Positions 1 through 55,555 of a DNA stretch of 55,555 nt are shown here, in pieces. The stretch is taken from assembly GCA_002708085.1 (NCBI GenBank), contig PAOU01000011.1, positions 1 to 55,555 on the forward strand, written 5' to 3'. Within the stretch, counting starts at the first letter, position 1, and the number at the start of each line of letters is the position of its first letter. The notes under the pieces were generated by a model. The model was given only the letters and a program-made list of their open reading frames with translations. It made no database searches and was not told the DNA's origin. This stretch comes from Dehalococcoidia bacterium. GTDB lineage: Bacteria; Chloroflexota; Dehalococcoidia; Lucifugimonadales; Lucifugimonadaceae. A program made the position numbers and the translations under genes.

Positions 1-1
1 T

Positions 2-460
2 GACCTAGAAGAGGCAGGAGGAGGATTTGGTGTACATATCGCAGATATAGAAATTGATGAAAATACTGGAAAAACCGATGTAGTTAGATACACTGCAATT
101 CAAGATTGTGGAAAAGCAATTCACCCTTCTTATGTTGAAGGACAATTACAAGGAGGAGCAACTCAAGGTATAGGTTGGGCTTTAAATGAGGAATATTATA
201 TGAATTCTGATGGAGTGATGGAAAATTCTAGTTATTTAGATTACAGAATGCCTATTTCTTTAGATCTTCCGATGATTGATACAATTTTAGTAGAAGTTCC
301 TAGTGAAGAGCATCCATTTGGTGTGAGAGGAGTAGGTGAAACACCTATTGTGCCTCCAATCCCAACTATTTCTAATGCTATTCATGATGCAATAGGAATT
401 AGAATGTCTAGTACCCCAATGAAACCTTCTAGTATTATAGAGGGTTTAAAAAATAAATAG
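2..460 (+). CDS. Xanthine dehydrogenase/CoxL-family molybdopterin-binding subunit, C-terminal part
   Basis: This is the last ~152 residues of a large molybdenum hydroxylase subunit. The frame is open from the window edge, so the ORF-track start at 200 is an internal Met. The visible part has the family signatures: the glycine-rich GGGFG stretch at the edge, GQLQGGATQGIGWAL, and near the end GVRGVGETPIVPP, which contains the GVGE segment carrying the catalytic glutamate in this family. Such subunits hydroxylate aromatic heterocycles, aldehydes or CO with a pterin cytosine dinucleotide cofactor, usually with separate FAD and 2Fe-2S subunits. The substrate cannot be told from this fragment. A MoaD-like carrier follows 5 bases later, which fits a molybdenum-cofactor context. 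Family is clear; substrate is unknown. Confidence 0.9.
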   Translation, partial: DLEEAGGGFGVHIADIEIDENTGKTDVVRYTAIQDCGKAIHPSYVEGQLQGGATQGIGWALNEEYYMNSDGVMENSSYLDYRMPISLDLPMIDTILVEVPSEEHPFGVRGVGETPIVPPIPTISNAIHDAIGIRMSSTPMKPSSIIEGLKNK

Positions 461-465
461 TTTTC

Positions 466-729
466 ATGGCAATTGTTTATCTACCATATAAACTAAGACA
501 TTTTTCTATTGAATCAAATGTCATAGATGTAGAAGGGAAAAATTTAAAAGAATTGATAAACAATTTAGAAAAATTATTCCCTGGGATTAAATCAGAATTA
601 GTTGAAAATGAAAAACTTAAACCTGGTCTTTCAGCTGTTATTGATGGTCGTACTACTAGATTAGGCTTAATTCATAAAATCAATGAAAATTCTGAAGTCC
701 ATTTTCTACCTGCAATTGCTGGAGGATAA
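466..729 (+). CDS. MoaD/ThiS-family sulfur-carrier protein
   Basis: An 87-residue beta-grasp protein ending in Gly-Gly, the C-terminus that is thiocarboxylated in MoaD and ThiS. The N-terminal strand (MAIVYLPYKLRHF) and the late SEVHFLPAIAGG are typical of MoaD-like carriers. MoaD donates sulfur for molybdopterin dithiolene synthesis, and its position 5 bases after a molybdenum hydroxylase supports that role over thiamine synthesis. No MoaE is visible in the window, so the partner must lie elsewhere or the carrier is a special-purpose paralog. The GGA GGA codons for the tail double as the Shine-Dalgarno sequence of the next gene. Confidence 0.85.
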   Translation: MAIVYLPYKLRHFSIESNVIDVEGKNLKELINNLEKLFPGIKSELVENEKLKPGLSAVIDGRTTRLGLIHKINENSEVHFLPAIAGG

Positions 730-730
730 T

Positions 731-1333
731 TTGGTTACTCAATATAATGAGAATTTTCCCTGGAGAATATTCGTAAGCATGAATGTTCCATATATCATTG
801 GAAAAGAATTATCTGAAATTAAAAACCTAGTGCCTGATAGTTACAAACACTTATTGAAATGGGTAGATTTATCATTGATCCACTGTACATTAATATTTAT
901 TGGCGATTCTGTAGAAAATCAAGTTATATCTGTAAGGGAAGTTATAGAAAATCTTAAGTTTGATTATGAAATTAATACATTTGTTGAAGAATTTGGATTT
1001 TTACCAAATCAAAATCATCCGAATGTTTTTATTGCTAAGTTAAACCAGTCCCCCGAAATGTTTCATCTATATAATCAATTAAGATCAAAATTGTTAGAAA
1101 ATAATTTTAAATTACAAAAAAAATTTATTCCTCACATTACAATTGCTAGAATAAGAAAAAATTATTCTAAAAAAGAATTAAAATCTTTTATTTCATTTTT
1201 CCAGAAAATGGAATATCTGAAGAAAATTTCTTTTCAGTTTAAAAAAATTAGTGTAATTCGGAGTATTTTGAAAACTGAAGGACCTGATTATAAAATTTTA
1301 TCCGAAATCTCAATACAAAGTGACAACACATAG
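731..1333 (+). CDS. thpR: RNA 2',3'-cyclic phosphodiesterase / 2'-5' RNA ligase family protein (2H phosphoesterase)
   Basis: A 200-residue 2H phosphoesterase. The two H-x-T motifs are visible as IHCTLIFIG and PHITIARIR, the paired catalytic histidines of the family, which opens RNA 2',3'-cyclic phosphates and can reversibly join 2'-5' ends in vitro. I start it at TTG 731, one base after the moaD stop, because GGAGG sits 5 bases upstream. The track's ATG at 683 lies inside moaD. The ATG at 779 would delete the first conserved strand (WRIFVSMNVP). The physiological substrate is not known. ileS follows after 16 bases. Confidence 0.85.
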   Translation: MVTQYNENFPWRIFVSMNVPYIIGKELSEIKNLVPDSYKHLLKWVDLSLIHCTLIFIGDSVENQVISVREVIENLKFDYEINTFVEEFGFLPNQNHPNVFIAKLNQSPEMFHLYNQLRSKLLENNFKLQKKFIPHITIARIRKNYSKKELKSFISFFQKMEYLKKISFQFKKISVIRSILKTEGPDYKILSEISIQSDNT

Positions 1334-1349
1334 AATGTAAAATTAAATT

Positions 1350-4300
1350 ATGACAGAAAAGCAGAAACAAGAAAAATTTTATTCAGATTTACAACCTAAA
1401 CCTGATTTTGCTCAAATAGAATTAGAAATTTTAAATTTTTGGCAAAATGAATCTATATTTAAAAAATCTGTAAATGGGAGATCTGATAAGAATGAATATG
1501 TTTTTTATGATGGTCCTCCATTTGCTAATGGATTACCTCATTATGGGCATTTATTAACTGGATTTGTAAAAGATATTATTCCTAGATACCAAACAATGAT
1601 TGGAAAAAGAGTAGATAGAAGATTTGGGTGGGATTGCCATGGTTTACCTGCAGAGATGGAATCAGAAAAAGAGCTAGATTTAAATGGAAGATCAGAAGTA
1701 ATAAATTTTGGAGTTAAGAAATTTAATGATCATTGTAGAGAATCTGTGATGAAATACACTAAAGAATGGGAGACCACAGTTAATAGACAGGCTAGATGGG
1801 TCGATTTTCGAAATGATTACAAAACTTTGGACCTTAATTATATGGAATCTGTAATTTGGGCATTCAAGAAACTTTGGGACAAAGGTTTAATTTATGAAAA
1901 AGCAAAAGTAATGCCTTATTCTTGGAAAGCCGAAACACCACTATCAAATTTCGAAACTAGACTAGATGATTCATATAGAGAAAGAGTTGATCCCGCAGTA
2001 ACTGTAAAATTTTCTTTGAATGATTCTGATTTAGGAGATTCGATTGATGTTTTAGTATGGACTACGACCCCTTGGACATTACCATCAAACCTTGCTTTAG
2101 CAGTAGGCTCAGACATTACTTATTCAATTTTTTCAAATGGAAATAATTATTTATTGATAGCTGAAAATACTGTAGAAAAATATAAGAATGAATTAGAGGG
2201 AATGGAAAAAATAAAAACAATTAAAGGGGAAATTCTTATTGGAAAAAGCTATAAGCCAATTTTTGACTATTTTTCAGATACTGAAAATGCATTTAGAATC
2301 CTTGAAGCAGACTTTGTGAATACAGAAGAAGGAACAGGAATTGTTCACATGGCTCCTGGTTTTGGAGAAGATGATCAAATTGTTTGTGAATCAAATGGTA
2401 TTCCTGTTAAAAGCCCAGTAGATTCAAGGGGGAATTTCACTTCTGAAATCTCAGATTATGAAGGAATGCTAGTATTTGATGCTAATAAAGAAATTATTAA
2501 ATATTTAGATTCTAGAAATATTTTATTTAAACATGAAGAATATTCTCATAGTTATCCTCATAGCTGGAGAACAGATGAACCTCTAATTTATAAAGCGGTC
2601 AATTCTTGGTTTGTTGAAGTTACAAAATTTAGAGACAGGATGTCGGAATTAAATCAACAAATAAATTGGATTCCTAATCATATTAAAGATGGAGCATTTG
2701 GTAGGTGGTTATCAGGAGCAAGAGATTGGTCAATTAGCAGGAATAGGTTCTGGGGAACTCCTATTCCAGTATGGAAAAGTGATAATCCTAATTATCCTAG
2801 AGTAGATGTTTATGGAAGTTTAGATGAAATTGAGAAAGATTTTGGTGTAAGGCCGACTGATCTTCATAGGCCCGCAATTGATGAACTTACACGTCCTAAT
2901 CCAGATGATCCTTCTGGCAAAAGCATGATGGTTAGAGTGGAAGAAGTGTTGGATTGTTGGTTTGAATCTGGATCTATGCCATTTGCTCAGGTTCATTATC
3001 CTTTTGAAAATAAGCAATGGTTTGATTCTCATTTTCCAGCAGATTTTATAGTTGAATATATTGCGCAAACACGGGGTTGGTTCTATACACTTATGGTTTT
3101 AAGTACGGCTTTATTTGATAGCCATCCTTTCAAGAATGCAATAGGTCATGGAGTAGTTGTAGATGAGACTGGATCTAAACTTTCTAAGAGATTAAAGAAT
3201 TATCCTTCTCCAGAAGAGGTATGGAACAAATATGGTTCAGATGCACTTAGATGGTTTCTGGTATCGTCTCCAATTTTAAAGGGGCATAACTTAGAAATTG
3301 ATAGAAAAGGCTCTGGCATCGAAACCTCTTTAAGGAAAGTCATAGTACCTATTTGGAATTCCTTATACTTTTTTATTCTTTATTCAAACCTTGAAGGAAT
3401 TAAAGGACAAGATATAAACACATCAAATGTTTTAATTGATAAATATATTTTAGGAAAAACTAGAAAATTGATTGAAGATGTAAATTTGCATATGAAAAAT
3501 TATGAAATTACTGAAGCATGTTCAAAAATTTCTGATTTTATAGATGTTTTAAATAATTGGTATATTAGAAGAAGTAGACCAAGATTTTGGGATAATATTA
3601 AAAGCTCTGAAGTTTTAAGTGCATATAATACTTTATATACTGTTCTTAAGAGTTTTTTTAGGGTGTTATCTCCATTTTTGCCTTTAATTTCTGAATATGC
3701 TTACAAAAAACTTACTAATGAAAAAAGTGTTCATTTGCAAGATTGGCCATCAATAGACGATTTTCAAGAAGAAAATAATTTAATAGAGAAAATGGATTTT
3801 GTTAGACAGATTGTATCGGTAGCATTATCTATTAGAAAAATAAATAATCTTAGAGTGAGACAACCTATTAAATCAGTAACAATTATTTCTCCAGATTTAA
3901 ATGTTGACTGGCTAGATGAATATGAAAGTCTTATTAAGGAAGAAATAAATTCAAAAGAAATAATTTATTCAAAAGAATCATATTCTTTAGATGGTTATAG
4001 TCTTACATTAAATCCACGTGTATTAGGCCCAAAACTGAGTCATGATGTACAAAAATGTATTATTGCTGCTAGAGAGGGAAGATGGGAGCAGGATGACCAA
4101 GGAAGAGTAATAATAGAAGGTTATATTTTGGAAGAGAATGAATTTTCTATAAATCCTGTATCTACTGAAGAAAAAGGAATACAAAAGGTTATTGGATTTA
4201 ATGTATTTGTGAAATTAGATTTAAATATTTCTCCTGAATTAGAATCAGAAGGATTAGCTAGAGACCTTGTTAGATTAATTCAGAACATCAGAAGAGATAC

Positions 4301-4505
4301 AAAATTAGAGGTTACAGATAAAGTGAAAGTTGAAGTTTTTTGTACTGAAAAAATGAAAAAATCATTTATGGGTCACTATCAATATATTGCAGATCAAATT
4401 TTGGCAGACTCATTAAGTTTTTCTCAAGAGGTTAAAGATCGTGATGATTTAATTTCTGAAAAAATTTCTGGAGAAAGAGTAAATATATCTGTTTTGAAAA
4501 AATGA
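1350..4505 (+). CDS. ileS: Isoleucyl-tRNA synthetase, IleS2 (eukaryote-like) type
   Basis: A 1051-residue class I synthetase that charges tRNA-Ile. The HIGH motif appears as PPFANGLPHYGHLLTG (~residue 65) and the KMSKS motif as GSKLSKRLKNY (~610). The editing domain lies between them, with TTTPWTLPSN near residue 235. The opening PDFAQIELEILNFWQ and the long C-terminal region after the anticodon domain match the IleS2 clade, which is typically more mupirocin tolerant than IleS1. The nucleotide-binding motif is canonical HxGH, not the rearranged form reported in hyper-resistant enzymes. The gene converges on htrA with a single base between stop codons. Function is certain; the IleS2 assignment is by length and motif style. 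Confidence 0.97.
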   Translation: MTEKQKQEKFYSDLQPKPDFAQIELEILNFWQNESIFKKSVNGRSDKNEYVFYDGPPFANGLPHYGHLLTGFVKDIIPRYQTMIGKRVDRRFGWDCHGLPAEMESEKELDLNGRSEVINFGVKKFNDHCRESVMKYTKEWETTVNRQARWVDFRNDYKTLDLNYMESVIWAFKKLWDKGLIYEKAKVMPYSWKAETPLSNFETRLDDSYRERVDPAVTVKFSLNDSDLGDSIDVLVWTTTPWTLPSNLALAVGSDITYSIFSNGNNYLLIAENTVEKYKNELEGMEKIKTIKGEILIGKSYKPIFDYFSDTENAFRILEADFVNTEEGTGIVHMAPGFGEDDQIVCESNGIPVKSPVDSRGNFTSEISDYEGMLVFDANKEIIKYLDSRNILFKHEEYSHSYPHSWRTDEPLIYKAVNSWFVEVTKFRDRMSELNQQINWIPNHIKDGAFGRWLSGARDWSISRNRFWGTPIPVWKSDNPNYPRVDVYGSLDEIEKDFGVRPTDLHRPAIDELTRPNPDDPSGKSMMVRVEEVLDCWFESGSMPFAQVHYPFENKQWFDSHFPADFIVEYIAQTRGWFYTLMVLSTALFDSHPFKNAIGHGVVVDETGSKLSKRLKNYPSPEEVWNKYGSDALRWFLVSSPILKGHNLEIDRKGSGIETSLRKVIVPIWNSLYFFILYSNLEGIKGQDINTSNVLIDKYILGKTRKLIEDVNLHMKNYEITEACSKISDFIDVLNNWYIRRSRPRFWDNIKSSEVLSAYNTLYTVLKSFFRVLSPFLPLISEYAYKKLTNEKSVHLQDWPSIDDFQEENNLIEKMDFVRQIVSVALSIRKINNLRVRQPIKSVTIISPDLNVDWLDEYESLIKEEINSKEIIYSKESYSLDGYSLTLNPRVLGPKLSHDVQKCIIAAREGRWEQDDQGRVIIEGYILEENEFSINPVSTEEKGIQKVIGFNVFVKLDLNISPELESEGLARDLVRLIQNIRRDTKLEVTDKVKVEVFCTEKMKKSFMGHYQYIADQILADSLSFSQEVKDRDDLISEKISGERVNISVLKK

Positions 4506-4506
4506 A

Positions 4507-5586
4507 TTAGTTATTCTTTTTTCTTAATTCTATGTTAAAAGAAATATCTTTTTTTTGTCTTTTGCCTTTTAAATTTATGGAATTTCCTAGTTTGTAGCTC
4601 CACAATCTACTATAAAATTCTCTGCTGGATTTTACTGGCTCTGATTCTACATGTGTTATTAAATCTCCGGCTTTAATCCCCGTTTCAAATGAAGGTGAAT
4701 TTTCTTCAACTTCCATTATAAGAATCCCATCTATTGTTTTGTATTCACAGGTTTTATATCCCCAATTACAATATGTTTTAGCTTGTTCTTGGGTTAGTGT
4801 TCCTAACTCCATCCCCAACCATGGAATAATAACTTCACCAAATTTCATCAGATCATCTGAATATCTTTTAACTAAGTAAGAACTTATGGCGAATCCAATG
4901 CCTTCTGCTCTACTTAACAAAATAGTATTTAATCCTACGAGTTCTCCTTGTAAATTTACTAATGGTCCTCCAGAGTTTCCTTGGTTAATAGCAGCATCAG
5001 TTTGAATCATATCAGTAAGAATCATTCCTGATTCAGTCTTTATACTTCTATTTAATGCACTTACTATTCCTAGTGTGACAGTAGGGCCACCCTCTAAACC
5101 AAAAGCATTACCTAAAGCTATAACCCAGTCTCCTGTTTTAAGGGTATCGTCTTTCGAGAAAGTAAGAGGCTGTAAGTTTTTTTTAGGAATTTTTAATAGA
5201 GCTATATCACTACTTGGAAATTTGCCAACTACAGAAGCCTCATAAATATTGCCATCATGTAAGGTCACTGAGATAGTATTAGCTTTTGAGATAACATGAT
5301 CATTGGTAACTATAAAGCCATCTTCAGTTATAATTACACCAGAACCATCTGCAGTCTGTGTTCTTTGACGTAGAAAAAAATCTCGTTCCACAGTTGATAT
5401 ATTTATTGCGACTACAGAAGGTGAAATCTTTGTGATTACCTTGTTCAGGCTGGGTAAAATAATATTTTCTTCTTCTAGAATTTCTATCGATGAAATTTCC
5501 TTATTTTCTTCTTCTTTTGAGGAACAACTAAGAAGTATTAGGGAGAAAATAGAGATTAAAAAGATATAAAAAGTGTGTTTTAACAT
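4507..5586 (-). CDS. HtrA/DegP-like trypsin-fold serine protease, predicted lipoprotein
   Basis: A 359-residue HtrA-family protease. The N-terminus is a hydrophobic signal ending in a lipobox (LILLSC, Cys about residue 21), followed by a charged linker, so it is predicted to be a lipid-anchored extracytoplasmic protein. The catalytic triad is visible: His in TNDHVIS, Asp in SDIALLK and Ser in NQGNSGGPLVN. One PDZ domain occupies the last ~100 residues (GILIMEVEENSPSFETGIKAGD). HtrA proteins remove misfolded envelope proteins under stress. It is divergent from trkH across 115 bases. Overall length is normal for a one-PDZ member. Confidence 0.93.
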   Translation of the reverse strand: MLKHTFYIFLISIFSLILLSCSSKEEENKEISSIEILEEENIILPSLNKVITKISPSVVAINISTVERDFFLRQRTQTADGSGVIITEDGFIVTNDHVISKANTISVTLHDGNIYEASVVGKFPSSDIALLKIPKKNLQPLTFSKDDTLKTGDWVIALGNAFGLEGGPTVTLGIVSALNRSIKTESGMILTDMIQTDAAINQGNSGGPLVNLQGELVGLNTILLSRAEGIGFAISSYLVKRYSDDLMKFGEVIIPWLGMELGTLTQEQAKTYCNWGYKTCEYKTIDGILIMEVEENSPSFETGIKAGDLITHVESEPVKSSREFYSRLWSYKLGNSINLKGKRQKKDISFNIELRKKNN

Positions 5587-5630
5587 TGTAATTTTTATAA
5601 AATTTTGAATAGAGTAATAGGTAGAGAAAT

Positions 5631-5661
5631 TTTATAATTGTTTTTTAAATGTAATTATAAA
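5631..5661. promoter_or_regulatory. Inverted repeat in the htrA/trkH divergent promoter region
   Basis: Perfect 9-base arms TTTATAATT and AATTATAAA are separated by 13 bases, midway in the 115-base gap between two divergent genes. Each arm contains a TATAAT-like hexamer, one on each strand. The arms could therefore be opposing -10 boxes or an operator. I see no convincing -35 partners, and the AT-rich background makes short palindromes common. Confidence 0.3.
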
Positions 5662-5701
5662 TCCTCTTAGAGAATAATAAAAATTTTTTTGGAATCTATA
5701 A

Positions 5702-7159
5702 TTGGAGAGACAATCAAGAAATAGAGTAATTTTAACTCCTAGAAATTCAGAGATTTCTTCTATAAATTTTAAGATCAAGAAAAGAAAATCTGTATTTAGG
5801 GGACCTTCATCTTTAATGTTGGTTGTATATGGTTTTTTATCTTTAATTTTTATAGGAGCATTTTTACTTTTTTTACCTATTTCTCACTCAGGGAATTTTA
5901 ATGTTTCATTTGTAGATGCTTTATTTACAGCTACTTCTGCTGTTACTGTAACTGGTTTAGTTGTTTTAGATACAGGTTCAACATGGTCATTTTTTGGAGA
6001 ATTAATAATAACTATGTTGATTTTTATAGGAGGCTTGGGTATTACCACTAGTGCTGCATTTCTTATAGTGATAATGGGCCAAAAAGTTGGTTTTCAGAAT
6101 TTATTATTAATTAGAGAAGAAATCAGATCTCAAGGTTTATCAAATCTTGGTTCATTAGTTATAAATGTAGTATTTTTAACATTAATTATTCAAATAATTG
6201 GTTCAATTATTTTTTTCTTTTCATTTTCTATTTTAATTCGAGAGTTTGATGAGTTTTCTTTAGGTCAGTTAATATGGTTGAGTGTTTTCCATTCTATTTC
6301 TGCTTTTAACAATGCTGGATTTGAAACTTTAAGTATCTTAGGAAGTGAAAGTTTAACAATATTCAAATATAAACCTTTAATATTGATGATTTTTTCAACC
6401 TTAATAATTATAGGAGGATTAGGTTATTTTGTTTTACATGATTTAGTCCACCATAGAAGAATAGGAAAAATTAAATTTAGATTAAAGTTATTTTTGGAAA
6501 CTAGGCTGATTCTTTTGGGTTATCTAATACTAATATTGTTCGGATTTTTATTCATTTTTATAGGAGAGTTTTCTAACCCAAACACTTTAGGAAACATGGA
6601 TTTGTCTAATAAAATTTTTAATAGTTTTTTTGGTTCCATTACGTCTAGATCAGCAGGATTTAGTACATTTGATTATGCTGATCTTACCGGATTCAGCTTA
6701 TTAATTACTGAGATCTTAATGTTTATAGGAGGAGCTCCTGCTTCAGTAGCTGGAGGTATAAAAATCACTACATTTGTTGTATTAGCTTTAGCGGTTTTTT
6801 CTTTTTTAAGAGGAAGGAAAAGTGTTACGATCTGGAGAAAGAAAATTCCCCAAGAAACGATTAATCATTCAATTGTAGTTATTATAATCTTGGCACTTAT
6901 GATTCTTATCTATATATTTTTTATAACTTTATTAAATAATGAGATACAATTTGATAAAATTGTTTTTGAGGTAATTTCGGCTTTTACCACTACTGGTTTA
7001 AGTACAGGGATTACTTCAGAAGTATCAATATTAAGTAAATATTTATTGATTTCTGCAATGTTTATAGGTAGATTGAGTAGCTTGGTTTTGATTTTTCTTT
7101 TAACAAATTCAAGAGAACCAAATTACAATTTATCCGAAGAAAAAATAAGAATTGGTTAA
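5702..7159 (+). CDS. trkH: TrkH/KtrB-family potassium uptake channel subunit
   Basis: A 485-residue polytopic membrane protein of the Trk/Ktr family that moves K+ across the cytoplasmic membrane. All four selectivity-filter segments keep their central glycine: SAVTVTGLVV, FNNAGFETLS, TSRSAGFSTF and FTTTGLSTG. A ~35-residue basic N-terminal tail precedes the first helix. The start is TTG 5702; the only upstream signal is a weak GGA about 9 bases before it, so the true start could be further in. The gated RCK partner (trkA) follows 21 bases downstream, which marks this as a channel with ligand-controlled gating. The order channel-RCK-Usp-RCK-RCK looks like one operon. Confidence 0.93.
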   Translation: MERQSRNRVILTPRNSEISSINFKIKKRKSVFRGPSSLMLVVYGFLSLIFIGAFLLFLPISHSGNFNVSFVDALFTATSAVTVTGLVVLDTGSTWSFFGELIITMLIFIGGLGITTSAAFLIVIMGQKVGFQNLLLIREEIRSQGLSNLGSLVINVVFLTLIIQIIGSIIFFFSFSILIREFDEFSLGQLIWLSVFHSISAFNNAGFETLSILGSESLTIFKYKPLILMIFSTLIIIGGLGYFVLHDLVHHRRIGKIKFRLKLFLETRLILLGYLILILFGFLFIFIGEFSNPNTLGNMDLSNKIFNSFFGSITSRSAGFSTFDYADLTGFSLLITEILMFIGGAPASVAGGIKITTFVVLALAVFSFLRGRKSVTIWRKKIPQETINHSIVVIIILALMILIYIFFITLLNNEIQFDKIVFEVISAFTTTGLSTGITSEVSILSKYLLISAMFIGRLSSLVLIFLLTNSREPNYNLSEEKIRIG

Positions 7160-7180
7160 TTGGTATTTAGGTGAAATAAG

Positions 7181-7864
7181 TTGGCTAGTAGACAAATAGT
7201 GGTAATAGGGTTAGGAAGGTTTGGCACGCGGGCTGCGAGAACTTTATATCAACTTGGTCATGATGTAATGGCAATAGATCTTGATGATAGAAAAGTACAA
7301 GCTTTAACTGGAGTAGTTACTCATGCAGTCCAGGCTGATGCTACTGATGAAGTGATGTTAAAAGAATTAGGAGTTGATAATTTCCATTATGCTATTGTAG
7401 CTATTGGAAGGAACACAGAGGCTTCTATAATGGTTACAGTATTATTAAGGGATCTAGAAATTCCTGTAATAGTCTCTAGAGCTCAGAGTGAATTGCATGG
7501 AGAAACATTAAAAAGAATAGGTGCCTCTAAAACAGTTTTTCCAGAAAAAGATGTAGGTGCTAGTTTAGCTCATGATTTATTTCTTCCAGGTGTTGAGCAA
7601 TATTTAGAATTAACATCTTCATTTGGAATAAGTAGAGTTCTAGTTCCAATAAAATATGTTGGACATTCTTTGAAAGATAGTGGATTTAGTAATGCTAGAG
7701 ATAAGTATGGAGTTGTAATTCTGGCTATTCAAAGAAGAGATGATGTTATTTTAAACCCTGATGAAGATGAATTATTTGTGGATGATGATGTTCTATTAAT
7801 AGCAGGGACAGATGATAGAGTAGTAAGAGTAATAGGTACTCAAAGCTTAGAAAATGAAATATAG
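7181..7864 (+). CDS. trkA: TrkA/KtrA-type RCK regulatory subunit of the potassium channel
   Basis: A 227-residue cytosolic gating protein. The N-terminal RCK_N Rossmann domain begins VVIGLGRFGTRAARTL, with an intact GxGxxG, an acidic residue ending strand 2 (AIDLDD) and QADATDEVML. The RCK_C domain is in the last ~85 residues (GHSLKDSGF, DDDVLLIAGTDD). Such subunits bind nucleotides and open or close TrkH. The start is TTG 7181 with an AGGTG Shine-Dalgarno 7 bases upstream. This is the most canonical of three RCK-like proteins encoded in a row here and is the likely main partner of TrkH. Confidence 0.93.
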   Translation: MASRQIVVIGLGRFGTRAARTLYQLGHDVMAIDLDDRKVQALTGVVTHAVQADATDEVMLKELGVDNFHYAIVAIGRNTEASIMVTVLLRDLEIPVIVSRAQSELHGETLKRIGASKTVFPEKDVGASLAHDLFLPGVEQYLELTSSFGISRVLVPIKYVGHSLKDSGFSNARDKYGVVILAIQRRDDVILNPDEDELFVDDDVLLIAGTDDRVVRVIGTQSLENEI

Positions 7865-7876
7865 ATAAGTGTTTTT

Positions 7877-8317
7877 ATGTTGTTTGATAAAATTTTAGTG
7901 TTATTGGGTGACTCTTCTTATGATGATATTTTGGCAGAAGAAATGGGTGATCTTGTTAGATCTTCTAGAGGGTATTTAATTGTAGTAAAACCTAAGATTA
8001 TTCCAAGGAAATTTCCTGAAGATGCATCTTTAAATCATTTAAATGTTAATTCTGATGAACAATTAAAAAATTTTGCAAAAAAGACGAAATTAAAAGAAGG
8101 TAGGAGATTGAAATTGGAAAATCCTCAATCTAGAGACTTAAATAGTGTAATAACGTCTTTTCTGATTCAGGAAAATCCTGATTTATTGGTTATTCCTTAT
8201 GACCTTATTTTTAATAAAAAAAATCAAGAAATTTTATTTCATCAGAATAGAATTGAAGATATATTGATTGATAATAGGTGTAGTTTATTAATCTGGAAGA
8301 ATCAAAAAAATACTTAG
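7877..8317 (+). CDS. Divergent universal-stress-protein-like domain protein
   Basis: A 146-residue soluble protein with the outline of a Usp fold. It has an N-terminal strand with the start of a nucleotide-binding domain (MLFDKILVLLGDSSYDDILAEE) and a middle ITSFLIQENPDLLVIPYD, resembling the helix-strand that precedes the ATP-binding loop in UspA proteins. A final strand follows (RCSLLIWKN), equivalent to the usual CPVLIV end. I do not see the GxxGxxxxGS(S/T) ATP loop, so nucleotide binding is doubtful. It sits 12 bases after trkA inside the potassium cluster and may be a regulatory component of uptake. The assignment is by pattern only. Confidence 0.55.
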   Translation: MLFDKILVLLGDSSYDDILAEEMGDLVRSSRGYLIVVKPKIIPRKFPEDASLNHLNVNSDEQLKNFAKKTKLKEGRRLKLENPQSRDLNSVITSFLIQENPDLLVIPYDLIFNKKNQEILFHQNRIEDILIDNRCSLLIWKNQKNT

Positions 8318-8324
8318 GTTTGAT

Positions 8325-8732
8325 ATGAGAATTTTAATTTTTGGGTCTTATAATATTAAATTGTTTTCACATGTATTCGATTTCGATGATCATGATGTTT
8401 TTCTTTTGCTAAGTAAAGATGAAAAATCACGCTACAATAATTTGATTGAAAAATGTGAATCGAATTTTTTTAATTTTAGCAATTTTTCTGATATAGATTT
8501 TTCTGAATTTGATAAATTTGATTTGTTCATTGTTTCTTCTGGTAATGATAGTGTTAATTCTTTATTCATTCATCGATTAGATCAAATTTATCCTGATCAT
8601 AGAAAAATTGTTTTTATAAAAGATTCTCAATTTGCAGAACTACAACGTGATTTTGGATTTAATGTGGTATCTTCTGATGAGATTCTTAGAGAGAATATTA
8701 TTGATATTTTAGGAGGATTAATTGATGAATGA
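8325..8732 (+). CDS. Degenerate RCK_N (TrkA-N)-like protein
   Basis: A 135-residue protein with the size and order of one RCK_N domain. Strand 1 is MRILIFGSYN. A later FDLFIVSSGNDSVNSLFIHRL matches the TrkA-N stretch where residues contact the cofactor. KIVFIKDSQFAELQRDFGFNVVSSDEILRENII matches the end of the domain. The glycine-rich GxGxxG loop is missing (GSYNIK instead) and there is no RCK_C domain, so it probably does not bind NAD or ATP. Its last 8 bases overlap the next gene, an intact RCK protein, which suggests translational coupling and a heteromeric gating ring. The role is inferred from context. Confidence 0.55.
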   Translation: MRILIFGSYNIKLFSHVFDFDDHDVFLLLSKDEKSRYNNLIEKCESNFFNFSNFSDIDFSEFDKFDLFIVSSGNDSVNSLFIHRLDQIYPDHRKIVFIKDSQFAELQRDFGFNVVSSDEILRENIIDILGGLIDE

Positions 8733-9438
8733 TTATGTCATTCTTGTGGGATTAGGAGAAGTTGGTATAAATATATTTAGAGAATTTTTTATTGTAGAAA
8801 ATGATGTAGAGTTAACTGCTATTGATAATTCATATAATCGAGTAAATGAAGTTAATGATTATGTGAAATCAAAAAATCCTCAAAGTGTTGATTTATGTGT
8901 TTATGGAGACCCTTTAGATCATAATGTTTTGATTAACGTTGGTTTGAAAAGATGCAATAAGTTAATTTTAGCACTTGATCAAGATGCTGATAATTTAGCT
9001 GTTGCACAAACTGTTAAACGTTTAATGGAAAATCTTTCGGAAGATGAAAAAAAGCATAATTTAGAAATCATTTCTATTGTTTGGAATAATGAAAATAAAG
9101 ATTTATTTTCATTATTAGATGTTCAAAAAACTTTAGGTGTTTCTGATAATATTCTTAATATTGTTAATCAAATCTCACGTCCTTCTTTTCCTATAAATAT
9201 TTTAGATATAGAAGGCACTGATAATAGAATTTTTACTATAAAAATTTCTTCTGAATCTAAATCTATAGGAAAAAAAGTTTTGGAAATTAGAATTCCTTTT
9301 AAAATTATATATTTAGGAATAATTGATTCTTTTGGTAATTGTGAATTGTTAAATTCTGATACAGTTTTAAATGATGGAGATTTGTTAATATTTAGTACAT
9401 CTAAAAGACATCAAAATTTATTGAATAGATATTTTTAA
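8725..9438 (+). CDS. Second TrkA-type RCK_N/RCK_C protein
   Basis: A 237-residue protein with an N-terminal RCK_N Rossmann domain (YVILVGLGEVGINIFREF, intact GxGxxG, acidic AIDNSYNR) and a C-terminal RCK_C domain (~residue 155 on, ending NDGDLLIFSTSKRHQ). I use ATG 8725, not the track's TTG 8722, because AGGAGG lies 8 bases before it. It overlaps the preceding degenerate RCK gene by 8 bases. Together with trkA it gives two potentially ligand-binding RCK proteins for one TrkH, as in systems with paired TrkA proteins. The ligand cannot be told from sequence. Confidence 0.8.
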   Translation: MNDYVILVGLGEVGINIFREFFIVENDVELTAIDNSYNRVNEVNDYVKSKNPQSVDLCVYGDPLDHNVLINVGLKRCNKLILALDQDADNLAVAQTVKRLMENLSEDEKKHNLEIISIVWNNENKDLFSLLDVQKTLGVSDNILNIVNQISRPSFPINILDIEGTDNRIFTIKISSESKSIGKKVLEIRIPFKIIYLGIIDSFGNCELLNSDTVLNDGDLLIFSTSKRHQNLLNRYF

Positions 9439-9448
9439 AGGTGAATTA

Positions 9449-10282
9449 ATGAGGAAAATTTCATTTTTAGGCCCTGAAGGAACATATAGTGGTTTAGCTT
9501 TAAGTGAATATGATTCCAAAGCTTCAAGAGTTCCTTGTAGAACTTTTAGCGAGGCTTTAGGTTTACTAGAATCTGATCAAGTAACTGATTGTATAGTTCC
9601 TATAGAAAATAGTTTGCATGGTTCTATTGTAGAAGTATTAGATTTTCTAATAGAAACTCCATCTGTAAAAATCAAAAATGAACTTTTAATAAAAATTGAT
9701 AATTGTCTTCTTTCAAAATCAAAAATGAGGTTATCTGAGATAGAAGTTTTGTTTTCTCACCCACAACCTTTGGGTCAATGTAAAGATTACATTAATAAAA
9801 ATTTATCTAATGCAAAATTAATAGCTTCATTAAGTACAATTTCTGCAATAGAAGATTTAGAAAATAGTGGTTTGAAAGGTGCTGTTATAGGGCCTAAATG
9901 GGCTGCTGAGCAAAATAATTTAAATATTTTAGAAGAAAAAATAGATGGAGGATTGATGAATATCACAAGATTCGTGATATTAAGTAAAAATACTTCTATG
10001 GAATCTACTAGAAAAGATAAGACTTCTATAGTATTTAGCTTTGATGAAGATTCTCCTGGTAGTTTATTCGAGGTTCTTAGGCCATTTGCAATAAGAAAGA
10101 TCAATCTAACTAAAATAGAATCTAGACCTACTAGAAAACAACTAGGAAGATATTATTTTTTTATTGATATTGAAGGAAATTTTAATAATCCAGAGATGAA
10201 AATAGTACTAGATGAGACTTTAAAATATACAAGTGAATTAAAAATATTAGGTTCTTATCCTAAAGTTAATTATAATCTTTAG
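9449..10282 (+). CDS. pheA: Prephenate dehydratase
   Basis: A 277-residue monofunctional enzyme that converts prephenate to phenylpyruvate in phenylalanine synthesis. The PDT domain spans ~1-185, with FLGPEGTYS, VPIENSLHGS and the catalytic T173-R174-F175 in NITRFVIL. An ACT domain follows (~190-277) with PGSLFEVLRPFAIRKINLTKIESRP, including the ESRP motif linked to phenylalanine feedback binding. There is no chorismate mutase domain, so that step is encoded elsewhere. It follows the potassium genes by 10 bases but is functionally unrelated. Its stop overlaps the ytxH-like gene tail to tail by 4 bases. Confidence 0.96.
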   Translation: MRKISFLGPEGTYSGLALSEYDSKASRVPCRTFSEALGLLESDQVTDCIVPIENSLHGSIVEVLDFLIETPSVKIKNELLIKIDNCLLSKSKMRLSEIEVLFSHPQPLGQCKDYINKNLSNAKLIASLSTISAIEDLENSGLKGAVIGPKWAAEQNNLNILEEKIDGGLMNITRFVILSKNTSMESTRKDKTSIVFSFDEDSPGSLFEVLRPFAIRKINLTKIESRPTRKQLGRYYFFIDIEGNFNNPEMKIVLDETLKYTSELKILGSYPKVNYNL

Positions 10283-10536
10283 ATATCTTCTAAATAATCT
10301 TCATCTCTCATTTCTCCAGCTACTTTTCTGCCTTCATGAGTAGCAGTGATAATTCTTTCCTTGGCTGCTTCACTTAACTCTTCAGCTTTTTCTTTCCAAT
10401 CACTTGTTTTATCAGAAATAATACTTCTTGTTTCTTCTCCAGATTTTGGAGCAAATAGCACACCCATAGTTAAACCAGCAATACTACCTAGAAAAAGTCC
10501 AGTATAAAAACCAGCTCCATTCTTATTTTCAGACAT
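10279..10536 (-). CDS. YtxH-domain (general-stress-like) small membrane protein
   Basis: An 85-residue protein. It has a short glycine-rich hydrophobic helix (~residues 9-27, FYTGLFLGSIAGLTMGVLFAPKSGEETR) followed by an amphipathic charged helix. This is the YtxH family layout, including the characteristic LFAPKSGEETR motif right after the membrane helix. YtxH proteins are widespread with no firm function; in Bacillus the family name-giver is a sigma-B stress protein. It is last in the long minus-strand run, 17 bases after a DUF948-like gene, a pairing that is common for this family. Confidence 0.8.
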   Translation of the reverse strand: MSENKNGAGFYTGLFLGSIAGLTMGVLFAPKSGEETRSIISDKTSDWKEKAEELSEAAKERIITATHEGRKVAGEMRDEDYLEDI

Positions 10537-10553
10537 TTGTCTCCTAAGTTATC

Positions 10554-10874
10554 TTATTTATCTTTTTTATCTTCTTTATCTTCTTTGGTTTCTTTTTGTT
10601 GTGAAGATTTATTCGTGAATTTATTGATCATTGATCTTAGTTTTTTGAATCCATTAGTGATTTTGAGTACAGGAAAAGTAATATCATCAATAATTTTATT
10701 TGAAATTTGATCTAGGCGGTTTGCAGTTCGACTAAGAGCAGAAATAGTTTTATTGATATCTTTATACATTTTAAATATTAGAAATAATATTAATAAAGAA
10801 GAAGTAAAAACAGTTACTCCGGTAATTATTAAAACTATATCTCTAATGAAAGTAATTAATTCTTGATTTTCCAT
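10554..10874 (-). CDS. DUF948-like single-pass membrane protein with charged C-terminus
   Basis: A 106-residue protein with one N-terminal transmembrane helix (~residues 10-35, IVLIITGVTVFTSSLLILFLIF). A helical region with regularly spaced hydrophobics follows (INKTISALSRTANRLDQISNKI), as in DUF948 proteins. The tail is KETKEDKEDKKDK, a lysine/acid stretch encoded by imperfect 9-base repeats. It sits just before the YtxH-like gene, a frequent partner of DUF948. No function is established. The family call rests on layout and neighbour more than on a diagnostic motif. Confidence 0.6.
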   Translation of the reverse strand: MENQELITFIRDIVLIITGVTVFTSSLLILFLIFKMYKDINKTISALSRTANRLDQISNKIIDDITFPVLKITNGFKKLRSMINKFTNKSSQQKETKEDKEDKKDK

Positions 10875-10891
10875 ATCAAAATTTTAAGGAT

Positions 10892-10903
10892 TATTCATGA
10901 ATA
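10892..10903. promoter_or_regulatory. 12-base perfect palindrome upstream of the DUF948-like gene
   Basis: TATTCATGAATA is a perfect dyad ending 18 bases before the start codon at 10874. The position suits an operator or a small hairpin near the ribosome-binding region. In AT-rich DNA a 12-base palindrome may be chance. Confidence 0.2.
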
Positions 10904-10945
10904 GTATCAATAATAGAACTTAGAGTAAAGTTATATTAAGTAAAT

Positions 10946-10971
10946 AGTTAATAACAATATTGTGAATAACT
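10946..10971. promoter_or_regulatory. 26-base near-perfect dyad with a DnaA-box-like arm, after rpoD
   Basis: AGTTAATAACAATATTGTGAATAACT is symmetric at 11 of 13 base pairs, centred between 10958 and 10959. One arm read on the minus strand is TTATTCACA, which fits the DnaA box consensus TTATNCACA. The other arm (TTAATAACA) differs from it at two positions. It lies between the rpoD stop and the DUF948-like gene. No T-run follows on either strand, so it does not look like an intrinsic terminator. It could be an operator or DnaA site; this is unproven. Confidence 0.35.
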
Positions 10972-12554
10972 TAAACTAGAAAATCTTTTAGTTTTTTTGA
11001 CCTTGTGGGGTGTCTAAGCTTTCTTAAGGCTTTTGCTTCTATTTGTCTAATTCTTTCTCTTGTTACACCAAATTCTCTTCCAACTTCTTCTAATGTTCTA
11101 CTCCTCCCATCTTCTAATCCAAATCTAAGTTGAAGTACTCTTTGTTCTCTAATATTTAAACTTCCTAATACATTATTAACATGATCTTTTAATAAATTAT
11201 GAGAAGCTGCATCGGATGGTCCTAAAGAGGTAACATCTTCTATAAAATCGCCTAATAACGAATCGTCTTCTTCTCCTATAGGCGTTGCTAAGGATACTGG
11301 TTCTTGAGAAATTTTTAAAATTTCTCTTACTTTTTCTGGTGATAAATCCATTTCTTTTGCTAATTCTCTAGTAGTAGGTTCCCTTCCGTATTCTTGAACT
11401 AATCTTCTACTAACCCTTAATAATTTATTTATGGTTTCAACCATATGAACTGGAACTCTGATAGTTCTTGCTTGGTCTGCTATAGCTCTTGTAATAGCTT
11501 GTCTAATCCACCAAGTAGCATAAGTACTAAACTTAAAACCTTTTCTATAATCGAATTTTTCTACAGCTCTTATTAGTCCTATATTGCCTTCCTGTATTAA
11601 ATCTAGAAGAGACATTCCTCTGCCAATATATTTTTTTGCAACACTAACTACTAATCTTAAATTTGCTTTTACTAAATGGTCTTCACAAATTCGACCTTGA
11701 TTTAAAATTTTTTCAATATGGTTTTCATAGAGTGGTTCTAAATCTTGATCTTTATGATACTTAAATGATTTTTTATTAGAACCATATTTTTTCAAATCTT
11801 TTAATTTAGGGTCTTCATCGAATATTTCATTGATAATCCATTTTGGAACCACATCAACTGTTGCAGAAAGATCAGCAATTAGTGATTGTACTTCCTCTTC
11901 ATTTATATTTAGACTGTCAGACATTAAATTAATAAGGGTAAAATAATCTTCAGATTTTGAAGCTCCTGCTAGTAAAGATTTTATTTCCATATTGTTTAAA
12001 TAATTAGAAAGAGTAATATCTGATTTTCCTTTTTCAATATTTAGGAATTTGTATATAACATTAATTGCTTTTAGGTTTGAAGAGATATATGCGAGTGTAT
12101 TTCTGATGATTTGCACATTAAGAGTATTTTGATCTTGATCTGATAGTAAAAGTAGAGATTTAGTATCGTTAATGTATTTTACTATTTCAATTATTCTAGC
12201 TAAATTTCTTTCTCCTTCAGCATTTAATAATTCTACTTTTCCTATTTCTCTAAGATACATTCTTACTGGATCATCTGTGACTAATTCCGTTTCATCTAAT
12301 GTTGTCCATTCAGTAAGGTCTTCTTGAATTTCGTTTAATGAATCTTCTGAAGGCTCTTCCCAGTTATCAAATTGGTTGGGATTAGGTCCTGCCAATATAG
12401 ATTTTAATAAAGGGGAATTTTCATTTATAGCTTCTTCGTCAACGATTTTTTTGGAATCAAATGAAGAAGAATTGGTAGAAATCTCTTCTTGAATATTTAA
12501 TGAGAAGTTTTCATTATCTATAGATGCGTAATCTTTTTTATCTTGTTGACTCAT
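10971..12554 (-). CDS. rpoD: Primary RNA polymerase sigma factor (sigma-70/RpoD)
   Basis: A 527-residue group 1 sigma factor. Region 1.2 starts near residue 95 ([17 protein letters not shown]). A non-conserved insert runs ~130-280. Region 2 carries [37 protein letters not shown], region 3 lies around residues 380-460, and region 4 ends with [28 protein letters not shown]. The first ~90 residues are acidic and polar with no clear region 1.1. It directs the polymerase to housekeeping promoters. Its ATG overlaps the dnaG stop by one base (TAATG), so translation is probably coupled. dgt-dnaG-rpoD is a macromolecular-synthesis type operon. Confidence 0.98.
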
Positions 12555-14332
12555 TAATTTTTAGATTCCTGAAGTGTTTTTATTTCTTGATTATCTTTAA
12601 TTGCTTCTTCAATAATATAGTCCCATTCTTGAACAGAATTTTTATCTTTTTCTACCATACGTTCTTTCATAATTTTTTCTGTTTCAATCTTTCTTTCTTT
12701 GAGATATCTTTCACGGATTCTTCTAATATAGTCATTCATAATTGTAATTTTACTTTCATGACTACTAGATGGTTGAGTTTGATTAAATATACTTTCTATT
12801 AACTCTAAAGTAAATTCATCAGAAGAATTTTTCATATTGTTTAATATCTCCTCTAATGGTACATCAGATATGATTTTTTCGTATATATGTTGATAAAGTG
12901 GAGAAAAATATTTTGGATCTATAATAGTTTTAGCGGATTCAATAAGTTCTAAATTGGTAATTAAAAAATTTATCAATGCTTCATCAAGCTTATTTTCATT
13001 GTTTTGCCATGATTGAGAATAAATATGCTTAGATTGTCTTTTATTTTTTTTAGGTTTTGGTAATAGTTGTAATTTTTCTCTGGAAATGTTTAGTTTTTTT
13101 GCTAGATGATCAAATGCTTTATTTTGTTCGTGAGAATTTTTTATAGTAATTATTATTGGATAAATTGATTGTGATGCTTCAATTATTTCAGTTTCATCAG
13201 ACAGATTATAGGAATAATCAATATTTTCTATTAAGTAAAAAATTAAAGATTTAGTATCATTAATGTGAGATTTCCATGATTCAGGATTCTCTCGAATCAT
13301 TGTGTCGGGATCATTATCTTTATCAGAATCACAGAGGTAGATTTTTTCATGTAAAAGATCTGGTTTTTCAAAGTTTCTTATAATTTTTATTAAATTATTA
13401 TAAGTAGCTTTTTTGCCTGCAATATCTGAATCTAGAGATAGAATAATTTTTGAGCATAAAGGATCAAGTATTTTTAAATGGTCATCAGAAATTGCTGTAC
13501 CCATACATCCAACAACATTCATGAACCCGTTTTCATGGGCAGTTATGACATCAAAGTATCCTTCTACTATTATTGCAGAACCAGATTCTTTTATAGAATT
13601 TTTAGCCCAATTGAGTCCATATAATACTTTTGATTTATTGAAAAGTTGAGTTTGTCTAGTATTGATATATTTTGGTTGATTTTGGCCTAAGGCTCTTGCT
13701 CCGAAACCTACTAACTTGTTATTCTCATCCCTTATTTCTATAGTGATTCTATTTGTAAAAGTATCTTTCCAGACGTTATTATTCCATTTGACTAGAAGTC
13801 CTGATTTTATTGCAGATGAGCTATCAACGGATTTTGATTTTAAATGATCAACAAGAGTATTCATTCCCTCATAATTTACCCCCAACCCTCTTCTTGAGAT
13901 TATTTCTTCACTAATACCTCTTTCATTTAAATAATTTCTGGCTTTTAATCCTTCAGGTGTTTTTATTAAAGATTGAAAATAAGAAGCTGCAATTTCATTG
14001 GCATTTTCTACAGAATGAGTATCTCTTTCTGTGTCTGAATTAAAAGTGAGTTTTACTCCAGCTTTACTAGCAGCTATAGATAATGCTTGAGGAAAATTTA
14101 TATTTTCTGAAGTCATAATAAAGTTAAAAATGTCTCCGCCGGTAGAACAAGCACCAAAACATCTCCACGTCTGCTTATCTGGATAGACTACAAAAGAAGG
14201 AGTTTTTTCATTGTGAAAAGGGCACAATCCTTTTAAAGCATTTTTATTACCAGATAAATTAGTGTTATCAGAAACTAATTCTACTAGATCGAGTTTACTT
14301 TTTACTTCTTTTACTAGATCAGGTTTTGCCAT
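12554..14332 (-). CDS. dnaG: DNA primase
   Basis: A 592-residue bacterial primase that lays RNA primers at the replication fork. The N-terminal CHC2 zinc ribbon has C37, H40, C58 and C62 (CPFH...CFGAC). The spacing between the last two cysteines is one residue longer than in E. coli. The catalytic TOPRIM core has [16 protein letters not shown] and [12 protein letters not shown] (~residues 260-310). The last ~150 residues are the likely DnaB-interaction domain and are poorly conserved. It is followed by rpoD with a TAATG overlap and preceded by dgt with a 45-base gap. Confidence 0.97.
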
Positions 14333-14377
14333 TATAAAAGTGAATGATACAGAAATATTAATTATATATTATCTGAC

Positions 14378-15475
14378 CTATAATCTTCCATCAAACATAT
14401 TTGTTGTTAGGCCTGGTTTTATTTGTTCAGCAGTTCTTAAAGCAAAAAGATCAGTCATACCACAAACGTAGTCAGTTACAATTCTGTCTGAAGAGTTTGA
14501 AAGTGATTTAATGTAATCAGGGACTAAGTGAATATTTTTGATGTAATAATCAAATAATATTTTTACTATTTCTTTAGAAATTTCTCCTTCTTTAGTTATT
14601 CCTATTGGAAGATAAATTTTTTCAAACATAAAATTTCTTAAATCTGTGATTGTTTCAGTTACCTTTGGAGACATCCTGATCCAAGAATTTTTACTCTTAC
14701 TAGAAGTTCTGCAGTCCCAAGAACTAATAATTACGTCAGTGATAATATTATTAAGTCTTTCGCTATGTTTTAATCCTAGATCTCTCTTAGTTTTTTCTGG
14801 AAGATCATTATTAGTTATCATTTTTGCTCTTATTGCATCATTAATATCATGTGCTAAATAAGCAATTGAATCAGAAAGTCTTACTATTTGAGCTTCAAGA
14901 GATAGGTTTTTAACTAATTCGGGTTTCATGTAATCTCCCTGAGGTTTTGAGTGGTGTTTTATTCCATCAATAACTTCAAAGGTAAGATTTAACCCAGAGC
15001 CATTTTTTTCAAGAATTTCTACTATTCTTACACTTTGTTTACTATGATGAAAACCTTCAGAATTAAGTTCGTCTAATACATTTTCTCCTATATGACCAAA
15101 TGGAGAATGTCCTAAATCATGACCTAAAGATGTTGCTTCTACTAAATCTTCATTTAAATTAAGTGCTCGAGCAATTGTTCTTCCTATCTGAGATACTTCA
15201 ATAGTATGAGTTAATCTAGTTACATAATGATCACCTAAAGGAGCGATAAAAACTTGGCTTTTATGTTTTAGCCTTCTAAAAGCATTGGTATGAATAATTC
15301 TATCTCTATCTATTTGATAGGGAGAACGGAAATTGTTAGATTCTTCATTATTTAATCTTCCTTTAGACTTTTCTGTTGTCATTGCTAAAGGAGAAAGCAG
15401 TTTTTCATTTTTAGAATTTTGATTTGAAATTTCTTTTATTATTTCATTTAATTCTTCAATTGTTTTTTTACTCAT
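14378..15475 (-). CDS. dgt: dGTP triphosphohydrolase-like HD-domain protein
   Basis: A 365-residue HD-superfamily phosphohydrolase of the dGTPase family, which cleaves dNTPs to nucleoside and triphosphate. Family marks include YQIDRDRIIHTNAFRRLKHKSQVF, the metal-binding histidine in RLTHTIEVSQIGRTIARAL, and the HD signature SLGHDLGHSPFGHIGE. It is shorter than E. coli Dgt (~505), matching the compact group found in many bacteria. It lies before dnaG and rpoD, linking dNTP pool control to replication. Substrate preference (dGTP or broad dNTP) cannot be decided here. Confidence 0.9.
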   Translation of the reverse strand: MSKKTIEELNEIIKEISNQNSKNEKLLSPLAMTTEKSKGRLNNEESNNFRSPYQIDRDRIIHTNAFRRLKHKSQVFIAPLGDHYVTRLTHTIEVSQIGRTIARALNLNEDLVEATSLGHDLGHSPFGHIGENVLDELNSEGFHHSKQSVRIVEILEKNGSGLNLTFEVIDGIKHHSKPQGDYMKPELVKNLSLEAQIVRLSDSIAYLAHDINDAIRAKMITNNDLPEKTKRDLGLKHSERLNNIITDVIISSWDCRTSSKSKNSWIRMSPKVTETITDLRNFMFEKIYLPIGITKEGEISKEIVKILFDYYIKNIHLVPDYIKSLSNSSDRIVTDYVCGMTDLFALRTAEQIKPGLTTNMFDGRL

Positions 15476-15479
15476 ATAA

Positions 15480-17321
15480 TTATTCCACTGTAACCGTTTT
15501 TGCTAAATTTCTAGGTCTATCTGGATCTAAATTTTTAATGATAGAGGTATGGAATGCTATTAACTGTAATGGGATAGAAAAAAGTATAGGGTTAAGGTAT
15601 TCATCTAGGTTTGGTAATACAATATATTCATCTATTAAAGTAGGTATTAATTTATCTTCTTCAGATATTAGTGCTATAACTTCACCATCTCTAGATAGTA
15701 TTTCATTAATTGAATTAATCATTTTTGAGTGTAACCTTCCTGATGGAGCTAAAATTATTGTAGGCATTGATGGCCCTATTAATGCATTAACTCCATGTTT
15801 CATTTCTCCAGCAGGATAAGACTCAGCATGTAAATAACTTACCTCTTTCATTTTTAATGCGCCTTCGGATGCTATGGGTAGCATATTATCTCTACCTAGA
15901 TAAAGAAGATGATTCTTTGAGCTTATTTTCTCAGAGATTTTTTTATATAGAGGTTGATTTTGAATTATTTCTCCTATCAATCTTGGTAATTGATTTAAAT
16001 TAGTGATAAGACTTTCGATGTCTTTTCTAGGAGAATTATTAAATTTTGATGAAAAAAATAAAGCTAAAATATAAAGTACAATTAATGAACTTGTAAATGT
16101 TTTTGTAGCTGCAACTGAAAATTCTTGTCCACAATTTAATGGGATACACACATCTGAAATTCTACTAGCTTGAGAAATTTCTTGTTCAACTATAGATATA
16201 GTGAAACATCCACTCTCTTTGGATTTTTCTATACATCTTATAGTTTCCGCAGTTTCACCTGATTGTGTGATGGCAATAATTAGATCATTTTTAGAGATAT
16301 TTTTTTCGCTATACAGGAATTCAGAGGAATTTTCTGCAATAGAGGGGATTTTTGTTATAGATTCAAAGTATTTTGCTCCAACCATACATGCATTAAAACT
16401 ACTACCCATACCAATTAAAATAATTCTATTAATTTTTTGAAGGTTTTTTATATATTTTTCAAGCTCATGAAACTCTATAGTAGAATTTTCAAAATTTACT
16501 CTATCTTTTAATGAATATAATGAAGTTTCACTTTGGTCATATATTTCCTTTTCCATAAAATAATTGAATGAAAATTTTGAAAAATTCTCTTTTTTATTGG
16601 TTAAATGATGATAAACAGGAGTGATATTTTTTTTGTTATTTGAAATAGAGATTTTATTTTTCTTTATTAACGCTATATCACCATTTTCTAGTGCAATAAA
16701 TTTATTTGTATTTCCAATTAAAGGAATTGTGTCGCTTGATACTAATGAAAAATTATCTGAATTACTTACTAATAATCCTCCAGAATTACCTATTTTGAAA
16801 GCAAATAATGTTCCTGGATCTTTAATAGAAAAACCAACAATTGAAGAGGCTCCCTGAATTTTTTGTGTTAGTTGATAAATTGAAGATTCTAAAGAAAAAT
16901 CTTCATTTAGATATTTAGATATTAAATGTGAAATAATTTCACTGTCTGTTTCAGATTTGAAAATAACATTTTCATTTAATAACTCTTGTTTTAATTGTAA
17001 GTAGTTTTCTATAATTCCATTATGAGAAATTACCACATCAGAGTTTTGACTGATGTGAGGATGTGCATTTGCTTCAGAAATTTTTCCGTGTGTAGCCCAA
17101 CGAGTATGAGCTATTCCTATATTTCCATTTAAAGTTTCATGGGATAATTTAGTTTTTAATTTTTTTGTATTGCCTACTACTTTATGAATAACTATTTCAT
17201 TTTCATTTTCAATAGTAGAAATTCCTACACTATCGTAACCTCTATATTCAAGTTTTCTAATTCCTTCTATAAGAGATTGGGCTGCAGGCTTATCGCCCAC
17301 ATATGCATAGATTCCACACAT
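15480..17321 (-). CDS. glmS: Glutamine--fructose-6-phosphate aminotransferase (isomerizing)
   Basis: A 613-residue enzyme making glucosamine-6-phosphate, the entry to UDP-GlcNAc for peptidoglycan and glycans. The N-terminal Ntn glutaminase domain starts MCGIYAYVG, with Cys2 as nucleophile and LEYRGYDSVGIST. Two SIS domains follow (~285-420 and ~455-600) with GMGSSFNACMVGAKYFE, ITQSGETAETI and EVSYLHAESYPAGEMKHG. The protein ends DPDRPRNLAKTVTVE, the conserved GlmS C-terminus. It directly abuts plsC (stop TGA, then ATG) and lies 4 bases before dgt. No glmS ribozyme fits, since no upstream leader exists here. Confidence 0.97.
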   Translation of the reverse strand: MCGIYAYVGDKPAAQSLIEGIRKLEYRGYDSVGISTIENENEIVIHKVVGNTKKLKTKLSHETLNGNIGIAHTRWATHGKISEANAHPHISQNSDVVISHNGIIENYLQLKQELLNENVIFKSETDSEIISHLISKYLNEDFSLESSIYQLTQKIQGASSIVGFSIKDPGTLFAFKIGNSGGLLVSNSDNFSLVSSDTIPLIGNTNKFIALENGDIALIKKNKISISNNKKNITPVYHHLTNKKENFSKFSFNYFMEKEIYDQSETSLYSLKDRVNFENSTIEFHELEKYIKNLQKINRIILIGMGSSFNACMVGAKYFESITKIPSIAENSSEFLYSEKNISKNDLIIAITQSGETAETIRCIEKSKESGCFTISIVEQEISQASRISDVCIPLNCGQEFSVAATKTFTSSLIVLYILALFFSSKFNNSPRKDIESLITNLNQLPRLIGEIIQNQPLYKKISEKISSKNHLLYLGRDNMLPIASEGALKMKEVSYLHAESYPAGEMKHGVNALIGPSMPTIILAPSGRLHSKMINSINEILSRDGEVIALISEEDKLIPTLIDEYIVLPNLDEYLNPILFSIPLQLIAFHTSIIKNLDPDRPRNLAKTVTVE

Positions 17322-18011
17322 TCAATTTTCCTTGTTGCTATTATATAAATTTTTTGTAAATTCAAATTTATTTTCTTTATTATAAAATCCTCTATAATCT
17401 TGGGGAAGTAAATCAGCGATTCTAAACATTATTTCACTTGTAATCCCTTCTAGTTCAGATTTATTATTATAGGATAAACCTTCTCTTAATATAAAAGGTT
17501 TTCCACATTTTATTTTTATAGATCCAGTAGGTTTTAGTACTCTGAATACAGAAGTCAGATGATTAGTTCCAGTAATGCTAACTGGCATAAGTGTTGCTTG
17601 ACTGTGAAGAGCTATCTTAGCTATTCCGGTTTTAGCTTTTAATAAATTTCCTTTACTTCTATGTCCTTCAGGAAATATAACCATAGTTCCATTAGGTTTG
17701 GATAAAATATTAAGAATTGACTTAAAGGCATTTAAATCAGCTTTTCCTCTTTTTAACGGGATAGCACCATAAGAATTTAGCAATATTCTAATTATTGGAT
17801 TTTTAAATAACTCTGATTTAGCTGCGAAATATAGTCTTCTGTTAATACTTGCTGATAATATTCCTGGATCTATATTTGCCAAATGGTTACTTACTATAAT
17901 TAGAGGATTGTTTTTAGGTACATTGGTTAAATCTTCAACTCTATATGATGTGGTAAATATTTTAAGAGTTTGACGTAATCCAATATTGCAAGCTTTATTA
18001 AGAATACTCAT
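17322..18011 (-). CDS. plsC: 1-acyl-sn-glycerol-3-phosphate acyltransferase (PlsC family)
   Basis: A 229-residue acyltransferase of the PlsC family that forms phosphatidic acid from lysophosphatidate. The HX4D motif is NHLANID and the glycerophosphate-binding motif is FPEGHRSKG. Later ATLMPVSITGTNHL matches motif IV. I use ATG 18011; the track's TTG 18026 adds five residues without a better ribosome site. Its start would overlap the C-terminal codons of an extended cmk (see cmk), a sign that the two genes were originally coupled. glmS follows directly. Confidence 0.9.
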   Translation of the reverse strand: MSILNKACNIGLRQTLKIFTTSYRVEDLTNVPKNNPLIIVSNHLANIDPGILSASINRRLYFAAKSELFKNPIIRILLNSYGAIPLKRGKADLNAFKSILNILSKPNGTMVIFPEGHRSKGNLLKAKTGIAKIALHSQATLMPVSITGTNHLTSVFRVLKPTGSIKIKCGKPFILREGLSYNNKSELEGITSEIMFRIADLLPQDYRGFYNKENKFEFTKNLYNSNKEN

Positions 18012-18057
18012 TATTAATTTTTTCAATTATTTCATCTGAAACTTGATGAATATTTTT

Positions 18058-18654
18058 TTACTCTGTATTAATTATTAAGGCATTTTGAGGTACTTTTAAA
18101 GGAGAGAATTTTCTAGACATATCTGAATTGTCTCTTTCTTTTAGATCTTTAAGTACTTTAGAGTAGGGATTTTCTTCAGAATTTTGTGAAAATCTTCTTC
18201 TAGCTCTTTCTTCTGCTGAAGCAGTTAAATAGAATTTTGATTTGGCATTTGGTAACACTATAGTTCCTATATCTCTTCCTACTACTACACAAGAAGAATT
18301 TTTCACAATATCTCTTTGTTTTTTTACCATCATTTCTCTAACATTTTTAAAACTTGATATTTTAGAGACATATTTTTCTACTTCAGAAGAATATAATACA
18401 TCTGTAACGTTAATTTTATTTATTAATACAGTTGTGATATCGATATTTGTTATATCTAAATCAAAATTTAAGGTTTTTAAATCTGTTTCTATTCTATCAA
18501 TAGTAGAATTTTGAAGATTATTTTTAATTAAAAACCAAGTTAAAGCTCTATACATTATTCCTGTATCTAAGAATCCAATCCCTAGTTTTTGTGCTGTTAA
18601 TTTTCCTACTGTTGTTTTTCCTACTCCTGCAGGACCATCTATAGTAATAATCAT
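18058..18654 (-). CDS. cmk: Cytidylate kinase, possibly truncated by an in-frame stop
   Basis: CMP/dCMP kinase, 198 residues as annotated. The P-loop is DGPAGVGKTTVGK. The catalytic and lid region has SSCVVVGRDIGTIVLPNAKSKFYLTASAEERARRR, followed by DLKERDNSDMSRKFSPLKVPQNALIINTE. Cmk normally runs to ~220 residues, with a final helix after the (D/N)T(S/T/E) strand. Here a TAA at 18058-18060 stops the protein at INTE. The same frame continues for about 20 codons, including IHQVSDEIIEKINNEYS, to a second TAA at 17998, overlapping plsC by 14 bases. This looks like the missing helix. The kinase core is intact, so the protein may still work. Confidence 0.9.
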   Translation of the reverse strand: MIITIDGPAGVGKTTVGKLTAQKLGIGFLDTGIMYRALTWFLIKNNLQNSTIDRIETDLKTLNFDLDITNIDITTVLINKINVTDVLYSSEVEKYVSKISSFKNVREMMVKKQRDIVKNSSCVVVGRDIGTIVLPNAKSKFYLTASAEERARRRFSQNSEENPYSKVLKDLKERDNSDMSRKFSPLKVPQNALIINTE

Positions 18655-18671
18655 AAATTTAGTTAGTGTTT

Positions 18672-19742
18672 TTAGTTGGGGTTTACTTGAATATTTTTTG
18701 GAATTTGCTTTACTAAAATGTCAAAAATTATTAATGGATTCACATTCATATCTAGTGTTTTTTTTGAAGACGAAAGATAATTTAACAGAATAAGAGTTTT
18801 TGAAATTGGTATTATAGAAGCAATTTTTTTTGTTTCATCAAAATACTTAGAATAAATAATTTGATGATCTTGATTTGTTTGAATCATTAAAATATCTCTA
18901 CACCAATTTGACCAGCAATCTAATTCGTTTTTTACAGAATCTTTGTTTTTTTTATATTGTCCAGATAATTCATTAGAATATTGTAATTGTTTTGATAAAG
19001 GATTTTTTAATAAATTTAATATTCTTTCAATGGTTTGATTTTGATTGTCTAAAATTATTGGATTTTCTATAATATTAATTGCTTTCCCAAAGCAACCTTG
19101 TGACAGTTTTGCTATAGTACTTAGTTTTTCAGTTTTTTCCGGATAAGTCATTTCTAATAATTTTTCTATGTTTTTAGAAGGTAGAGGAAAAAGTTTATAG
19201 GATTGACATCTTGATTTGATTGTTAAAGGTAAAAAATCTAAAGATTGCACTAATAAAATTAGTAGAAAATTTGGAGATCCTTCTTCTAATATTTTTAATA
19301 AATGATCAATGGATTCTTTTCTTAGTAAATGTGAGTCTTCTACTATAATAACTTGATAATTTCCGTAGAAAGGTTTTATTTGAGATTTTCCTAATATTAA
19401 ATCTCTAACAACACATATTGAAATCACAGTTTGTTTTGTAGTTGGGCCACAACATTTTCTTTCATCATTTTTTTTAGGGTTTGAACATACTGATTCTTTA
19501 TTAATAATTAATACATCAGGGTGATTATTAGAATTAATTCGTTTACATTGGTCACATGAACAATCTTCGACTCCTTTTTCACCTTTACAGTTGATCTCCT
19601 TGGATATATCTAGAGCTAGTGTAGTTTTTCCAGAATTTTTAGGTCCAGAAATAATAATTGAATGTGGTAAAGGATTAGATTTACAGACTTCTTTAAGGCT
19701 GTTAATTACTTTAGGATAACCTAATGTTTGCCAAGAACTAAT
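18672..19742 (-). CDS. holB: DNA polymerase III delta' subunit, apparent ATT start
   Basis: A clamp-loader subunit of 356 residues, 105 longer than the ORF-track entry that begins at an internal GTG (19427). Reading the same frame upstream gives SSWQTLGYPKVINSLKEV, a Walker A loop GPKNSGKTTLA and a zinc-binding cysteine cluster (CKGEKGVEDCSCDQC), exactly the HolB/DnaX N-terminus. No ATG, GTG or TTG occurs in frame before 19427, and a TAA lies just before the ATT at 19742. GGAGG sits 5 bases upstream of that ATT, so I start there. Downstream VIIVEDSHLLRKESIDHLLKILEEG is Walker B-like. It is flanked by lysA and cmk. The gene identity is firm; the start codon is inferred. Confidence 0.9.
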   Translation of the reverse strand: MSSWQTLGYPKVINSLKEVCKSNPLPHSIIISGPKNSGKTTLALDISKEINCKGEKGVEDCSCDQCKRINSNNHPDVLIINKESVCSNPKKNDERKCCGPTTKQTVISICVVRDLILGKSQIKPFYGNYQVIIVEDSHLLRKESIDHLLKILEEGSPNFLLILLVQSLDFLPLTIKSRCQSYKLFPLPSKNIEKLLEMTYPEKTEKLSTIAKLSQGCFGKAINIIENPIILDNQNQTIERILNLLKNPLSKQLQYSNELSGQYKKNKDSVKNELDCWSNWCRDILMIQTNQDHQIIYSKYFDETKKIASIIPISKTLILLNYLSSSKKTLDMNVNPLIIFDILVKQIPKNIQVNPN

Positions 19743-19747
19743 TTAAA

Positions 19748-19752
19748 CCTCC
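19748..19752 (-). promoter_or_regulatory. Shine-Dalgarno sequence for the ATT start of holB
   Basis: GGAGG on the minus strand lies 5 bases before ATT 19742. It follows the lysA stop at 19765. It is one of the strongest ribosome sites in the window and no other start codon is placed to use it. Confidence 0.7.
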
Positions 19753-19764
19753 AGATTTAAAAGT

Positions 19765-21081
19765 TTAAACAAAATGAGAGAGTAAATCTTCATGGGTTTC
19801 TCTTCTTTTTATTACTTGATGATTACCTTTGTTAACTATTATTATAGTAGGCCTGCAGTACATATTATAATTGCTAGACATAGCAATATTATACGCCCCA
19901 GATGTAGCTGAGATAATTAAATCATTATGGTTTAATTTTGGAAGGTAAGTTTCGTTGGATAAAATATCGCCTGATTCACAAAATTTTCCTACTATAGTAA
20001 CTTTTTCTGTAGTTTCTTCTAAAATTTTTGTTACAGGGAATATAGAATATTCTGATTGGTATAACGCAGGTCTAATATTATCTCCCATTCCTCCATCTAT
20101 ACTTACATATTTTCTTACTCCAGGAATATTTTTTATGCTTCCTATTTTATAAATTGCTACTCCTGATCTTGCTACTATCGATCTTCCTGGTTCAACTATG
20201 AGATGAGGTTTAGGTAATGAAAGTTCATCACATTTTTTTATTATTGTTTCAGATATCGCATCTGCATATTCTTTAACACTAGGAGGTTTTTTATCCTTAG
20301 ATGTATAAGTAACAGCAAATCCTCCTCCAGGGTTAAAGATTTTTAAGTTTAAGCCATTATTTCTTTGCTGATGAGCAAATTCTAATACGTAATTTATTGC
20401 GAGGACATACGGTTTTGTCTCAAAAATAGGAGACCCTAAATGAAAATGAATACCTTGTAAGTCTAGGTTAGACATTTTTGTGGTTAATTTTATCGCTTCT
20501 TCAGCTTGTCCTGTTTCAATAGGAAACCCAAACTTAGAATCTAGTGTTCCAGTAGTAGTTAAAATGTGAGTTTTAGGGTCAACACTAGGAGAGACTCTGA
20601 TTAAGACCTTTTGAGTTTTTGATGACTCAGAAGCTATTTTATTTAACAAAGAAATTTCATCAAAACTATCTAAAGTAATTGTTTCGATATCCCAATCTAC
20701 AGCTTGTTTTAGTTCTTCATATGATTTGTTATTACCATGAAAATTGACTTTATTTGAAGGAAATTTTGAATATTGAAGTACTGATAATTCACCTCCTGAG
20801 ACAACATCTATTCCTAGATTTTCATCTTCTAAAATCTTTGTAAGATGTGGACTAGAAAATGCTTTTGAAGAATAAGAAATATGGGAATTAGGATAGGATT
20901 GTTTAAATTCATTAACGAATTCTTTACAGATTTCTCTAATGGTACTCTCATCATATACGTAAAGAGGTGTACCATAGATATTTGAAATTTCTTCTAAATT
21001 ACATCCTCCTATTTCTAAAATTCCCTCTTCATTAACTTGAGAAGTAATAGGAAGTATGTTTTTTATATTTTCATTCAACAT
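19765..21081 (-). CDS. lysA: Diaminopimelate decarboxylase
   Basis: A 438-residue PLP enzyme that decarboxylates meso-diaminopimelate to lysine, the last step of the pathway. The PLP lysine is in SYSSKAFSSPHL (~residue 73). HFHLGSPI matches the barrel segment contacting phosphate, FNPGGGFAVTY is the glycine-rich loop, and GKFCESGD carries the active-site cysteine of the C-terminal domain. It contains a typical ~25-residue N-terminal extension (GILEIGGCNLEEISNIYGTPLYVYD). It lies between mazG and holB in the minus-strand run, and lysC is encoded 6 kb away. Confidence 0.96.
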   Translation of the reverse strand: MLNENIKNILPITSQVNEEGILEIGGCNLEEISNIYGTPLYVYDESTIREICKEFVNEFKQSYPNSHISYSSKAFSSPHLTKILEDENLGIDVVSGGELSVLQYSKFPSNKVNFHGNNKSYEELKQAVDWDIETITLDSFDEISLLNKIASESSKTQKVLIRVSPSVDPKTHILTTTGTLDSKFGFPIETGQAEEAIKLTTKMSNLDLQGIHFHLGSPIFETKPYVLAINYVLEFAHQQRNNGLNLKIFNPGGGFAVTYTSKDKKPPSVKEYADAISETIIKKCDELSLPKPHLIVEPGRSIVARSGVAIYKIGSIKNIPGVRKYVSIDGGMGDNIRPALYQSEYSIFPVTKILEETTEKVTIVGKFCESGDILSNETYLPKLNHNDLIISATSGAYNIAMSSNYNMYCRPTIIIVNKGNHQVIKRRETHEDLLSHFV

Positions 21082-21132
21082 ATTTGTATAATTTATTTTG
21101 TTTAAAATTTCTTATTTTGTCTAATCTTTATT

Positions 21133-21780
21133 TTATGTAATTTTTTTTATAATTGAATTATTATATTCCCTAAGAATTTCTTCAGTATTCAAACCCATTT
21201 CTTCAAGGCTTGAAACTAAATTAAATAATTTTATTGATATTTCTTCTTTAGATATTTCTTCTTTAGATTTTAATTCAAAAGTAATTTTTTGGGGGATTGT
21301 TTGTTTTTTTATTAAGTTAAGTTTTTTAGCTCTTGAATATAAACTTGCAGATTTTAATAGGGAAGGAAGGTGGTTGGGTATATTTTTTATTAAAGACAAA
21401 GGATCTTCATTTTCTTCTAGTTTTATTTTATCCCATTGTTTATGAACTTCTTTTAAATTTAAGTTACTTTTTTCTGAAGAGAAAATATGAGGATGCCTTC
21501 TTTTAAGTTTTAATGTGGCTTTTTGTAGTATTTCATCAATAAAAAACTTTTTTTCTTTTTTCCCTATATCAGCATGAAAAATGATATGAATAATTATATC
21601 GCCTAGTTCCTCAACAATTTTTTCCTTATCTTTTTCTTCTATAGCAGACACTAATTCATATACTTCTTCAATTAATAAAGTTTTTAATGAGTCATGAGTT
21701 TGTTTTCTGTCCCAGGGACATCCGTTAGAGCTTCTTAAGGTTTCTATTACTTTAATTAATTCTTCAAAATCTCTAGACAT
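21133..21780 (-). CDS. mazG: MazG-family nucleoside triphosphate pyrophosphohydrolase
   Basis: A 215-residue all-alpha NTP pyrophosphatase with the metal-binding pattern EEVYELVSAI...EKIVEELGDIIIHIIFHAD (EExxE followed by ExxD). It is preceded by the family's RSSNGCPWDRKQTHDSLK and followed by RRHPHIFSS. MazG hydrolyses (d)NTPs to monophosphates and may clear damaged nucleotides. It is shorter than the two-domain E. coli protein (~263) because the second MazG repeat is reduced to a tail. An AGGAG lies about 12 bases upstream of ATG. It is the first gene of the long minus-strand run. Confidence 0.93.
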   Translation of the reverse strand: MSRDFEELIKVIETLRSSNGCPWDRKQTHDSLKTLLIEEVYELVSAIEEKDKEKIVEELGDIIIHIIFHADIGKKEKKFFIDEILQKATLKLKRRHPHIFSSEKSNLNLKEVHKQWDKIKLEENEDPLSLIKNIPNHLPSLLKSASLYSRAKKLNLIKKQTIPQKITFELKSKEEISKEEISIKLFNLVSSLEEMGLNTEEILREYNNSIIKKIT

Positions 21781-21848
21781 AGTACAAAATTTCTCCTAAG
21801 TTATGGAAACAATTAATATATTTATATGTTTACAAGAAAATTAATTTT

Positions 21849-22526
21849 ATGAAAGTAGTAGTTTTAATTTTTAAAGGATTATTTGTTATAAGTGTGCCTA
21901 TTCTTTTGATAATCATTGCATCAGATGTTGTCATTAAAACATCATTTATTTATGAATATGATTATTGGAAATACAACATAACTGAAAGGACTAATATTGA
22001 TTTAAATAATTTGAGAGAAATAGGAAGAGATATTAGAGATTACTTTGAGAATGATCAAGAATATTTATCAATTGAGACTACTGTAAATAATCAGAAAAAA
22101 TATTTGTTTAATCAAAGAGAAGTAGAACATATGAAAGATGTTAAAAATCTCATTAATTTTCTAGATTTTATAGGGTTGATTTTAGGTTCTATTTTAATAG
22201 TTTTTTCCTGTTTATTATTTTTTTATGATAAATATTGGAAAAAAACTCTCGTAAATTTAATATTTTCAAGTGGGCTGTTCAGCATCTTTTTAATAATAAG
22301 TATTTTATTAATTTTTTTAGCTTTTTTTGATTATTTTTTTATTTTGTTTCATGAGATTAGTTTTTCAAATGATCTTTGGATTCTGAATCCTAAAACTGAT
22401 TATTTAATAATGATTTTCCCAGAGAAATTTTTTAGAGATGCTTCTTATTTAATAGGATTAATTTCTATTTTAGAATTTTTATTTTTTTATTTGATAATTA
22501 GATATTTATTTAGATTTAAAGGTTAA
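21849..22526 (+). CDS. TIGR01906/DUF1461 integral membrane protein
   Basis: A 225-residue polytopic protein. It has an N-terminal membrane helix (~7-27), an extracytoplasmic segment with LFNQREVEHMKDVKNLI, then three further hydrophobic helices. The segment FHEISFSNDLWILNPKTDYLIMIFPEKFFRD matches the conserved core of the TIGR01906 family (FHxIxFxNDxWxLxPxTDxLI..FPExFF). No function is established; lipoprotein intramolecular acyl transfer has been shown for DUF1461-family Lit proteins in Firmicutes, and the residues here are compatible with that family. It is convergent with a HAD gene, overlapping 11 bases. Confidence 0.8.
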   Translation: MKVVVLIFKGLFVISVPILLIIIASDVVIKTSFIYEYDYWKYNITERTNIDLNNLREIGRDIRDYFENDQEYLSIETTVNNQKKYLFNQREVEHMKDVKNLINFLDFIGLILGSILIVFSCLLFFYDKYWKKTLVNLIFSSGLFSIFLIISILLIFLAFFDYFFILFHEISFSNDLWILNPKTDYLIMIFPEKFFRDASYLIGLISILEFLFFYLIIRYLFRFKG

Positions 22527-23250
22527 CAAAATTCTCAATTTCAGTAATATTACTGATTGTGAGATCTTTATTTTTTGAGTTATTTTTATTATTGATCCAA
22601 ATAGAGTTAAATCCACAATTTTTTGATCCTAAGATATCTGCAGTGTAATTGTCTCCAATATGAAATATTTCTTGACTGGGTACCATTAATTTTTTAATTG
22701 CAATCTCAAAAATATTTTTTGATGGTTTTGCAGTTTCTAATTCATTCGACAATAAGATAAATTGAAAATATTTTAGTAAACCAATTTTTTCTAAATAGAT
22801 ATTGTATGTTTTAGGAGAAGTAAATCCAGTATTAGAAATCAGGCATATCTTATATTTTTTTTTATATATATTTTTAATAAGTTCTTCTACTCCATCAATA
22901 ACTTGAGGAGGATATTTTAGAAAAGCTTTATCAATTATTTTCCCTATAGAAATATTAATTTTTCTTGTTGGGACAATTTTTTCTTTCTGAGAAATTTTCT
23001 CTATTAATTGATTCACTCTATTATCAAAATTTATATCAATTCCTTTTTTATGATCTTCAGTGCATTGTTCTCTTATGTAATTCAATGAAATTTTGATGTT
23101 TTCTAAAGTAATTTTTGAGTTAATTTTTGATAATAATATGAGAATTTCATTAATTCTATATTCAGATCTATTTTCTCCCATTTGAGGTGAATCTTTAATT
23201 AAAGTGTCCCATAGATCGAAAGATATAGCTGAGATTTTTTTATAATTCAT
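22516..23250 (-). CDS. HAD-superfamily hydrolase
   Basis: A 244-residue HAD-fold phosphatase-type protein. Motif I is FDLWDTL with the two catalytic aspartates, motif II is CLISNTGFTSP, motif III lysine is in AKPSKNIFEIAI, and motif IV is HIGDNYTADILGSKNCG. The cap (~residues 20-105) is helical (C1). The GDNYTAD and KPS motifs resemble the subfamily of haloacid-dehalogenase/epoxide-like and YjjG-type nucleotidases. The substrate is unknown. It is divergent from the epimerase gene across 73 bases and overlaps the DUF1461 gene by 11 bases at the 3' end. Confidence 0.85.
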   Translation of the reverse strand: MNYKKISAISFDLWDTLIKDSPQMGENRSEYRINEILILLSKINSKITLENIKISLNYIREQCTEDHKKGIDINFDNRVNQLIEKISQKEKIVPTRKINISIGKIIDKAFLKYPPQVIDGVEELIKNIYKKKYKICLISNTGFTSPKTYNIYLEKIGLLKYFQFILLSNELETAKPSKNIFEIAIKKLMVPSQEIFHIGDNYTADILGSKNCGFNSIWINNKNNSKNKDLTISNITEIENFVNL

Positions 23251-23323
23251 ATTTAAGATGTTTGTGTTTTTTTTGAACTAGGTAATAATAAATAATAACT
23301 AATTTTATGAGTAAGGAAAATAA

Positions 23324-24307
23324 TTGATAATAGTTACAGGATGTTCAGGTTTTATTGGGTTTCATCTTTCTAAGGAATTGTTAAATAATAATTTGCCAGT
23401 ATTAGGTATTGATAATTTAATTTCTTCACAAAATATTCTTAAAAATTGGAGGTTAGAACAATTAAAGAATTATGGAATAAATTTTATAGATGTAGATATT
23501 ACGAATAAAGCAGAATTAAATAAAAAAATAAGAGACATAAATTTTTCTGGAAATTTTTCTACAATTTATCATTTAGCCGGATTAGCAGGAGTAAGGCAAT
23601 CAGTTCTAGAACCAAAGAAATATTACAATAATAATGTTATGGGGACTATTAATATGTTGAATATAGCTACAGAATTTTCTTTAGAATCTTTTGTTTTTGC
23701 TTCTTCTTCTAGTGTTTATGGGCTTCAAGATAATAGAATTCCTTTCGTAGAAAATGAAACATTAGAAAGTCCTCAATCTCCATATGCATTTTCTAAGTTA
23801 TTTGCTGAATTAATTTCTAAGGATTATTCTAATATTTCTTCTTTGAATGTATCTTTATTAAGATTTTTTACGGTTTATGGTCCTGCTGGAAGGATTGATA
23901 TGAGTATTTTGAAGTTTATCCATAATATTATTAATGAAAATCCTATAAATATTTATGGAGATGGTTTTCAAGAAAGAGATTTTACATATGTGGAAGATAT
24001 TTGCGAAGGAATTATAAAATCTAGTAGAGTTGACGGCTTTGAAACATTTAACTTAGGGTCATCACAACCTTACTCTATAATTAAGGTTCTAAGCATATTA
24101 AAAGAAATAATTAATAAAGAACCAAAAATAGAATATCTTCCAAAGCATTACGCTGATGTGAATTATACGTGGGCAAATATTGATAAAGCTAAGTCACTTT
24201 TGAAATGGCATCCTAAAACAAGTTTAGAAAATGGATTAGAAAAGACAGTGGATTGGTATAAAAATAACAAAGATTTGTTAGCATCAACTTTTGAAAAATT
24301 TAATTGA
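23324..24307 (+). CDS. NAD-dependent sugar-nucleotide epimerase/dehydratase (SDR)
   Basis: A 327-residue extended SDR. The cofactor loop is TGCSGFIGFHL. The active-site Ser region is FASSSSVYG and the catalytic YxxxK is PYAFSK. Later segments RFFTVYGPAGRIDMSILKFI and FQERDFTYVEDI are typical of UDP-glucuronate/UDP-GlcNAc 4-epimerases. It probably interconverts a UDP-hexose for surface glycans. The start is TTG 23324 with AAGGA six bases upstream; the nearby ATG at 23307 is out of frame and closes after six codons. It ends in the same frame as the recF region, which begins immediately behind. Confidence 0.88.
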   Translation: MIIVTGCSGFIGFHLSKELLNNNLPVLGIDNLISSQNILKNWRLEQLKNYGINFIDVDITNKAELNKKIRDINFSGNFSTIYHLAGLAGVRQSVLEPKKYYNNNVMGTINMLNIATEFSLESFVFASSSSVYGLQDNRIPFVENETLESPQSPYAFSKLFAELISKDYSNISSLNVSLLRFFTVYGPAGRIDMSILKFIHNIINENPINIYGDGFQERDFTYVEDICEGIIKSSRVDGFETFNLGSSQPYSIIKVLSILKEIINKEPKIEYLPKHYADVNYTWANIDKAKSLLKWHPKTSLENGLEKTVDWYKNNKDLLASTFEKFN

Positions 24308-24323
24308 AATTATACGAATAGAT

Positions 24324-24327
24324 GGAG
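24324..24327 (+). promoter_or_regulatory. Shine-Dalgarno sequence for the ATT start of recF
   Basis: GGAG followed by seven bases (ATTTAAA) and then ATT 24335. The ATG overlapping it at 24322 reads only two further codons before TAA in another frame, so the site is best explained by initiation at the ATT. Confidence 0.55.
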
Positions 24328-24334
24328 ATTTAAA

Positions 24335-25522
24335 ATTTTACTTTCTAAAATTTCTCTAAAAAACTTTAGGAATCATGTTGATACTTCTATTGATTTAGCT
24401 CCAGGTTTAAATATATTTTTTGGTTCTAATGGTCAAGGTAAAAGCAATTTTGTTGAAAGCATTTATTTGCTAGCTATTGGAAAAACATCTAGATCATCTT
24501 TTGATCAAGAATTAATTAATTATGAAATCAATTCAGGAGATAATTGTTCAATTAAAGCAATTGGATCAGATGGTCCCATTTTGTTCAATATAGAATTTGA
24601 ATTAAAACAAGATATAAAAAATTCAAATTCTAGTATTGAAGATAATAAGGCATTTAAGTATAAAAAAATCTTAAAAATAAATGGAGCTAAAGTTTCTTTG
24701 AATTCTTTTGTAGGCGTTTTTAATGTTGTTATGTTTGAAGCTAATGATTTAATGTTAATTTTTGGAGCTCCTATATTAAGAAGGAGATTTTTAGATATCT
24801 TAATTTCACAAACTGACATTCAGTATTTGAAAGCTCTTCAAAGATATAATCAGGTTATAAAAAATAGGAATAGAATTTTGAAGAATATTTCTTTAAATAA
24901 TTCTAACTATAATGAGTTAAAATTTTGGACAGATAAATTGATTGAAGATGGAAGTATGATAATGTATTTCCGACATAAAATAATTCAGAATTTATTTCAA
25001 CGTACAAGTATTTTATATGATCAATTATCTATAGAAAATGAAACTTTAGAAATAATATATCATCCTAATTTGAAATACTCAGATGATATTGATTTAAAAA
25101 ATCAATTGATACAAAAAAATGACTATGAAAAATTTATTTTTGAATCTATTGAGAGAAAAAAGAATGATGAATTAAGATATGGAACTTCATTAGTTGGCCC
25201 TCACAGAGATGATTTAGATATAAAATTGTCAGGATTTAATATTTCTAATTATGCTTCTAGAGGTCAAATAAGATCTATAGTATTGGCATTAAAGTTAGCT
25301 GAAGCTGAAATTATTAGTGAAATAAAAGAAAGTGATCCTGTAATTATTTTAGATGATGTAATGTCAGAAATGGATTCAGATAGAAGAAGATTAGTTTTAC
25401 AATTAATTAATAATTATGATCAGGTTTTAATTACAGTTCCAGACAGAAAATTATTAGATCAACCCAATCTGAAGTATTCAAAATTATTTAATGTTAATAA
25501 AGGCAAAATTAATATTTTATAA
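24335..25522 (+). CDS. recF: RecF DNA repair/replication ATPase, apparent ATT start
   Basis: A 395-residue SMC-like ATPase acting in gap repair and fork recovery. The track entry begins at an internal TTG (24467) and would lack the Walker A. Upstream in frame are LLSKISLKNFRNHVDT and GSNGQGKSNFVESIY, aligning residue for residue with the RecF N-terminus so that ATT 24335 sits where Met is expected. No ATG, GTG or TTG occurs between the preceding TGA (24305) and 24467. Other marks are LVGPHRDDLDI, SRGQIRSIVLALKLAE (signature) and VIILDDVMSEMD (Walker B). An alternative is ATG 24322 plus loss of one T, which would read MEIKILLSK. Sir2 follows with no gap. Confidence 0.9.
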   Translation: MLLSKISLKNFRNHVDTSIDLAPGLNIFFGSNGQGKSNFVESIYLLAIGKTSRSSFDQELINYEINSGDNCSIKAIGSDGPILFNIEFELKQDIKNSNSSIEDNKAFKYKKILKINGAKVSLNSFVGVFNVVMFEANDLMLIFGAPILRRRFLDILISQTDIQYLKALQRYNQVIKNRNRILKNISLNNSNYNELKFWTDKLIEDGSMIMYFRHKIIQNLFQRTSILYDQLSIENETLEIIYHPNLKYSDDIDLKNQLIQKNDYEKFIFESIERKKNDELRYGTSLVGPHRDDLDIKLSGFNISNYASRGQIRSIVLALKLAEAEIISEIKESDPVIILDDVMSEMDSDRRRLVLQLINNYDQVLITVPDRKLLDQPNLKYSKLFNVNKGKINIL

Positions 25523-26290
25523 ATGGTAAATAATATTTTAGAAGCAACAAAAATTATTAATTCAAGTAAATACATTGTAGCTGTTACAGGTGCAGGGATT
25601 TCTGTTGATAGTGGAGTTCCAACATTTCAAGGAACTGATGGTCTTTGGACTAGATTTGGAAAACCTAGTTTAAATAGTTACTCTGATTTTATTAAAGATC
25701 CTGATAAATGGTGGCTAAAAGAAATAAAATATACCTCTTCTCCTTACATTAATGAATTAAGAAGAACTCTTGAATTAGCTAAACCTAATATTGGACATAA
25801 AATTTTAAAATTGATGGAAGACTTGGGTTTAATAAAAATGTTGATTACACAAAACATTGATGGTTTACATCAGGATGTAGGTAGTAGAAATTTAATAGAA
25901 ATTCATGGAAGTAGAAAAAAATTTCGATGTATTGGTTGTAATTGGAGAAAAGATAGAGGAGAAAATAAAATTTCTAAAATTCCTGATCCTTGTATGAAAT
26001 GCGGAAAAATTATGAAATTTGATTCTGTGATGTTTGGAGAACCTATTCCGAAGGATGTATTAAACTCTTCTAGAGATTCAATTAATTATGCTGATTGTGT
26101 TTTATCTATAGGGACATCTTCTACTGTAAGGCCTGCAGCAGGATTATTTTGGATTGCTAAATCTCAAAACGCTAAACTAATTGAAATTAATATTTCACCT
26201 ACAAAATTAACTAAATTTTGTGATGTAGTCATAAAGGGTTCTACATCAGAAATTTTACCGAAACTTTTTGATAGTCTTGAAAATCATTAA
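25523..26290 (+). CDS. Sir2-family NAD-dependent protein deacylase
   Basis: A 255-residue sirtuin. NAD-binding motifs are TGAGISVDSGVPTF (~22-35), TQNIDGLHQDVG (N111, D113) and GTSSTVRPAAGL. The catalytic base is H128 in EIHGS. A Zn ribbon uses C136, C139, C157 and C160. Sirtuins remove acyl groups from lysines while consuming NAD, for example on acetyl-CoA synthetase. The linker between the cysteine pairs is short. ATG directly follows the recF TAA. The 3' end faces a glycosyltransferase with one base between stops. Which acyl group it prefers is not resolved. Confidence 0.94.
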   Translation: MVNNILEATKIINSSKYIVAVTGAGISVDSGVPTFQGTDGLWTRFGKPSLNSYSDFIKDPDKWWLKEIKYTSSPYINELRRTLELAKPNIGHKILKLMEDLGLIKMLITQNIDGLHQDVGSRNLIEIHGSRKKFRCIGCNWRKDRGENKISKIPDPCMKCGKIMKFDSVMFGEPIPKDVLNSSRDSINYADCVLSIGTSSTVRPAAGLFWIAKSQNAKLIEINISPTKLTKFCDVVIKGSTSEILPKLFDSLENH

Positions 26291-26291
26291 T

Positions 26292-27014
26292 CTAGTGAAA
26301 TTTATATTTTCTAAAAATCCTATAAATTAATATTAATATAATTTCTAAGAATGCTTTTGAGCCATTAGAGAATTTTACAGAACTACTAGGATTGTAATAC
26401 CACTCAATAGGAATTTCTTTAATATTTTGGTTTAATTTTCTACTTAGAAATAATACTTCTACATCAAAAGAAAACCCATTGATTTTTTGCTGGCTAAAAA
26501 TTTTTGAGGTAGTAAAATTTTTAAAAAGCTTAAATCCACATTGAGTGTCATTGAAGTTTTTTAATAATAACAACCTTACAAAAATATTAAATAATATTCC
26601 CAAATAATGTCTTGTTTGAGGTTCCATATAAACATTTGATTGTGAATGGCTTCTATTTGCAATAATTATGTCTATAGAAGGATCCTGCTGTATTTCGCTT
26701 AGAAACATATCTAATTGATCTATTGACATTGATAAATCAGCATCACATAAAAAACTCCATTTTGCATTTGAAGAAAGAATTCCTTTCTTGACTGCCGCTC
26801 CTTTTCCTTTATGAGTGATGTCTATAATTTTTAAATTAATATTTTTAGAAGCTAATAAATTTACAATTTCAAGAGTATTATCTGTACTTCCATCATTGAT
26901 TATAATTATTTCATATTTAAAATCTTTTTTAGACAAAAAATCTTGAATTTTTTTTAGAGAATTTTCGATAATTGAAGATTCATTATATGCAGGAATTATT
27001 ATTGATAGAAACAT
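26292..27014 (-). CDS. Family 2 glycosyltransferase, polyprenyl-phosphate hexose synthase-like
   Basis: A 240-residue GT-A protein. It opens FLSIIIPAYNESSIIENSLKKI, has IIINDGSTDNT for nucleotide-sugar binding, and a DAD metal motif in FLCDADLSMSI. The central GKGAAVKKGI and later TQCGFKLFKN resemble the ALG5/DPM1 group that loads glucose or mannose onto a lipid phosphate. The C-terminal ~25 residues are hydrophobic, so it is probably membrane associated. It is last of the trxB-thrB-lysC-GT run, 12 bases after lysC, with no obvious functional tie to amino acid synthesis. Confidence 0.85.
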   Translation of the reverse strand: MFLSIIIPAYNESSIIENSLKKIQDFLSKKDFKYEIIIINDGSTDNTLEIVNLLASKNINLKIIDITHKGKGAAVKKGILSSNAKWSFLCDADLSMSIDQLDMFLSEIQQDPSIDIIIANRSHSQSNVYMEPQTRHYLGILFNIFVRLLLLKNFNDTQCGFKLFKNFTTSKIFSQQKINGFSFDVEVLFLSRKLNQNIKEIPIEWYYNPSSSVKFSNGSKAFLEIILILIYRIFRKYKFH

Positions 27015-27026
27015 GCTGAAGATCTA

Positions 27027-28262
27027 TTATCCAAAAAATTCTTTATGCAATGTATTTGTTGCTTTTTCTATATCAGAATCTTTGATTATGCATGTGATTC
27101 TTATCTCAGAAGTTGTAATCATTTCTATATTTACTTTTGCACCAGCTAAATTCTTGAACATTCTAGCAGCATAACCTGGTTGATTTTGAATTCCTGTGCC
27201 TACAATACTTATTTTTGCTAGACCTTGTTCACTATTAATATTCTTTGAGTTAATTTTATTAGAATCATTTAATATCTCTATAGCTTGATTTAAATGATTT
27301 TCTGACAAAGTAAAGCTAAGGTTAGTTTTCCCGTTATTTCCTGCGCTTTGAACTATCACATCTATATTTATACCTTGATTTGCAAGAGGCATGAATATAC
27401 TTGCAGCTACTCCAGGAGTATCATCTAAATCATTAATAGTTATTTTTGATATTTTCCTTTCTGTAGGTATTCCTGTTACTACTTCTCTAATTTCCATTTT
27501 TTTTATTCCTGATTTAATTATTGTTCCTTTAGATATTTTTGATGAATGTTTTACAGATATAGGTATATTATATATTGCTGCTAATTCTATGGACCTAGGA
27601 TGCATTTTTGCACCTAATGATGCCATTTCTAGCATTTCTTCAAAAGATAGATAATGAATTAATTTTGCATTTTTAACTATATTTGGATCTGCTGTAAATA
27701 TTCCTTCTACATCAGTGTAAATTTCACATGATGAAGCTTTTAATGCAGCAGCTAGAGCTACTGCTGTTGTGTCTGAACCACCTCTTCCAAGAGTAGTTAT
27801 ATCTTTAGTTTGTGAAACTCCTTGAAAACCTGCAACAATTACAATTTTTTTTGAGCTTAATTCTTTTTTAAGTCTTGAAATTTCAATTTTGGAAATCCTT
27901 GCAGATCCATGATTTAAATTAGTTTTGATTCCAGCCTGGGGACCTGTAAGACTTATTGAATTTACTCCTAATTTATTAGAATTTATTGCCATTGATAATA
28001 ATGTAGCACTAACTATTTCTCCTGTAGAAAGAAGCATATCTATATCTCTGTTATGTTTACTAGAAATATTTTTAATAATCTTTGTAGCTTGATAGAGAAG
28101 TTGATCAGTTGTTTTTCCCATTGCTGAAACTACTACAACTACATTGAATCCTTCAGAGTGTGTTTTGATAATTTTTTCAGCTATTTTTTTTATAGCAGTT
28201 ACATTTTTTAATGATGAACCACCGTATTTTTGGACTACGGTTTTATTTGATAGAGAAGACAT
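27027..28262 (-). CDS. lysC: Aspartate kinase
   Basis: A 411-residue monofunctional aspartokinase. The kinase domain (~1-250) has VVQKYGGSSLKN, VVSAMGKTTDQL, LGRGGSDTTAVALAAAL and EIYTDVEGIFTADP. Two ACT domains fill ~265-411 (TINDLDDTPGVAASIF and KISIVGTGIQNQPGYAARMFKNLAGAKVNIEMITTSEI), which mediate feedback by lysine and/or threonine. It makes aspartyl phosphate for lysine, threonine and methionine. It lies two bases after thrB, so threonine-branch genes are co-transcribed. lysA is nearby on the same strand but in a different run. Confidence 0.97.
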   Translation of the reverse strand: MSSLSNKTVVQKYGGSSLKNVTAIKKIAEKIIKTHSEGFNVVVVVSAMGKTTDQLLYQATKIIKNISSKHNRDIDMLLSTGEIVSATLLSMAINSNKLGVNSISLTGPQAGIKTNLNHGSARISKIEISRLKKELSSKKIVIVAGFQGVSQTKDITTLGRGGSDTTAVALAAALKASSCEIYTDVEGIFTADPNIVKNAKLIHYLSFEEMLEMASLGAKMHPRSIELAAIYNIPISVKHSSKISKGTIIKSGIKKMEIREVVTGIPTERKISKITINDLDDTPGVAASIFMPLANQGINIDVIVQSAGNNGKTNLSFTLSENHLNQAIEILNDSNKINSKNINSEQGLAKISIVGTGIQNQPGYAARMFKNLAGAKVNIEMITTSEIRITCIIKDSDIEKATNTLHKEFFG

Positions 28263-28264
28263 TA

Positions 28265-29182
28265 TTATTTTTTTACTTTAATATATGCACCTTTATTAGT
28301 TGGTTTAGTTATGATGACTCTTCCTTTCAAATTGTGTTTTCTAGCACATTCTAAAAGTTCATATTTTATTGTCATTTCTCTTCCTTTTGAAAAGAACATT
28401 ATTGATGGACCTGATCCTGCAACAAATCCTGAAAGAGCACCTGCATCTAACCCTGAATTTAAGATATATTTCATTTCTTTAAAATTTTCTAATCTTGCAT
28501 CCTGATGAATCATATCTTGGGTGGCTAATTTTAATAGAGAATATTCTTTGTTGTTTAAAGAATTTATCAGTAATGCTACTCTTCCAATATTGAACACAGC
28601 ATTTTTTCTGTCGATCAAAGGGTTTAATAGAGATCTAGATTTTTTTGTTTCAAATTCCATTTCAGGAATATAAATTATTACGTTTAAATCTTCTGCAATT
28701 GAAACTTTTGAAAATCCCCATTCTTTATTGTTAAGTACTGAAATAACACATCCTCCAATCATAGTAGGAGCAATATTATCAGGATGTCCCTCTTCATTGA
28801 TTCCAATTTCGATAAGTTTTTCTAGAGAAGTTTTTTGTTGATTTTTTAAAGTAGAACCAAGCAATAATCCAGCAGCAATAGCTGCTGAACTGCTTCCTAA
28901 TCCTCTTGAAAGGGGAATGTTATTGTTACAATTTATTGAAATCCCATTAATATTGTTATCAATAAAATTTTTTAATTGAATTAGAGTTAAATTATCTTGA
29001 TTAGGGATTTTTTTATAAGATTTTTCTCCAGAATATTTTATTGTAGGTGGTTTTGAAGAATTAATGTCTTGTGTGAGTGTAATTTTATTCCAAATATCTA
29101 CTGCAATTCCTACACAATCAAATCCTGATCCTATATTTCCACTGCTTGCAGGGACATTTACTTCGATTTCATGAAAATTCAT
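28265..29182 (-). CDS. thrB: Homoserine kinase
   Basis: A 305-residue GHMP kinase that phosphorylates homoserine on the way to threonine. The ATP-binding GHMP motif is IPLSRGLGSSSAAIAAG, the N-terminal motif is VNVPASSGNIGSGFDCVG, and NIAPTMIGGCVIS and LSGFVAGSGPSIMFF are family marks. Length is standard. Its start overlaps the trxB stop by 4 bases (ATGA), implying coupled translation. lysC follows after 2 bases. Threonine synthase and homoserine dehydrogenase are not in the window. Confidence 0.96.
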   Translation of the reverse strand: MNFHEIEVNVPASSGNIGSGFDCVGIAVDIWNKITLTQDINSSKPPTIKYSGEKSYKKIPNQDNLTLIQLKNFIDNNINGISINCNNNIPLSRGLGSSSAAIAAGLLLGSTLKNQQKTSLEKLIEIGINEEGHPDNIAPTMIGGCVISVLNNKEWGFSKVSIAEDLNVIIYIPEMEFETKKSRSLLNPLIDRKNAVFNIGRVALLINSLNNKEYSLLKLATQDMIHQDARLENFKEMKYILNSGLDAGALSGFVAGSGPSIMFFSKGREMTIKYELLECARKHNLKGRVIITKPTNKGAYIKVKK

Positions 29183-30120
29183 TTTTGGATTTGACCTAAA
29201 TAATTATATGCTGAGAGTGCAGATATTGCTCCTTGTCCAGCAGCAGTAACAGTTTGTTTTAAATTCCCTGAGGCATCTGTTAAATCTCCTGCAGCAAAAA
29301 TTCCTGCTATATTAGTTTCCATTAAATTGTTTACATGGACTTCATTTGTCGTAGGATTAATCTCTAATCCTAGTTGATTTGGAATTTTTAATCTTGGGTC
29401 TGCGCCTATCTCAATAAATAAACCATCAATATTGATATTTTTTGATTCATTATCACTTCTAGTTTCTATAGAATTAAGTCCAGATTCATTATTTCCGATA
29501 ATTTTAGTAATTTTGGTGTTAAGTAGTATATTAATATTTTTTGATTCATCTAGATGTCTTAAAAGTACAGGTTCTGGTCTATATATTTTATTCCCTCTGT
29601 ATATAAGATAAACTTCAGTAGAATATTTACTTAGCAATAATGCCCCTTCTATAGCTGCGTTTCCTCCTCCTACTACTGCTGTAATTTTGTCTTTATATAA
29701 AGGAGCATCACAGGTAGAACAATAAGAAACTCCTTTTCCAGTTAGTTCTTCTTCATTTTCTAAATTTAATTTTCTTCTTTCTCTACCTATTCCTAGAATT
29801 ACAGCTCTGGTTTCAATTGTAGTTTTTCCTGAACATTTTATGGAATAGCCTTGGTCTTTTTTTTCTATACTTATAGCGTTTTCATCAATAGTTTTTATAT
29901 TATAATTTTCAACTTGTTGTTTCATATTTAACATTAGATCATAACCATCGATTTCTGGTACTCCAGGATAATTTTCAATTAATCCTCCAGTGGCAGTTTC
30001 TCCACCAAAATCTTCTCCAATCATTACAGTAGGTATTTGATATCTAACAGCGTATAATGCCGCCGCATAACTGGCAGCTCCAAGACCTATAATACTTAAA
30101 TCTATATTATTTTTATTCAT
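29179..30120 (-). CDS. trxB: Thioredoxin-disulfide reductase
   Basis: A 313-residue low-molecular-weight flavoprotein that reduces thioredoxin with NADPH. The redox-active pair is in SYCSTCDAPLY. The NADPH-binding loop is VVGGGNAAIEGA. The C-terminal FAD motif is IAGIFAAGDLTD. The N-terminal FAD loop reads GLGAASYAAALYA, where the usual GxGxxG has Ser in place of the last Gly. No thioredoxin gene is near. It heads a run with thrB (4-base overlap), lysC and a glycosyltransferase. The region in front contains a 20-base tandem repeat. Confidence 0.93.
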   Translation of the reverse strand: MNKNNIDLSIIGLGAASYAAALYAVRYQIPTVMIGEDFGGETATGGLIENYPGVPEIDGYDLMLNMKQQVENYNIKTIDENAISIEKKDQGYSIKCSGKTTIETRAVILGIGRERRKLNLENEEELTGKGVSYCSTCDAPLYKDKITAVVGGGNAAIEGALLLSKYSTEVYLIYRGNKIYRPEPVLLRHLDESKNINILLNTKITKIIGNNESGLNSIETRSDNESKNINIDGLFIEIGADPRLKIPNQLGLEINPTTNEVHVNNLMETNIAGIFAAGDLTDASGNLKQTVTAAGQGAISALSAYNYLGQIQK

Positions 30121-30160
30121 ATAATAAGTTTCTATGATTGTTTATTAGAGATTATAAACT

Positions 30161-30200
30161 TTATACTTATAATAATTTACTTATACTTATAATAATCTAC
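30161..30200. repeat. Tandem 20-base repeat in the trxB / flavoprotein divergent promoter
   Basis: TTATACTTATAATAATTTAC is followed directly by TTATACTTATAATAATCTAC, two copies differing at one base. Each copy contains TATAAT on the plus strand; the second would be a -10 box about 20 bases before GTG 30214. The repeat may be a duplicated promoter element or paired operator sites shared by the two divergent genes. Confidence 0.75.
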
Positions 30201-30213
30201 AAGTAAATTTTAA

Positions 30214-31413
30214 GTGCAGGAAATTTTGAAAGAGCCTATTGTTGATACTATAGTTGTTGGATCTGGACCGGCAGGTAGTCAGTGTGCATACAATTTAAGT
30301 TCTAGGGGTCACTCAGTAATATTACTAGATTATAGAGAAAATATTGGTGATAAATTATGCACAGGAATTGTAAGTGCTGAATTTGAGAAATTTTATCCTG
30401 ATGTTTCAAAGTTTATTTATAGGAGAGCTTATTCAGCAAGTATTTTTTCTCCTTCTGGTAAATTATTAAAAATTAAACGGAAATCTCCTCAAGCATTAAT
30501 TATTGATAGGGAAAGTTTTATCAGAGAAATAGCATTTAATGCAGAAAAACTTGATACGAAATTGAAATTGGGAAGAGTAGTTGAAAAAATTGAAGTCAAT
30601 TCTAAATTTGTTCAGGTTAGAGTTAAATACAATGGAGAAGTAGAAGAATATACTTCTAGATCTTTAGTTTTAGCAAGTTGGTTTGGAAGCAGACTAGCAA
30701 AAATGGTAGGTTTAGATACCCCTAAGACAAAAATTTTTGGAGCTCAGGTCAAGATAAAATTTAATGGAATTGATGAGGTTAATGTTTTTACAGGACATAG
30801 TTTGCCAAAAGGTTTTTTTGGATGGATGGTTCCTTTAAATAATAATTATTCATATTTAGGTATATTAGGAAAAGAAAACCCTAAGGAAATTTTTGAAGAT
30901 TTTTGTAGAAATTTAAAAAATCGATTTACAACATTAAGTTTTTCTGATGATGTTGATATTTGGGGAATTACTGTATCTCCATCATCAAAAATTTTTTCAA
31001 ATAGAATTGTTGGAATAGGAGATGTAGTAGGACAAGTTAAACCTACTACAGGTGGAGGGATTTATTTTTCTATGAGGTCTGCAGATTTAGCTTCTCAAGT
31101 TTTATCTGAAGGGTTACTCTCAAACAATTTGTCTGAAACTTTTTTATCTAATTATCAAAAATCTTGGGAAAAAATTTTTAAAAAAGAGCTTCAGGTAGGT
31201 CAATTAGCAAGATTTTTTTATGAAAGTTTAAGTGAAGATGAAATTAATAATATTATTAATTATCTATTTGAATCAGGAGTACTAGATAAGGAAATTTCTT
31301 TTGATTGGCACTCTGAATTAGTAATGTATGCATTCAAAACAAAAATTTTAAACTTTGTTAAAACCCCTATGAGGAAAGCTGTTCAGAAAGTTATTTATTC
31401 TCTAAATAATTAG
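30214..31413 (+). CDS. Geranylgeranyl-reductase-family FAD-dependent oxidoreductase
   Basis: A 399-residue flavoprotein. The FAD dinucleotide loop is TIVVGSGPAGSQCAYNLSSRG, followed by NIGDKLCTGIVS, the family's conserved turn with a cysteine. The second FAD region is VGIGDVVGQVKPTTGGGIYFSM. Members saturate prenyl chains (menaquinone, archaeal-type lipids, carotenoids) or act on related polyprenyls. GTG 30214 has no ribosome site, while in-frame TTG 30226 has AGG five bases before it, so the true start may be four codons later. It overlaps the transketolase gene tail to tail by 23 bases. The substrate is unknown. Confidence 0.82.
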   Translation: MQEILKEPIVDTIVVGSGPAGSQCAYNLSSRGHSVILLDYRENIGDKLCTGIVSAEFEKFYPDVSKFIYRRAYSASIFSPSGKLLKIKRKSPQALIIDRESFIREIAFNAEKLDTKLKLGRVVEKIEVNSKFVQVRVKYNGEVEEYTSRSLVLASWFGSRLAKMVGLDTPKTKIFGAQVKIKFNGIDEVNVFTGHSLPKGFFGWMVPLNNNYSYLGILGKENPKEIFEDFCRNLKNRFTTLSFSDDVDIWGITVSPSSKIFSNRIVGIGDVVGQVKPTTGGGIYFSMRSADLASQVLSEGLLSNNLSETFLSNYQKSWEKIFKKELQVGQLARFFYESLSEDEINNIINYLFESGVLDKEISFDWHSELVMYAFKTKILNFVKTPMRKAVQKVIYSLNN

Positions 31414-33322
31414 AATTTTTTGAAATAGTCTCTTTGATTATTTTCATGATACTTAATGAATCAACTTTATGATAACTTAATACCTCTTCATTAGAACCAC
31501 ATTTAGGAATTTCATTAATCCCAATTTTTAAAAGAATTTTTGGAAAATCAGACTTGTCGGGTTGTTGAGAAATATTTGATAGTAACATTTCTCCTTGACC
31601 TCCACTTTCATAGTGATCATCTAATGTAAAGAGAAATTTAAATCCTTTTATTTGTTCTTTTAACCATTCTTTGTCTACATAGTTTAGCCAAGGTAAATTA
31701 ATAATTTTAATTTTAATTCCCGTTTTCATGAGTTCAGTTCTTGTTTTTAATAATTCATTTATCATTACAGGACCATAGCTGAAAATTATCACATCTTTTC
31801 CTTCAGCTATTGTAGTTCCTTTACCTTTTTCGATTTTATATTTTTTAGATAAATCAAAAGGTGTTTCTACTGGAATTGAACATAATCTAATATAGGAACT
31901 TTCTTTTAATTCATCTATGCAATAATTCAAAATCATTGATACTTCTTTAGAACAACTTGGTTGAATTAATTTTAGATTTGGAATTCCTGATAGAGATGCG
32001 ATATCCCTTACAGATTGATGGGAGTGTCCAGGTCCTCCTGGCAGGATTCCTGCTAAAGAACCTACATAAATAATTTTAGAATTTTCTGTTGCATTATTAT
32101 ATATTTGCTCATTTGGTCTACTGCTTAAAAAGCTAGCAAAAGAATGAACTATAGGTAGGAACCCTTCTAATGCTAGGGTACCAGCTTGAGAGACCATATC
32201 TTGTTCTGCTATTCCGCATTCGAAAAACCTATCAGGAAATTCTTCCTCAAATGGTATTAAGCCTGTGTCTAAAATTAAATCTCCATCTAAAGCAATAATA
32301 TATTTATTTTTCCTTGCTTGCTTTAATAGAGAAATGGAATATTCTTTTACTAATGATTCTTTTTTGTGAGAATTAGAAATGACATTTTTTGACTCATAAG
32401 AATTTTCAAGATCAAAATCTAAAGAAATTGAATTATCATTTATTATTTGATTGATTTTAGTAGAAAGTTCATCAATAGATTTTCTAAATATTTCATCTGT
32501 TGTTGAACCACTGTGGAATTTATAAAATTGTCCAGGTTTAAGATTATTAGCTTCTAGAAATGATACACCTTTACCTTTTATGGTATCTGCAATAATTGCT
32601 GAGGGCTGATTGCTATCAATCAATTTTTTTATATCTTTAGAAAATTTGAAAACATTATGTCCATTTATTTTAATTGTTTGAATTCCAAAAGAAGTTATTT
32701 TATTTTTTAATTCTCCCAAGTCGCTTGTATATTCTACTGTACGGTCTGATTGAAATTTATTATTGTCTATTATGATCATTAATTCATGTAAAGATTCTTG
32801 TTTCACTCTCATCAGTGATTCCCAAAATTGACCTTCTTGTAATTCTCCATCTCCAGTCATAACAAAAACTCTACATTCTGTATTTTTAAGTCTGTTTGCT
32901 TTTATTATTCCTTTAGCTTTTGATATTCCCATTCCTAAAGAGCCAGTATTAGTAATTACATTGGAAGTATTCACATCAGGATGCCCAGGAAGACCATCAA
33001 TTTTTCTTAATTTATGAATCAAATTAAAATCTATCAATCCTAGAGATGACATTACCGAATACATTGCTGGTGCATCATGGCCCTTAGAAGAAAAAAAATA
33101 ATTTCTTGTTGAGTTATTATTTAAAACATATTTTAAGAAAAACCATGACATTAGATCTATAGAACTGAATGATGACCCAATATGTCCAGATCCAGCTTTG
33201 TTTATCATATAAAGAATATTAATTCGACATAAATAAGAGAGTAGTTCAGATTTTATTTCAGGTTGGATCTCTTTTTTTAAAAGATCATTAAATATTTCAT
33301 GGGGCACAAAACTTAGAGTCAT
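31391..33322 (-). CDS. Transketolase, single-chain, in a ulosonic-acid operon
   Basis: A 643-residue ThDP enzyme containing both transketolase halves. The N-terminal half has SGHIGSSFSSIDLM, TGSLGMGISKAKG and the ThDP motif GDGELQEGQFWE...IIDNNKF. The Pyr half has CGIAEQDMVSQAGTLALEGFLPIVHSFASF, with the conserved glutamate in AEQD. Transketolases move two-carbon ketol units between sugar phosphates. It is the last gene of a tight operon with neuB-, phosphatase-, SDR- and neuA-like genes, starting 1 base after neuA ends. It may supply an unusual aldose or ketose phosphate rather than serve central metabolism. Whether the genome has another copy is not visible. Confidence 0.9.
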   Translation of the reverse strand: MTLSFVPHEIFNDLLKKEIQPEIKSELLSYLCRINILYMINKAGSGHIGSSFSSIDLMSWFFLKYVLNNNSTRNYFFSSKGHDAPAMYSVMSSLGLIDFNLIHKLRKIDGLPGHPDVNTSNVITNTGSLGMGISKAKGIIKANRLKNTECRVFVMTGDGELQEGQFWESLMRVKQESLHELMIIIDNNKFQSDRTVEYTSDLGELKNKITSFGIQTIKINGHNVFKFSKDIKKLIDSNQPSAIIADTIKGKGVSFLEANNLKPGQFYKFHSGSTTDEIFRKSIDELSTKINQIINDNSISLDFDLENSYESKNVISNSHKKESLVKEYSISLLKQARKNKYIIALDGDLILDTGLIPFEEEFPDRFFECGIAEQDMVSQAGTLALEGFLPIVHSFASFLSSRPNEQIYNNATENSKIIYVGSLAGILPGGPGHSHQSVRDIASLSGIPNLKLIQPSCSKEVSMILNYCIDELKESSYIRLCSIPVETPFDLSKKYKIEKGKGTTIAEGKDVIIFSYGPVMINELLKTRTELMKTGIKIKIINLPWLNYVDKEWLKEQIKGFKFLFTLDDHYESGGQGEMLLSNISQQPDKSDFPKILLKIGINEIPKCGSNEEVLSYHKVDSLSIMKIIKETISKNSNYLENK

Positions 33323-33323
33323 T

Positions 33324-34091
33324 TTAATAATTAAATGGTTTTTGGGTTATTTCAGTCAACTTAGCTTTTTCTGATTTTAAATATATTTCTGCTTTGATCC
33401 AATCCTCTTCTACATTCACATCAATTCCTTCATCATCTTTTGTGAAAAAGGGGATAATTTTTGAACCAGAAATGTTATTTTGCTCAAAAACTACATTAGA
33501 ATTTGCTATTTCTAAGCTTGCATTTTGTACAAAGACTTCAGGTAAAGAGGGGTATTGGGAACTATGTAATGGTTGATTATGTGGACCATAAGATTCAAGA
33601 TTTACGAATGGCTTTATATAGTCATCTTCTAATGTCCACATTTTACAAGGATGCTGTAAGCATTTTTCTACTGCTCTCAATGAATCTGAATTTGAATTAG
33701 AAAATAATTTAAAAGCTCTTTTAATAGTATTGGCTTTTCTGAAAGGACTTGTTGGCCTGAGGATGCTAAATTGAGAATAATTTTTGCTTAATTTAGATAA
33801 TTCAACTAATGCATGTTTGACAAATTCTATATCTGGAGATGTATCTGTTGCATAAACAGATGGTCTTAAAAAAGGGACTGAAGCTCCATAATACTCTGAT
33901 ATTTTTTTTATATCATTAGAGTCAGTTGAAACTATTATTTCATCAAAAATTTCACTATTTATTGCTGATTGAATTGTGTAAGCAATTAAAGGATGGCCAT
34001 TTAACAATTTAATATTTTTATTTTTAATTCTTTTAGATCCAGATCTTGCTGGGATCAGAGCTACAATATTATTACTACTTTTTTTAGACAT
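33324..34091 (-). CDS. CMP-nonulosonate (N-acylneuraminate-type) cytidylyltransferase
   Basis: A 255-residue NeuA/PseF/LegF-type enzyme that activates an ulosonic acid with CTP. The N-terminal nucleotide loop is VALIPARSGSKRIKNKNIK. SILRPTSPFRKANTI and the late DDEGIDVNVEEDWIKAE match the family. It lies within the NeuB operon, 6 bases after the SDR. It lacks a phosphatase domain, consistent with the separate HAD gene. The sugar could be sialic, legionaminic, pseudaminic, KDN-like or another nonulosonate; sequence alone does not decide. Confidence 0.87.
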   Translation of the reverse strand: MSKKSSNNIVALIPARSGSKRIKNKNIKLLNGHPLIAYTIQSAINSEIFDEIIVSTDSNDIKKISEYYGASVPFLRPSVYATDTSPDIEFVKHALVELSKLSKNYSQFSILRPTSPFRKANTIKRAFKLFSNSNSDSLRAVEKCLQHPCKMWTLEDDYIKPFVNLESYGPHNQPLHSSQYPSLPEVFVQNASLEIANSNVVFEQNNISGSKIIPFFTKDDEGIDVNVEEDWIKAEIYLKSEKAKLTEITQKPFNY

Positions 34092-34097
34092 TTTTTC

Positions 34098-34913
34098 TTA
34101 CCAAGCTGTCCATCCACCATCAATAATCAGATTAGATCCAGTCATGTAAGACGATGCATCACTAATTAAAAATAGAATAGGTCCACAATATTCTTCTCCT
34201 CTTGCCATTCTTCCTAAAGGAACTCTTTTTGAATATTCTTTTACAAATCTAGGATCTTGTTCTGAATATACTCCACCTAAAGTTAATGTATTTACTCGAA
34301 TGTTTTTTTCAGCCCAATATGTGGCTAAATATCTAGTAAAATTAATTATTCCTGACTTGGATACAGAATAAGCAATTGGTTTATAGAAATCTACCCCTGA
34401 TTTTTTAGTGAAATCATAGATTCTATGATCAGGTGATATAAGTCCATAATGAGAATTAATGTTTATTATGGATCCCTTTTTATTTTTTGCCATTTGAGAA
34501 CCTATTATTTGAGATGTAAGAAATGTTCCTTTTAAATTAACATCTAAAACTTTATCCCAAGATTCTATTGGTAGATCTTCAAGTGGACCAGTGTCTTTGC
34601 TATCAGTGCTTGGAGACGAATCTATAGCTGCATTATTTATTAATCCGGTAGGCTGTAAACCTTTCTTAATAATTTGATTTAGGCCATATTCAATAGATGA
34701 TTTTTCAGTAATATCTACTTCTATATATTCTAACTTAGAATTCTTAGGATCTTTTCCAAATTTTCCTTCATCATTTGGGTTGCCTAATATATCAAAGCTG
34801 AAAACATTTGCACCTCTAAATGCTAAATAGTCAGAATAAATGGAACCTAATTTTCCGCTACCACCTGTGATGATTATCACTTCATTTTCTATTTTAAAAT
34901 AATCTTTTACCAT
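34098..34913 (-). CDS. Short-chain dehydrogenase/reductase in the ulosonic-acid operon
   Basis: A 271-residue classical SDR. The cofactor loop is TGGSGKLGSIYSDYLA, NNAAID is the NNAG-type motif, the catalytic tyrosine and lysine are in YSVSKSGI, and SYMTGSNLIIDGGWTAW is the usual C-terminus. It sits between the HAD phosphatase and neuA with 2- and 6-base gaps. Position in the operon suggests that it oxidises or reduces the ulosonic acid or its precursor, in analogy to the SDR PtmA found with NeuA homologues in Campylobacter. That role is an inference. Confidence 0.85.
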   Translation of the reverse strand: MVKDYFKIENEVIIITGGSGKLGSIYSDYLAFRGANVFSFDILGNPNDEGKFGKDPKNSKLEYIEVDITEKSSIEYGLNQIIKKGLQPTGLINNAAIDSSPSTDSKDTGPLEDLPIESWDKVLDVNLKGTFLTSQIIGSQMAKNKKGSIININSHYGLISPDHRIYDFTKKSGVDFYKPIAYSVSKSGIINFTRYLATYWAEKNIRVNTLTLGGVYSEQDPRFVKEYSKRVPLGRMARGEEYCGPILFLISDASSYMTGSNLIIDGGWTAW

Positions 34914-34915
34914 AA

Positions 34916-35428
34916 TTATTCTGTTTGATTTGTTAGATGATCACATACTTCCCTTACAGCACCATTCCCTCCAAGAGTTTCAGTAATGTATTTGGCAACT
35001 TTAATTAATTTTGGATGACAGTCTTTTACAACAATTGGAAGGCCTACTTTTGATAGGCATTCTAAATCATTAATGTCATTTCCCATGAAAGCTACTTTAG
35101 AGATTTCTAAATTTTTATTTTCAATAATTTCTTTTACTAAAGAAAATTTATTTTCTACAGAATCATAACATTCAATATTCATTTTTTTACATCTAGTTTT
35201 TACTAAAGGGTTTTTCTCTGAAGATATAACAATTTTTCCTATTCCTTGAGATTCTAAGTTTTTTAATCCAATTCCATCATATCTTGAGCATTTAACCATT
35301 TCTTCTCCAGTTTGAGAAACATATACACTGTTGTCAGTGAATACTCCGTCAAAATCAAAAAATATAAATTTTATGTTTTTGAAAATAATTGATGTTTTAA
35401 GATCTAATTGTTTTGATTTAAGAGACAT
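34916..35428 (-). CDS. KdsC-type HAD phosphatase (ulosonate-phosphate phosphatase)
   Basis: A 170-residue capless HAD phosphatase of the KdsC subfamily. Motif I is FIFFDFDGVFTD (D25 and D27 from my start), then GEEMVKCSRYDGIGLKNL and VISSEKNPLVKTR, with motif IV MGNDINDLECLSKVG and GLPIVVKDCHP near the end. I use ATG 35428, one base after the neuB TAA, rather than the track's TTG 35446 inside neuB. KdsC homologues dephosphorylate Kdo-8-P, and close relatives act on Neu5Ac-9-P or KDN-9-P. Next to neuB and neuA, such a phosphatase implies a phosphorylated synthase product. Confidence 0.88.
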   Translation of the reverse strand: MSLKSKQLDLKTSIIFKNIKFIFFDFDGVFTDNSVYVSQTGEEMVKCSRYDGIGLKNLESQGIGKIVISSEKNPLVKTRCKKMNIECYDSVENKFSLVKEIIENKNLEISKVAFMGNDINDLECLSKVGLPIVVKDCHPKLIKVAKYITETLGGNGAVREVCDHLTNQTE

Positions 35429-35429
35429 T

Positions 35430-36479
35430 TTATTCCAAGTTTTCAATAGTGAAAGAAGAATCTTTTGTTAATCTTTTTTTTATTTTTTTCCCTAGTATCA
35501 TATCTATCTCAAAAGGAGACATTCCATCTCCTGGAGATTTAATTGATATATCGTTTTCTTTAATGACATGACCCGCATTTAATGTACTAGAAGCAACAAG
35601 TTTTTTACCCATTTTAAATTTTGATAATTGTTCTTCAGGATAAATGATTTTTTCTCCGTCTCCCAAAGATAATTTTACTTCATAGATCTCATTAACAAGA
35701 GAAGTCATTTCATTTGGAGTTAGTGAAAATTGATGATCGGTTCCTTTTAAAGTTTTATCATTAGTAAAATGTTTTTCAATAATTCTGGCACCCATAGAGA
35801 AAGCTGCAATAGGTATAGAAGTTCCAAAATCATGACCTGAATATCCTATTACAGCGTTAGGAAATTCTTCTCTATATTTCTTAATCACATTCAAATTTAT
35901 GTGAATAGCTTTAGCAGGGTACTCAGAAGTACATTGCATTATAGCGATTTGATTATTTATTGCTGAAATAACTTCATAGGTTCTCTTAACTTGATCTAGT
36001 GTTGCAGCTCCAGTACTAATAATTGTAGGGAGTTTAAATTCTGCTACAGTTTTTATAAGATTAAGATTATTTAGATCTAATGAAGCAATTTTAAAAGCTG
36101 GAGTTCCTAGTTTATAAAGAAACTCTGCGCTCTTAATATCAAAAGGAGTTGCAAAGAAAGTGATTTTTTCTTTTTTGGAATATTGAATTAATTCTTTAAA
36201 ATCATTTTCATTTAATTCTAGATGCATTCTATGTTCACCGTAAGTAGGTCCAAAACTTTGTGCCCCTGTATATGGAGAGTTGAACATTTCTTCAGTAAAA
36301 AGATTAATATTATCTCTTTTTTGAAATTTTACTGCCGATACACCACTTTGTTTTGCTAAAGTGATTAATTTTTTAGCATTTTCCAATTTTCCTTGATGAT
36401 TATTTCCTATTTCAGCAATTACAAAGCAATTGGAATCATCATTTATTATTTGATTATCTATTTTTATCTCTCTAGGCAT
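35430..36479 (-). CDS. NeuB-family nonulosonic acid (phosphate) synthase
   Basis: A 349-residue enzyme condensing PEP with a six-carbon sugar. The barrel domain (~1-280) begins CFVIAEIGNNHQGKLENAKKLI and has KFQKRD, IISTGAATLDQV, QCTSEYPA and YSGHDFG. It ends in EKHFTNDKTLKGTDHQFSL. The SAF/antifreeze-like domain (~290-349) contains KSPGDGMSPFEIDMILGKKI. NeuB, PseI, LegI and KDN-9-P synthases share this layout. It is the first gene of the operon and is divergent from the glycosyltransferase cluster across 62 bases. The companion KdsC-type phosphatase favours a 9-phosphate product. Confidence 0.93.
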   Translation of the reverse strand: MPREIKIDNQIINDDSNCFVIAEIGNNHQGKLENAKKLITLAKQSGVSAVKFQKRDNINLFTEEMFNSPYTGAQSFGPTYGEHRMHLELNENDFKELIQYSKKEKITFFATPFDIKSAEFLYKLGTPAFKIASLDLNNLNLIKTVAEFKLPTIISTGAATLDQVKRTYEVISAINNQIAIMQCTSEYPAKAIHINLNVIKKYREEFPNAVIGYSGHDFGTSIPIAAFSMGARIIEKHFTNDKTLKGTDHQFSLTPNEMTSLVNEIYEVKLSLGDGEKIIYPEEQLSKFKMGKKLVASSTLNAGHVIKENDISIKSPGDGMSPFEIDMILGKKIKKRLTKDSSFTIENLE

Positions 36480-36541
36480 AATTTAACTATATATTTAGAA
36501 TAGGGTTTTATAAAAGTATTTTAGTTTAAAGAGTTGATATA

Positions 36542-37690
36542 TTGAAAGTAGTTTACATTACTAATGCAAGATTACCGACTGAAAAGGCTCATGGCATTCA
36601 GATAATTAAGATGTGTGAAGCATTTTCAGAGTTGGGTTTTGATGTCAATGTTATTCATCCTTGGAGGTATCAGTCAAATAAATATCATCGTACTAATGTG
36701 GAAGACTTTTATAATCTAAAATATAAGATTTCTATATCTAAGATTCCCTTTTTTGATGTTTATCTTATAAGAAGATTTTTGCCAGTTTTTTTATTTAGAA
36801 TTTTTTCATTTAACTTTGCTGTATTGTGGGGAATAATTTCTTTGATAATTGCAAAAACTAAAAACCCTAACATTTGTATCATGAGAGATAATACTCCATT
36901 TTCTTATTGGTTTTTTCAAAAATTTGGGATGAAAACAATTCTAGAATTTCATGATTTACCCCCAAAATTATCCCTAAAAGTTTTTAAATCAGCTATCAAA
37001 ACTAGTTCTTCACTTTTCGCTGTTACTGAAAATTTAGCTAGAGATCTAGAAAAAGCATTAGATTTACCTCATGAAATAATTAATGTTTTACATGATGGTC
37101 TTGATTTAGAAACTTTTAAAGAAAACATTAGAGAAGATTATGAGAAACTGGGAGTAACTTATTGTGGATCTTTGTTGCCAGATAAAGGTATAGACACATT
37201 ACTCCAAGCTTCTGAAATGTTACCTCATTTAAAATTTACGATTATTGGGGGTCATCCATCAGAGATAGAATCATATAAGAAAAAATGGGAAAACCTTAAT
37301 CTTGAGAATGTAAATTTTTTGGGTTTTAAGAATCCAAAATTTATACCTAAATATCTTAAAATGTCTGATTTATTGATTCTTCCTTCTACTGCAAAGACTA
37401 AAAAATCATCTTTATATACATCTGCAATGAAATTATTTGAATATTTGGGAGCAGGAAAGGCAATAATTGCTTCAGATATTCCGTCAGTAAGAGAAGTTTT
37501 AAAACATGCTGAAACAGGGTACTTAATTAAACCTGATGATCATGAAGAGTTGGCAATATCTATAGATAAAGTTTTGAAAGACAATGACCTGAAGACTTTA
37601 TTAGAAAATAACGCAAAAAAATTATCTATGAAGTACTCTTGGGTTGAAAGAACTAAAAATATGTTAGAAAAATCAAAAATTTTTTATTAA
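36542..37690 (+). CDS. GT4-type glycosyltransferase
   Basis: A 382-residue GT-B enzyme. The N-terminal domain starts VVYITNARLPTEKAHGIQIIKMCEAF, a typical acceptor-side loop. The C-terminal domain has VTYCGSLLPDKGIDTLLQA, FIPKYLKMSDLLILPS and KLFEYLGAGKAIIASDIPSVREVL, the nucleotide-sugar binding region. It starts at TTG 36542, preceded by AAAGAG several bases upstream. It is first of the plus-strand glycan genes, divergent from the neuB operon. Donor and acceptor are unknown. Confidence 0.88.
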   Translation: MKVVYITNARLPTEKAHGIQIIKMCEAFSELGFDVNVIHPWRYQSNKYHRTNVEDFYNLKYKISISKIPFFDVYLIRRFLPVFLFRIFSFNFAVLWGIISLIIAKTKNPNICIMRDNTPFSYWFFQKFGMKTILEFHDLPPKLSLKVFKSAIKTSSSLFAVTENLARDLEKALDLPHEIINVLHDGLDLETFKENIREDYEKLGVTYCGSLLPDKGIDTLLQASEMLPHLKFTIIGGHPSEIESYKKKWENLNLENVNFLGFKNPKFIPKYLKMSDLLILPSTAKTKKSSLYTSAMKLFEYLGAGKAIIASDIPSVREVLKHAETGYLIKPDDHEELAISIDKVLKDNDLKTLLENNAKKLSMKYSWVERTKNMLEKSKIFY

Positions 37691-37698
37691 AAGTCATA

Positions 37699-38832
37699 AT
37701 GAAACAAAGAGTAAATAAAAATATTACTGTTTTTTCTCCCTTCTTAAATCCTGTAGGAGTTAAAAGAGCTACTTTTGGATTAGCTAAAGTGTTTTCTCAG
37801 AATTATTACAATGTGAATCTCTTGAGTGTTCATAGAGAATGGGAAGGACTCAAATTAGAAGAGAATATGAAAATCATATATTTATCTACAATTTTTAAAA
37901 GAATGCCGACTAAAGGTTTTTTAATTTTTCGACTTGTATCTCTAATTATTGGATTTAGGACAGTTTTCTCTCTGGCATCTTATTTGAAATCTAATAGAAC
38001 AGAAATATTGTTTGTTTCTATGATGCCTACAATAGCATGGTTAGCTTTAAAATTTTCTGGTAAATCTAAAGAAATTAATTTTGTAATAAGCCTTCAAGGT
38101 TTTCCTAGAGAAAATATATTTAGGAGGGTAATTTGGAGAAAAATTTTTAATGCTTCTAAAGATGTAATAGCAGAGTCTGAAGGATTAATGAAAAAAGTTA
38201 TCAAAATGACCGGGATATCTAAGAATGTGAACTTTATATATAATCCTCACTTTGAAAATCAAGATGAAATTAGAAACAAATCAGAATTTGTAAAGCTTGA
38301 CTATAAATATATTCTTGGTTTAGGTCGACTTACTAAACAGAAAAACTTTTCTATGCTTATTGAAGCATTTAATCTTATAGATCACTCTAATGGACTTAAA
38401 TTAATTATTATTGGAGATGGTGAAGAAAAAAGTAAACTGAAAAATCTAGTTAATAAGTTGAAGATCAACTCAAATGTATTATTTTTAGGTAAAATAGAAG
38501 ACCCATTTGGCTATATTGAAAATGCAGAAATTTTAGTTATACCTTCTCTATGGGAAGGATTGCCTAGAGTGGCAATTGAAGCTCAAGCTTTGAAAACCCC
38601 AATTATTTCTGCATGTAAAGAAGGAGGTTTGGAAGAAATTTTAATGAATGGTCATGCAGGAATAATTGTAGAAAATCATGATGTGAATGAAATGAAAAAT
38701 TCTATAGAAAAATATTTAAAAAATCCTAAAATTGCTTTAAGTCACTCAGAATTAGGACTAAAAAATATTTCAAGATTTTCACTTGAAACTTCTGCAAAAA
38801 AATATTTAACTAAATTCTCTAATTATTTTTAA
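37699..38832 (+). CDS. GT4-type glycosyltransferase
   Basis: A 377-residue GT-B protein. The opening NPVGVKRATFGLAKVFSQNY is the acceptor domain. YILGLGRLTKQKNFSMLIEAF begins the C-terminal half. The donor site has PSLWEGLPRVAIEAQALKTPIISACKEGGLEEI, with the Ex7E-type pair of the family. It begins 8 bases after the previous glycosyltransferase and ends 4 bases before the next. It probably adds one sugar of the surface polymer repeat unit. The donor sugar cannot be read from sequence. Confidence 0.9.
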   Translation: MKQRVNKNITVFSPFLNPVGVKRATFGLAKVFSQNYYNVNLLSVHREWEGLKLEENMKIIYLSTIFKRMPTKGFLIFRLVSLIIGFRTVFSLASYLKSNRTEILFVSMMPTIAWLALKFSGKSKEINFVISLQGFPRENIFRRVIWRKIFNASKDVIAESEGLMKKVIKMTGISKNVNFIYNPHFENQDEIRNKSEFVKLDYKYILGLGRLTKQKNFSMLIEAFNLIDHSNGLKLIIIGDGEEKSKLKNLVNKLKINSNVLFLGKIEDPFGYIENAEILVIPSLWEGLPRVAIEAQALKTPIISACKEGGLEEILMNGHAGIIVENHDVNEMKNSIEKYLKNPKIALSHSELGLKNISRFSLETSAKKYLTKFSNYF

Positions 38833-38836
38833 GAAA

Positions 38837-39754
38837 ATGTATCATAGTAAAGACATCACTGTTCTTATAGCTACTAAAGACAGAGTAAAGCAAATTGAAA
38901 GAGCTATTTTGAGTTCTGTAAATCAGTCAATAAATCCAAGAGTAGTTGTATTGGATGATGCCTCAGAAATAAATATTAAGAAAGAATTAGCATATAAATT
39001 TTCTAAATTTCGAATCAAATGGTTAAGATCAAATACACCTTCTGGAGTAGCAGGTGCAAGAAATAAACTTGTAGAAAATTCTTCTGGTTCTATAATGGTT
39101 TTTTTAGATGATGATGCTTATTTTTCAGATGAATATTCATTAGAAAAAATATTAAAGAAATTTTCTTCATCAGATAGTCTTGCTGCTATGGCTTTAAAAA
39201 TTGTTTTGCGTCAGGAAACTGATGGTCTACAAATTCCTTTTAATCGATTAGAAAGAATATTAAACAAAAATATTCATAATAATGAAACTGAAGCATCTTA
39301 CTATGTTGGCGCAGGACATGTTTTAGTAAGGGAAGTTTTTGAAAAAACTGGTGGCTACGATAATGATTTTTTTTATGGACTTGAAGAATTAGATTTAAGT
39401 TCATCAATTATTAAGGAAGGAAAAAAAATCATTTATTTTCCAGATGTTGAAGTGATTCATGAACCTCAGAGATCAGTTGTAGATAAAAAAAATCAATTAA
39501 AAGATGAAACCTACTATAGTATTAGAAATCGAATATGGGTTTCCTATAAACACTTACCAATAATTTATCTTATTAGTCATTTATTTATTTGGGGTTCATT
39601 TTATTTATTAAGATCCTTGTTAAAGTTTCAGTTGATAAAATATTTTTTTGCATTGAAAGATGGATTTTTAAAATTAAAACATTTAAGAAGGAACCCATTT
39701 AATTCTGAAAGCATAAAATATTTAAGAAAGAATCATGGGAGATTGTGGTATTGA
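38837..39754 (+). CDS. Family 2 glycosyltransferase
   Basis: A 305-residue GT-A enzyme. The start ITVLIATKDRVKQIERAILSSVNQ is the donor-binding strand, VVLDDASE the first acidic motif, and MVFLDDDAYF the DxD metal site. GGYDNDFFYGLEELDLSSSI carries the catalytic ED motif. The C-terminal ~60 residues include a hydrophobic stretch (IIYLISHLFIWGSFYLL), so it is membrane attached. The next glycosyltransferase ORF begins within its last codons. Substrates are unknown. Confidence 0.88.
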   Translation: MYHSKDITVLIATKDRVKQIERAILSSVNQSINPRVVVLDDASEINIKKELAYKFSKFRIKWLRSNTPSGVAGARNKLVENSSGSIMVFLDDDAYFSDEYSLEKILKKFSSSDSLAAMALKIVLRQETDGLQIPFNRLERILNKNIHNNETEASYYVGAGHVLVREVFEKTGGYDNDFFYGLEELDLSSSIIKEGKKIIYFPDVEVIHEPQRSVVDKKNQLKDETYYSIRNRIWVSYKHLPIIYLISHLFIWGSFYLLRSLLKFQLIKYFFALKDGFLKLKHLRRNPFNSESIKYLRKNHGRLWY

Positions 39755-40799
39755 GATGACTACTCAGATATCTAAAACAGTTATTATTCCAACAAGAAAT
39801 GAGGAAGAGTACATAGAGGATTGTATAAATTCTCTTCTTGAAGGATCAAATGTAATCAACTCTACAGAATTTATCATTGTTGATGGAAAAAGTTCTGATA
39901 GAACTTTAGATATAGTTAGAGAAAAATTTCAACATTTGAATTTAAAAATATTAAATAATTCTAATGTATTTCAAGCATCAGCACTTAATTTAGGAATTGA
40001 AAATAGTTCTTCAAATATATTAGAGGTAGGCTCTGATTCACAAATTATTATCAGAGCAGATGCTCATTCTGTTTATCCTGAAAACTATCTTGCTCTTTGT
40101 GTAGAAGCATTACAAAAAAATCTAGAAGTAGGAAATGCTGGATCTATTCAGAAAGCAGTTGGAAAAAATTATTTTTCAAAAGCAATTGCTCTAGTAATGA
40201 ATTCTACTTTGGGTATGGGTGGTGTCAAATATAGAAAAATAGGAAATGAAAAATTGGAAAGTGATACTGCTTATCTTGGTTGTTGGTGGAAAGCAGATTT
40301 ATTAAAATTAGGTGGATTTAATGAAGATTTTCAAATCAATGAAGATTATGAATTAAATATTAGGATAAGAAAATTTTTAAATAATAATTCAATTACTATT
40401 AATCCAAATTTAATAGTAGATTATTTTGTGAGAACAAATTTTTTAGGATTATTAAAACAATTTTTTAGATATGGATTATGGAAGACCAAAACTTTATCCA
40501 TACACCCAGATTCTCTTAAGAAAAGACAATTGGCACCTGTATTATTTGTATTATTTTTGGTTTCTTTAATAATAGGAAATTTAATCTTATCTTATCCATA
40601 TTTAGAAATTCTTAATTGGATAGGGGCTATTGTAGGTTTATTTTGGTTAATTATGATTATAGATATTTGGAAAGATTCTCCTAAAATTATAAATGTTTTT
40701 CTAATCCCCATAGTTGTTTTGTCTATGCATATTTCATGGGGTTTAGGTTTTTTATATGGACTTTTAAGATGGACTAGAGGAGGATGGAATAGATCTTGA
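39735..40799 (+). CDS. Family 2 glycosyltransferase with C-terminal membrane helices
   Basis: A 354-residue GT-A protein of the succinoglycan/ExoA type. KTVIIPTRNEEEYIEDCINSL and FIIVDGKSSDRT form the donor site, IIIRADAHSVYP holds the metal motif, and GGFNEDFQINEDYELNIRI the catalytic ED. Two or three C-terminal helices (~260-345) anchor it in the membrane. ATG 39735 overlaps the previous gene by 20 bases; ATG 39756, two bases after that gene's stop, is an equally plausible start. The last bases overlap the sugar transferase start (TTGA). Confidence 0.88.
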   Translation: MGDCGIEMTTQISKTVIIPTRNEEEYIEDCINSLLEGSNVINSTEFIIVDGKSSDRTLDIVREKFQHLNLKILNNSNVFQASALNLGIENSSSNILEVGSDSQIIIRADAHSVYPENYLALCVEALQKNLEVGNAGSIQKAVGKNYFSKAIALVMNSTLGMGGVKYRKIGNEKLESDTAYLGCWWKADLLKLGGFNEDFQINEDYELNIRIRKFLNNNSITINPNLIVDYFVRTNFLGLLKQFFRYGLWKTKTLSIHPDSLKKRQLAPVLFVLFLVSLIIGNLILSYPYLEILNWIGAIVGLFWLIMIIDIWKDSPKIINVFLIPIVVLSMHISWGLGFLYGLLRWTRGGWNRS

Positions 40800-41410
40800 A
40801 TTCTAAGAGATATAAGTTAAAAAGAGTTCTTGATATTTCCATGATAATTGGAGGATTTATTTTCCCTTTACTATGGCCTTTTTGGATAATTATAATTTTT
40901 ATTGTTCCTTTATTAATTTGGATTGAAGATAGAGGTCCAATTTTTTATTCTCAAAAGAGAATAGGAAAAGATAAGAAAATTTTTAAGATTTTTAAATTTA
41001 GAACTATGGTACCTAATGCTGAAAAAATGACTGGTGCAGTATGGTCTACTAAAGATGATCCTAGAATTACTAAAATTGGAAATTTTTTGAGAAAGACAGC
41101 AATAGATGAGATTCCACAGTTAATAAATATCTTTAAAGGAGAAATGAGTTTTGTAGGGCCAAGAGCAGAAAGACCGGAATTGCACGAGGAATTTTCTAGA
41201 AAGATTCCAAATTTTGATAAAAGATTAGAGGTGACTCCAGGTCTCTCAGGTTTGGCACAAATAAATGGATCATATGATTTGAATCCTAAAGACAAATTGA
41301 AATTTGATATTGAATACTCAAATAAAATGAGTTTGCTTTTTGATATTAAGATAATTTTTATTTCAATATTAAATAGTTTAACTGCAAGATGGGATTCTCC
41401 AGAAAATTAA
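40796..41410 (+). CDS. Undecaprenyl-phosphate sugar phosphotransferase (WcaJ/PglC-like)
   Basis: A 204-residue initiating phosphoglycosyl transferase that loads the first sugar phosphate onto the lipid carrier. One N-terminal reentrant or transmembrane segment (~13-42) is followed by DRGPIFYSQKRIGKDKKIFKIFKFRTM, DDPRITKIGNFLRKTAIDEIPQLINIFKGEMSFVGPRAERPEL and PGLSGLAQINGSYDL, all core motifs of the family. It starts at TTG 40796, overlapping the previous stop. AGAGGAGG lies 12 bases upstream. The short form without the five-helix N-terminus is PglC-like. It starts assembly of the polymer built by the neighbouring transferases. Confidence 0.93.
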   Translation: MNSKRYKLKRVLDISMIIGGFIFPLLWPFWIIIIFIVPLLIWIEDRGPIFYSQKRIGKDKKIFKIFKFRTMVPNAEKMTGAVWSTKDDPRITKIGNFLRKTAIDEIPQLINIFKGEMSFVGPRAERPELHEEFSRKIPNFDKRLEVTPGLSGLAQINGSYDLNPKDKLKFDIEYSNKMSLLFDIKIIFISILNSLTARWDSPEN

Positions 41411-43911
41411 TTTGATAATTCATTTTCAAGTTTTGAAATTAATGAATCCCAATGATTTTTATCTACATCGTTTAAATCAGGATGATCTTTTTTCCATATC
41501 TTGTTCCATCTTTTTGCACCATCTAAATCTTTTTTAATTAAAAATGTCCTTATCATTGTTTCTTGAGATGAAAGACTGGTAGGAGCTAGTTCAATTAATT
41601 TTTTAGATTTTTCTTCAATTTTATTTATATATGATTGATCATATAGATAAATTTTTGTGTAAAAATTCCACATAGCCATATTCATATCATAATCATTTGG
41701 ATCTCTATTAAGACTATCTTCAGCATTTGATTCTATTATTGAAATAATTTTTATGATTATTTCTTCTTTGTTTTCTTTAGATTCTGCAGAATCTAATATT
41801 GAATCCCAGTCTATTAGAACTTGATATACTAAATTAGTCCTTCCTGTAATAGACATTTGTGGAAAAGAGGATAATTTTTTGTTATAAATTTCGATATCAT
41901 TATTCATCCCTTTAGGAAATTGATTTTTGGATGCATTAAAAGGGATGATTATTAAGAAATATAAACTTATTAAGCTTATAGAAATAACTAAAACCACTAA
42001 AAAATTTATTCTCATTTTTTTAATGGAGCTTTCTGAATTATTTTGAATTATTGAATGTTTATTGAATCCTATTTGAGATCTTGCTAAAAAGGAAATTAAT
42101 AATGAAAATTGTAAGTATGTAGAGATTGTTGGAAATACTAAAAGGTTACTAATAAAAAATGATGTTAATCCTCCAGCAACAAAAATATGGAAAGTATTTT
42201 GAGAGTTGTTTTTGAAATTTTTTATGATTGCAGAAACTATCCATATCCAAATTAAAGCCCATATTGTTAATCCTAATAAACCTGTAGAAGTCAGTATGTC
42301 TAATGGTCTACTGTGAGATCTGTCCCATTTTGCAGGAGAATAACCTTCAAAATCTGTTCCCTTTAAGTATTTATAAAAAATGTAAGAAAAACTTTCAGTA
42401 CCAAATCCTATGACAGGTCTTTCTTTGAACGATTCAAGTGCTATTCTATAGGTAACTTTTCGATGACTTAAATCAATTCCTTCTTTGATAATATAAGATA
42501 GAGAAGGATGAATTTCGTATAATGTTTTATACATTGAGTTACATTTAGTGTAATCTCCTCCTGTACTCTCGCTTCCATCTAAAGTTATATTTACACCGCT
42601 AGGCAACTTATAAGATAATCTTGAAGTGGTTAAATTTGTTGCTCCAAAAAAATCTGTTGAATAATACCATATAATTATTTCATTCAGTGCTAACAATTTT
42701 TCATTACAATAAAAGTTTTCTTCTTCTAATTTGTCCACATCAAACATTAATTTATCGATAGTATTTTTCAACATAGGTTTATAGAAATCATCATCTGGAT
42801 CCAAATTAGTACTGAGATTTGAGACTGGTCCATATTCAGTATCAACAAAATTTAACATACCATACTTGTAAAATTTTTCTTTATTAAAAAAAGAAGTGTT
42901 AGGATTTTCTAGATTTATTATTTCTAAAATAGGTTTTGGTAAATTTTCTTCTAAGATTCTATTTCTGTATTTGTCTATTGACCAATCAATAGTAAGAGTG
43001 AGATACAAAATACTTGAAAAGGTAATTAATAGAGAAGAGAAAAATAAAGTAATAAAAGTATATTTAAAAAATTTATTATTACTCTTTAAAATTAATAAGG
43101 GAATTGTTAATAAGATTGCAGTAAATAATCCTAATAAAGCTCCTCTTGATCCACTTAACATTATTGTTAAAAAACAAGCTGATATCCCTAGTATAATTAA
43201 AGAAAATTTTAAAAATTCTATTTGTGAGTTTTTTAGAAAATCTTTCTTTTTCTTTAAATTTTTAATTATGAAATTGCTTTTTTCAATTAATAATCCTAAA
43301 CCAATGATTACAATAATCGATAAATATTGAGCTAGAAAATTGGGATTAGCCAAGGTACCGTTAATTTTTGAATCTATCACTGCTTTTCCAAAACCAGGGT
43401 ATGATTCATTTACAGGAAGATAAGTAATTGTAATGGGGAGAAAATTAAGAAAATTAAAAGGAATTCCTATATATTGGCTTAATGCAATTAATCCAACAAT
43501 AAATCCTATGAAAAAGTTAATTTTAAATAATGTTTTCCACTCGTCTAGGGATTTTAAAAAATTAACTGTTACAAAAACCATTAAGATTATATACATTATT
43601 GTAATAATCCCTTCCATTCGAATCCATGTGCCCCAAAAACTTTTTGTGAAGCTATAACCGAATAAGCTTGAAATTGAATTGATTGTTAAAAATCCCAATA
43701 ATAGTAGAATTATTGGAAAAATTTTTGGTTTTTCTTCTCTGTATTTAATTACTAAAATTAAAAAAGCAGTTGTTGAAATTATTACTAAGCTTCTAAACCA
43801 TATTGCTTTTCCTACTATGAAAGGATAAATAGTTTCAGGTGATACCAATAAAGGTGTTATCAGTAATCCAGATATTGATAGTTTTATAATCCAGATTAGG
43901 TATTTTTCCAT
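41407..43911 (-). CDS. O-antigen ligase/polymerase (Wzy_C) family membrane protein with C-terminal helical repeats
   Basis: An 834-residue polytopic protein with around a dozen hydrophobic helices. A large extracytoplasmic loop (~residues 330-500) contains the family motif RPVIGFGTESFSYIF and SHSRPLDILTSTGLLGL, where the His is the conserved ligase/polymerase residue. The last ~190 residues are soluble with TPR-like helices (LIELAPTSLSSQETMIRTFLIKKDLDGAKRW). Such proteins polymerise or ligate lipid-linked glycans. The opposite orientation to the transferases (4-base tail overlap) means separate regulation. No Wzx flippase is seen nearby. Confidence 0.87.
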   Translation of the reverse strand: MEKYLIWIIKLSISGLLITPLLVSPETIYPFIVGKAIWFRSLVIISTTAFLILVIKYREEKPKIFPIILLLLGFLTINSISSLFGYSFTKSFWGTWIRMEGIITIMYIILMVFVTVNFLKSLDEWKTLFKINFFIGFIVGLIALSQYIGIPFNFLNFLPITITYLPVNESYPGFGKAVIDSKINGTLANPNFLAQYLSIIVIIGLGLLIEKSNFIIKNLKKKKDFLKNSQIEFLKFSLIILGISACFLTIMLSGSRGALLGLFTAILLTIPLLILKSNNKFFKYTFITLFFSSLLITFSSILYLTLTIDWSIDKYRNRILEENLPKPILEIINLENPNTSFFNKEKFYKYGMLNFVDTEYGPVSNLSTNLDPDDDFYKPMLKNTIDKLMFDVDKLEEENFYCNEKLLALNEIIIWYYSTDFFGATNLTTSRLSYKLPSGVNITLDGSESTGGDYTKCNSMYKTLYEIHPSLSYIIKEGIDLSHRKVTYRIALESFKERPVIGFGTESFSYIFYKYLKGTDFEGYSPAKWDRSHSRPLDILTSTGLLGLTIWALIWIWIVSAIIKNFKNNSQNTFHIFVAGGLTSFFISNLLVFPTISTYLQFSLLISFLARSQIGFNKHSIIQNNSESSIKKMRINFLVVLVISISLISLYFLIIIPFNASKNQFPKGMNNDIEIYNKKLSSFPQMSITGRTNLVYQVLIDWDSILDSAESKENKEEIIIKIISIIESNAEDSLNRDPNDYDMNMAMWNFYTKIYLYDQSYINKIEEKSKKLIELAPTSLSSQETMIRTFLIKKDLDGAKRWNKIWKKDHPDLNDVDKNHWDSLISKLENELSN

Positions 43912-43942
43912 TTCAATATAATGGTGAAGATTTTATAATCGA

Positions 43943-44902
43943 TTAATTTAGAGTAACAGATTTTAAAAAAGATATTGTCTCATTCAAACCTTGTTCAAAG
44001 TTAATTTTAGGCTTCCAATTGATTTCTTTTAAAGCTTTTTTGCTATCAAGAGTAATCCCTTTAATGTCTCCTGGTCTTTTAGGTAAATAATTAGGCTTTT
44101 TCGTGTAATTTAATATTTCTGCTAAATCTGAGAAAACTTTATTAGTTGTAATAGATATACCTGTTCCTACATTAAATACACCGGAGGCATTTTTTTCAAT
44201 TGCTTTTTCTATGAAATTCACTACATCATTAACATAAACATAGTCTCTATAATCATTTCCATCACCGAATATAGATACATTTTGATTATTTAGCATTGAA
44301 TTTGCGAATATAGATACAACTCCTGCTTCTCCATGGGGATTTTGTCTTGGTCCAAAAATATTAGCAGGTCGAACAATTAAATGTTTCATTCTTATTGATT
44401 CTGAAAAATATTTTATGTAATTTTCAACTGTTAACTTTGATAAACCATATGGAGATTTAGGAGAACAAGGATGATTTTCTCCTACTGAGAGTCCAGTGTT
44501 TTCTCCATAAATAGCTCCTCCGGTCGAAATGAAGACAAAATAATAATCTTGAGAATTATAAAAAGATTCTAGTAAATTCAAGGTACCTAAAATATTATTT
44601 TCAGCATCTTTTTTAGGGTTCCTAGAAGACATGGAAACACTAGTTTGACTAGCACAATGAATTATGATTTTGGGGTTAATTTTTTTGATTGTTTTTTTTA
44701 AATTAGTGTCATTAATATCCATTTGAATAAATTCAGCTTCAGGATTTATATGATTACTTTTTGAAGTTGTAGAAAGATTATCTATAATTGATATTCTGTT
44801 ACCTTTTTCTAGAAATGTGTCTACTAGATGAGACCCTAGAAATCCAGCTCCACCTGTAATTAATATTGAATTATTGTTTTTCAAACTACCTCCAATTAGC
44901 AT
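43943..44902 (-). CDS. NAD-dependent sugar-nucleotide epimerase/dehydratase (SDR)
   Basis: A 319-residue extended SDR similar to UDP-glucose 4-epimerases. The cofactor loop is LITGGAGFLGSHLVD, the active site is FISTGGAIYGENT with YGLSK, and RPANIFGPRQNPHGEAGVVSIF and GDGNDYRDYVYVNDVV are family marks. ATG 44902 has no ribosome site. Inside the ORF, GGAGG precedes TTG 44884 by 4 bases, so the true start may be six codons later (LKNNNSILITGG). It prepares a sugar donor for the glycan cluster and is divergent from argJ across 114 bases. Confidence 0.88.
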   Translation of the reverse strand: MLIGGSLKNNNSILITGGAGFLGSHLVDTFLEKGNRISIIDNLSTTSKSNHINPEAEFIQMDINDTNLKKTIKKINPKIIIHCASQTSVSMSSRNPKKDAENNILGTLNLLESFYNSQDYYFVFISTGGAIYGENTGLSVGENHPCSPKSPYGLSKLTVENYIKYFSESIRMKHLIVRPANIFGPRQNPHGEAGVVSIFANSMLNNQNVSIFGDGNDYRDYVYVNDVVNFIEKAIEKNASGVFNVGTGISITTNKVFSDLAEILNYTKKPNYLPKRPGDIKGITLDSKKALKEINWKPKINFEQGLNETISFLKSVTLN

Positions 44903-44936
44903 GAAATATTAAAATAGATAACATTATAATACTTTA

Positions 44937-44991
44937 TTAAGTTATATTGATGAGTAAACTTAAATTCTAGATATTTTTTTTCTGTTAAGTT
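44937..44991. promoter_or_regulatory. Three TTAAGTT motifs upstream of argJ
   Basis: TTAAGTT occurs at 44937-44943 and 44985-44991 on the plus strand and inverted at 44957-44963. The first two form a dyad with a 13-base spacer. This region is shared by argJ and the divergent epimerase gene. It could hold an arginine-responsive operator, but it does not look like the classic ARG box and may be chance in AT-rich DNA. Confidence 0.25.
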
Positions 44992-45016
44992 AGGATGCAA
45001 TAAGAATAGGAGAATT

Positions 45017-46212
45017 ATGATAAAAATTATTAAAAATGGTTCAATTACTACTCCAAAAGGTTTTAAAGCTGGTGCTGTTTATGCTGGACTTAAAAGCCCT
45101 GGAGAAGATAAATATGATTTGGGAATAATTTATTCCTCTTCCCCTTCAAATTGGGCTGGTGTATTCACCAAAAATAAAATTGTTTCTCCTTCAGTAGTTT
45201 TAAGTAAATCTCTACCCGATATTATTCAAGGAGTAGTGGTAAATAGTGGGTCAGCTAATTGTTGCGTTGGTGATCAGGGCATGAGTGATGCAAGAGAATT
45301 AGTAGATCTTACCAAAAAACATTTGAATTCAGATCTTGATTTTGTTTTATGTAGTACAGGTGTAATAGGTGTTGAGTTGCCTATGGGATTAATAAGAGAA
45401 AATTTAGGAAAAATCAATGTTAATGATTCAGGAGGATCTGATTTTTCGAAATCAATTATAACTACAGATACAATTACTAAAGAAATTTCTATTGAGATAG
45501 AGCATGATGGTGAAAAAATTCATATTTCTGGTGTAGCTAAGGGTTCCGGCATGATTCATCCGAATATGGCTACAATGTTAGCTTTCATAACTACTGATGC
45601 AAAATCTGAATCATCTTATTTAAAGAAAGTTTTGAAAAATGTAGTTGATAAAACTTTTAATCAAATAGATGTTGATGGTGATACTAGTACTAATGATTCA
45701 GTTATTTTATTAGCTAATGGAGAATCAGGACAAAAAATTGATGAAAATTCTTCAATGCACGATGATTTCTTAAAAGGATTACATATTGTTGCTGAGGATT
45801 TATCAAAAAAATTGCTATTGATGCAGAAGGAGCACAACATTTAATTACAGCAAAAGTACAAGGAGCTATTAATAGTGTAGAGGCTAGACTTATAGCAAAA
45901 GAAATAGTTTCTTCAAATCTTGTAAAAACTGCTGTTTATGGAAGAGATCCTAATTGGGGCAGAATAATGATGGCTATAGGTAACTCTGATTCTAATATCA
46001 AAGAAGATAAGATAAAAATATTTATTAATGATATTCAAATTGTTGAAGAAGGAAAATCTATTCCTTTTAATCCAACATCTGTGATTGCAGCTCTTACGAA
46101 ATCAGAAGTAGAGATATTAGTAGATCTGGGTATTGGAAATGGTGATGGATGTGCTTGGGGTAGTGATTTAACTGAAGAATATGTTGTTTTTAATTCAGCC
46201 TATAGAACATAA
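45017..46212 (+). CDS. argJ: ArgJ (glutamate N-acetyltransferase), split by a -1 frameshift at an A7 run
   Basis: ArgJ moves the acetyl group from acetylornithine to glutamate. The reading frame from 45017 keeps the family pattern through KGSGMIHPNMATMLAFITTDA, where T186 is the self-cleavage nucleophile, and IDVDGDTSTNDS. It then breaks at residue 265 and stops at 45844 after a non-family tail. The -1 frame from 45811 continues with IAIDAEGAQHLITAKVQGA and YGRDPNWGRIM to TAA 46210-46212. Joined, the protein is 398 residues, the normal length. The join lies exactly on A AAA AAA. Causes may be sequence error, recent mutation, or programmed or transcriptional slippage. It heads argJBDGH; AGGAG lies 4 bases before ATG. 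Confidence 0.9.
45805..45811 (+). other. A7 slippery heptamer at the argJ frame break
   Basis: The codons TCA AAA AAA TTG contain A AAA AAA in the phase of a classic -1 slippery site. Backing up one base gives ATT GCT ATT GAT, which restores ArgJ. GAGGA lies six bases upstream, similar in kind to the internal Shine-Dalgarno stimulators of known bacterial -1 sites. No clear downstream hairpin is seen. Confidence 0.6.
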
Positions 46213-46257
46213 TACTTCTGATTGTGTTTTATATTAATAATATGATCTTTATTTAAT

Positions 46258-47067
46258 ATGATGACTTCTAATAATAATATTGAAAACCCAAAAAATGATG
46301 TGATAGTTGTAAAGATTGGAGGTAGTACATTAGGAGTTGGTGATAGCACTTTGGCAGACTTAGTAGAATTAAGAAAATCTGGTTTTAAGGTAATTATTGT
46401 GCATGGAGGAGGAAAACAAATTTCTGAGTGGGCATCTAAGTTAGGCATTAGGCCTGAATTTATTAATGGTCTTAGGAGAACTGATCTTCAAACTATGGAA
46501 GTAGCTATTGGTGTCCTTGCTGGATTGATAAACACAAAAATTGTTAATGAATTAAATGTTTTAGGCGCAAGCGCAGTAGGTTATTCAGGTGTTTCAGATA
46601 GATTATTTCAAGCGAAAATAAAAGATAAAAATTTGGGGTTAGTAGGAGAATTAGTTGGATGTAATGTCGACTCTCTGATAAAAATCTTAGAAAATTCTAT
46701 TCCTGTTGTATCTCCAATTGCTTTCAATATAGGATTTCTAGATATAGAACAAGATGGAATTTTAAATGTAAATGCTGACACAGCAGCAGGTTACTTAGCT
46801 AAAAGTTTGAATGCAGACAAACTGGTTTTTCAGACTGATGTTGAAGGAGTATTAGATTTTTATGGTAGAGTTATACCTCATATGACAACATCTCAAGCCA
46901 AAGAGATAATAAAATCTGGAATTGCGAAAGATGGAATGATACCAAAAATTCATGCTTGTATTAATTCTCTTTCAAATGTTTCTTCAACTCATATAATAGA
47001 TGGCAGGGTAAATAAAGCATTGTTAGATTGTATTTCGAATAAAAAAATTGGAACAAGGATTATTTAG
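46258..47067 (+). CDS. argB: Acetylglutamate kinase
   Basis: A 269-residue amino-acid kinase that phosphorylates N-acetylglutamate, the controlled step of arginine synthesis. VIVVKIGGSTLGVGDS is the phosphate-binding start and IIVHGGGKQISEW the second glycine loop. NVNADTAAGYLAKSLNADKLVFQTDVEGVL and AKDGMIPKIHACINSL are family marks. Two ATGs in a row (46258, 46261) leave the start one codon ambiguous, and no ribosome site is visible. An N-terminal extension of ~15 residues is present, shorter than the helix typical of arginine-inhibited forms, so feedback is uncertain. argD overlaps its last codons in the track but truly starts one base after it. Confidence 0.95.
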   Translation: MMTSNNNIENPKNDVIVVKIGGSTLGVGDSTLADLVELRKSGFKVIIVHGGGKQISEWASKLGIRPEFINGLRRTDLQTMEVAIGVLAGLINTKIVNELNVLGASAVGYSGVSDRLFQAKIKDKNLGLVGELVGCNVDSLIKILENSIPVVSPIAFNIGFLDIEQDGILNVNADTAAGYLAKSLNADKLVFQTDVEGVLDFYGRVIPHMTTSQAKEIIKSGIAKDGMIPKIHACINSLSNVSSTHIIDGRVNKALLDCISNKKIGTRII

Positions 47068-47068
47068 T

Positions 47069-48274
47069 ATGAATGAGAATATAGATAAATTAAAAAGTTG
47101 GCAAAATATAGAATCTCAATACTATATGCAAGTTGTAAATAGATTACCTGTAGTTTTAGTAATGGGTAAAGGGACTTTAGTATGGGATTCTAATTCAAAT
47201 AAATATCTTGATTTTACTTCAGGGTGGGCAGTTTTAAATTTGGGGCATTCTCATCCTGTTGTAACTGAGGCTATCCAAGAGCAGTCAAAAAAAATTATGC
47301 AAATGACGAATCTTTACTACACAATTCCTCAACTTGGATTGGCAAAATTATTAGCTGATAATTCTTGTTATGATAGAGTTTTTTTTAGTAATAGTGGTGC
47401 AGAAGCTAATGAGGGTGCATGCAAGTTAGCTAGAAAATGGGGCAGAGAGATGTTGGATGGAGCATATGAGATAATTACTGCTAATAATTCTTTTCATGGA
47501 AGGACTATGGCAATGATGGCTGCTACAGGTCAAAAACATTATCAAGAAGAATGGGAACCTCTAATGCCAGGTTTTATAAATGTTGAATATAATAATTTCG
47601 ATCAATTTTTAGAAAAAGCTAGTGAGAAAACATGTGCTGTTCTTTTGGAAGTTGTCCAAGGCGAAGGTGGAATAAATGTTCCTGATCAAAAATATCTACT
47701 AGATGTACAAAAATGGTGCCAAGAGAATAATGTTTTATTTATGGTAGATGAAGTACAAACTGGCATGGGAAGGCTAGGTACTTTATTTGGATATCAAAAA
47801 TTTGGTTTAGATCCAGATGTAATGGTTTTAGGAAAAGCTTTAGGAGCAGGAGTGCCTCTAGGAGCTTTTATGTGTAAAGAAAGGTTTTCAGTTTTATCTC
47901 CAGGAGACCATGGTTCAACTTTTGGTGGGAATGCATTGACTACTGCTGCAGGTTGGGCATCTGCTAAGTATATAATAGAAACAGATTTACCTGCAGAAGC
48001 TGCAAGAAGCGGAAAGTATTTGCATTCAATGTTAGATGTTATTAAAGAAAGGCATGATATAGAGGCAGTAAGAGGGTTTGGGTTATTGCTTGGTCTTGAA
48101 TTAAGAAAAAATAAAGCTCAAGCAGTTATTGAGAGATGCCTTTCAAAAGGATTATTGTTAAATGCTGTGAGGCCAAATATCATTAGATTTTTCCCTCCTT
48201 TAAATGTTTCAGAAGGAGAAATGAATCAAGCCGTAAAAATATTAGAAGAAGCTTTATTAGAAGAAAAAATTTAA
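47069..48274 (+). CDS. argD: Acetylornithine aminotransferase
   Basis: A 401-residue class III PLP aminotransferase that makes N-acetylornithine. I use ATG 47069, one base after the argB stop, with AAGGA nine bases upstream; the track's TTG start lies inside argB. SNSGAEANEGACKLARKWG, NSFHGRTMAMMAATGQ, LLEVVQGEGGIN, MVDEVQTGMGRLG (PLP-contacting Asp) and MVLGKALGAGVPLGA (PLP lysine, GKALG) are visible, and HGSTFGGNALT follows. Its position between argB and argG supports acetylornithine over other omega-amino substrates, although such enzymes often also serve lysine synthesis. Confidence 0.95.
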   Translation: MNENIDKLKSWQNIESQYYMQVVNRLPVVLVMGKGTLVWDSNSNKYLDFTSGWAVLNLGHSHPVVTEAIQEQSKKIMQMTNLYYTIPQLGLAKLLADNSCYDRVFFSNSGAEANEGACKLARKWGREMLDGAYEIITANNSFHGRTMAMMAATGQKHYQEEWEPLMPGFINVEYNNFDQFLEKASEKTCAVLLEVVQGEGGINVPDQKYLLDVQKWCQENNVLFMVDEVQTGMGRLGTLFGYQKFGLDPDVMVLGKALGAGVPLGAFMCKERFSVLSPGDHGSTFGGNALTTAAGWASAKYIIETDLPAEAARSGKYLHSMLDVIKERHDIEAVRGFGLLLGLELRKNKAQAVIERCLSKGLLLNAVRPNIIRFFPPLNVSEGEMNQAVKILEEALLEEKI

Positions 48275-48286
48275 GGATCATAAAAA

Positions 48287-49504
48287 ATGAGTAAATCAAA
48301 AAAAATAGCCATTTTAGCCTATAGTGGTGGCTTAGATTCGACTATCTCTATAGATTGGATTAAAAAAAATTATGATTTTGATGTTATTGCACTTACAGTA
48401 GGTTTGGGTAATGGAGGATTATCTCAAGATTTGATAGATAGAGCTAAAAGAGCAGGTGCGGTTGATTGTATCCAAGAGGATGTAAGTGATGAATTTATAA
48501 GAAATTATGTTTTTCCCTCATTAAGAGCAGGTGCTATATATGAAAATCAATATTTATTAGCTACTGCTTTAGGCAGGCCTCTAATTGCCAAGAAATTAGT
48601 TGAAGTAGCTAGAAGATTTGATGCTGTTGCTGTAGCTCATGGCTGTACTGGAAAAGGAAATGATCAAGTTAGATTAGATTCTGCAATTAAAACTCTTTCA
48701 TATGAAAACCCCTTATTAATTATTGCTCCTGCTCGTGAGGGCAAAATGACAAGAGATGAAGAAAAGAAATATGCTGAAAAATTAAATATTCAATTGCCAG
48801 GAGTTGGAGAAAAAATTTATTCAATTGATCGCAATTTATGGGGAGTTGCAATTGAGGGAGAAGATTTAGAAGATCCTTGGAGCAAGCCACCTGAAGATGC
48901 ATATATAATTACAAAATCCCCTAATGATGCCCCAGAAGAACCAATGGATTTGATAATAGCATTTAATTCTGGAAACCCTATTTCCTTGAATGGAGAAACT
49001 TTAAGTCCTGTTGACTTGGTGGGAAATCTTAATGAAATTGCTGGTGAACATGGAATAGGGAGAATAGATCATATAGAAAACAGATTGGTTGGAATAAAAT
49101 CTAGAGAAGTCTATGAAACTCCAGGCGCAACAGTTTTGGATCTATCTTTGATGGCACTAGAAAAATCAATATTAACTAAAGAACAATTGAGGATTAAATC
49201 TTATATTAGTCAACAGTATGCTGATTTAGTGTATGAGGGAAAATGGTTTTCGGGTTTGAGGGAAAATCTTGATGCATTTGTTAATAGTTCAATGAAATAT
49301 GTTTCTGGAGAAGTGAGAATCAGATTATTTAAAGGTAATGCATCTGTGAATGGTTTGAGATCCCAATATTCTTTGTACAACTATGATTTAGCTACTTATT
49401 CTGAGGAAGATAAATTTGATCATCACTCTGCAACTGGTTTTATTGATATATTTAGCCTTCCAAGTCAGTTGCAAAGGCATAAACAACCCCCTGATAATAG
49501 TTAA
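48287..49504 (+). CDS. argG: Argininosuccinate synthase
   Basis: A 405-residue ATP-dependent ligase joining citrulline and aspartate. The P-loop-like motif is LAYSGGLDSTISIDWI. YLLATALGRPLIAKKLVEVA, AHGCTGKGNDQVR and SIDRNLWGVAIEGEDLEDPW are diagnostic. Length is normal for the common bacterial type. It follows argD after 12 bases and precedes argH by 9, with which it completes arginine from citrulline. argF and argC are not in the window. Confidence 0.98.
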   Translation: MSKSKKIAILAYSGGLDSTISIDWIKKNYDFDVIALTVGLGNGGLSQDLIDRAKRAGAVDCIQEDVSDEFIRNYVFPSLRAGAIYENQYLLATALGRPLIAKKLVEVARRFDAVAVAHGCTGKGNDQVRLDSAIKTLSYENPLLIIAPAREGKMTRDEEKKYAEKLNIQLPGVGEKIYSIDRNLWGVAIEGEDLEDPWSKPPEDAYIITKSPNDAPEEPMDLIIAFNSGNPISLNGETLSPVDLVGNLNEIAGEHGIGRIDHIENRLVGIKSREVYETPGATVLDLSLMALEKSILTKEQLRIKSYISQQYADLVYEGKWFSGLRENLDAFVNSSMKYVSGEVRIRLFKGNASVNGLRSQYSLYNYDLATYSEEDKFDHHSATGFIDIFSLPSQLQRHKQPPDNS

Positions 49505-49513
49505 ATTTGTGAA

Positions 49514-50902
49514 ATGAATAAAAAAGATAAAGATTTAGTTTCTATAGTACGTGGATCTGTAAGCAATTCTGACTTTACTAAGTCAATACACTTTGACAAG
49601 AGATTGTATAAACAAGATATTCTATCTTCTCAGGTCCATGCTTTGGTCTTAGAAAAATTAGGAATTTTAGATGAAAAAGAAAGAGAAAAATTGATTGGAA
49701 GTTTAAATATCATCAAAGAAGAAATCGAATCAGGAGAATTTGTTTGGAAAGACCAATATGAAGATATTCATATGAACATAGAAGCTAGATTAAATGAAAT
49801 AGTAGGATCATTATCAGGAAAGTTACATACTGGAAGATCTAGAAATGAGCAAATATCTACAGATACCAGGATGTATGTAAAAGATGCTATAGGAGAAATT
49901 AAAAAATTAATTGTTAATCTTCAAGCTTCATTAGTAGATATTTCTGAATTAAATTCATCTTTAATTATTCCAGGCTATACTCATTTACAAAGAGCTCAAC
50001 CAGTAACTTTAGGACATCATTTTTTGGCATATTTTCATATGCTAGAAAGAGATTATGAAAGATTCGTAAGAGCTTATAATGTATCAGATGTTTTGGTTTT
50101 AGGTAGTGGGGCTTTATCTGGAAATACTTTTAAAATCGATAGGAAATTTCTTGCTAAAGAATTGGGCTTTTCTAGAATCAGTCAAAATAGTTTAGATGCA
50201 GTCTCTGATCGTGATTTTGTACTTGATTTTGTTTATTCTTGTATGTCATGCATGATTCATCTTTCTAAGTTGGCCGAAGAATTGATATTATGGTCTTCGT
50301 CTGAATTCTCATTTTTAAATATAGGGGAAGAATTTACTACTGGTTCTAGTATGATGCCTCAAAAAAGAAATCCAGATTTTGCAGAATTAGTGAGAGGAAA
50401 AACTGGTAGATCTATAGGATCTTTGGTATCTCTAGCTACTACTCTTAAAGCACTTCCATTGTCTTATAACAGAGATTTACAGGAAGATAAGGAGCCATTA
50501 TTTGATTCATTTGACACTCTTAGGGATTCTCTTAATGTCATGGTGGGTTTAATTCAATCATTAACTTTCAATGATTCTAGAATTAATGAAGTGATTAATG
50601 ATAGTTTTATGATAGCTACTGATTTGGCGGACTATTTAGTCAAGAAGGGAATGCCATTTAGGGAAGCATATGCTAAAGTGGCACTTGAATTGAAAAAAGT
50701 AATGTCAACAAAAAAATCTTTTAATGATTTAAAACTGAAAGATTTAAAAAAGATAAGCAAATTGTTTGAAAAAGATGTTTTAGATATAACCATAGAAGAT
50801 GTTGTTAATTCTAGGGATGGTATAGGTGGAACTTCGTTTTCTAGTGTTTCTAAAGCTATCAAAGAAGCAAGAAGTTTATTGAATAAAAAGAAAAGTTTTT
50901 AA
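49514..50902 (+). CDS. argH: Argininosuccinate lyase
   Basis: A 462-residue member of the fumarase/aspartase superfamily that splits argininosuccinate to arginine and fumarate. Motifs are HTGRSRNEQISTDTRM, PGYTHLQRAQPVTLGHHFLAY and the signature loop TTGSSMMPQKRNPDFAELVRGKTGR. It ends with a C-terminal region typical of ArgH. It is the last gene of the arginine set, 5 bases before rpe. No delta-crystallin-like changes are seen. Confidence 0.98.
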   Translation: MNKKDKDLVSIVRGSVSNSDFTKSIHFDKRLYKQDILSSQVHALVLEKLGILDEKEREKLIGSLNIIKEEIESGEFVWKDQYEDIHMNIEARLNEIVGSLSGKLHTGRSRNEQISTDTRMYVKDAIGEIKKLIVNLQASLVDISELNSSLIIPGYTHLQRAQPVTLGHHFLAYFHMLERDYERFVRAYNVSDVLVLGSGALSGNTFKIDRKFLAKELGFSRISQNSLDAVSDRDFVLDFVYSCMSCMIHLSKLAEELILWSSSEFSFLNIGEEFTTGSSMMPQKRNPDFAELVRGKTGRSIGSLVSLATTLKALPLSYNRDLQEDKEPLFDSFDTLRDSLNVMVGLIQSLTFNDSRINEVINDSFMIATDLADYLVKKGMPFREAYAKVALELKKVMSTKKSFNDLKLKDLKKISKLFEKDVLDITIEDVVNSRDGIGGTSFSSVSKAIKEARSLLNKKKSF

Positions 50903-50907
50903 TTTTT

Positions 50908-51585
50908 ATGTGTAAAAATTTAACTCTTTCAGCATCTATAATTTCTGGTGATTTCCTAAAAATAGGAGAACAGTTGGATGAATTGATGCAAACTGATTGT
51001 AATGAAATTCACTATGATGTTATGGATGGTCATTTTGTTTCAAATTTATCTGCAGGTCCTGTGATCCTTGATTCTATTAAAGAAAAAATTAAATGTAATA
51101 TAGATATTCATTTAATGGTAAAAAATCCTTTATCTTACATTCAAGATTTTTCAAAAATTGGAGCAGATGTGATTACATTTCATATAGAAAGTGATGATGA
51201 GCCTATAAATGTGATTAATAAAATTAAGGAATTAGGCATGTATTCTGCTATAGCATTAAACCCTGAAACAGATTGGCGAGCAATAGAGCCTTTAATGAAA
51301 TACTTAGACAGAATTCTTTTTATGACTGTAGTTCCTGGAGCATCTGGAAGATCTTTTGAATATGATGTGATAGAAAAAATTAAAAATTTTGTAGAGAATA
51401 ACAAGGGATTTCTGAATGCTGAAAAACTTTTTCAGATAGGGGTCGATGGAGGTATTTCTAAAGATACTGCAAAAATAGCTGTAGATGCTGGTGCCAATCT
51501 TTTGATATCTGGTTCATCAATATTTTGGGATGATGAAAAAAGTATTTCAGAATGTGTTTCAGAAATTATTGAATCCACTAAATAA
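50908..51585 (+). CDS. rpe: Ribulose-phosphate 3-epimerase
   Basis: A 225-residue TIM barrel that interconverts ribulose-5-P and xylulose-5-P. Active-site segments are LSASIISGDFLKIGEQL, IHYDVMDGHFVSNLSAGP (metal-binding His and Asp), DIHLMVKNP, HIESDDE, ILFMTVVPGASGR and IGVDGGISKDT. The usual GFGGQ loop is replaced by PGASGR. It is adjacent to argH by 5 bases but belongs to pentose-phosphate metabolism, the same route that uses transketolase. Confidence 0.94.
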   Translation: MCKNLTLSASIISGDFLKIGEQLDELMQTDCNEIHYDVMDGHFVSNLSAGPVILDSIKEKIKCNIDIHLMVKNPLSYIQDFSKIGADVITFHIESDDEPINVINKIKELGMYSAIALNPETDWRAIEPLMKYLDRILFMTVVPGASGRSFEYDVIEKIKNFVENNKGFLNAEKLFQIGVDGGISKDTAKIAVDAGANLLISGSSIFWDDEKSISECVSEIIESTK

Positions 51586-51608
51586 AAATTAATATATTAT
51601 AAAAAAAC

Positions 51609-53267
51609 ATGAATCCTAAGATTGGCCTTGAGCCTAATGAATTAATTGATTTAATAGAAGTTTTTTGTCAAACCCTAGAAGAACATCGAGAAAGTATAAA
51701 TTCTCTTAATGTTTTTCCTGTTCCAGATGGTGATACAGGTACGAATATGTTCTTCACTATAAAGGGGATTAGAGACTATATTTCAGAAGATACGAAGAGT
51801 TTAGACTTAGCTTCAATGGTTAAACTATTGTCTAAGTGGGCATTACTATCTGCTAGAGGTAATAGTGGATTATTAATAGCTCAATTATTTAAAGGGTTAG
51901 CTTTCGCATTAAATGATGACGATTTGTTAGGGCCAAAACAGTTTGTTAAGGCATTGATTAAAACCACTGAGTTTGCTTATGAATCAATGCCTAATCCACA
52001 AGAAGGAACCATTCTTACGGTATTAAAAGAATCAGCTAATGCAAGTGATAAAAGTCTTTCAAAGAATCCAGATGATTTGATATATATTTGGAAAATAGCT
52101 AATGATATCGCAAAGAAAACGGTTGATGATACTCCTAACCAAATGGAACTCTTGAAAAAAGCAGGCGTAGTAGATGCTGGAGGATATGGATTGTCTTTAA
52201 TGTTAGAAGCTTCATTCAATTGTTTATTTAGAGATCAAGAAGGAAACATTATTTTTTCTATTCCTTCTGATAAGAGTTTATATATTCCTGAAGTGATAAA
52301 GCATAAACCTATTGAAAAAGAATTTCTACAGTCTGTAGAGGATGAATCTTGGGGCTTTTGTACATCATTTGTTATTCAAGGATCATCTATCAATATTGAT
52401 CATGTAAAAGATGATTTAAATAAAAAAGGAAAGTCACTTGTAGTTACAGGTGATACTGAATTATTAAAAATCCATATTCATGTGGAAAATCCTGATGAAA
52501 TAATAAAGTATTCTCAAAAATTTGGAGATATTTCTCATGAAGATATTCAGAACATGAATCTTCAAACTTCAGAGTTTAATCATAGTCAAAATGAAGAAAT
52601 TCAAGTTGTAGAGGTAGCTTTAATTGTGTTTGCTAGAGAACCTATTTTACGTCAAAGGTTTCGTGAAATAACTCCAGATCATCTAGAATTTATTGAGGTT
52701 TCAGAAGATTCCTCACCAAGTGTTCAAGATATATTAGATTCAATAGAGAATAGTAAAGGAAAAAATGTTATTTTACTTCCCAATCATAAAGATCTTATAG
52801 AAATTTGTAATCAGGCTCTTTTATTAACTTCAAAAAATTCTTCTCAAATTCCAACAAAAAATTTTATTGAAGGAATATCTTCTGTGCTGGCATTTACTTC
52901 TGGAAAAAGTTATGACATCAATATTAAATCAATGAATAGAGCTATAGAAGATATTAAAACTTGTTCAGTAAAAGTTGCTGTAAAAACCCTTGAATATAAT
53001 GGTCTTAATATTGAAGAAGGTGACTATATAGGGTTTATTGAAAATAATTTAATTGCTAAAAATTCTGATAAAAATGAAGTTCTAAAAAAAATAATTAGCA
53101 ATATTGATATAGATCAAAAATTGATTTCTATTTATGCAGGAAATAATATAATTATGGATGATGCTTTTGATTTATTGAATCAATTACAATTACAATTTCC
53201 TAAATCAGAGTTTGATTTAATAGAGTCTGGGCAATATGATAGTGAGTACTTTATCGGAATTGAATAA
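51609..53267 (+). CDS. fakA: Fatty acid kinase FakA-like protein (DAK2/YloV family)
   Basis: A 552-residue YloV/FakA protein. The N-terminal DhaL-type kinase domain (~1-205) has SLNVFPVPDGDTGTNMFFT for Mg-ATP and SARGNSGLLIAQLFKGLA. The middle and C-terminal domains (~240-552) include VVTGDTELLKIHIHVENPDEI and VILLPNHKDL, as in FakA. FakA phosphorylates fatty acids held by a DegV-type FakB protein so that they can enter phospholipids. A DegV-family gene follows after 39 bases, which supports this role. plsC, encoded elsewhere in the window, acts later in the same lipid route. Confidence 0.9.
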   Translation: MNPKIGLEPNELIDLIEVFCQTLEEHRESINSLNVFPVPDGDTGTNMFFTIKGIRDYISEDTKSLDLASMVKLLSKWALLSARGNSGLLIAQLFKGLAFALNDDDLLGPKQFVKALIKTTEFAYESMPNPQEGTILTVLKESANASDKSLSKNPDDLIYIWKIANDIAKKTVDDTPNQMELLKKAGVVDAGGYGLSLMLEASFNCLFRDQEGNIIFSIPSDKSLYIPEVIKHKPIEKEFLQSVEDESWGFCTSFVIQGSSINIDHVKDDLNKKGKSLVVTGDTELLKIHIHVENPDEIIKYSQKFGDISHEDIQNMNLQTSEFNHSQNEEIQVVEVALIVFAREPILRQRFREITPDHLEFIEVSEDSSPSVQDILDSIENSKGKNVILLPNHKDLIEICNQALLLTSKNSSQIPTKNFIEGISSVLAFTSGKSYDINIKSMNRAIEDIKTCSVKVAVKTLEYNGLNIEEGDYIGFIENNLIAKNSDKNEVLKKIISNIDIDQKLISIYAGNNIIMDDAFDLLNQLQLQFPKSEFDLIESGQYDSEYFIGIE

Positions 53268-53306
53268 ATTGATATTCTAGAATAAGATAATTTTAAGGAG
53301 ATTGAA

Positions 53307-54185
53307 GTGTCTACAGCAATTGTTACAGATAGTGCCGCTGATATACCTGCGGATCTTTTAAAAAAGAATAATATAACTGAAGTTCCTGTTATAGTGAATT
53401 TCGGAGATGAATCCTTCAAAGAAAATGTCGATTTATCGGCTGATGATTTTTATGAAAGATTGCAAAATTCTAAAGAGTTTCCTACCACATCTCAACCAGC
53501 AGTTGGGGATTTTATAGATGTTTATACTAATTTAGCTAAGAAGCATGATTCTATAATTTCTATTCATATCTCATCCAAATTAAGTGGCACATTTAATGCT
53601 GCTGAACAAGCAGCTAAAGAAGTAGGAAATTCCAAATGCAATATTACAGTTGTAGATACTTTAAGTGTGAGTATGGGAACTGGATTGATAGCTTTAGAAG
53701 TTGCTAAGTCAGTCAAGTCGGGAATGAAATCTGCAGATGCTGTAAATTATGCTAACGAGTTATCAGAAAAAGGAAAAATATTCGTTGCTGTAAGTACTTT
53801 GGAATACCTGAAAAAAGGTGGCAGAATAAAAGGTGCCGCTGCTCTTATTGGTGGATTTCTAAATGTTAAGCCTATTTTAACGAATGTTGATGGTCTAGTT
53901 GAGAATTGGGCTAAACCAAGAACAATGTTGAGGGCTTTATCTCAGATTCGAGATGCAGCTGAAGGTTATGTAAATATTCAAAATATGGCTGTTTTGCATA
54001 CAACTCAAGGTTTTGATGCAAGAGCATTAGCTAGTTCTTTAGCAGATCATAAATATGATGGTGAAATCTTAAGATCACAGTTTGGTCCTGCTTTAGGAGC
54101 TCACTTAGGTCCAGGTGCAGTTGGAGTGATGTTTATTGGCGATGTTCCTTCTGATGAAGAAAAAGATGAAGAGGAAGAGGAATAA
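53307..54185 (+). CDS. DegV/FakB-family fatty-acid-binding protein with an acidic tail
   Basis: A 292-residue DegV protein. AIVTDSAADIPADLLKKNNITEVPVIVNFGDES is the N-terminal motif. TSQPAVGDF and IISIHISSKLSGTFNAA form the lipid head-group site. YLKKGGRIKGAAALIGGFLNVKPIL and GPALGAHLGPGAVGVMF are conserved. It probably presents a fatty acid to FakA. GTG 53307 has AAGGAG six bases upstream. The last 11 residues after SD are almost all acidic or lysine (EEKDEEEEE), which is not a family feature. Confidence 0.92.
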   Translation: MSTAIVTDSAADIPADLLKKNNITEVPVIVNFGDESFKENVDLSADDFYERLQNSKEFPTTSQPAVGDFIDVYTNLAKKHDSIISIHISSKLSGTFNAAEQAAKEVGNSKCNITVVDTLSVSMGTGLIALEVAKSVKSGMKSADAVNYANELSEKGKIFVAVSTLEYLKKGGRIKGAAALIGGFLNVKPILTNVDGLVENWAKPRTMLRALSQIRDAAEGYVNIQNMAVLHTTQGFDARALASSLADHKYDGEILRSQFGPALGAHLGPGAVGVMFIGDVPSDEEKDEEEEE

Positions 54186-54218
54186 ATTCATTATCTTTCC
54201 GTTTAAATTTATTTTTTA

Positions 54219-55555
54219 ATGGAATCTTTTATAGACCATAACAACAAATCGATTAATCTATTAATTCGTATTCTTGGTTTAGAGAAACTTAATTCTTATT
54301 CTAATAGGGCAGTCACAGGTGGATTAGATGAATTTCTTAGAATTCATAAAAAATCTTTAGAGGCTTGTTTGAAGTTATACCCTATTAAAAATTCTTCATA
54401 TTTTAGATTGTCTCCTGAAATGAGGAAAAATTGGGCTGAGAAGGTTGAAGAAAAATATTCTAGGGATAGAAAATCAATATTAAATTTCTCTAAAAAGAAT
54501 AGAAGTAAACTGAAGAGTAAAAATGCTCTAATAAAAAATCAAATTTCAAGTGAACTTACTCTAAATACTCCTCTTTCAGATTTAAAATTTATACATTCAA
54601 TTGGAAGAAGGAAATTAAAAACATTGAATATTTCTACTCTAAAAGATTTATTAATGTATTTTCCTAGAAAACATATTGATTATTCTTCTGTTTCCAAAAT
54701 AAACAATTCAATTATTGATCAAGAAACTACAATAGTTGCTCAGTTTATTTCTATTAAAGCAGATGGGAATTTTAAATTGAAATCTACTAAAGCAATTGTT
54801 AGTGATGGTACTGGAAATATTCAAATTACCTGGTTTGGACAACCTTATTTGGCTAAACAATTTAAGATAAGTAACTGGATTGTATTGAGCGGAAAGATAG
54901 GAAATATTGGAAGAAAACTTACTATGGATAACCCAGAATATGAATTACTTAATTCAGGGTTTCTTAAAAGAGAAAATTTAATTCATGCGGGTAACTTATT
55001 ACCTGTTTATCCTTCAAATAGTGATTTGGCACAGAGAACGATTAGAAATGCAGTAGCAAAATCTTTAGATAAAGGGATTCCTTTAATTGAAGAATTTCTT
55101 CCAATAGAAATAAGAAATAAATTTCATTTAGTAGAACTTCAAACAGCTATTCAAGATATGCATTTACCTCCTAATATGGATAGATTTTTTAATGCTAAAA
55201 AAAGATTCTCTTTTGATGAATTATTTTTGAATCAATTAAATGTTCTTAGAAGAAAATCTAAACGTCAAATATCTTCTTATGCTAATTCAATTTCTTTAAA
55301 TGATAATTCTTTAGATACTTTCTTTTCGAGATTAGAATTTCAATTGACGAAAGATCAATTAAAAGCAATTAATGAAATAATGAACGACTTGAATTCTAAA
55401 AAACCTATGGGAAGACTACTTCAGGGTGAAGTTGGAAGCGGGAAAACTATTGTAGCTTTAACATCTCTTTTTGCTACAGCTAAGTGTGGATACCAAGGAG
55501 TATTAATGGTACCCACAGAGATATTAGCTGAACAGCATTTTTTAAATATAAAGAA
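54219..55555 (+). CDS. recG: ATP-dependent DNA helicase RecG, N-terminal part
   Basis: An open frame of 445 codons running off the window end and missing from the ORF track. The wedge/OB domain region has IHSIGRRKLKTLNISTLKDLLMYFPRKHIDYS and a beta-rich OB segment (LKSTKAIVSDGTGNIQITWFGQ). The helicase core begins FQLTKDQLKAINEIMNDL, with Walker A in LLQGEVGSGKTIVALTS and motif Ia in VLMVPTEILAEQHF. RecG remodels stalled forks. The first ~110 residues precede the conserved wedge and are an added N-terminal domain as in many RecG proteins. It lies behind fakA-degV, an order also known from Firmicutes. No ribosome site precedes the ATG. Confidence 0.95.
   Translation, partial: MESFIDHNNKSINLLIRILGLEKLNSYSNRAVTGGLDEFLRIHKKSLEACLKLYPIKNSSYFRLSPEMRKNWAEKVEEKYSRDRKSILNFSKKNRSKLKSKNALIKNQISSELTLNTPLSDLKFIHSIGRRKLKTLNISTLKDLLMYFPRKHIDYSSVSKINNSIIDQETTIVAQFISIKADGNFKLKSTKAIVSDGTGNIQITWFGQPYLAKQFKISNWIVLSGKIGNIGRKLTMDNPEYELLNSGFLKRENLIHAGNLLPVYPSNSDLAQRTIRNAVAKSLDKGIPLIEEFLPIEIRNKFHLVELQTAIQDMHLPPNMDRFFNAKKRFSFDELFLNQLNVLRRKSKRQISSYANSISLNDNSLDTFFSRLEFQLTKDQLKAINEIMNDLNSKKPMGRLLQGEVGSGKTIVALTSLFATAKCGYQGVLMVPTEILAEQHFLNIK

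Follow-up and report, generated by a model that had tools for sequence, protein, structure and literature searches.

Candidate AUU and AUC start codons of holB and recF in marine SAR202 bacteria

The holB locus and its open frame

We analyzed a 55,555 nt stretch of DNA (the window) from a marine Dehalococcoidia bacterium of the SAR202 group (GCA_002708085.1, contig PAOU01000011.1, forward-strand positions 1 to 55,555). The genome containing it, G000, is 687 kb, 60% complete and AT-rich (30% GC). A sister species of the same genus, G007, whose HolB is 89% identical, served as the comparator. Throughout, ordinary starts are ATG, GTG and TTG, and ATH denotes ATC, ATT or ATA. The window carries holB on the minus strand, directly after a lysA-like gene, and recF 5 kb from holB. 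The features are as follows.

18672..19742, minus strand: holB (DNA polymerase III delta' subunit), 356 codons plus stop from ATT, based on the open frame, Pfam and a 7-species alignment
18674-18672, minus strand: holB stop codon, the end of the open frame
19427-19425, minus strand: internal GTG used by the ORF track, holB codon 106 and the first ordinary start in frame
19742-19740, minus strand: predicted holB ATT start codon, with an in-frame TAA before it; same in G007, and ATT or ATC in 7/7 congeners
19745-19743, minus strand: in-frame TAA abutting the holB ATT, part of the TTTAA spacer
19752-19748, minus strand: Shine-Dalgarno (SD) sequence GGAGG, 5 nt before the holB ATT and kept in 7/7 congeners
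19765..21081, minus strand: lysA-like gene 5' of holB, TAA stop at 19767-19765, 22 nt before the holB ATT
24324..24327, plus strand: SD sequence GGAG, 7 nt before the recF ATT
24335..25522, plus strand: recF, 395 codons plus stop from ATT, based on TIGR00611 and the family start column

The holB frame holds no ATG, GTG or TTG between the TAA and the GTG at 19427, so a standard ORF call drops 105 conserved residues, Walker A included; the TAA itself is in frame with the ATT and thus leaves no possible start further upstream. A sequence-only reading had claimed that a full clamp-loader N-terminus lies upstream of the GTG, and we found it in the full frame, with the Walker A motif GPKNSGKTTLA and cysteines 52, 61, 63 and 66. 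Pfam DNA_pol3_delta2 (PF13177) matched residues 10-186 of this frame (profile 3-159 of 161, 113.7 bits), against profile 90-159 only, under half of the model, at 52.3 bits and with Walker A gone, for the GTG-started protein. The same reading had described the TAA before the ATT and GGAGG five bases upstream, both of which can be read directly in the sequence; the 3' end of the G007 16S rRNA carries GGATCACCTCCT, an intact anti-SD.

The best NCBIfam matches for HolB were delta' models, led by TIGR00678 at 124.3 bits, below its cut-off of 180.6. Because TIGR00678 was nonetheless the top-scoring model and G007 has a separate dnaX-like gene, delta' is still the best name for this gene.

The holB start in the genus and beyond

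We compared the holB start among ten genomes of the genus, seven of which yielded the gene (G000, G002, G003, G005, G006, G007 and G008). Those records that carry a name are MAGs of the SAR202 cluster, Dehalococcoidia or Chloroflexi and come from separate projects. G007 shares its leader with G000, GGAGGTTTAAATT (GGAGG-TTTAA-ATT), and an identical GGAGGTTTAAATTAGTTCTTGG was found in both. The leaders read as follows.

G000 and G007: GGAGG-TTTAA-ATT
G006: GGAGG-ACACA-ATC
G002: GGAGG-AAACA-ATC
G005: GGAGG-AATA-ATC
G008: GGAGG-GAATA-ATC
G003: GGAGG-CTAATA-ATT

The start column held ATT in three congeners and ATC in four, always three codons before an invariant Trp in the 7-species alignment and 4-6 nt after GGAGG, a recurrence that goes beyond chance. 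ATG, GTG or TTG occupied it in 0/7, and no ordinary start adjoined the conserved HolB N-terminus in any of the seven; an in-frame ATG about 16 codons 5' of the G003 ATT lies inside the lysA tail and has no SD. This comparison, proposed as a check by the sequence-only reading, bore out its claim that holB opens at ATT 19742 with 105 residues missed, and removed the alternative it had offered, a point mutation or read error from ATG. ATT and ATG do differ by a single base; however, ATT or ATC stands at the same place in seven species-level genomes, with named records from several projects, and we rejected a sequencing or assembly error or a one-off mutation as having a negligible chance of being correct.

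We also considered translation from the internal GTG, with the upstream frame decayed or separate. No ordinary start codon precedes this GTG in the holB frame, but a protein begun there would lack the Walker A portion of the domain, and G007 lacks a start-type codon at the position of G000 codon 106 (the first common to both is codon 165). Codons 1-105 showed a dS of 0.31, a dN of 0.05 and a dN/dS of 0.17 between G000 and G007, and codons 106-356 a dN/dS of 0.13; the first 35 codons alone gave 0.61, a value resting on 10 differences only. The substitution pattern indicates that the HolB N-terminal codons are under purifying selection, and we rejected the internal start as practically without a chance.

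In the congeners, too, the reading frame preceding holB closes shortly before it. We also weighed a programmed frameshift or stop readthrough from lysA into the holB frame. The last upstream stop is in the holB frame in G002 and G006. In G000 and G007, however, the lysA stop is out of that frame and a further TAA abuts the ATT, and the conserved SD-ATH spacing would be needless for readthrough; we rejected this route as highly improbable. HolB translation thus very probably starts at AUU (ATT 19742-19740), as judged from these sequence comparisons.

Outside the genus, loci read by eye had an in-frame ATG, GTG or TTG upstream of the HolB N-terminus in 24/24 cases, mostly within about 20 codons of it. 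With an ordinary start in reach at all of these loci, the non-ordinary holB start is, at present sampling, specific to this genus. Since the seven congeners represent perhaps three independent lineages, conservation at holB would by itself argue moderately for selection; far stronger support comes from the recF series.

recF and other genes with ATH starts

We scanned 403 G000/G007 ortholog pairs for a shared ordinary start at the conserved N-terminus. About ten genes had none, several of them uncertain, so non-ordinary starts are restricted and a genome-wide relaxation of start codons was rejected. The scan picked out recF of the same window, a feature absent from the sequence-only reading, which covered holB alone. 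Among the roughly 300 ORFs of G005, whose coverage is partial (383 kb), the clear cases were again recF and holB. An SD-based codon enrichment scan had too little sensitivity, since a clear SD is present on only 15-25% of genes.

The first ordinary start of recF is TTG 24467, and a standard ORF call there loses 44 residues with the Walker A region. RecF matched TIGR00611 at 286.3 bits (cut-off 172), and the first position of the profile fell on residue 3 when the protein was started at ATT. A class-wide search found further recF homologs. Within the family, we took as start column the codon lying ten codons upstream of the FRN motif in 34 genomes from 12 genera. This column held ATC in 17, ATT in 12, ATA in 4 and ATG in 1 (ATH in 33/34), whereas the next-highest neighboring column had Ile codons in 14/34. 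An SD sequence (at least 4 nt) stood before it in 33/34 genomes, and in 22 of the 33 ATH-bearing genes the stretch from the upstream stop to the ATH codon was free of ordinary starts. Because the codon series, the SD and the TIGR00611 alignment agree at this column, we conclude from them that it is the recF start codon, with a third base long kept away from G in one family. Genomes from other families of the order had ATG (5), GTG (3), TTG (1), ATC (3), ATT (3) or ATA (2) at this position, that is, ordinary starts in 9 versus ATH in 8; one genome starts one codon later.

Several other genes had ATT in G000, and mostly in G007, with ATG elsewhere where read: folP, pyrD and possibly ino1 and rsmD. 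In folP (G000 C6, L071:14322-15140, minus strand), both G000 and G007 have ATT, in the context GAGG-N5/6-ATT TTA AAA AT, and the other congeners have ATG where readable. For pyrD (G000 C9, L080:6349-7383, minus strand), G000 and G007 lack an ordinary start, and GGAG followed by ATT TAT AAG stands at the expected N-terminus. A 379-codon ino1 candidate (inositol-phosphate-synthase-like by eye; G000 C6, plus strand, about 13088, L055) differs between the sister species, with ATT GGT TCA in G000 and ATG GGT TCT in G007. rsmD possibly also has ATT in G000. Given the sporadic ATT in folP, pyrD and ino1, drift to ATT also happens, and it may account for some of the ATH starts in this AT-rich genome.

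Mutation bias could in principle account for holB as well: AUU or AUC would be a tolerated weak start fixed by such bias, with holB translated mainly by re-initiation after lysA and the codon having no regulatory role. The 22 nt between the lysA stop and the ATT, short gaps that recur in the congeners, the 30% GC of the genome and the sporadic ATT starts all fit this account. It leaves unexplained, however, why ATG, one mutation away, is found in 0/7 congeners, why recF ATH persists in GC-rich genera, where AT bias offers no explanation, and why a strong SD is retained in both holB and recF. We regard it as unlikely.

Proposed IF3-limited translation and known systems

IF3 destabilizes initiation complexes on codons other than ATG, GTG and TTG and represses the infC and Streptomyces sigR starts, non-canonical infC starts being known (PMC5472188); it weighs the third-position codon-anticodon pair (PMC10158994). 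We propose that in this SAR202 genus the strong SD would place AUU or AUC as the holB start, where the initiator tRNA presumably inserts formylmethionine with a third-position mismatch, and that IF3 would disfavor such complexes, so that delta' would be made at a low, IF3-dependent rate. Re-initiation coupled to lysA may contribute to holB translation. For RecF, likewise, a strong SD would compensate for a weak codon and keep the protein at a low, IF3-dependent level across the family. E. coli holds RecF near 50 molecules per cell, and an excess of about 14-fold is toxic via replisome destabilization (PMC10287930); such toxicity would be a reason for a weak recF start.

IF3 is encoded in 9/10 congeners, G000 included. 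In six of them (G001, G002, G003, G004, G006 and G009) no ordinary start precedes the conserved part of infC, and their leaders carry an AGGAG- or GGAG-like sequence, then ATA CCT; G005 has a GTG upstream. ATA or ATC also stands at the infC start in several other genera of the family. In G000 and G007 infC probably starts at TTG (G000 C11, about 99 kb, L110; congeners, L102-L109), and the species of the window may therefore have a weaker IF3 loop. The genome pieces examined yielded no gene with the features of an initiator tRNA; tRNA-Met(CAT) matches in G000 and G007 resembled tRNA-Ile2 or elongator genes and were rejected as initiators.

Overall, we assign a probability of about 0.75 to the reading that the holB AUU or AUC with its SD gives IF3-limited, low-dose translation, a device common to recF in the family and infC in most of the genus. 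It is somewhat more probable than its opposite that IF3-limited dosage is also the reason why the AUU start is kept. Because the same type of start recurs in recF and infC, the pattern looks like a control of dosage selected in a handful of genes and not a one-gene accident; we infer IF3 dependence, low expression and benefit from this pattern. The sequence-only reading had proposed that AUU keeps delta' low or tied to IF3: the AUU start stands, and low or IF3-tied delta' is plausible, with IF3 encoded and infC and recF in the same codon class. More tentatively, and with the odds against it, infC and recF, joined in this genus by holB, might form a small SAR202 translational regulon in which conserved AUU, AUC or AUA starts couple the dose of replication and repair proteins to IF3, kept across the family and partly the order.

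The closest parallel is infC, where an ATH start after an SD is likewise conserved among relatives and missed by gene finders; unlike holB and recF, on which any IF3 control would act in trans, infC encodes IF3 itself and is autoregulated through AUU or AUC. Streptomyces sigR is a second parallel: it does not encode IF3, combines a strong RBS with a non-canonical start that is conserved, is misannotated, and has a canonical start outside the genus (PMC5472188). It differs in that it encodes a sigma factor and its GTC (GUC) start is experimentally proven, whereas the AUU, AUC and AUA of holB and recF are known from sequence. A literature search for non-AUG starts of holB or recF returned no relevant papers. 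E. coli pcnB, an unrelated gene in an unrelated lineage, also has an AUU start, and its product is thought to be harmful in excess. To our knowledge, very few non-IF3 genes are documented with such start codons. By these likenesses, holB and recF would be further cases of known infC- and sigR-type starts, the recF conservation being unusually deep.

Gene finders that allow only ATG, GTG and TTG miss such starts, so the N-termini of HolB and RecF, ATP-binding motifs included, are likely wrong in the gene calls of many SAR202 genomes. Two DNA-maintenance genes are affected, one of them (recF) across 12 genera, and together they offer a natural comparative set for why a start codon stays weak.

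Separately, we observed a large enolase-superfamily-like paralog family across the genus (8-38 matches per genome), in line with the description of SAR202 group I (PMC10444878).
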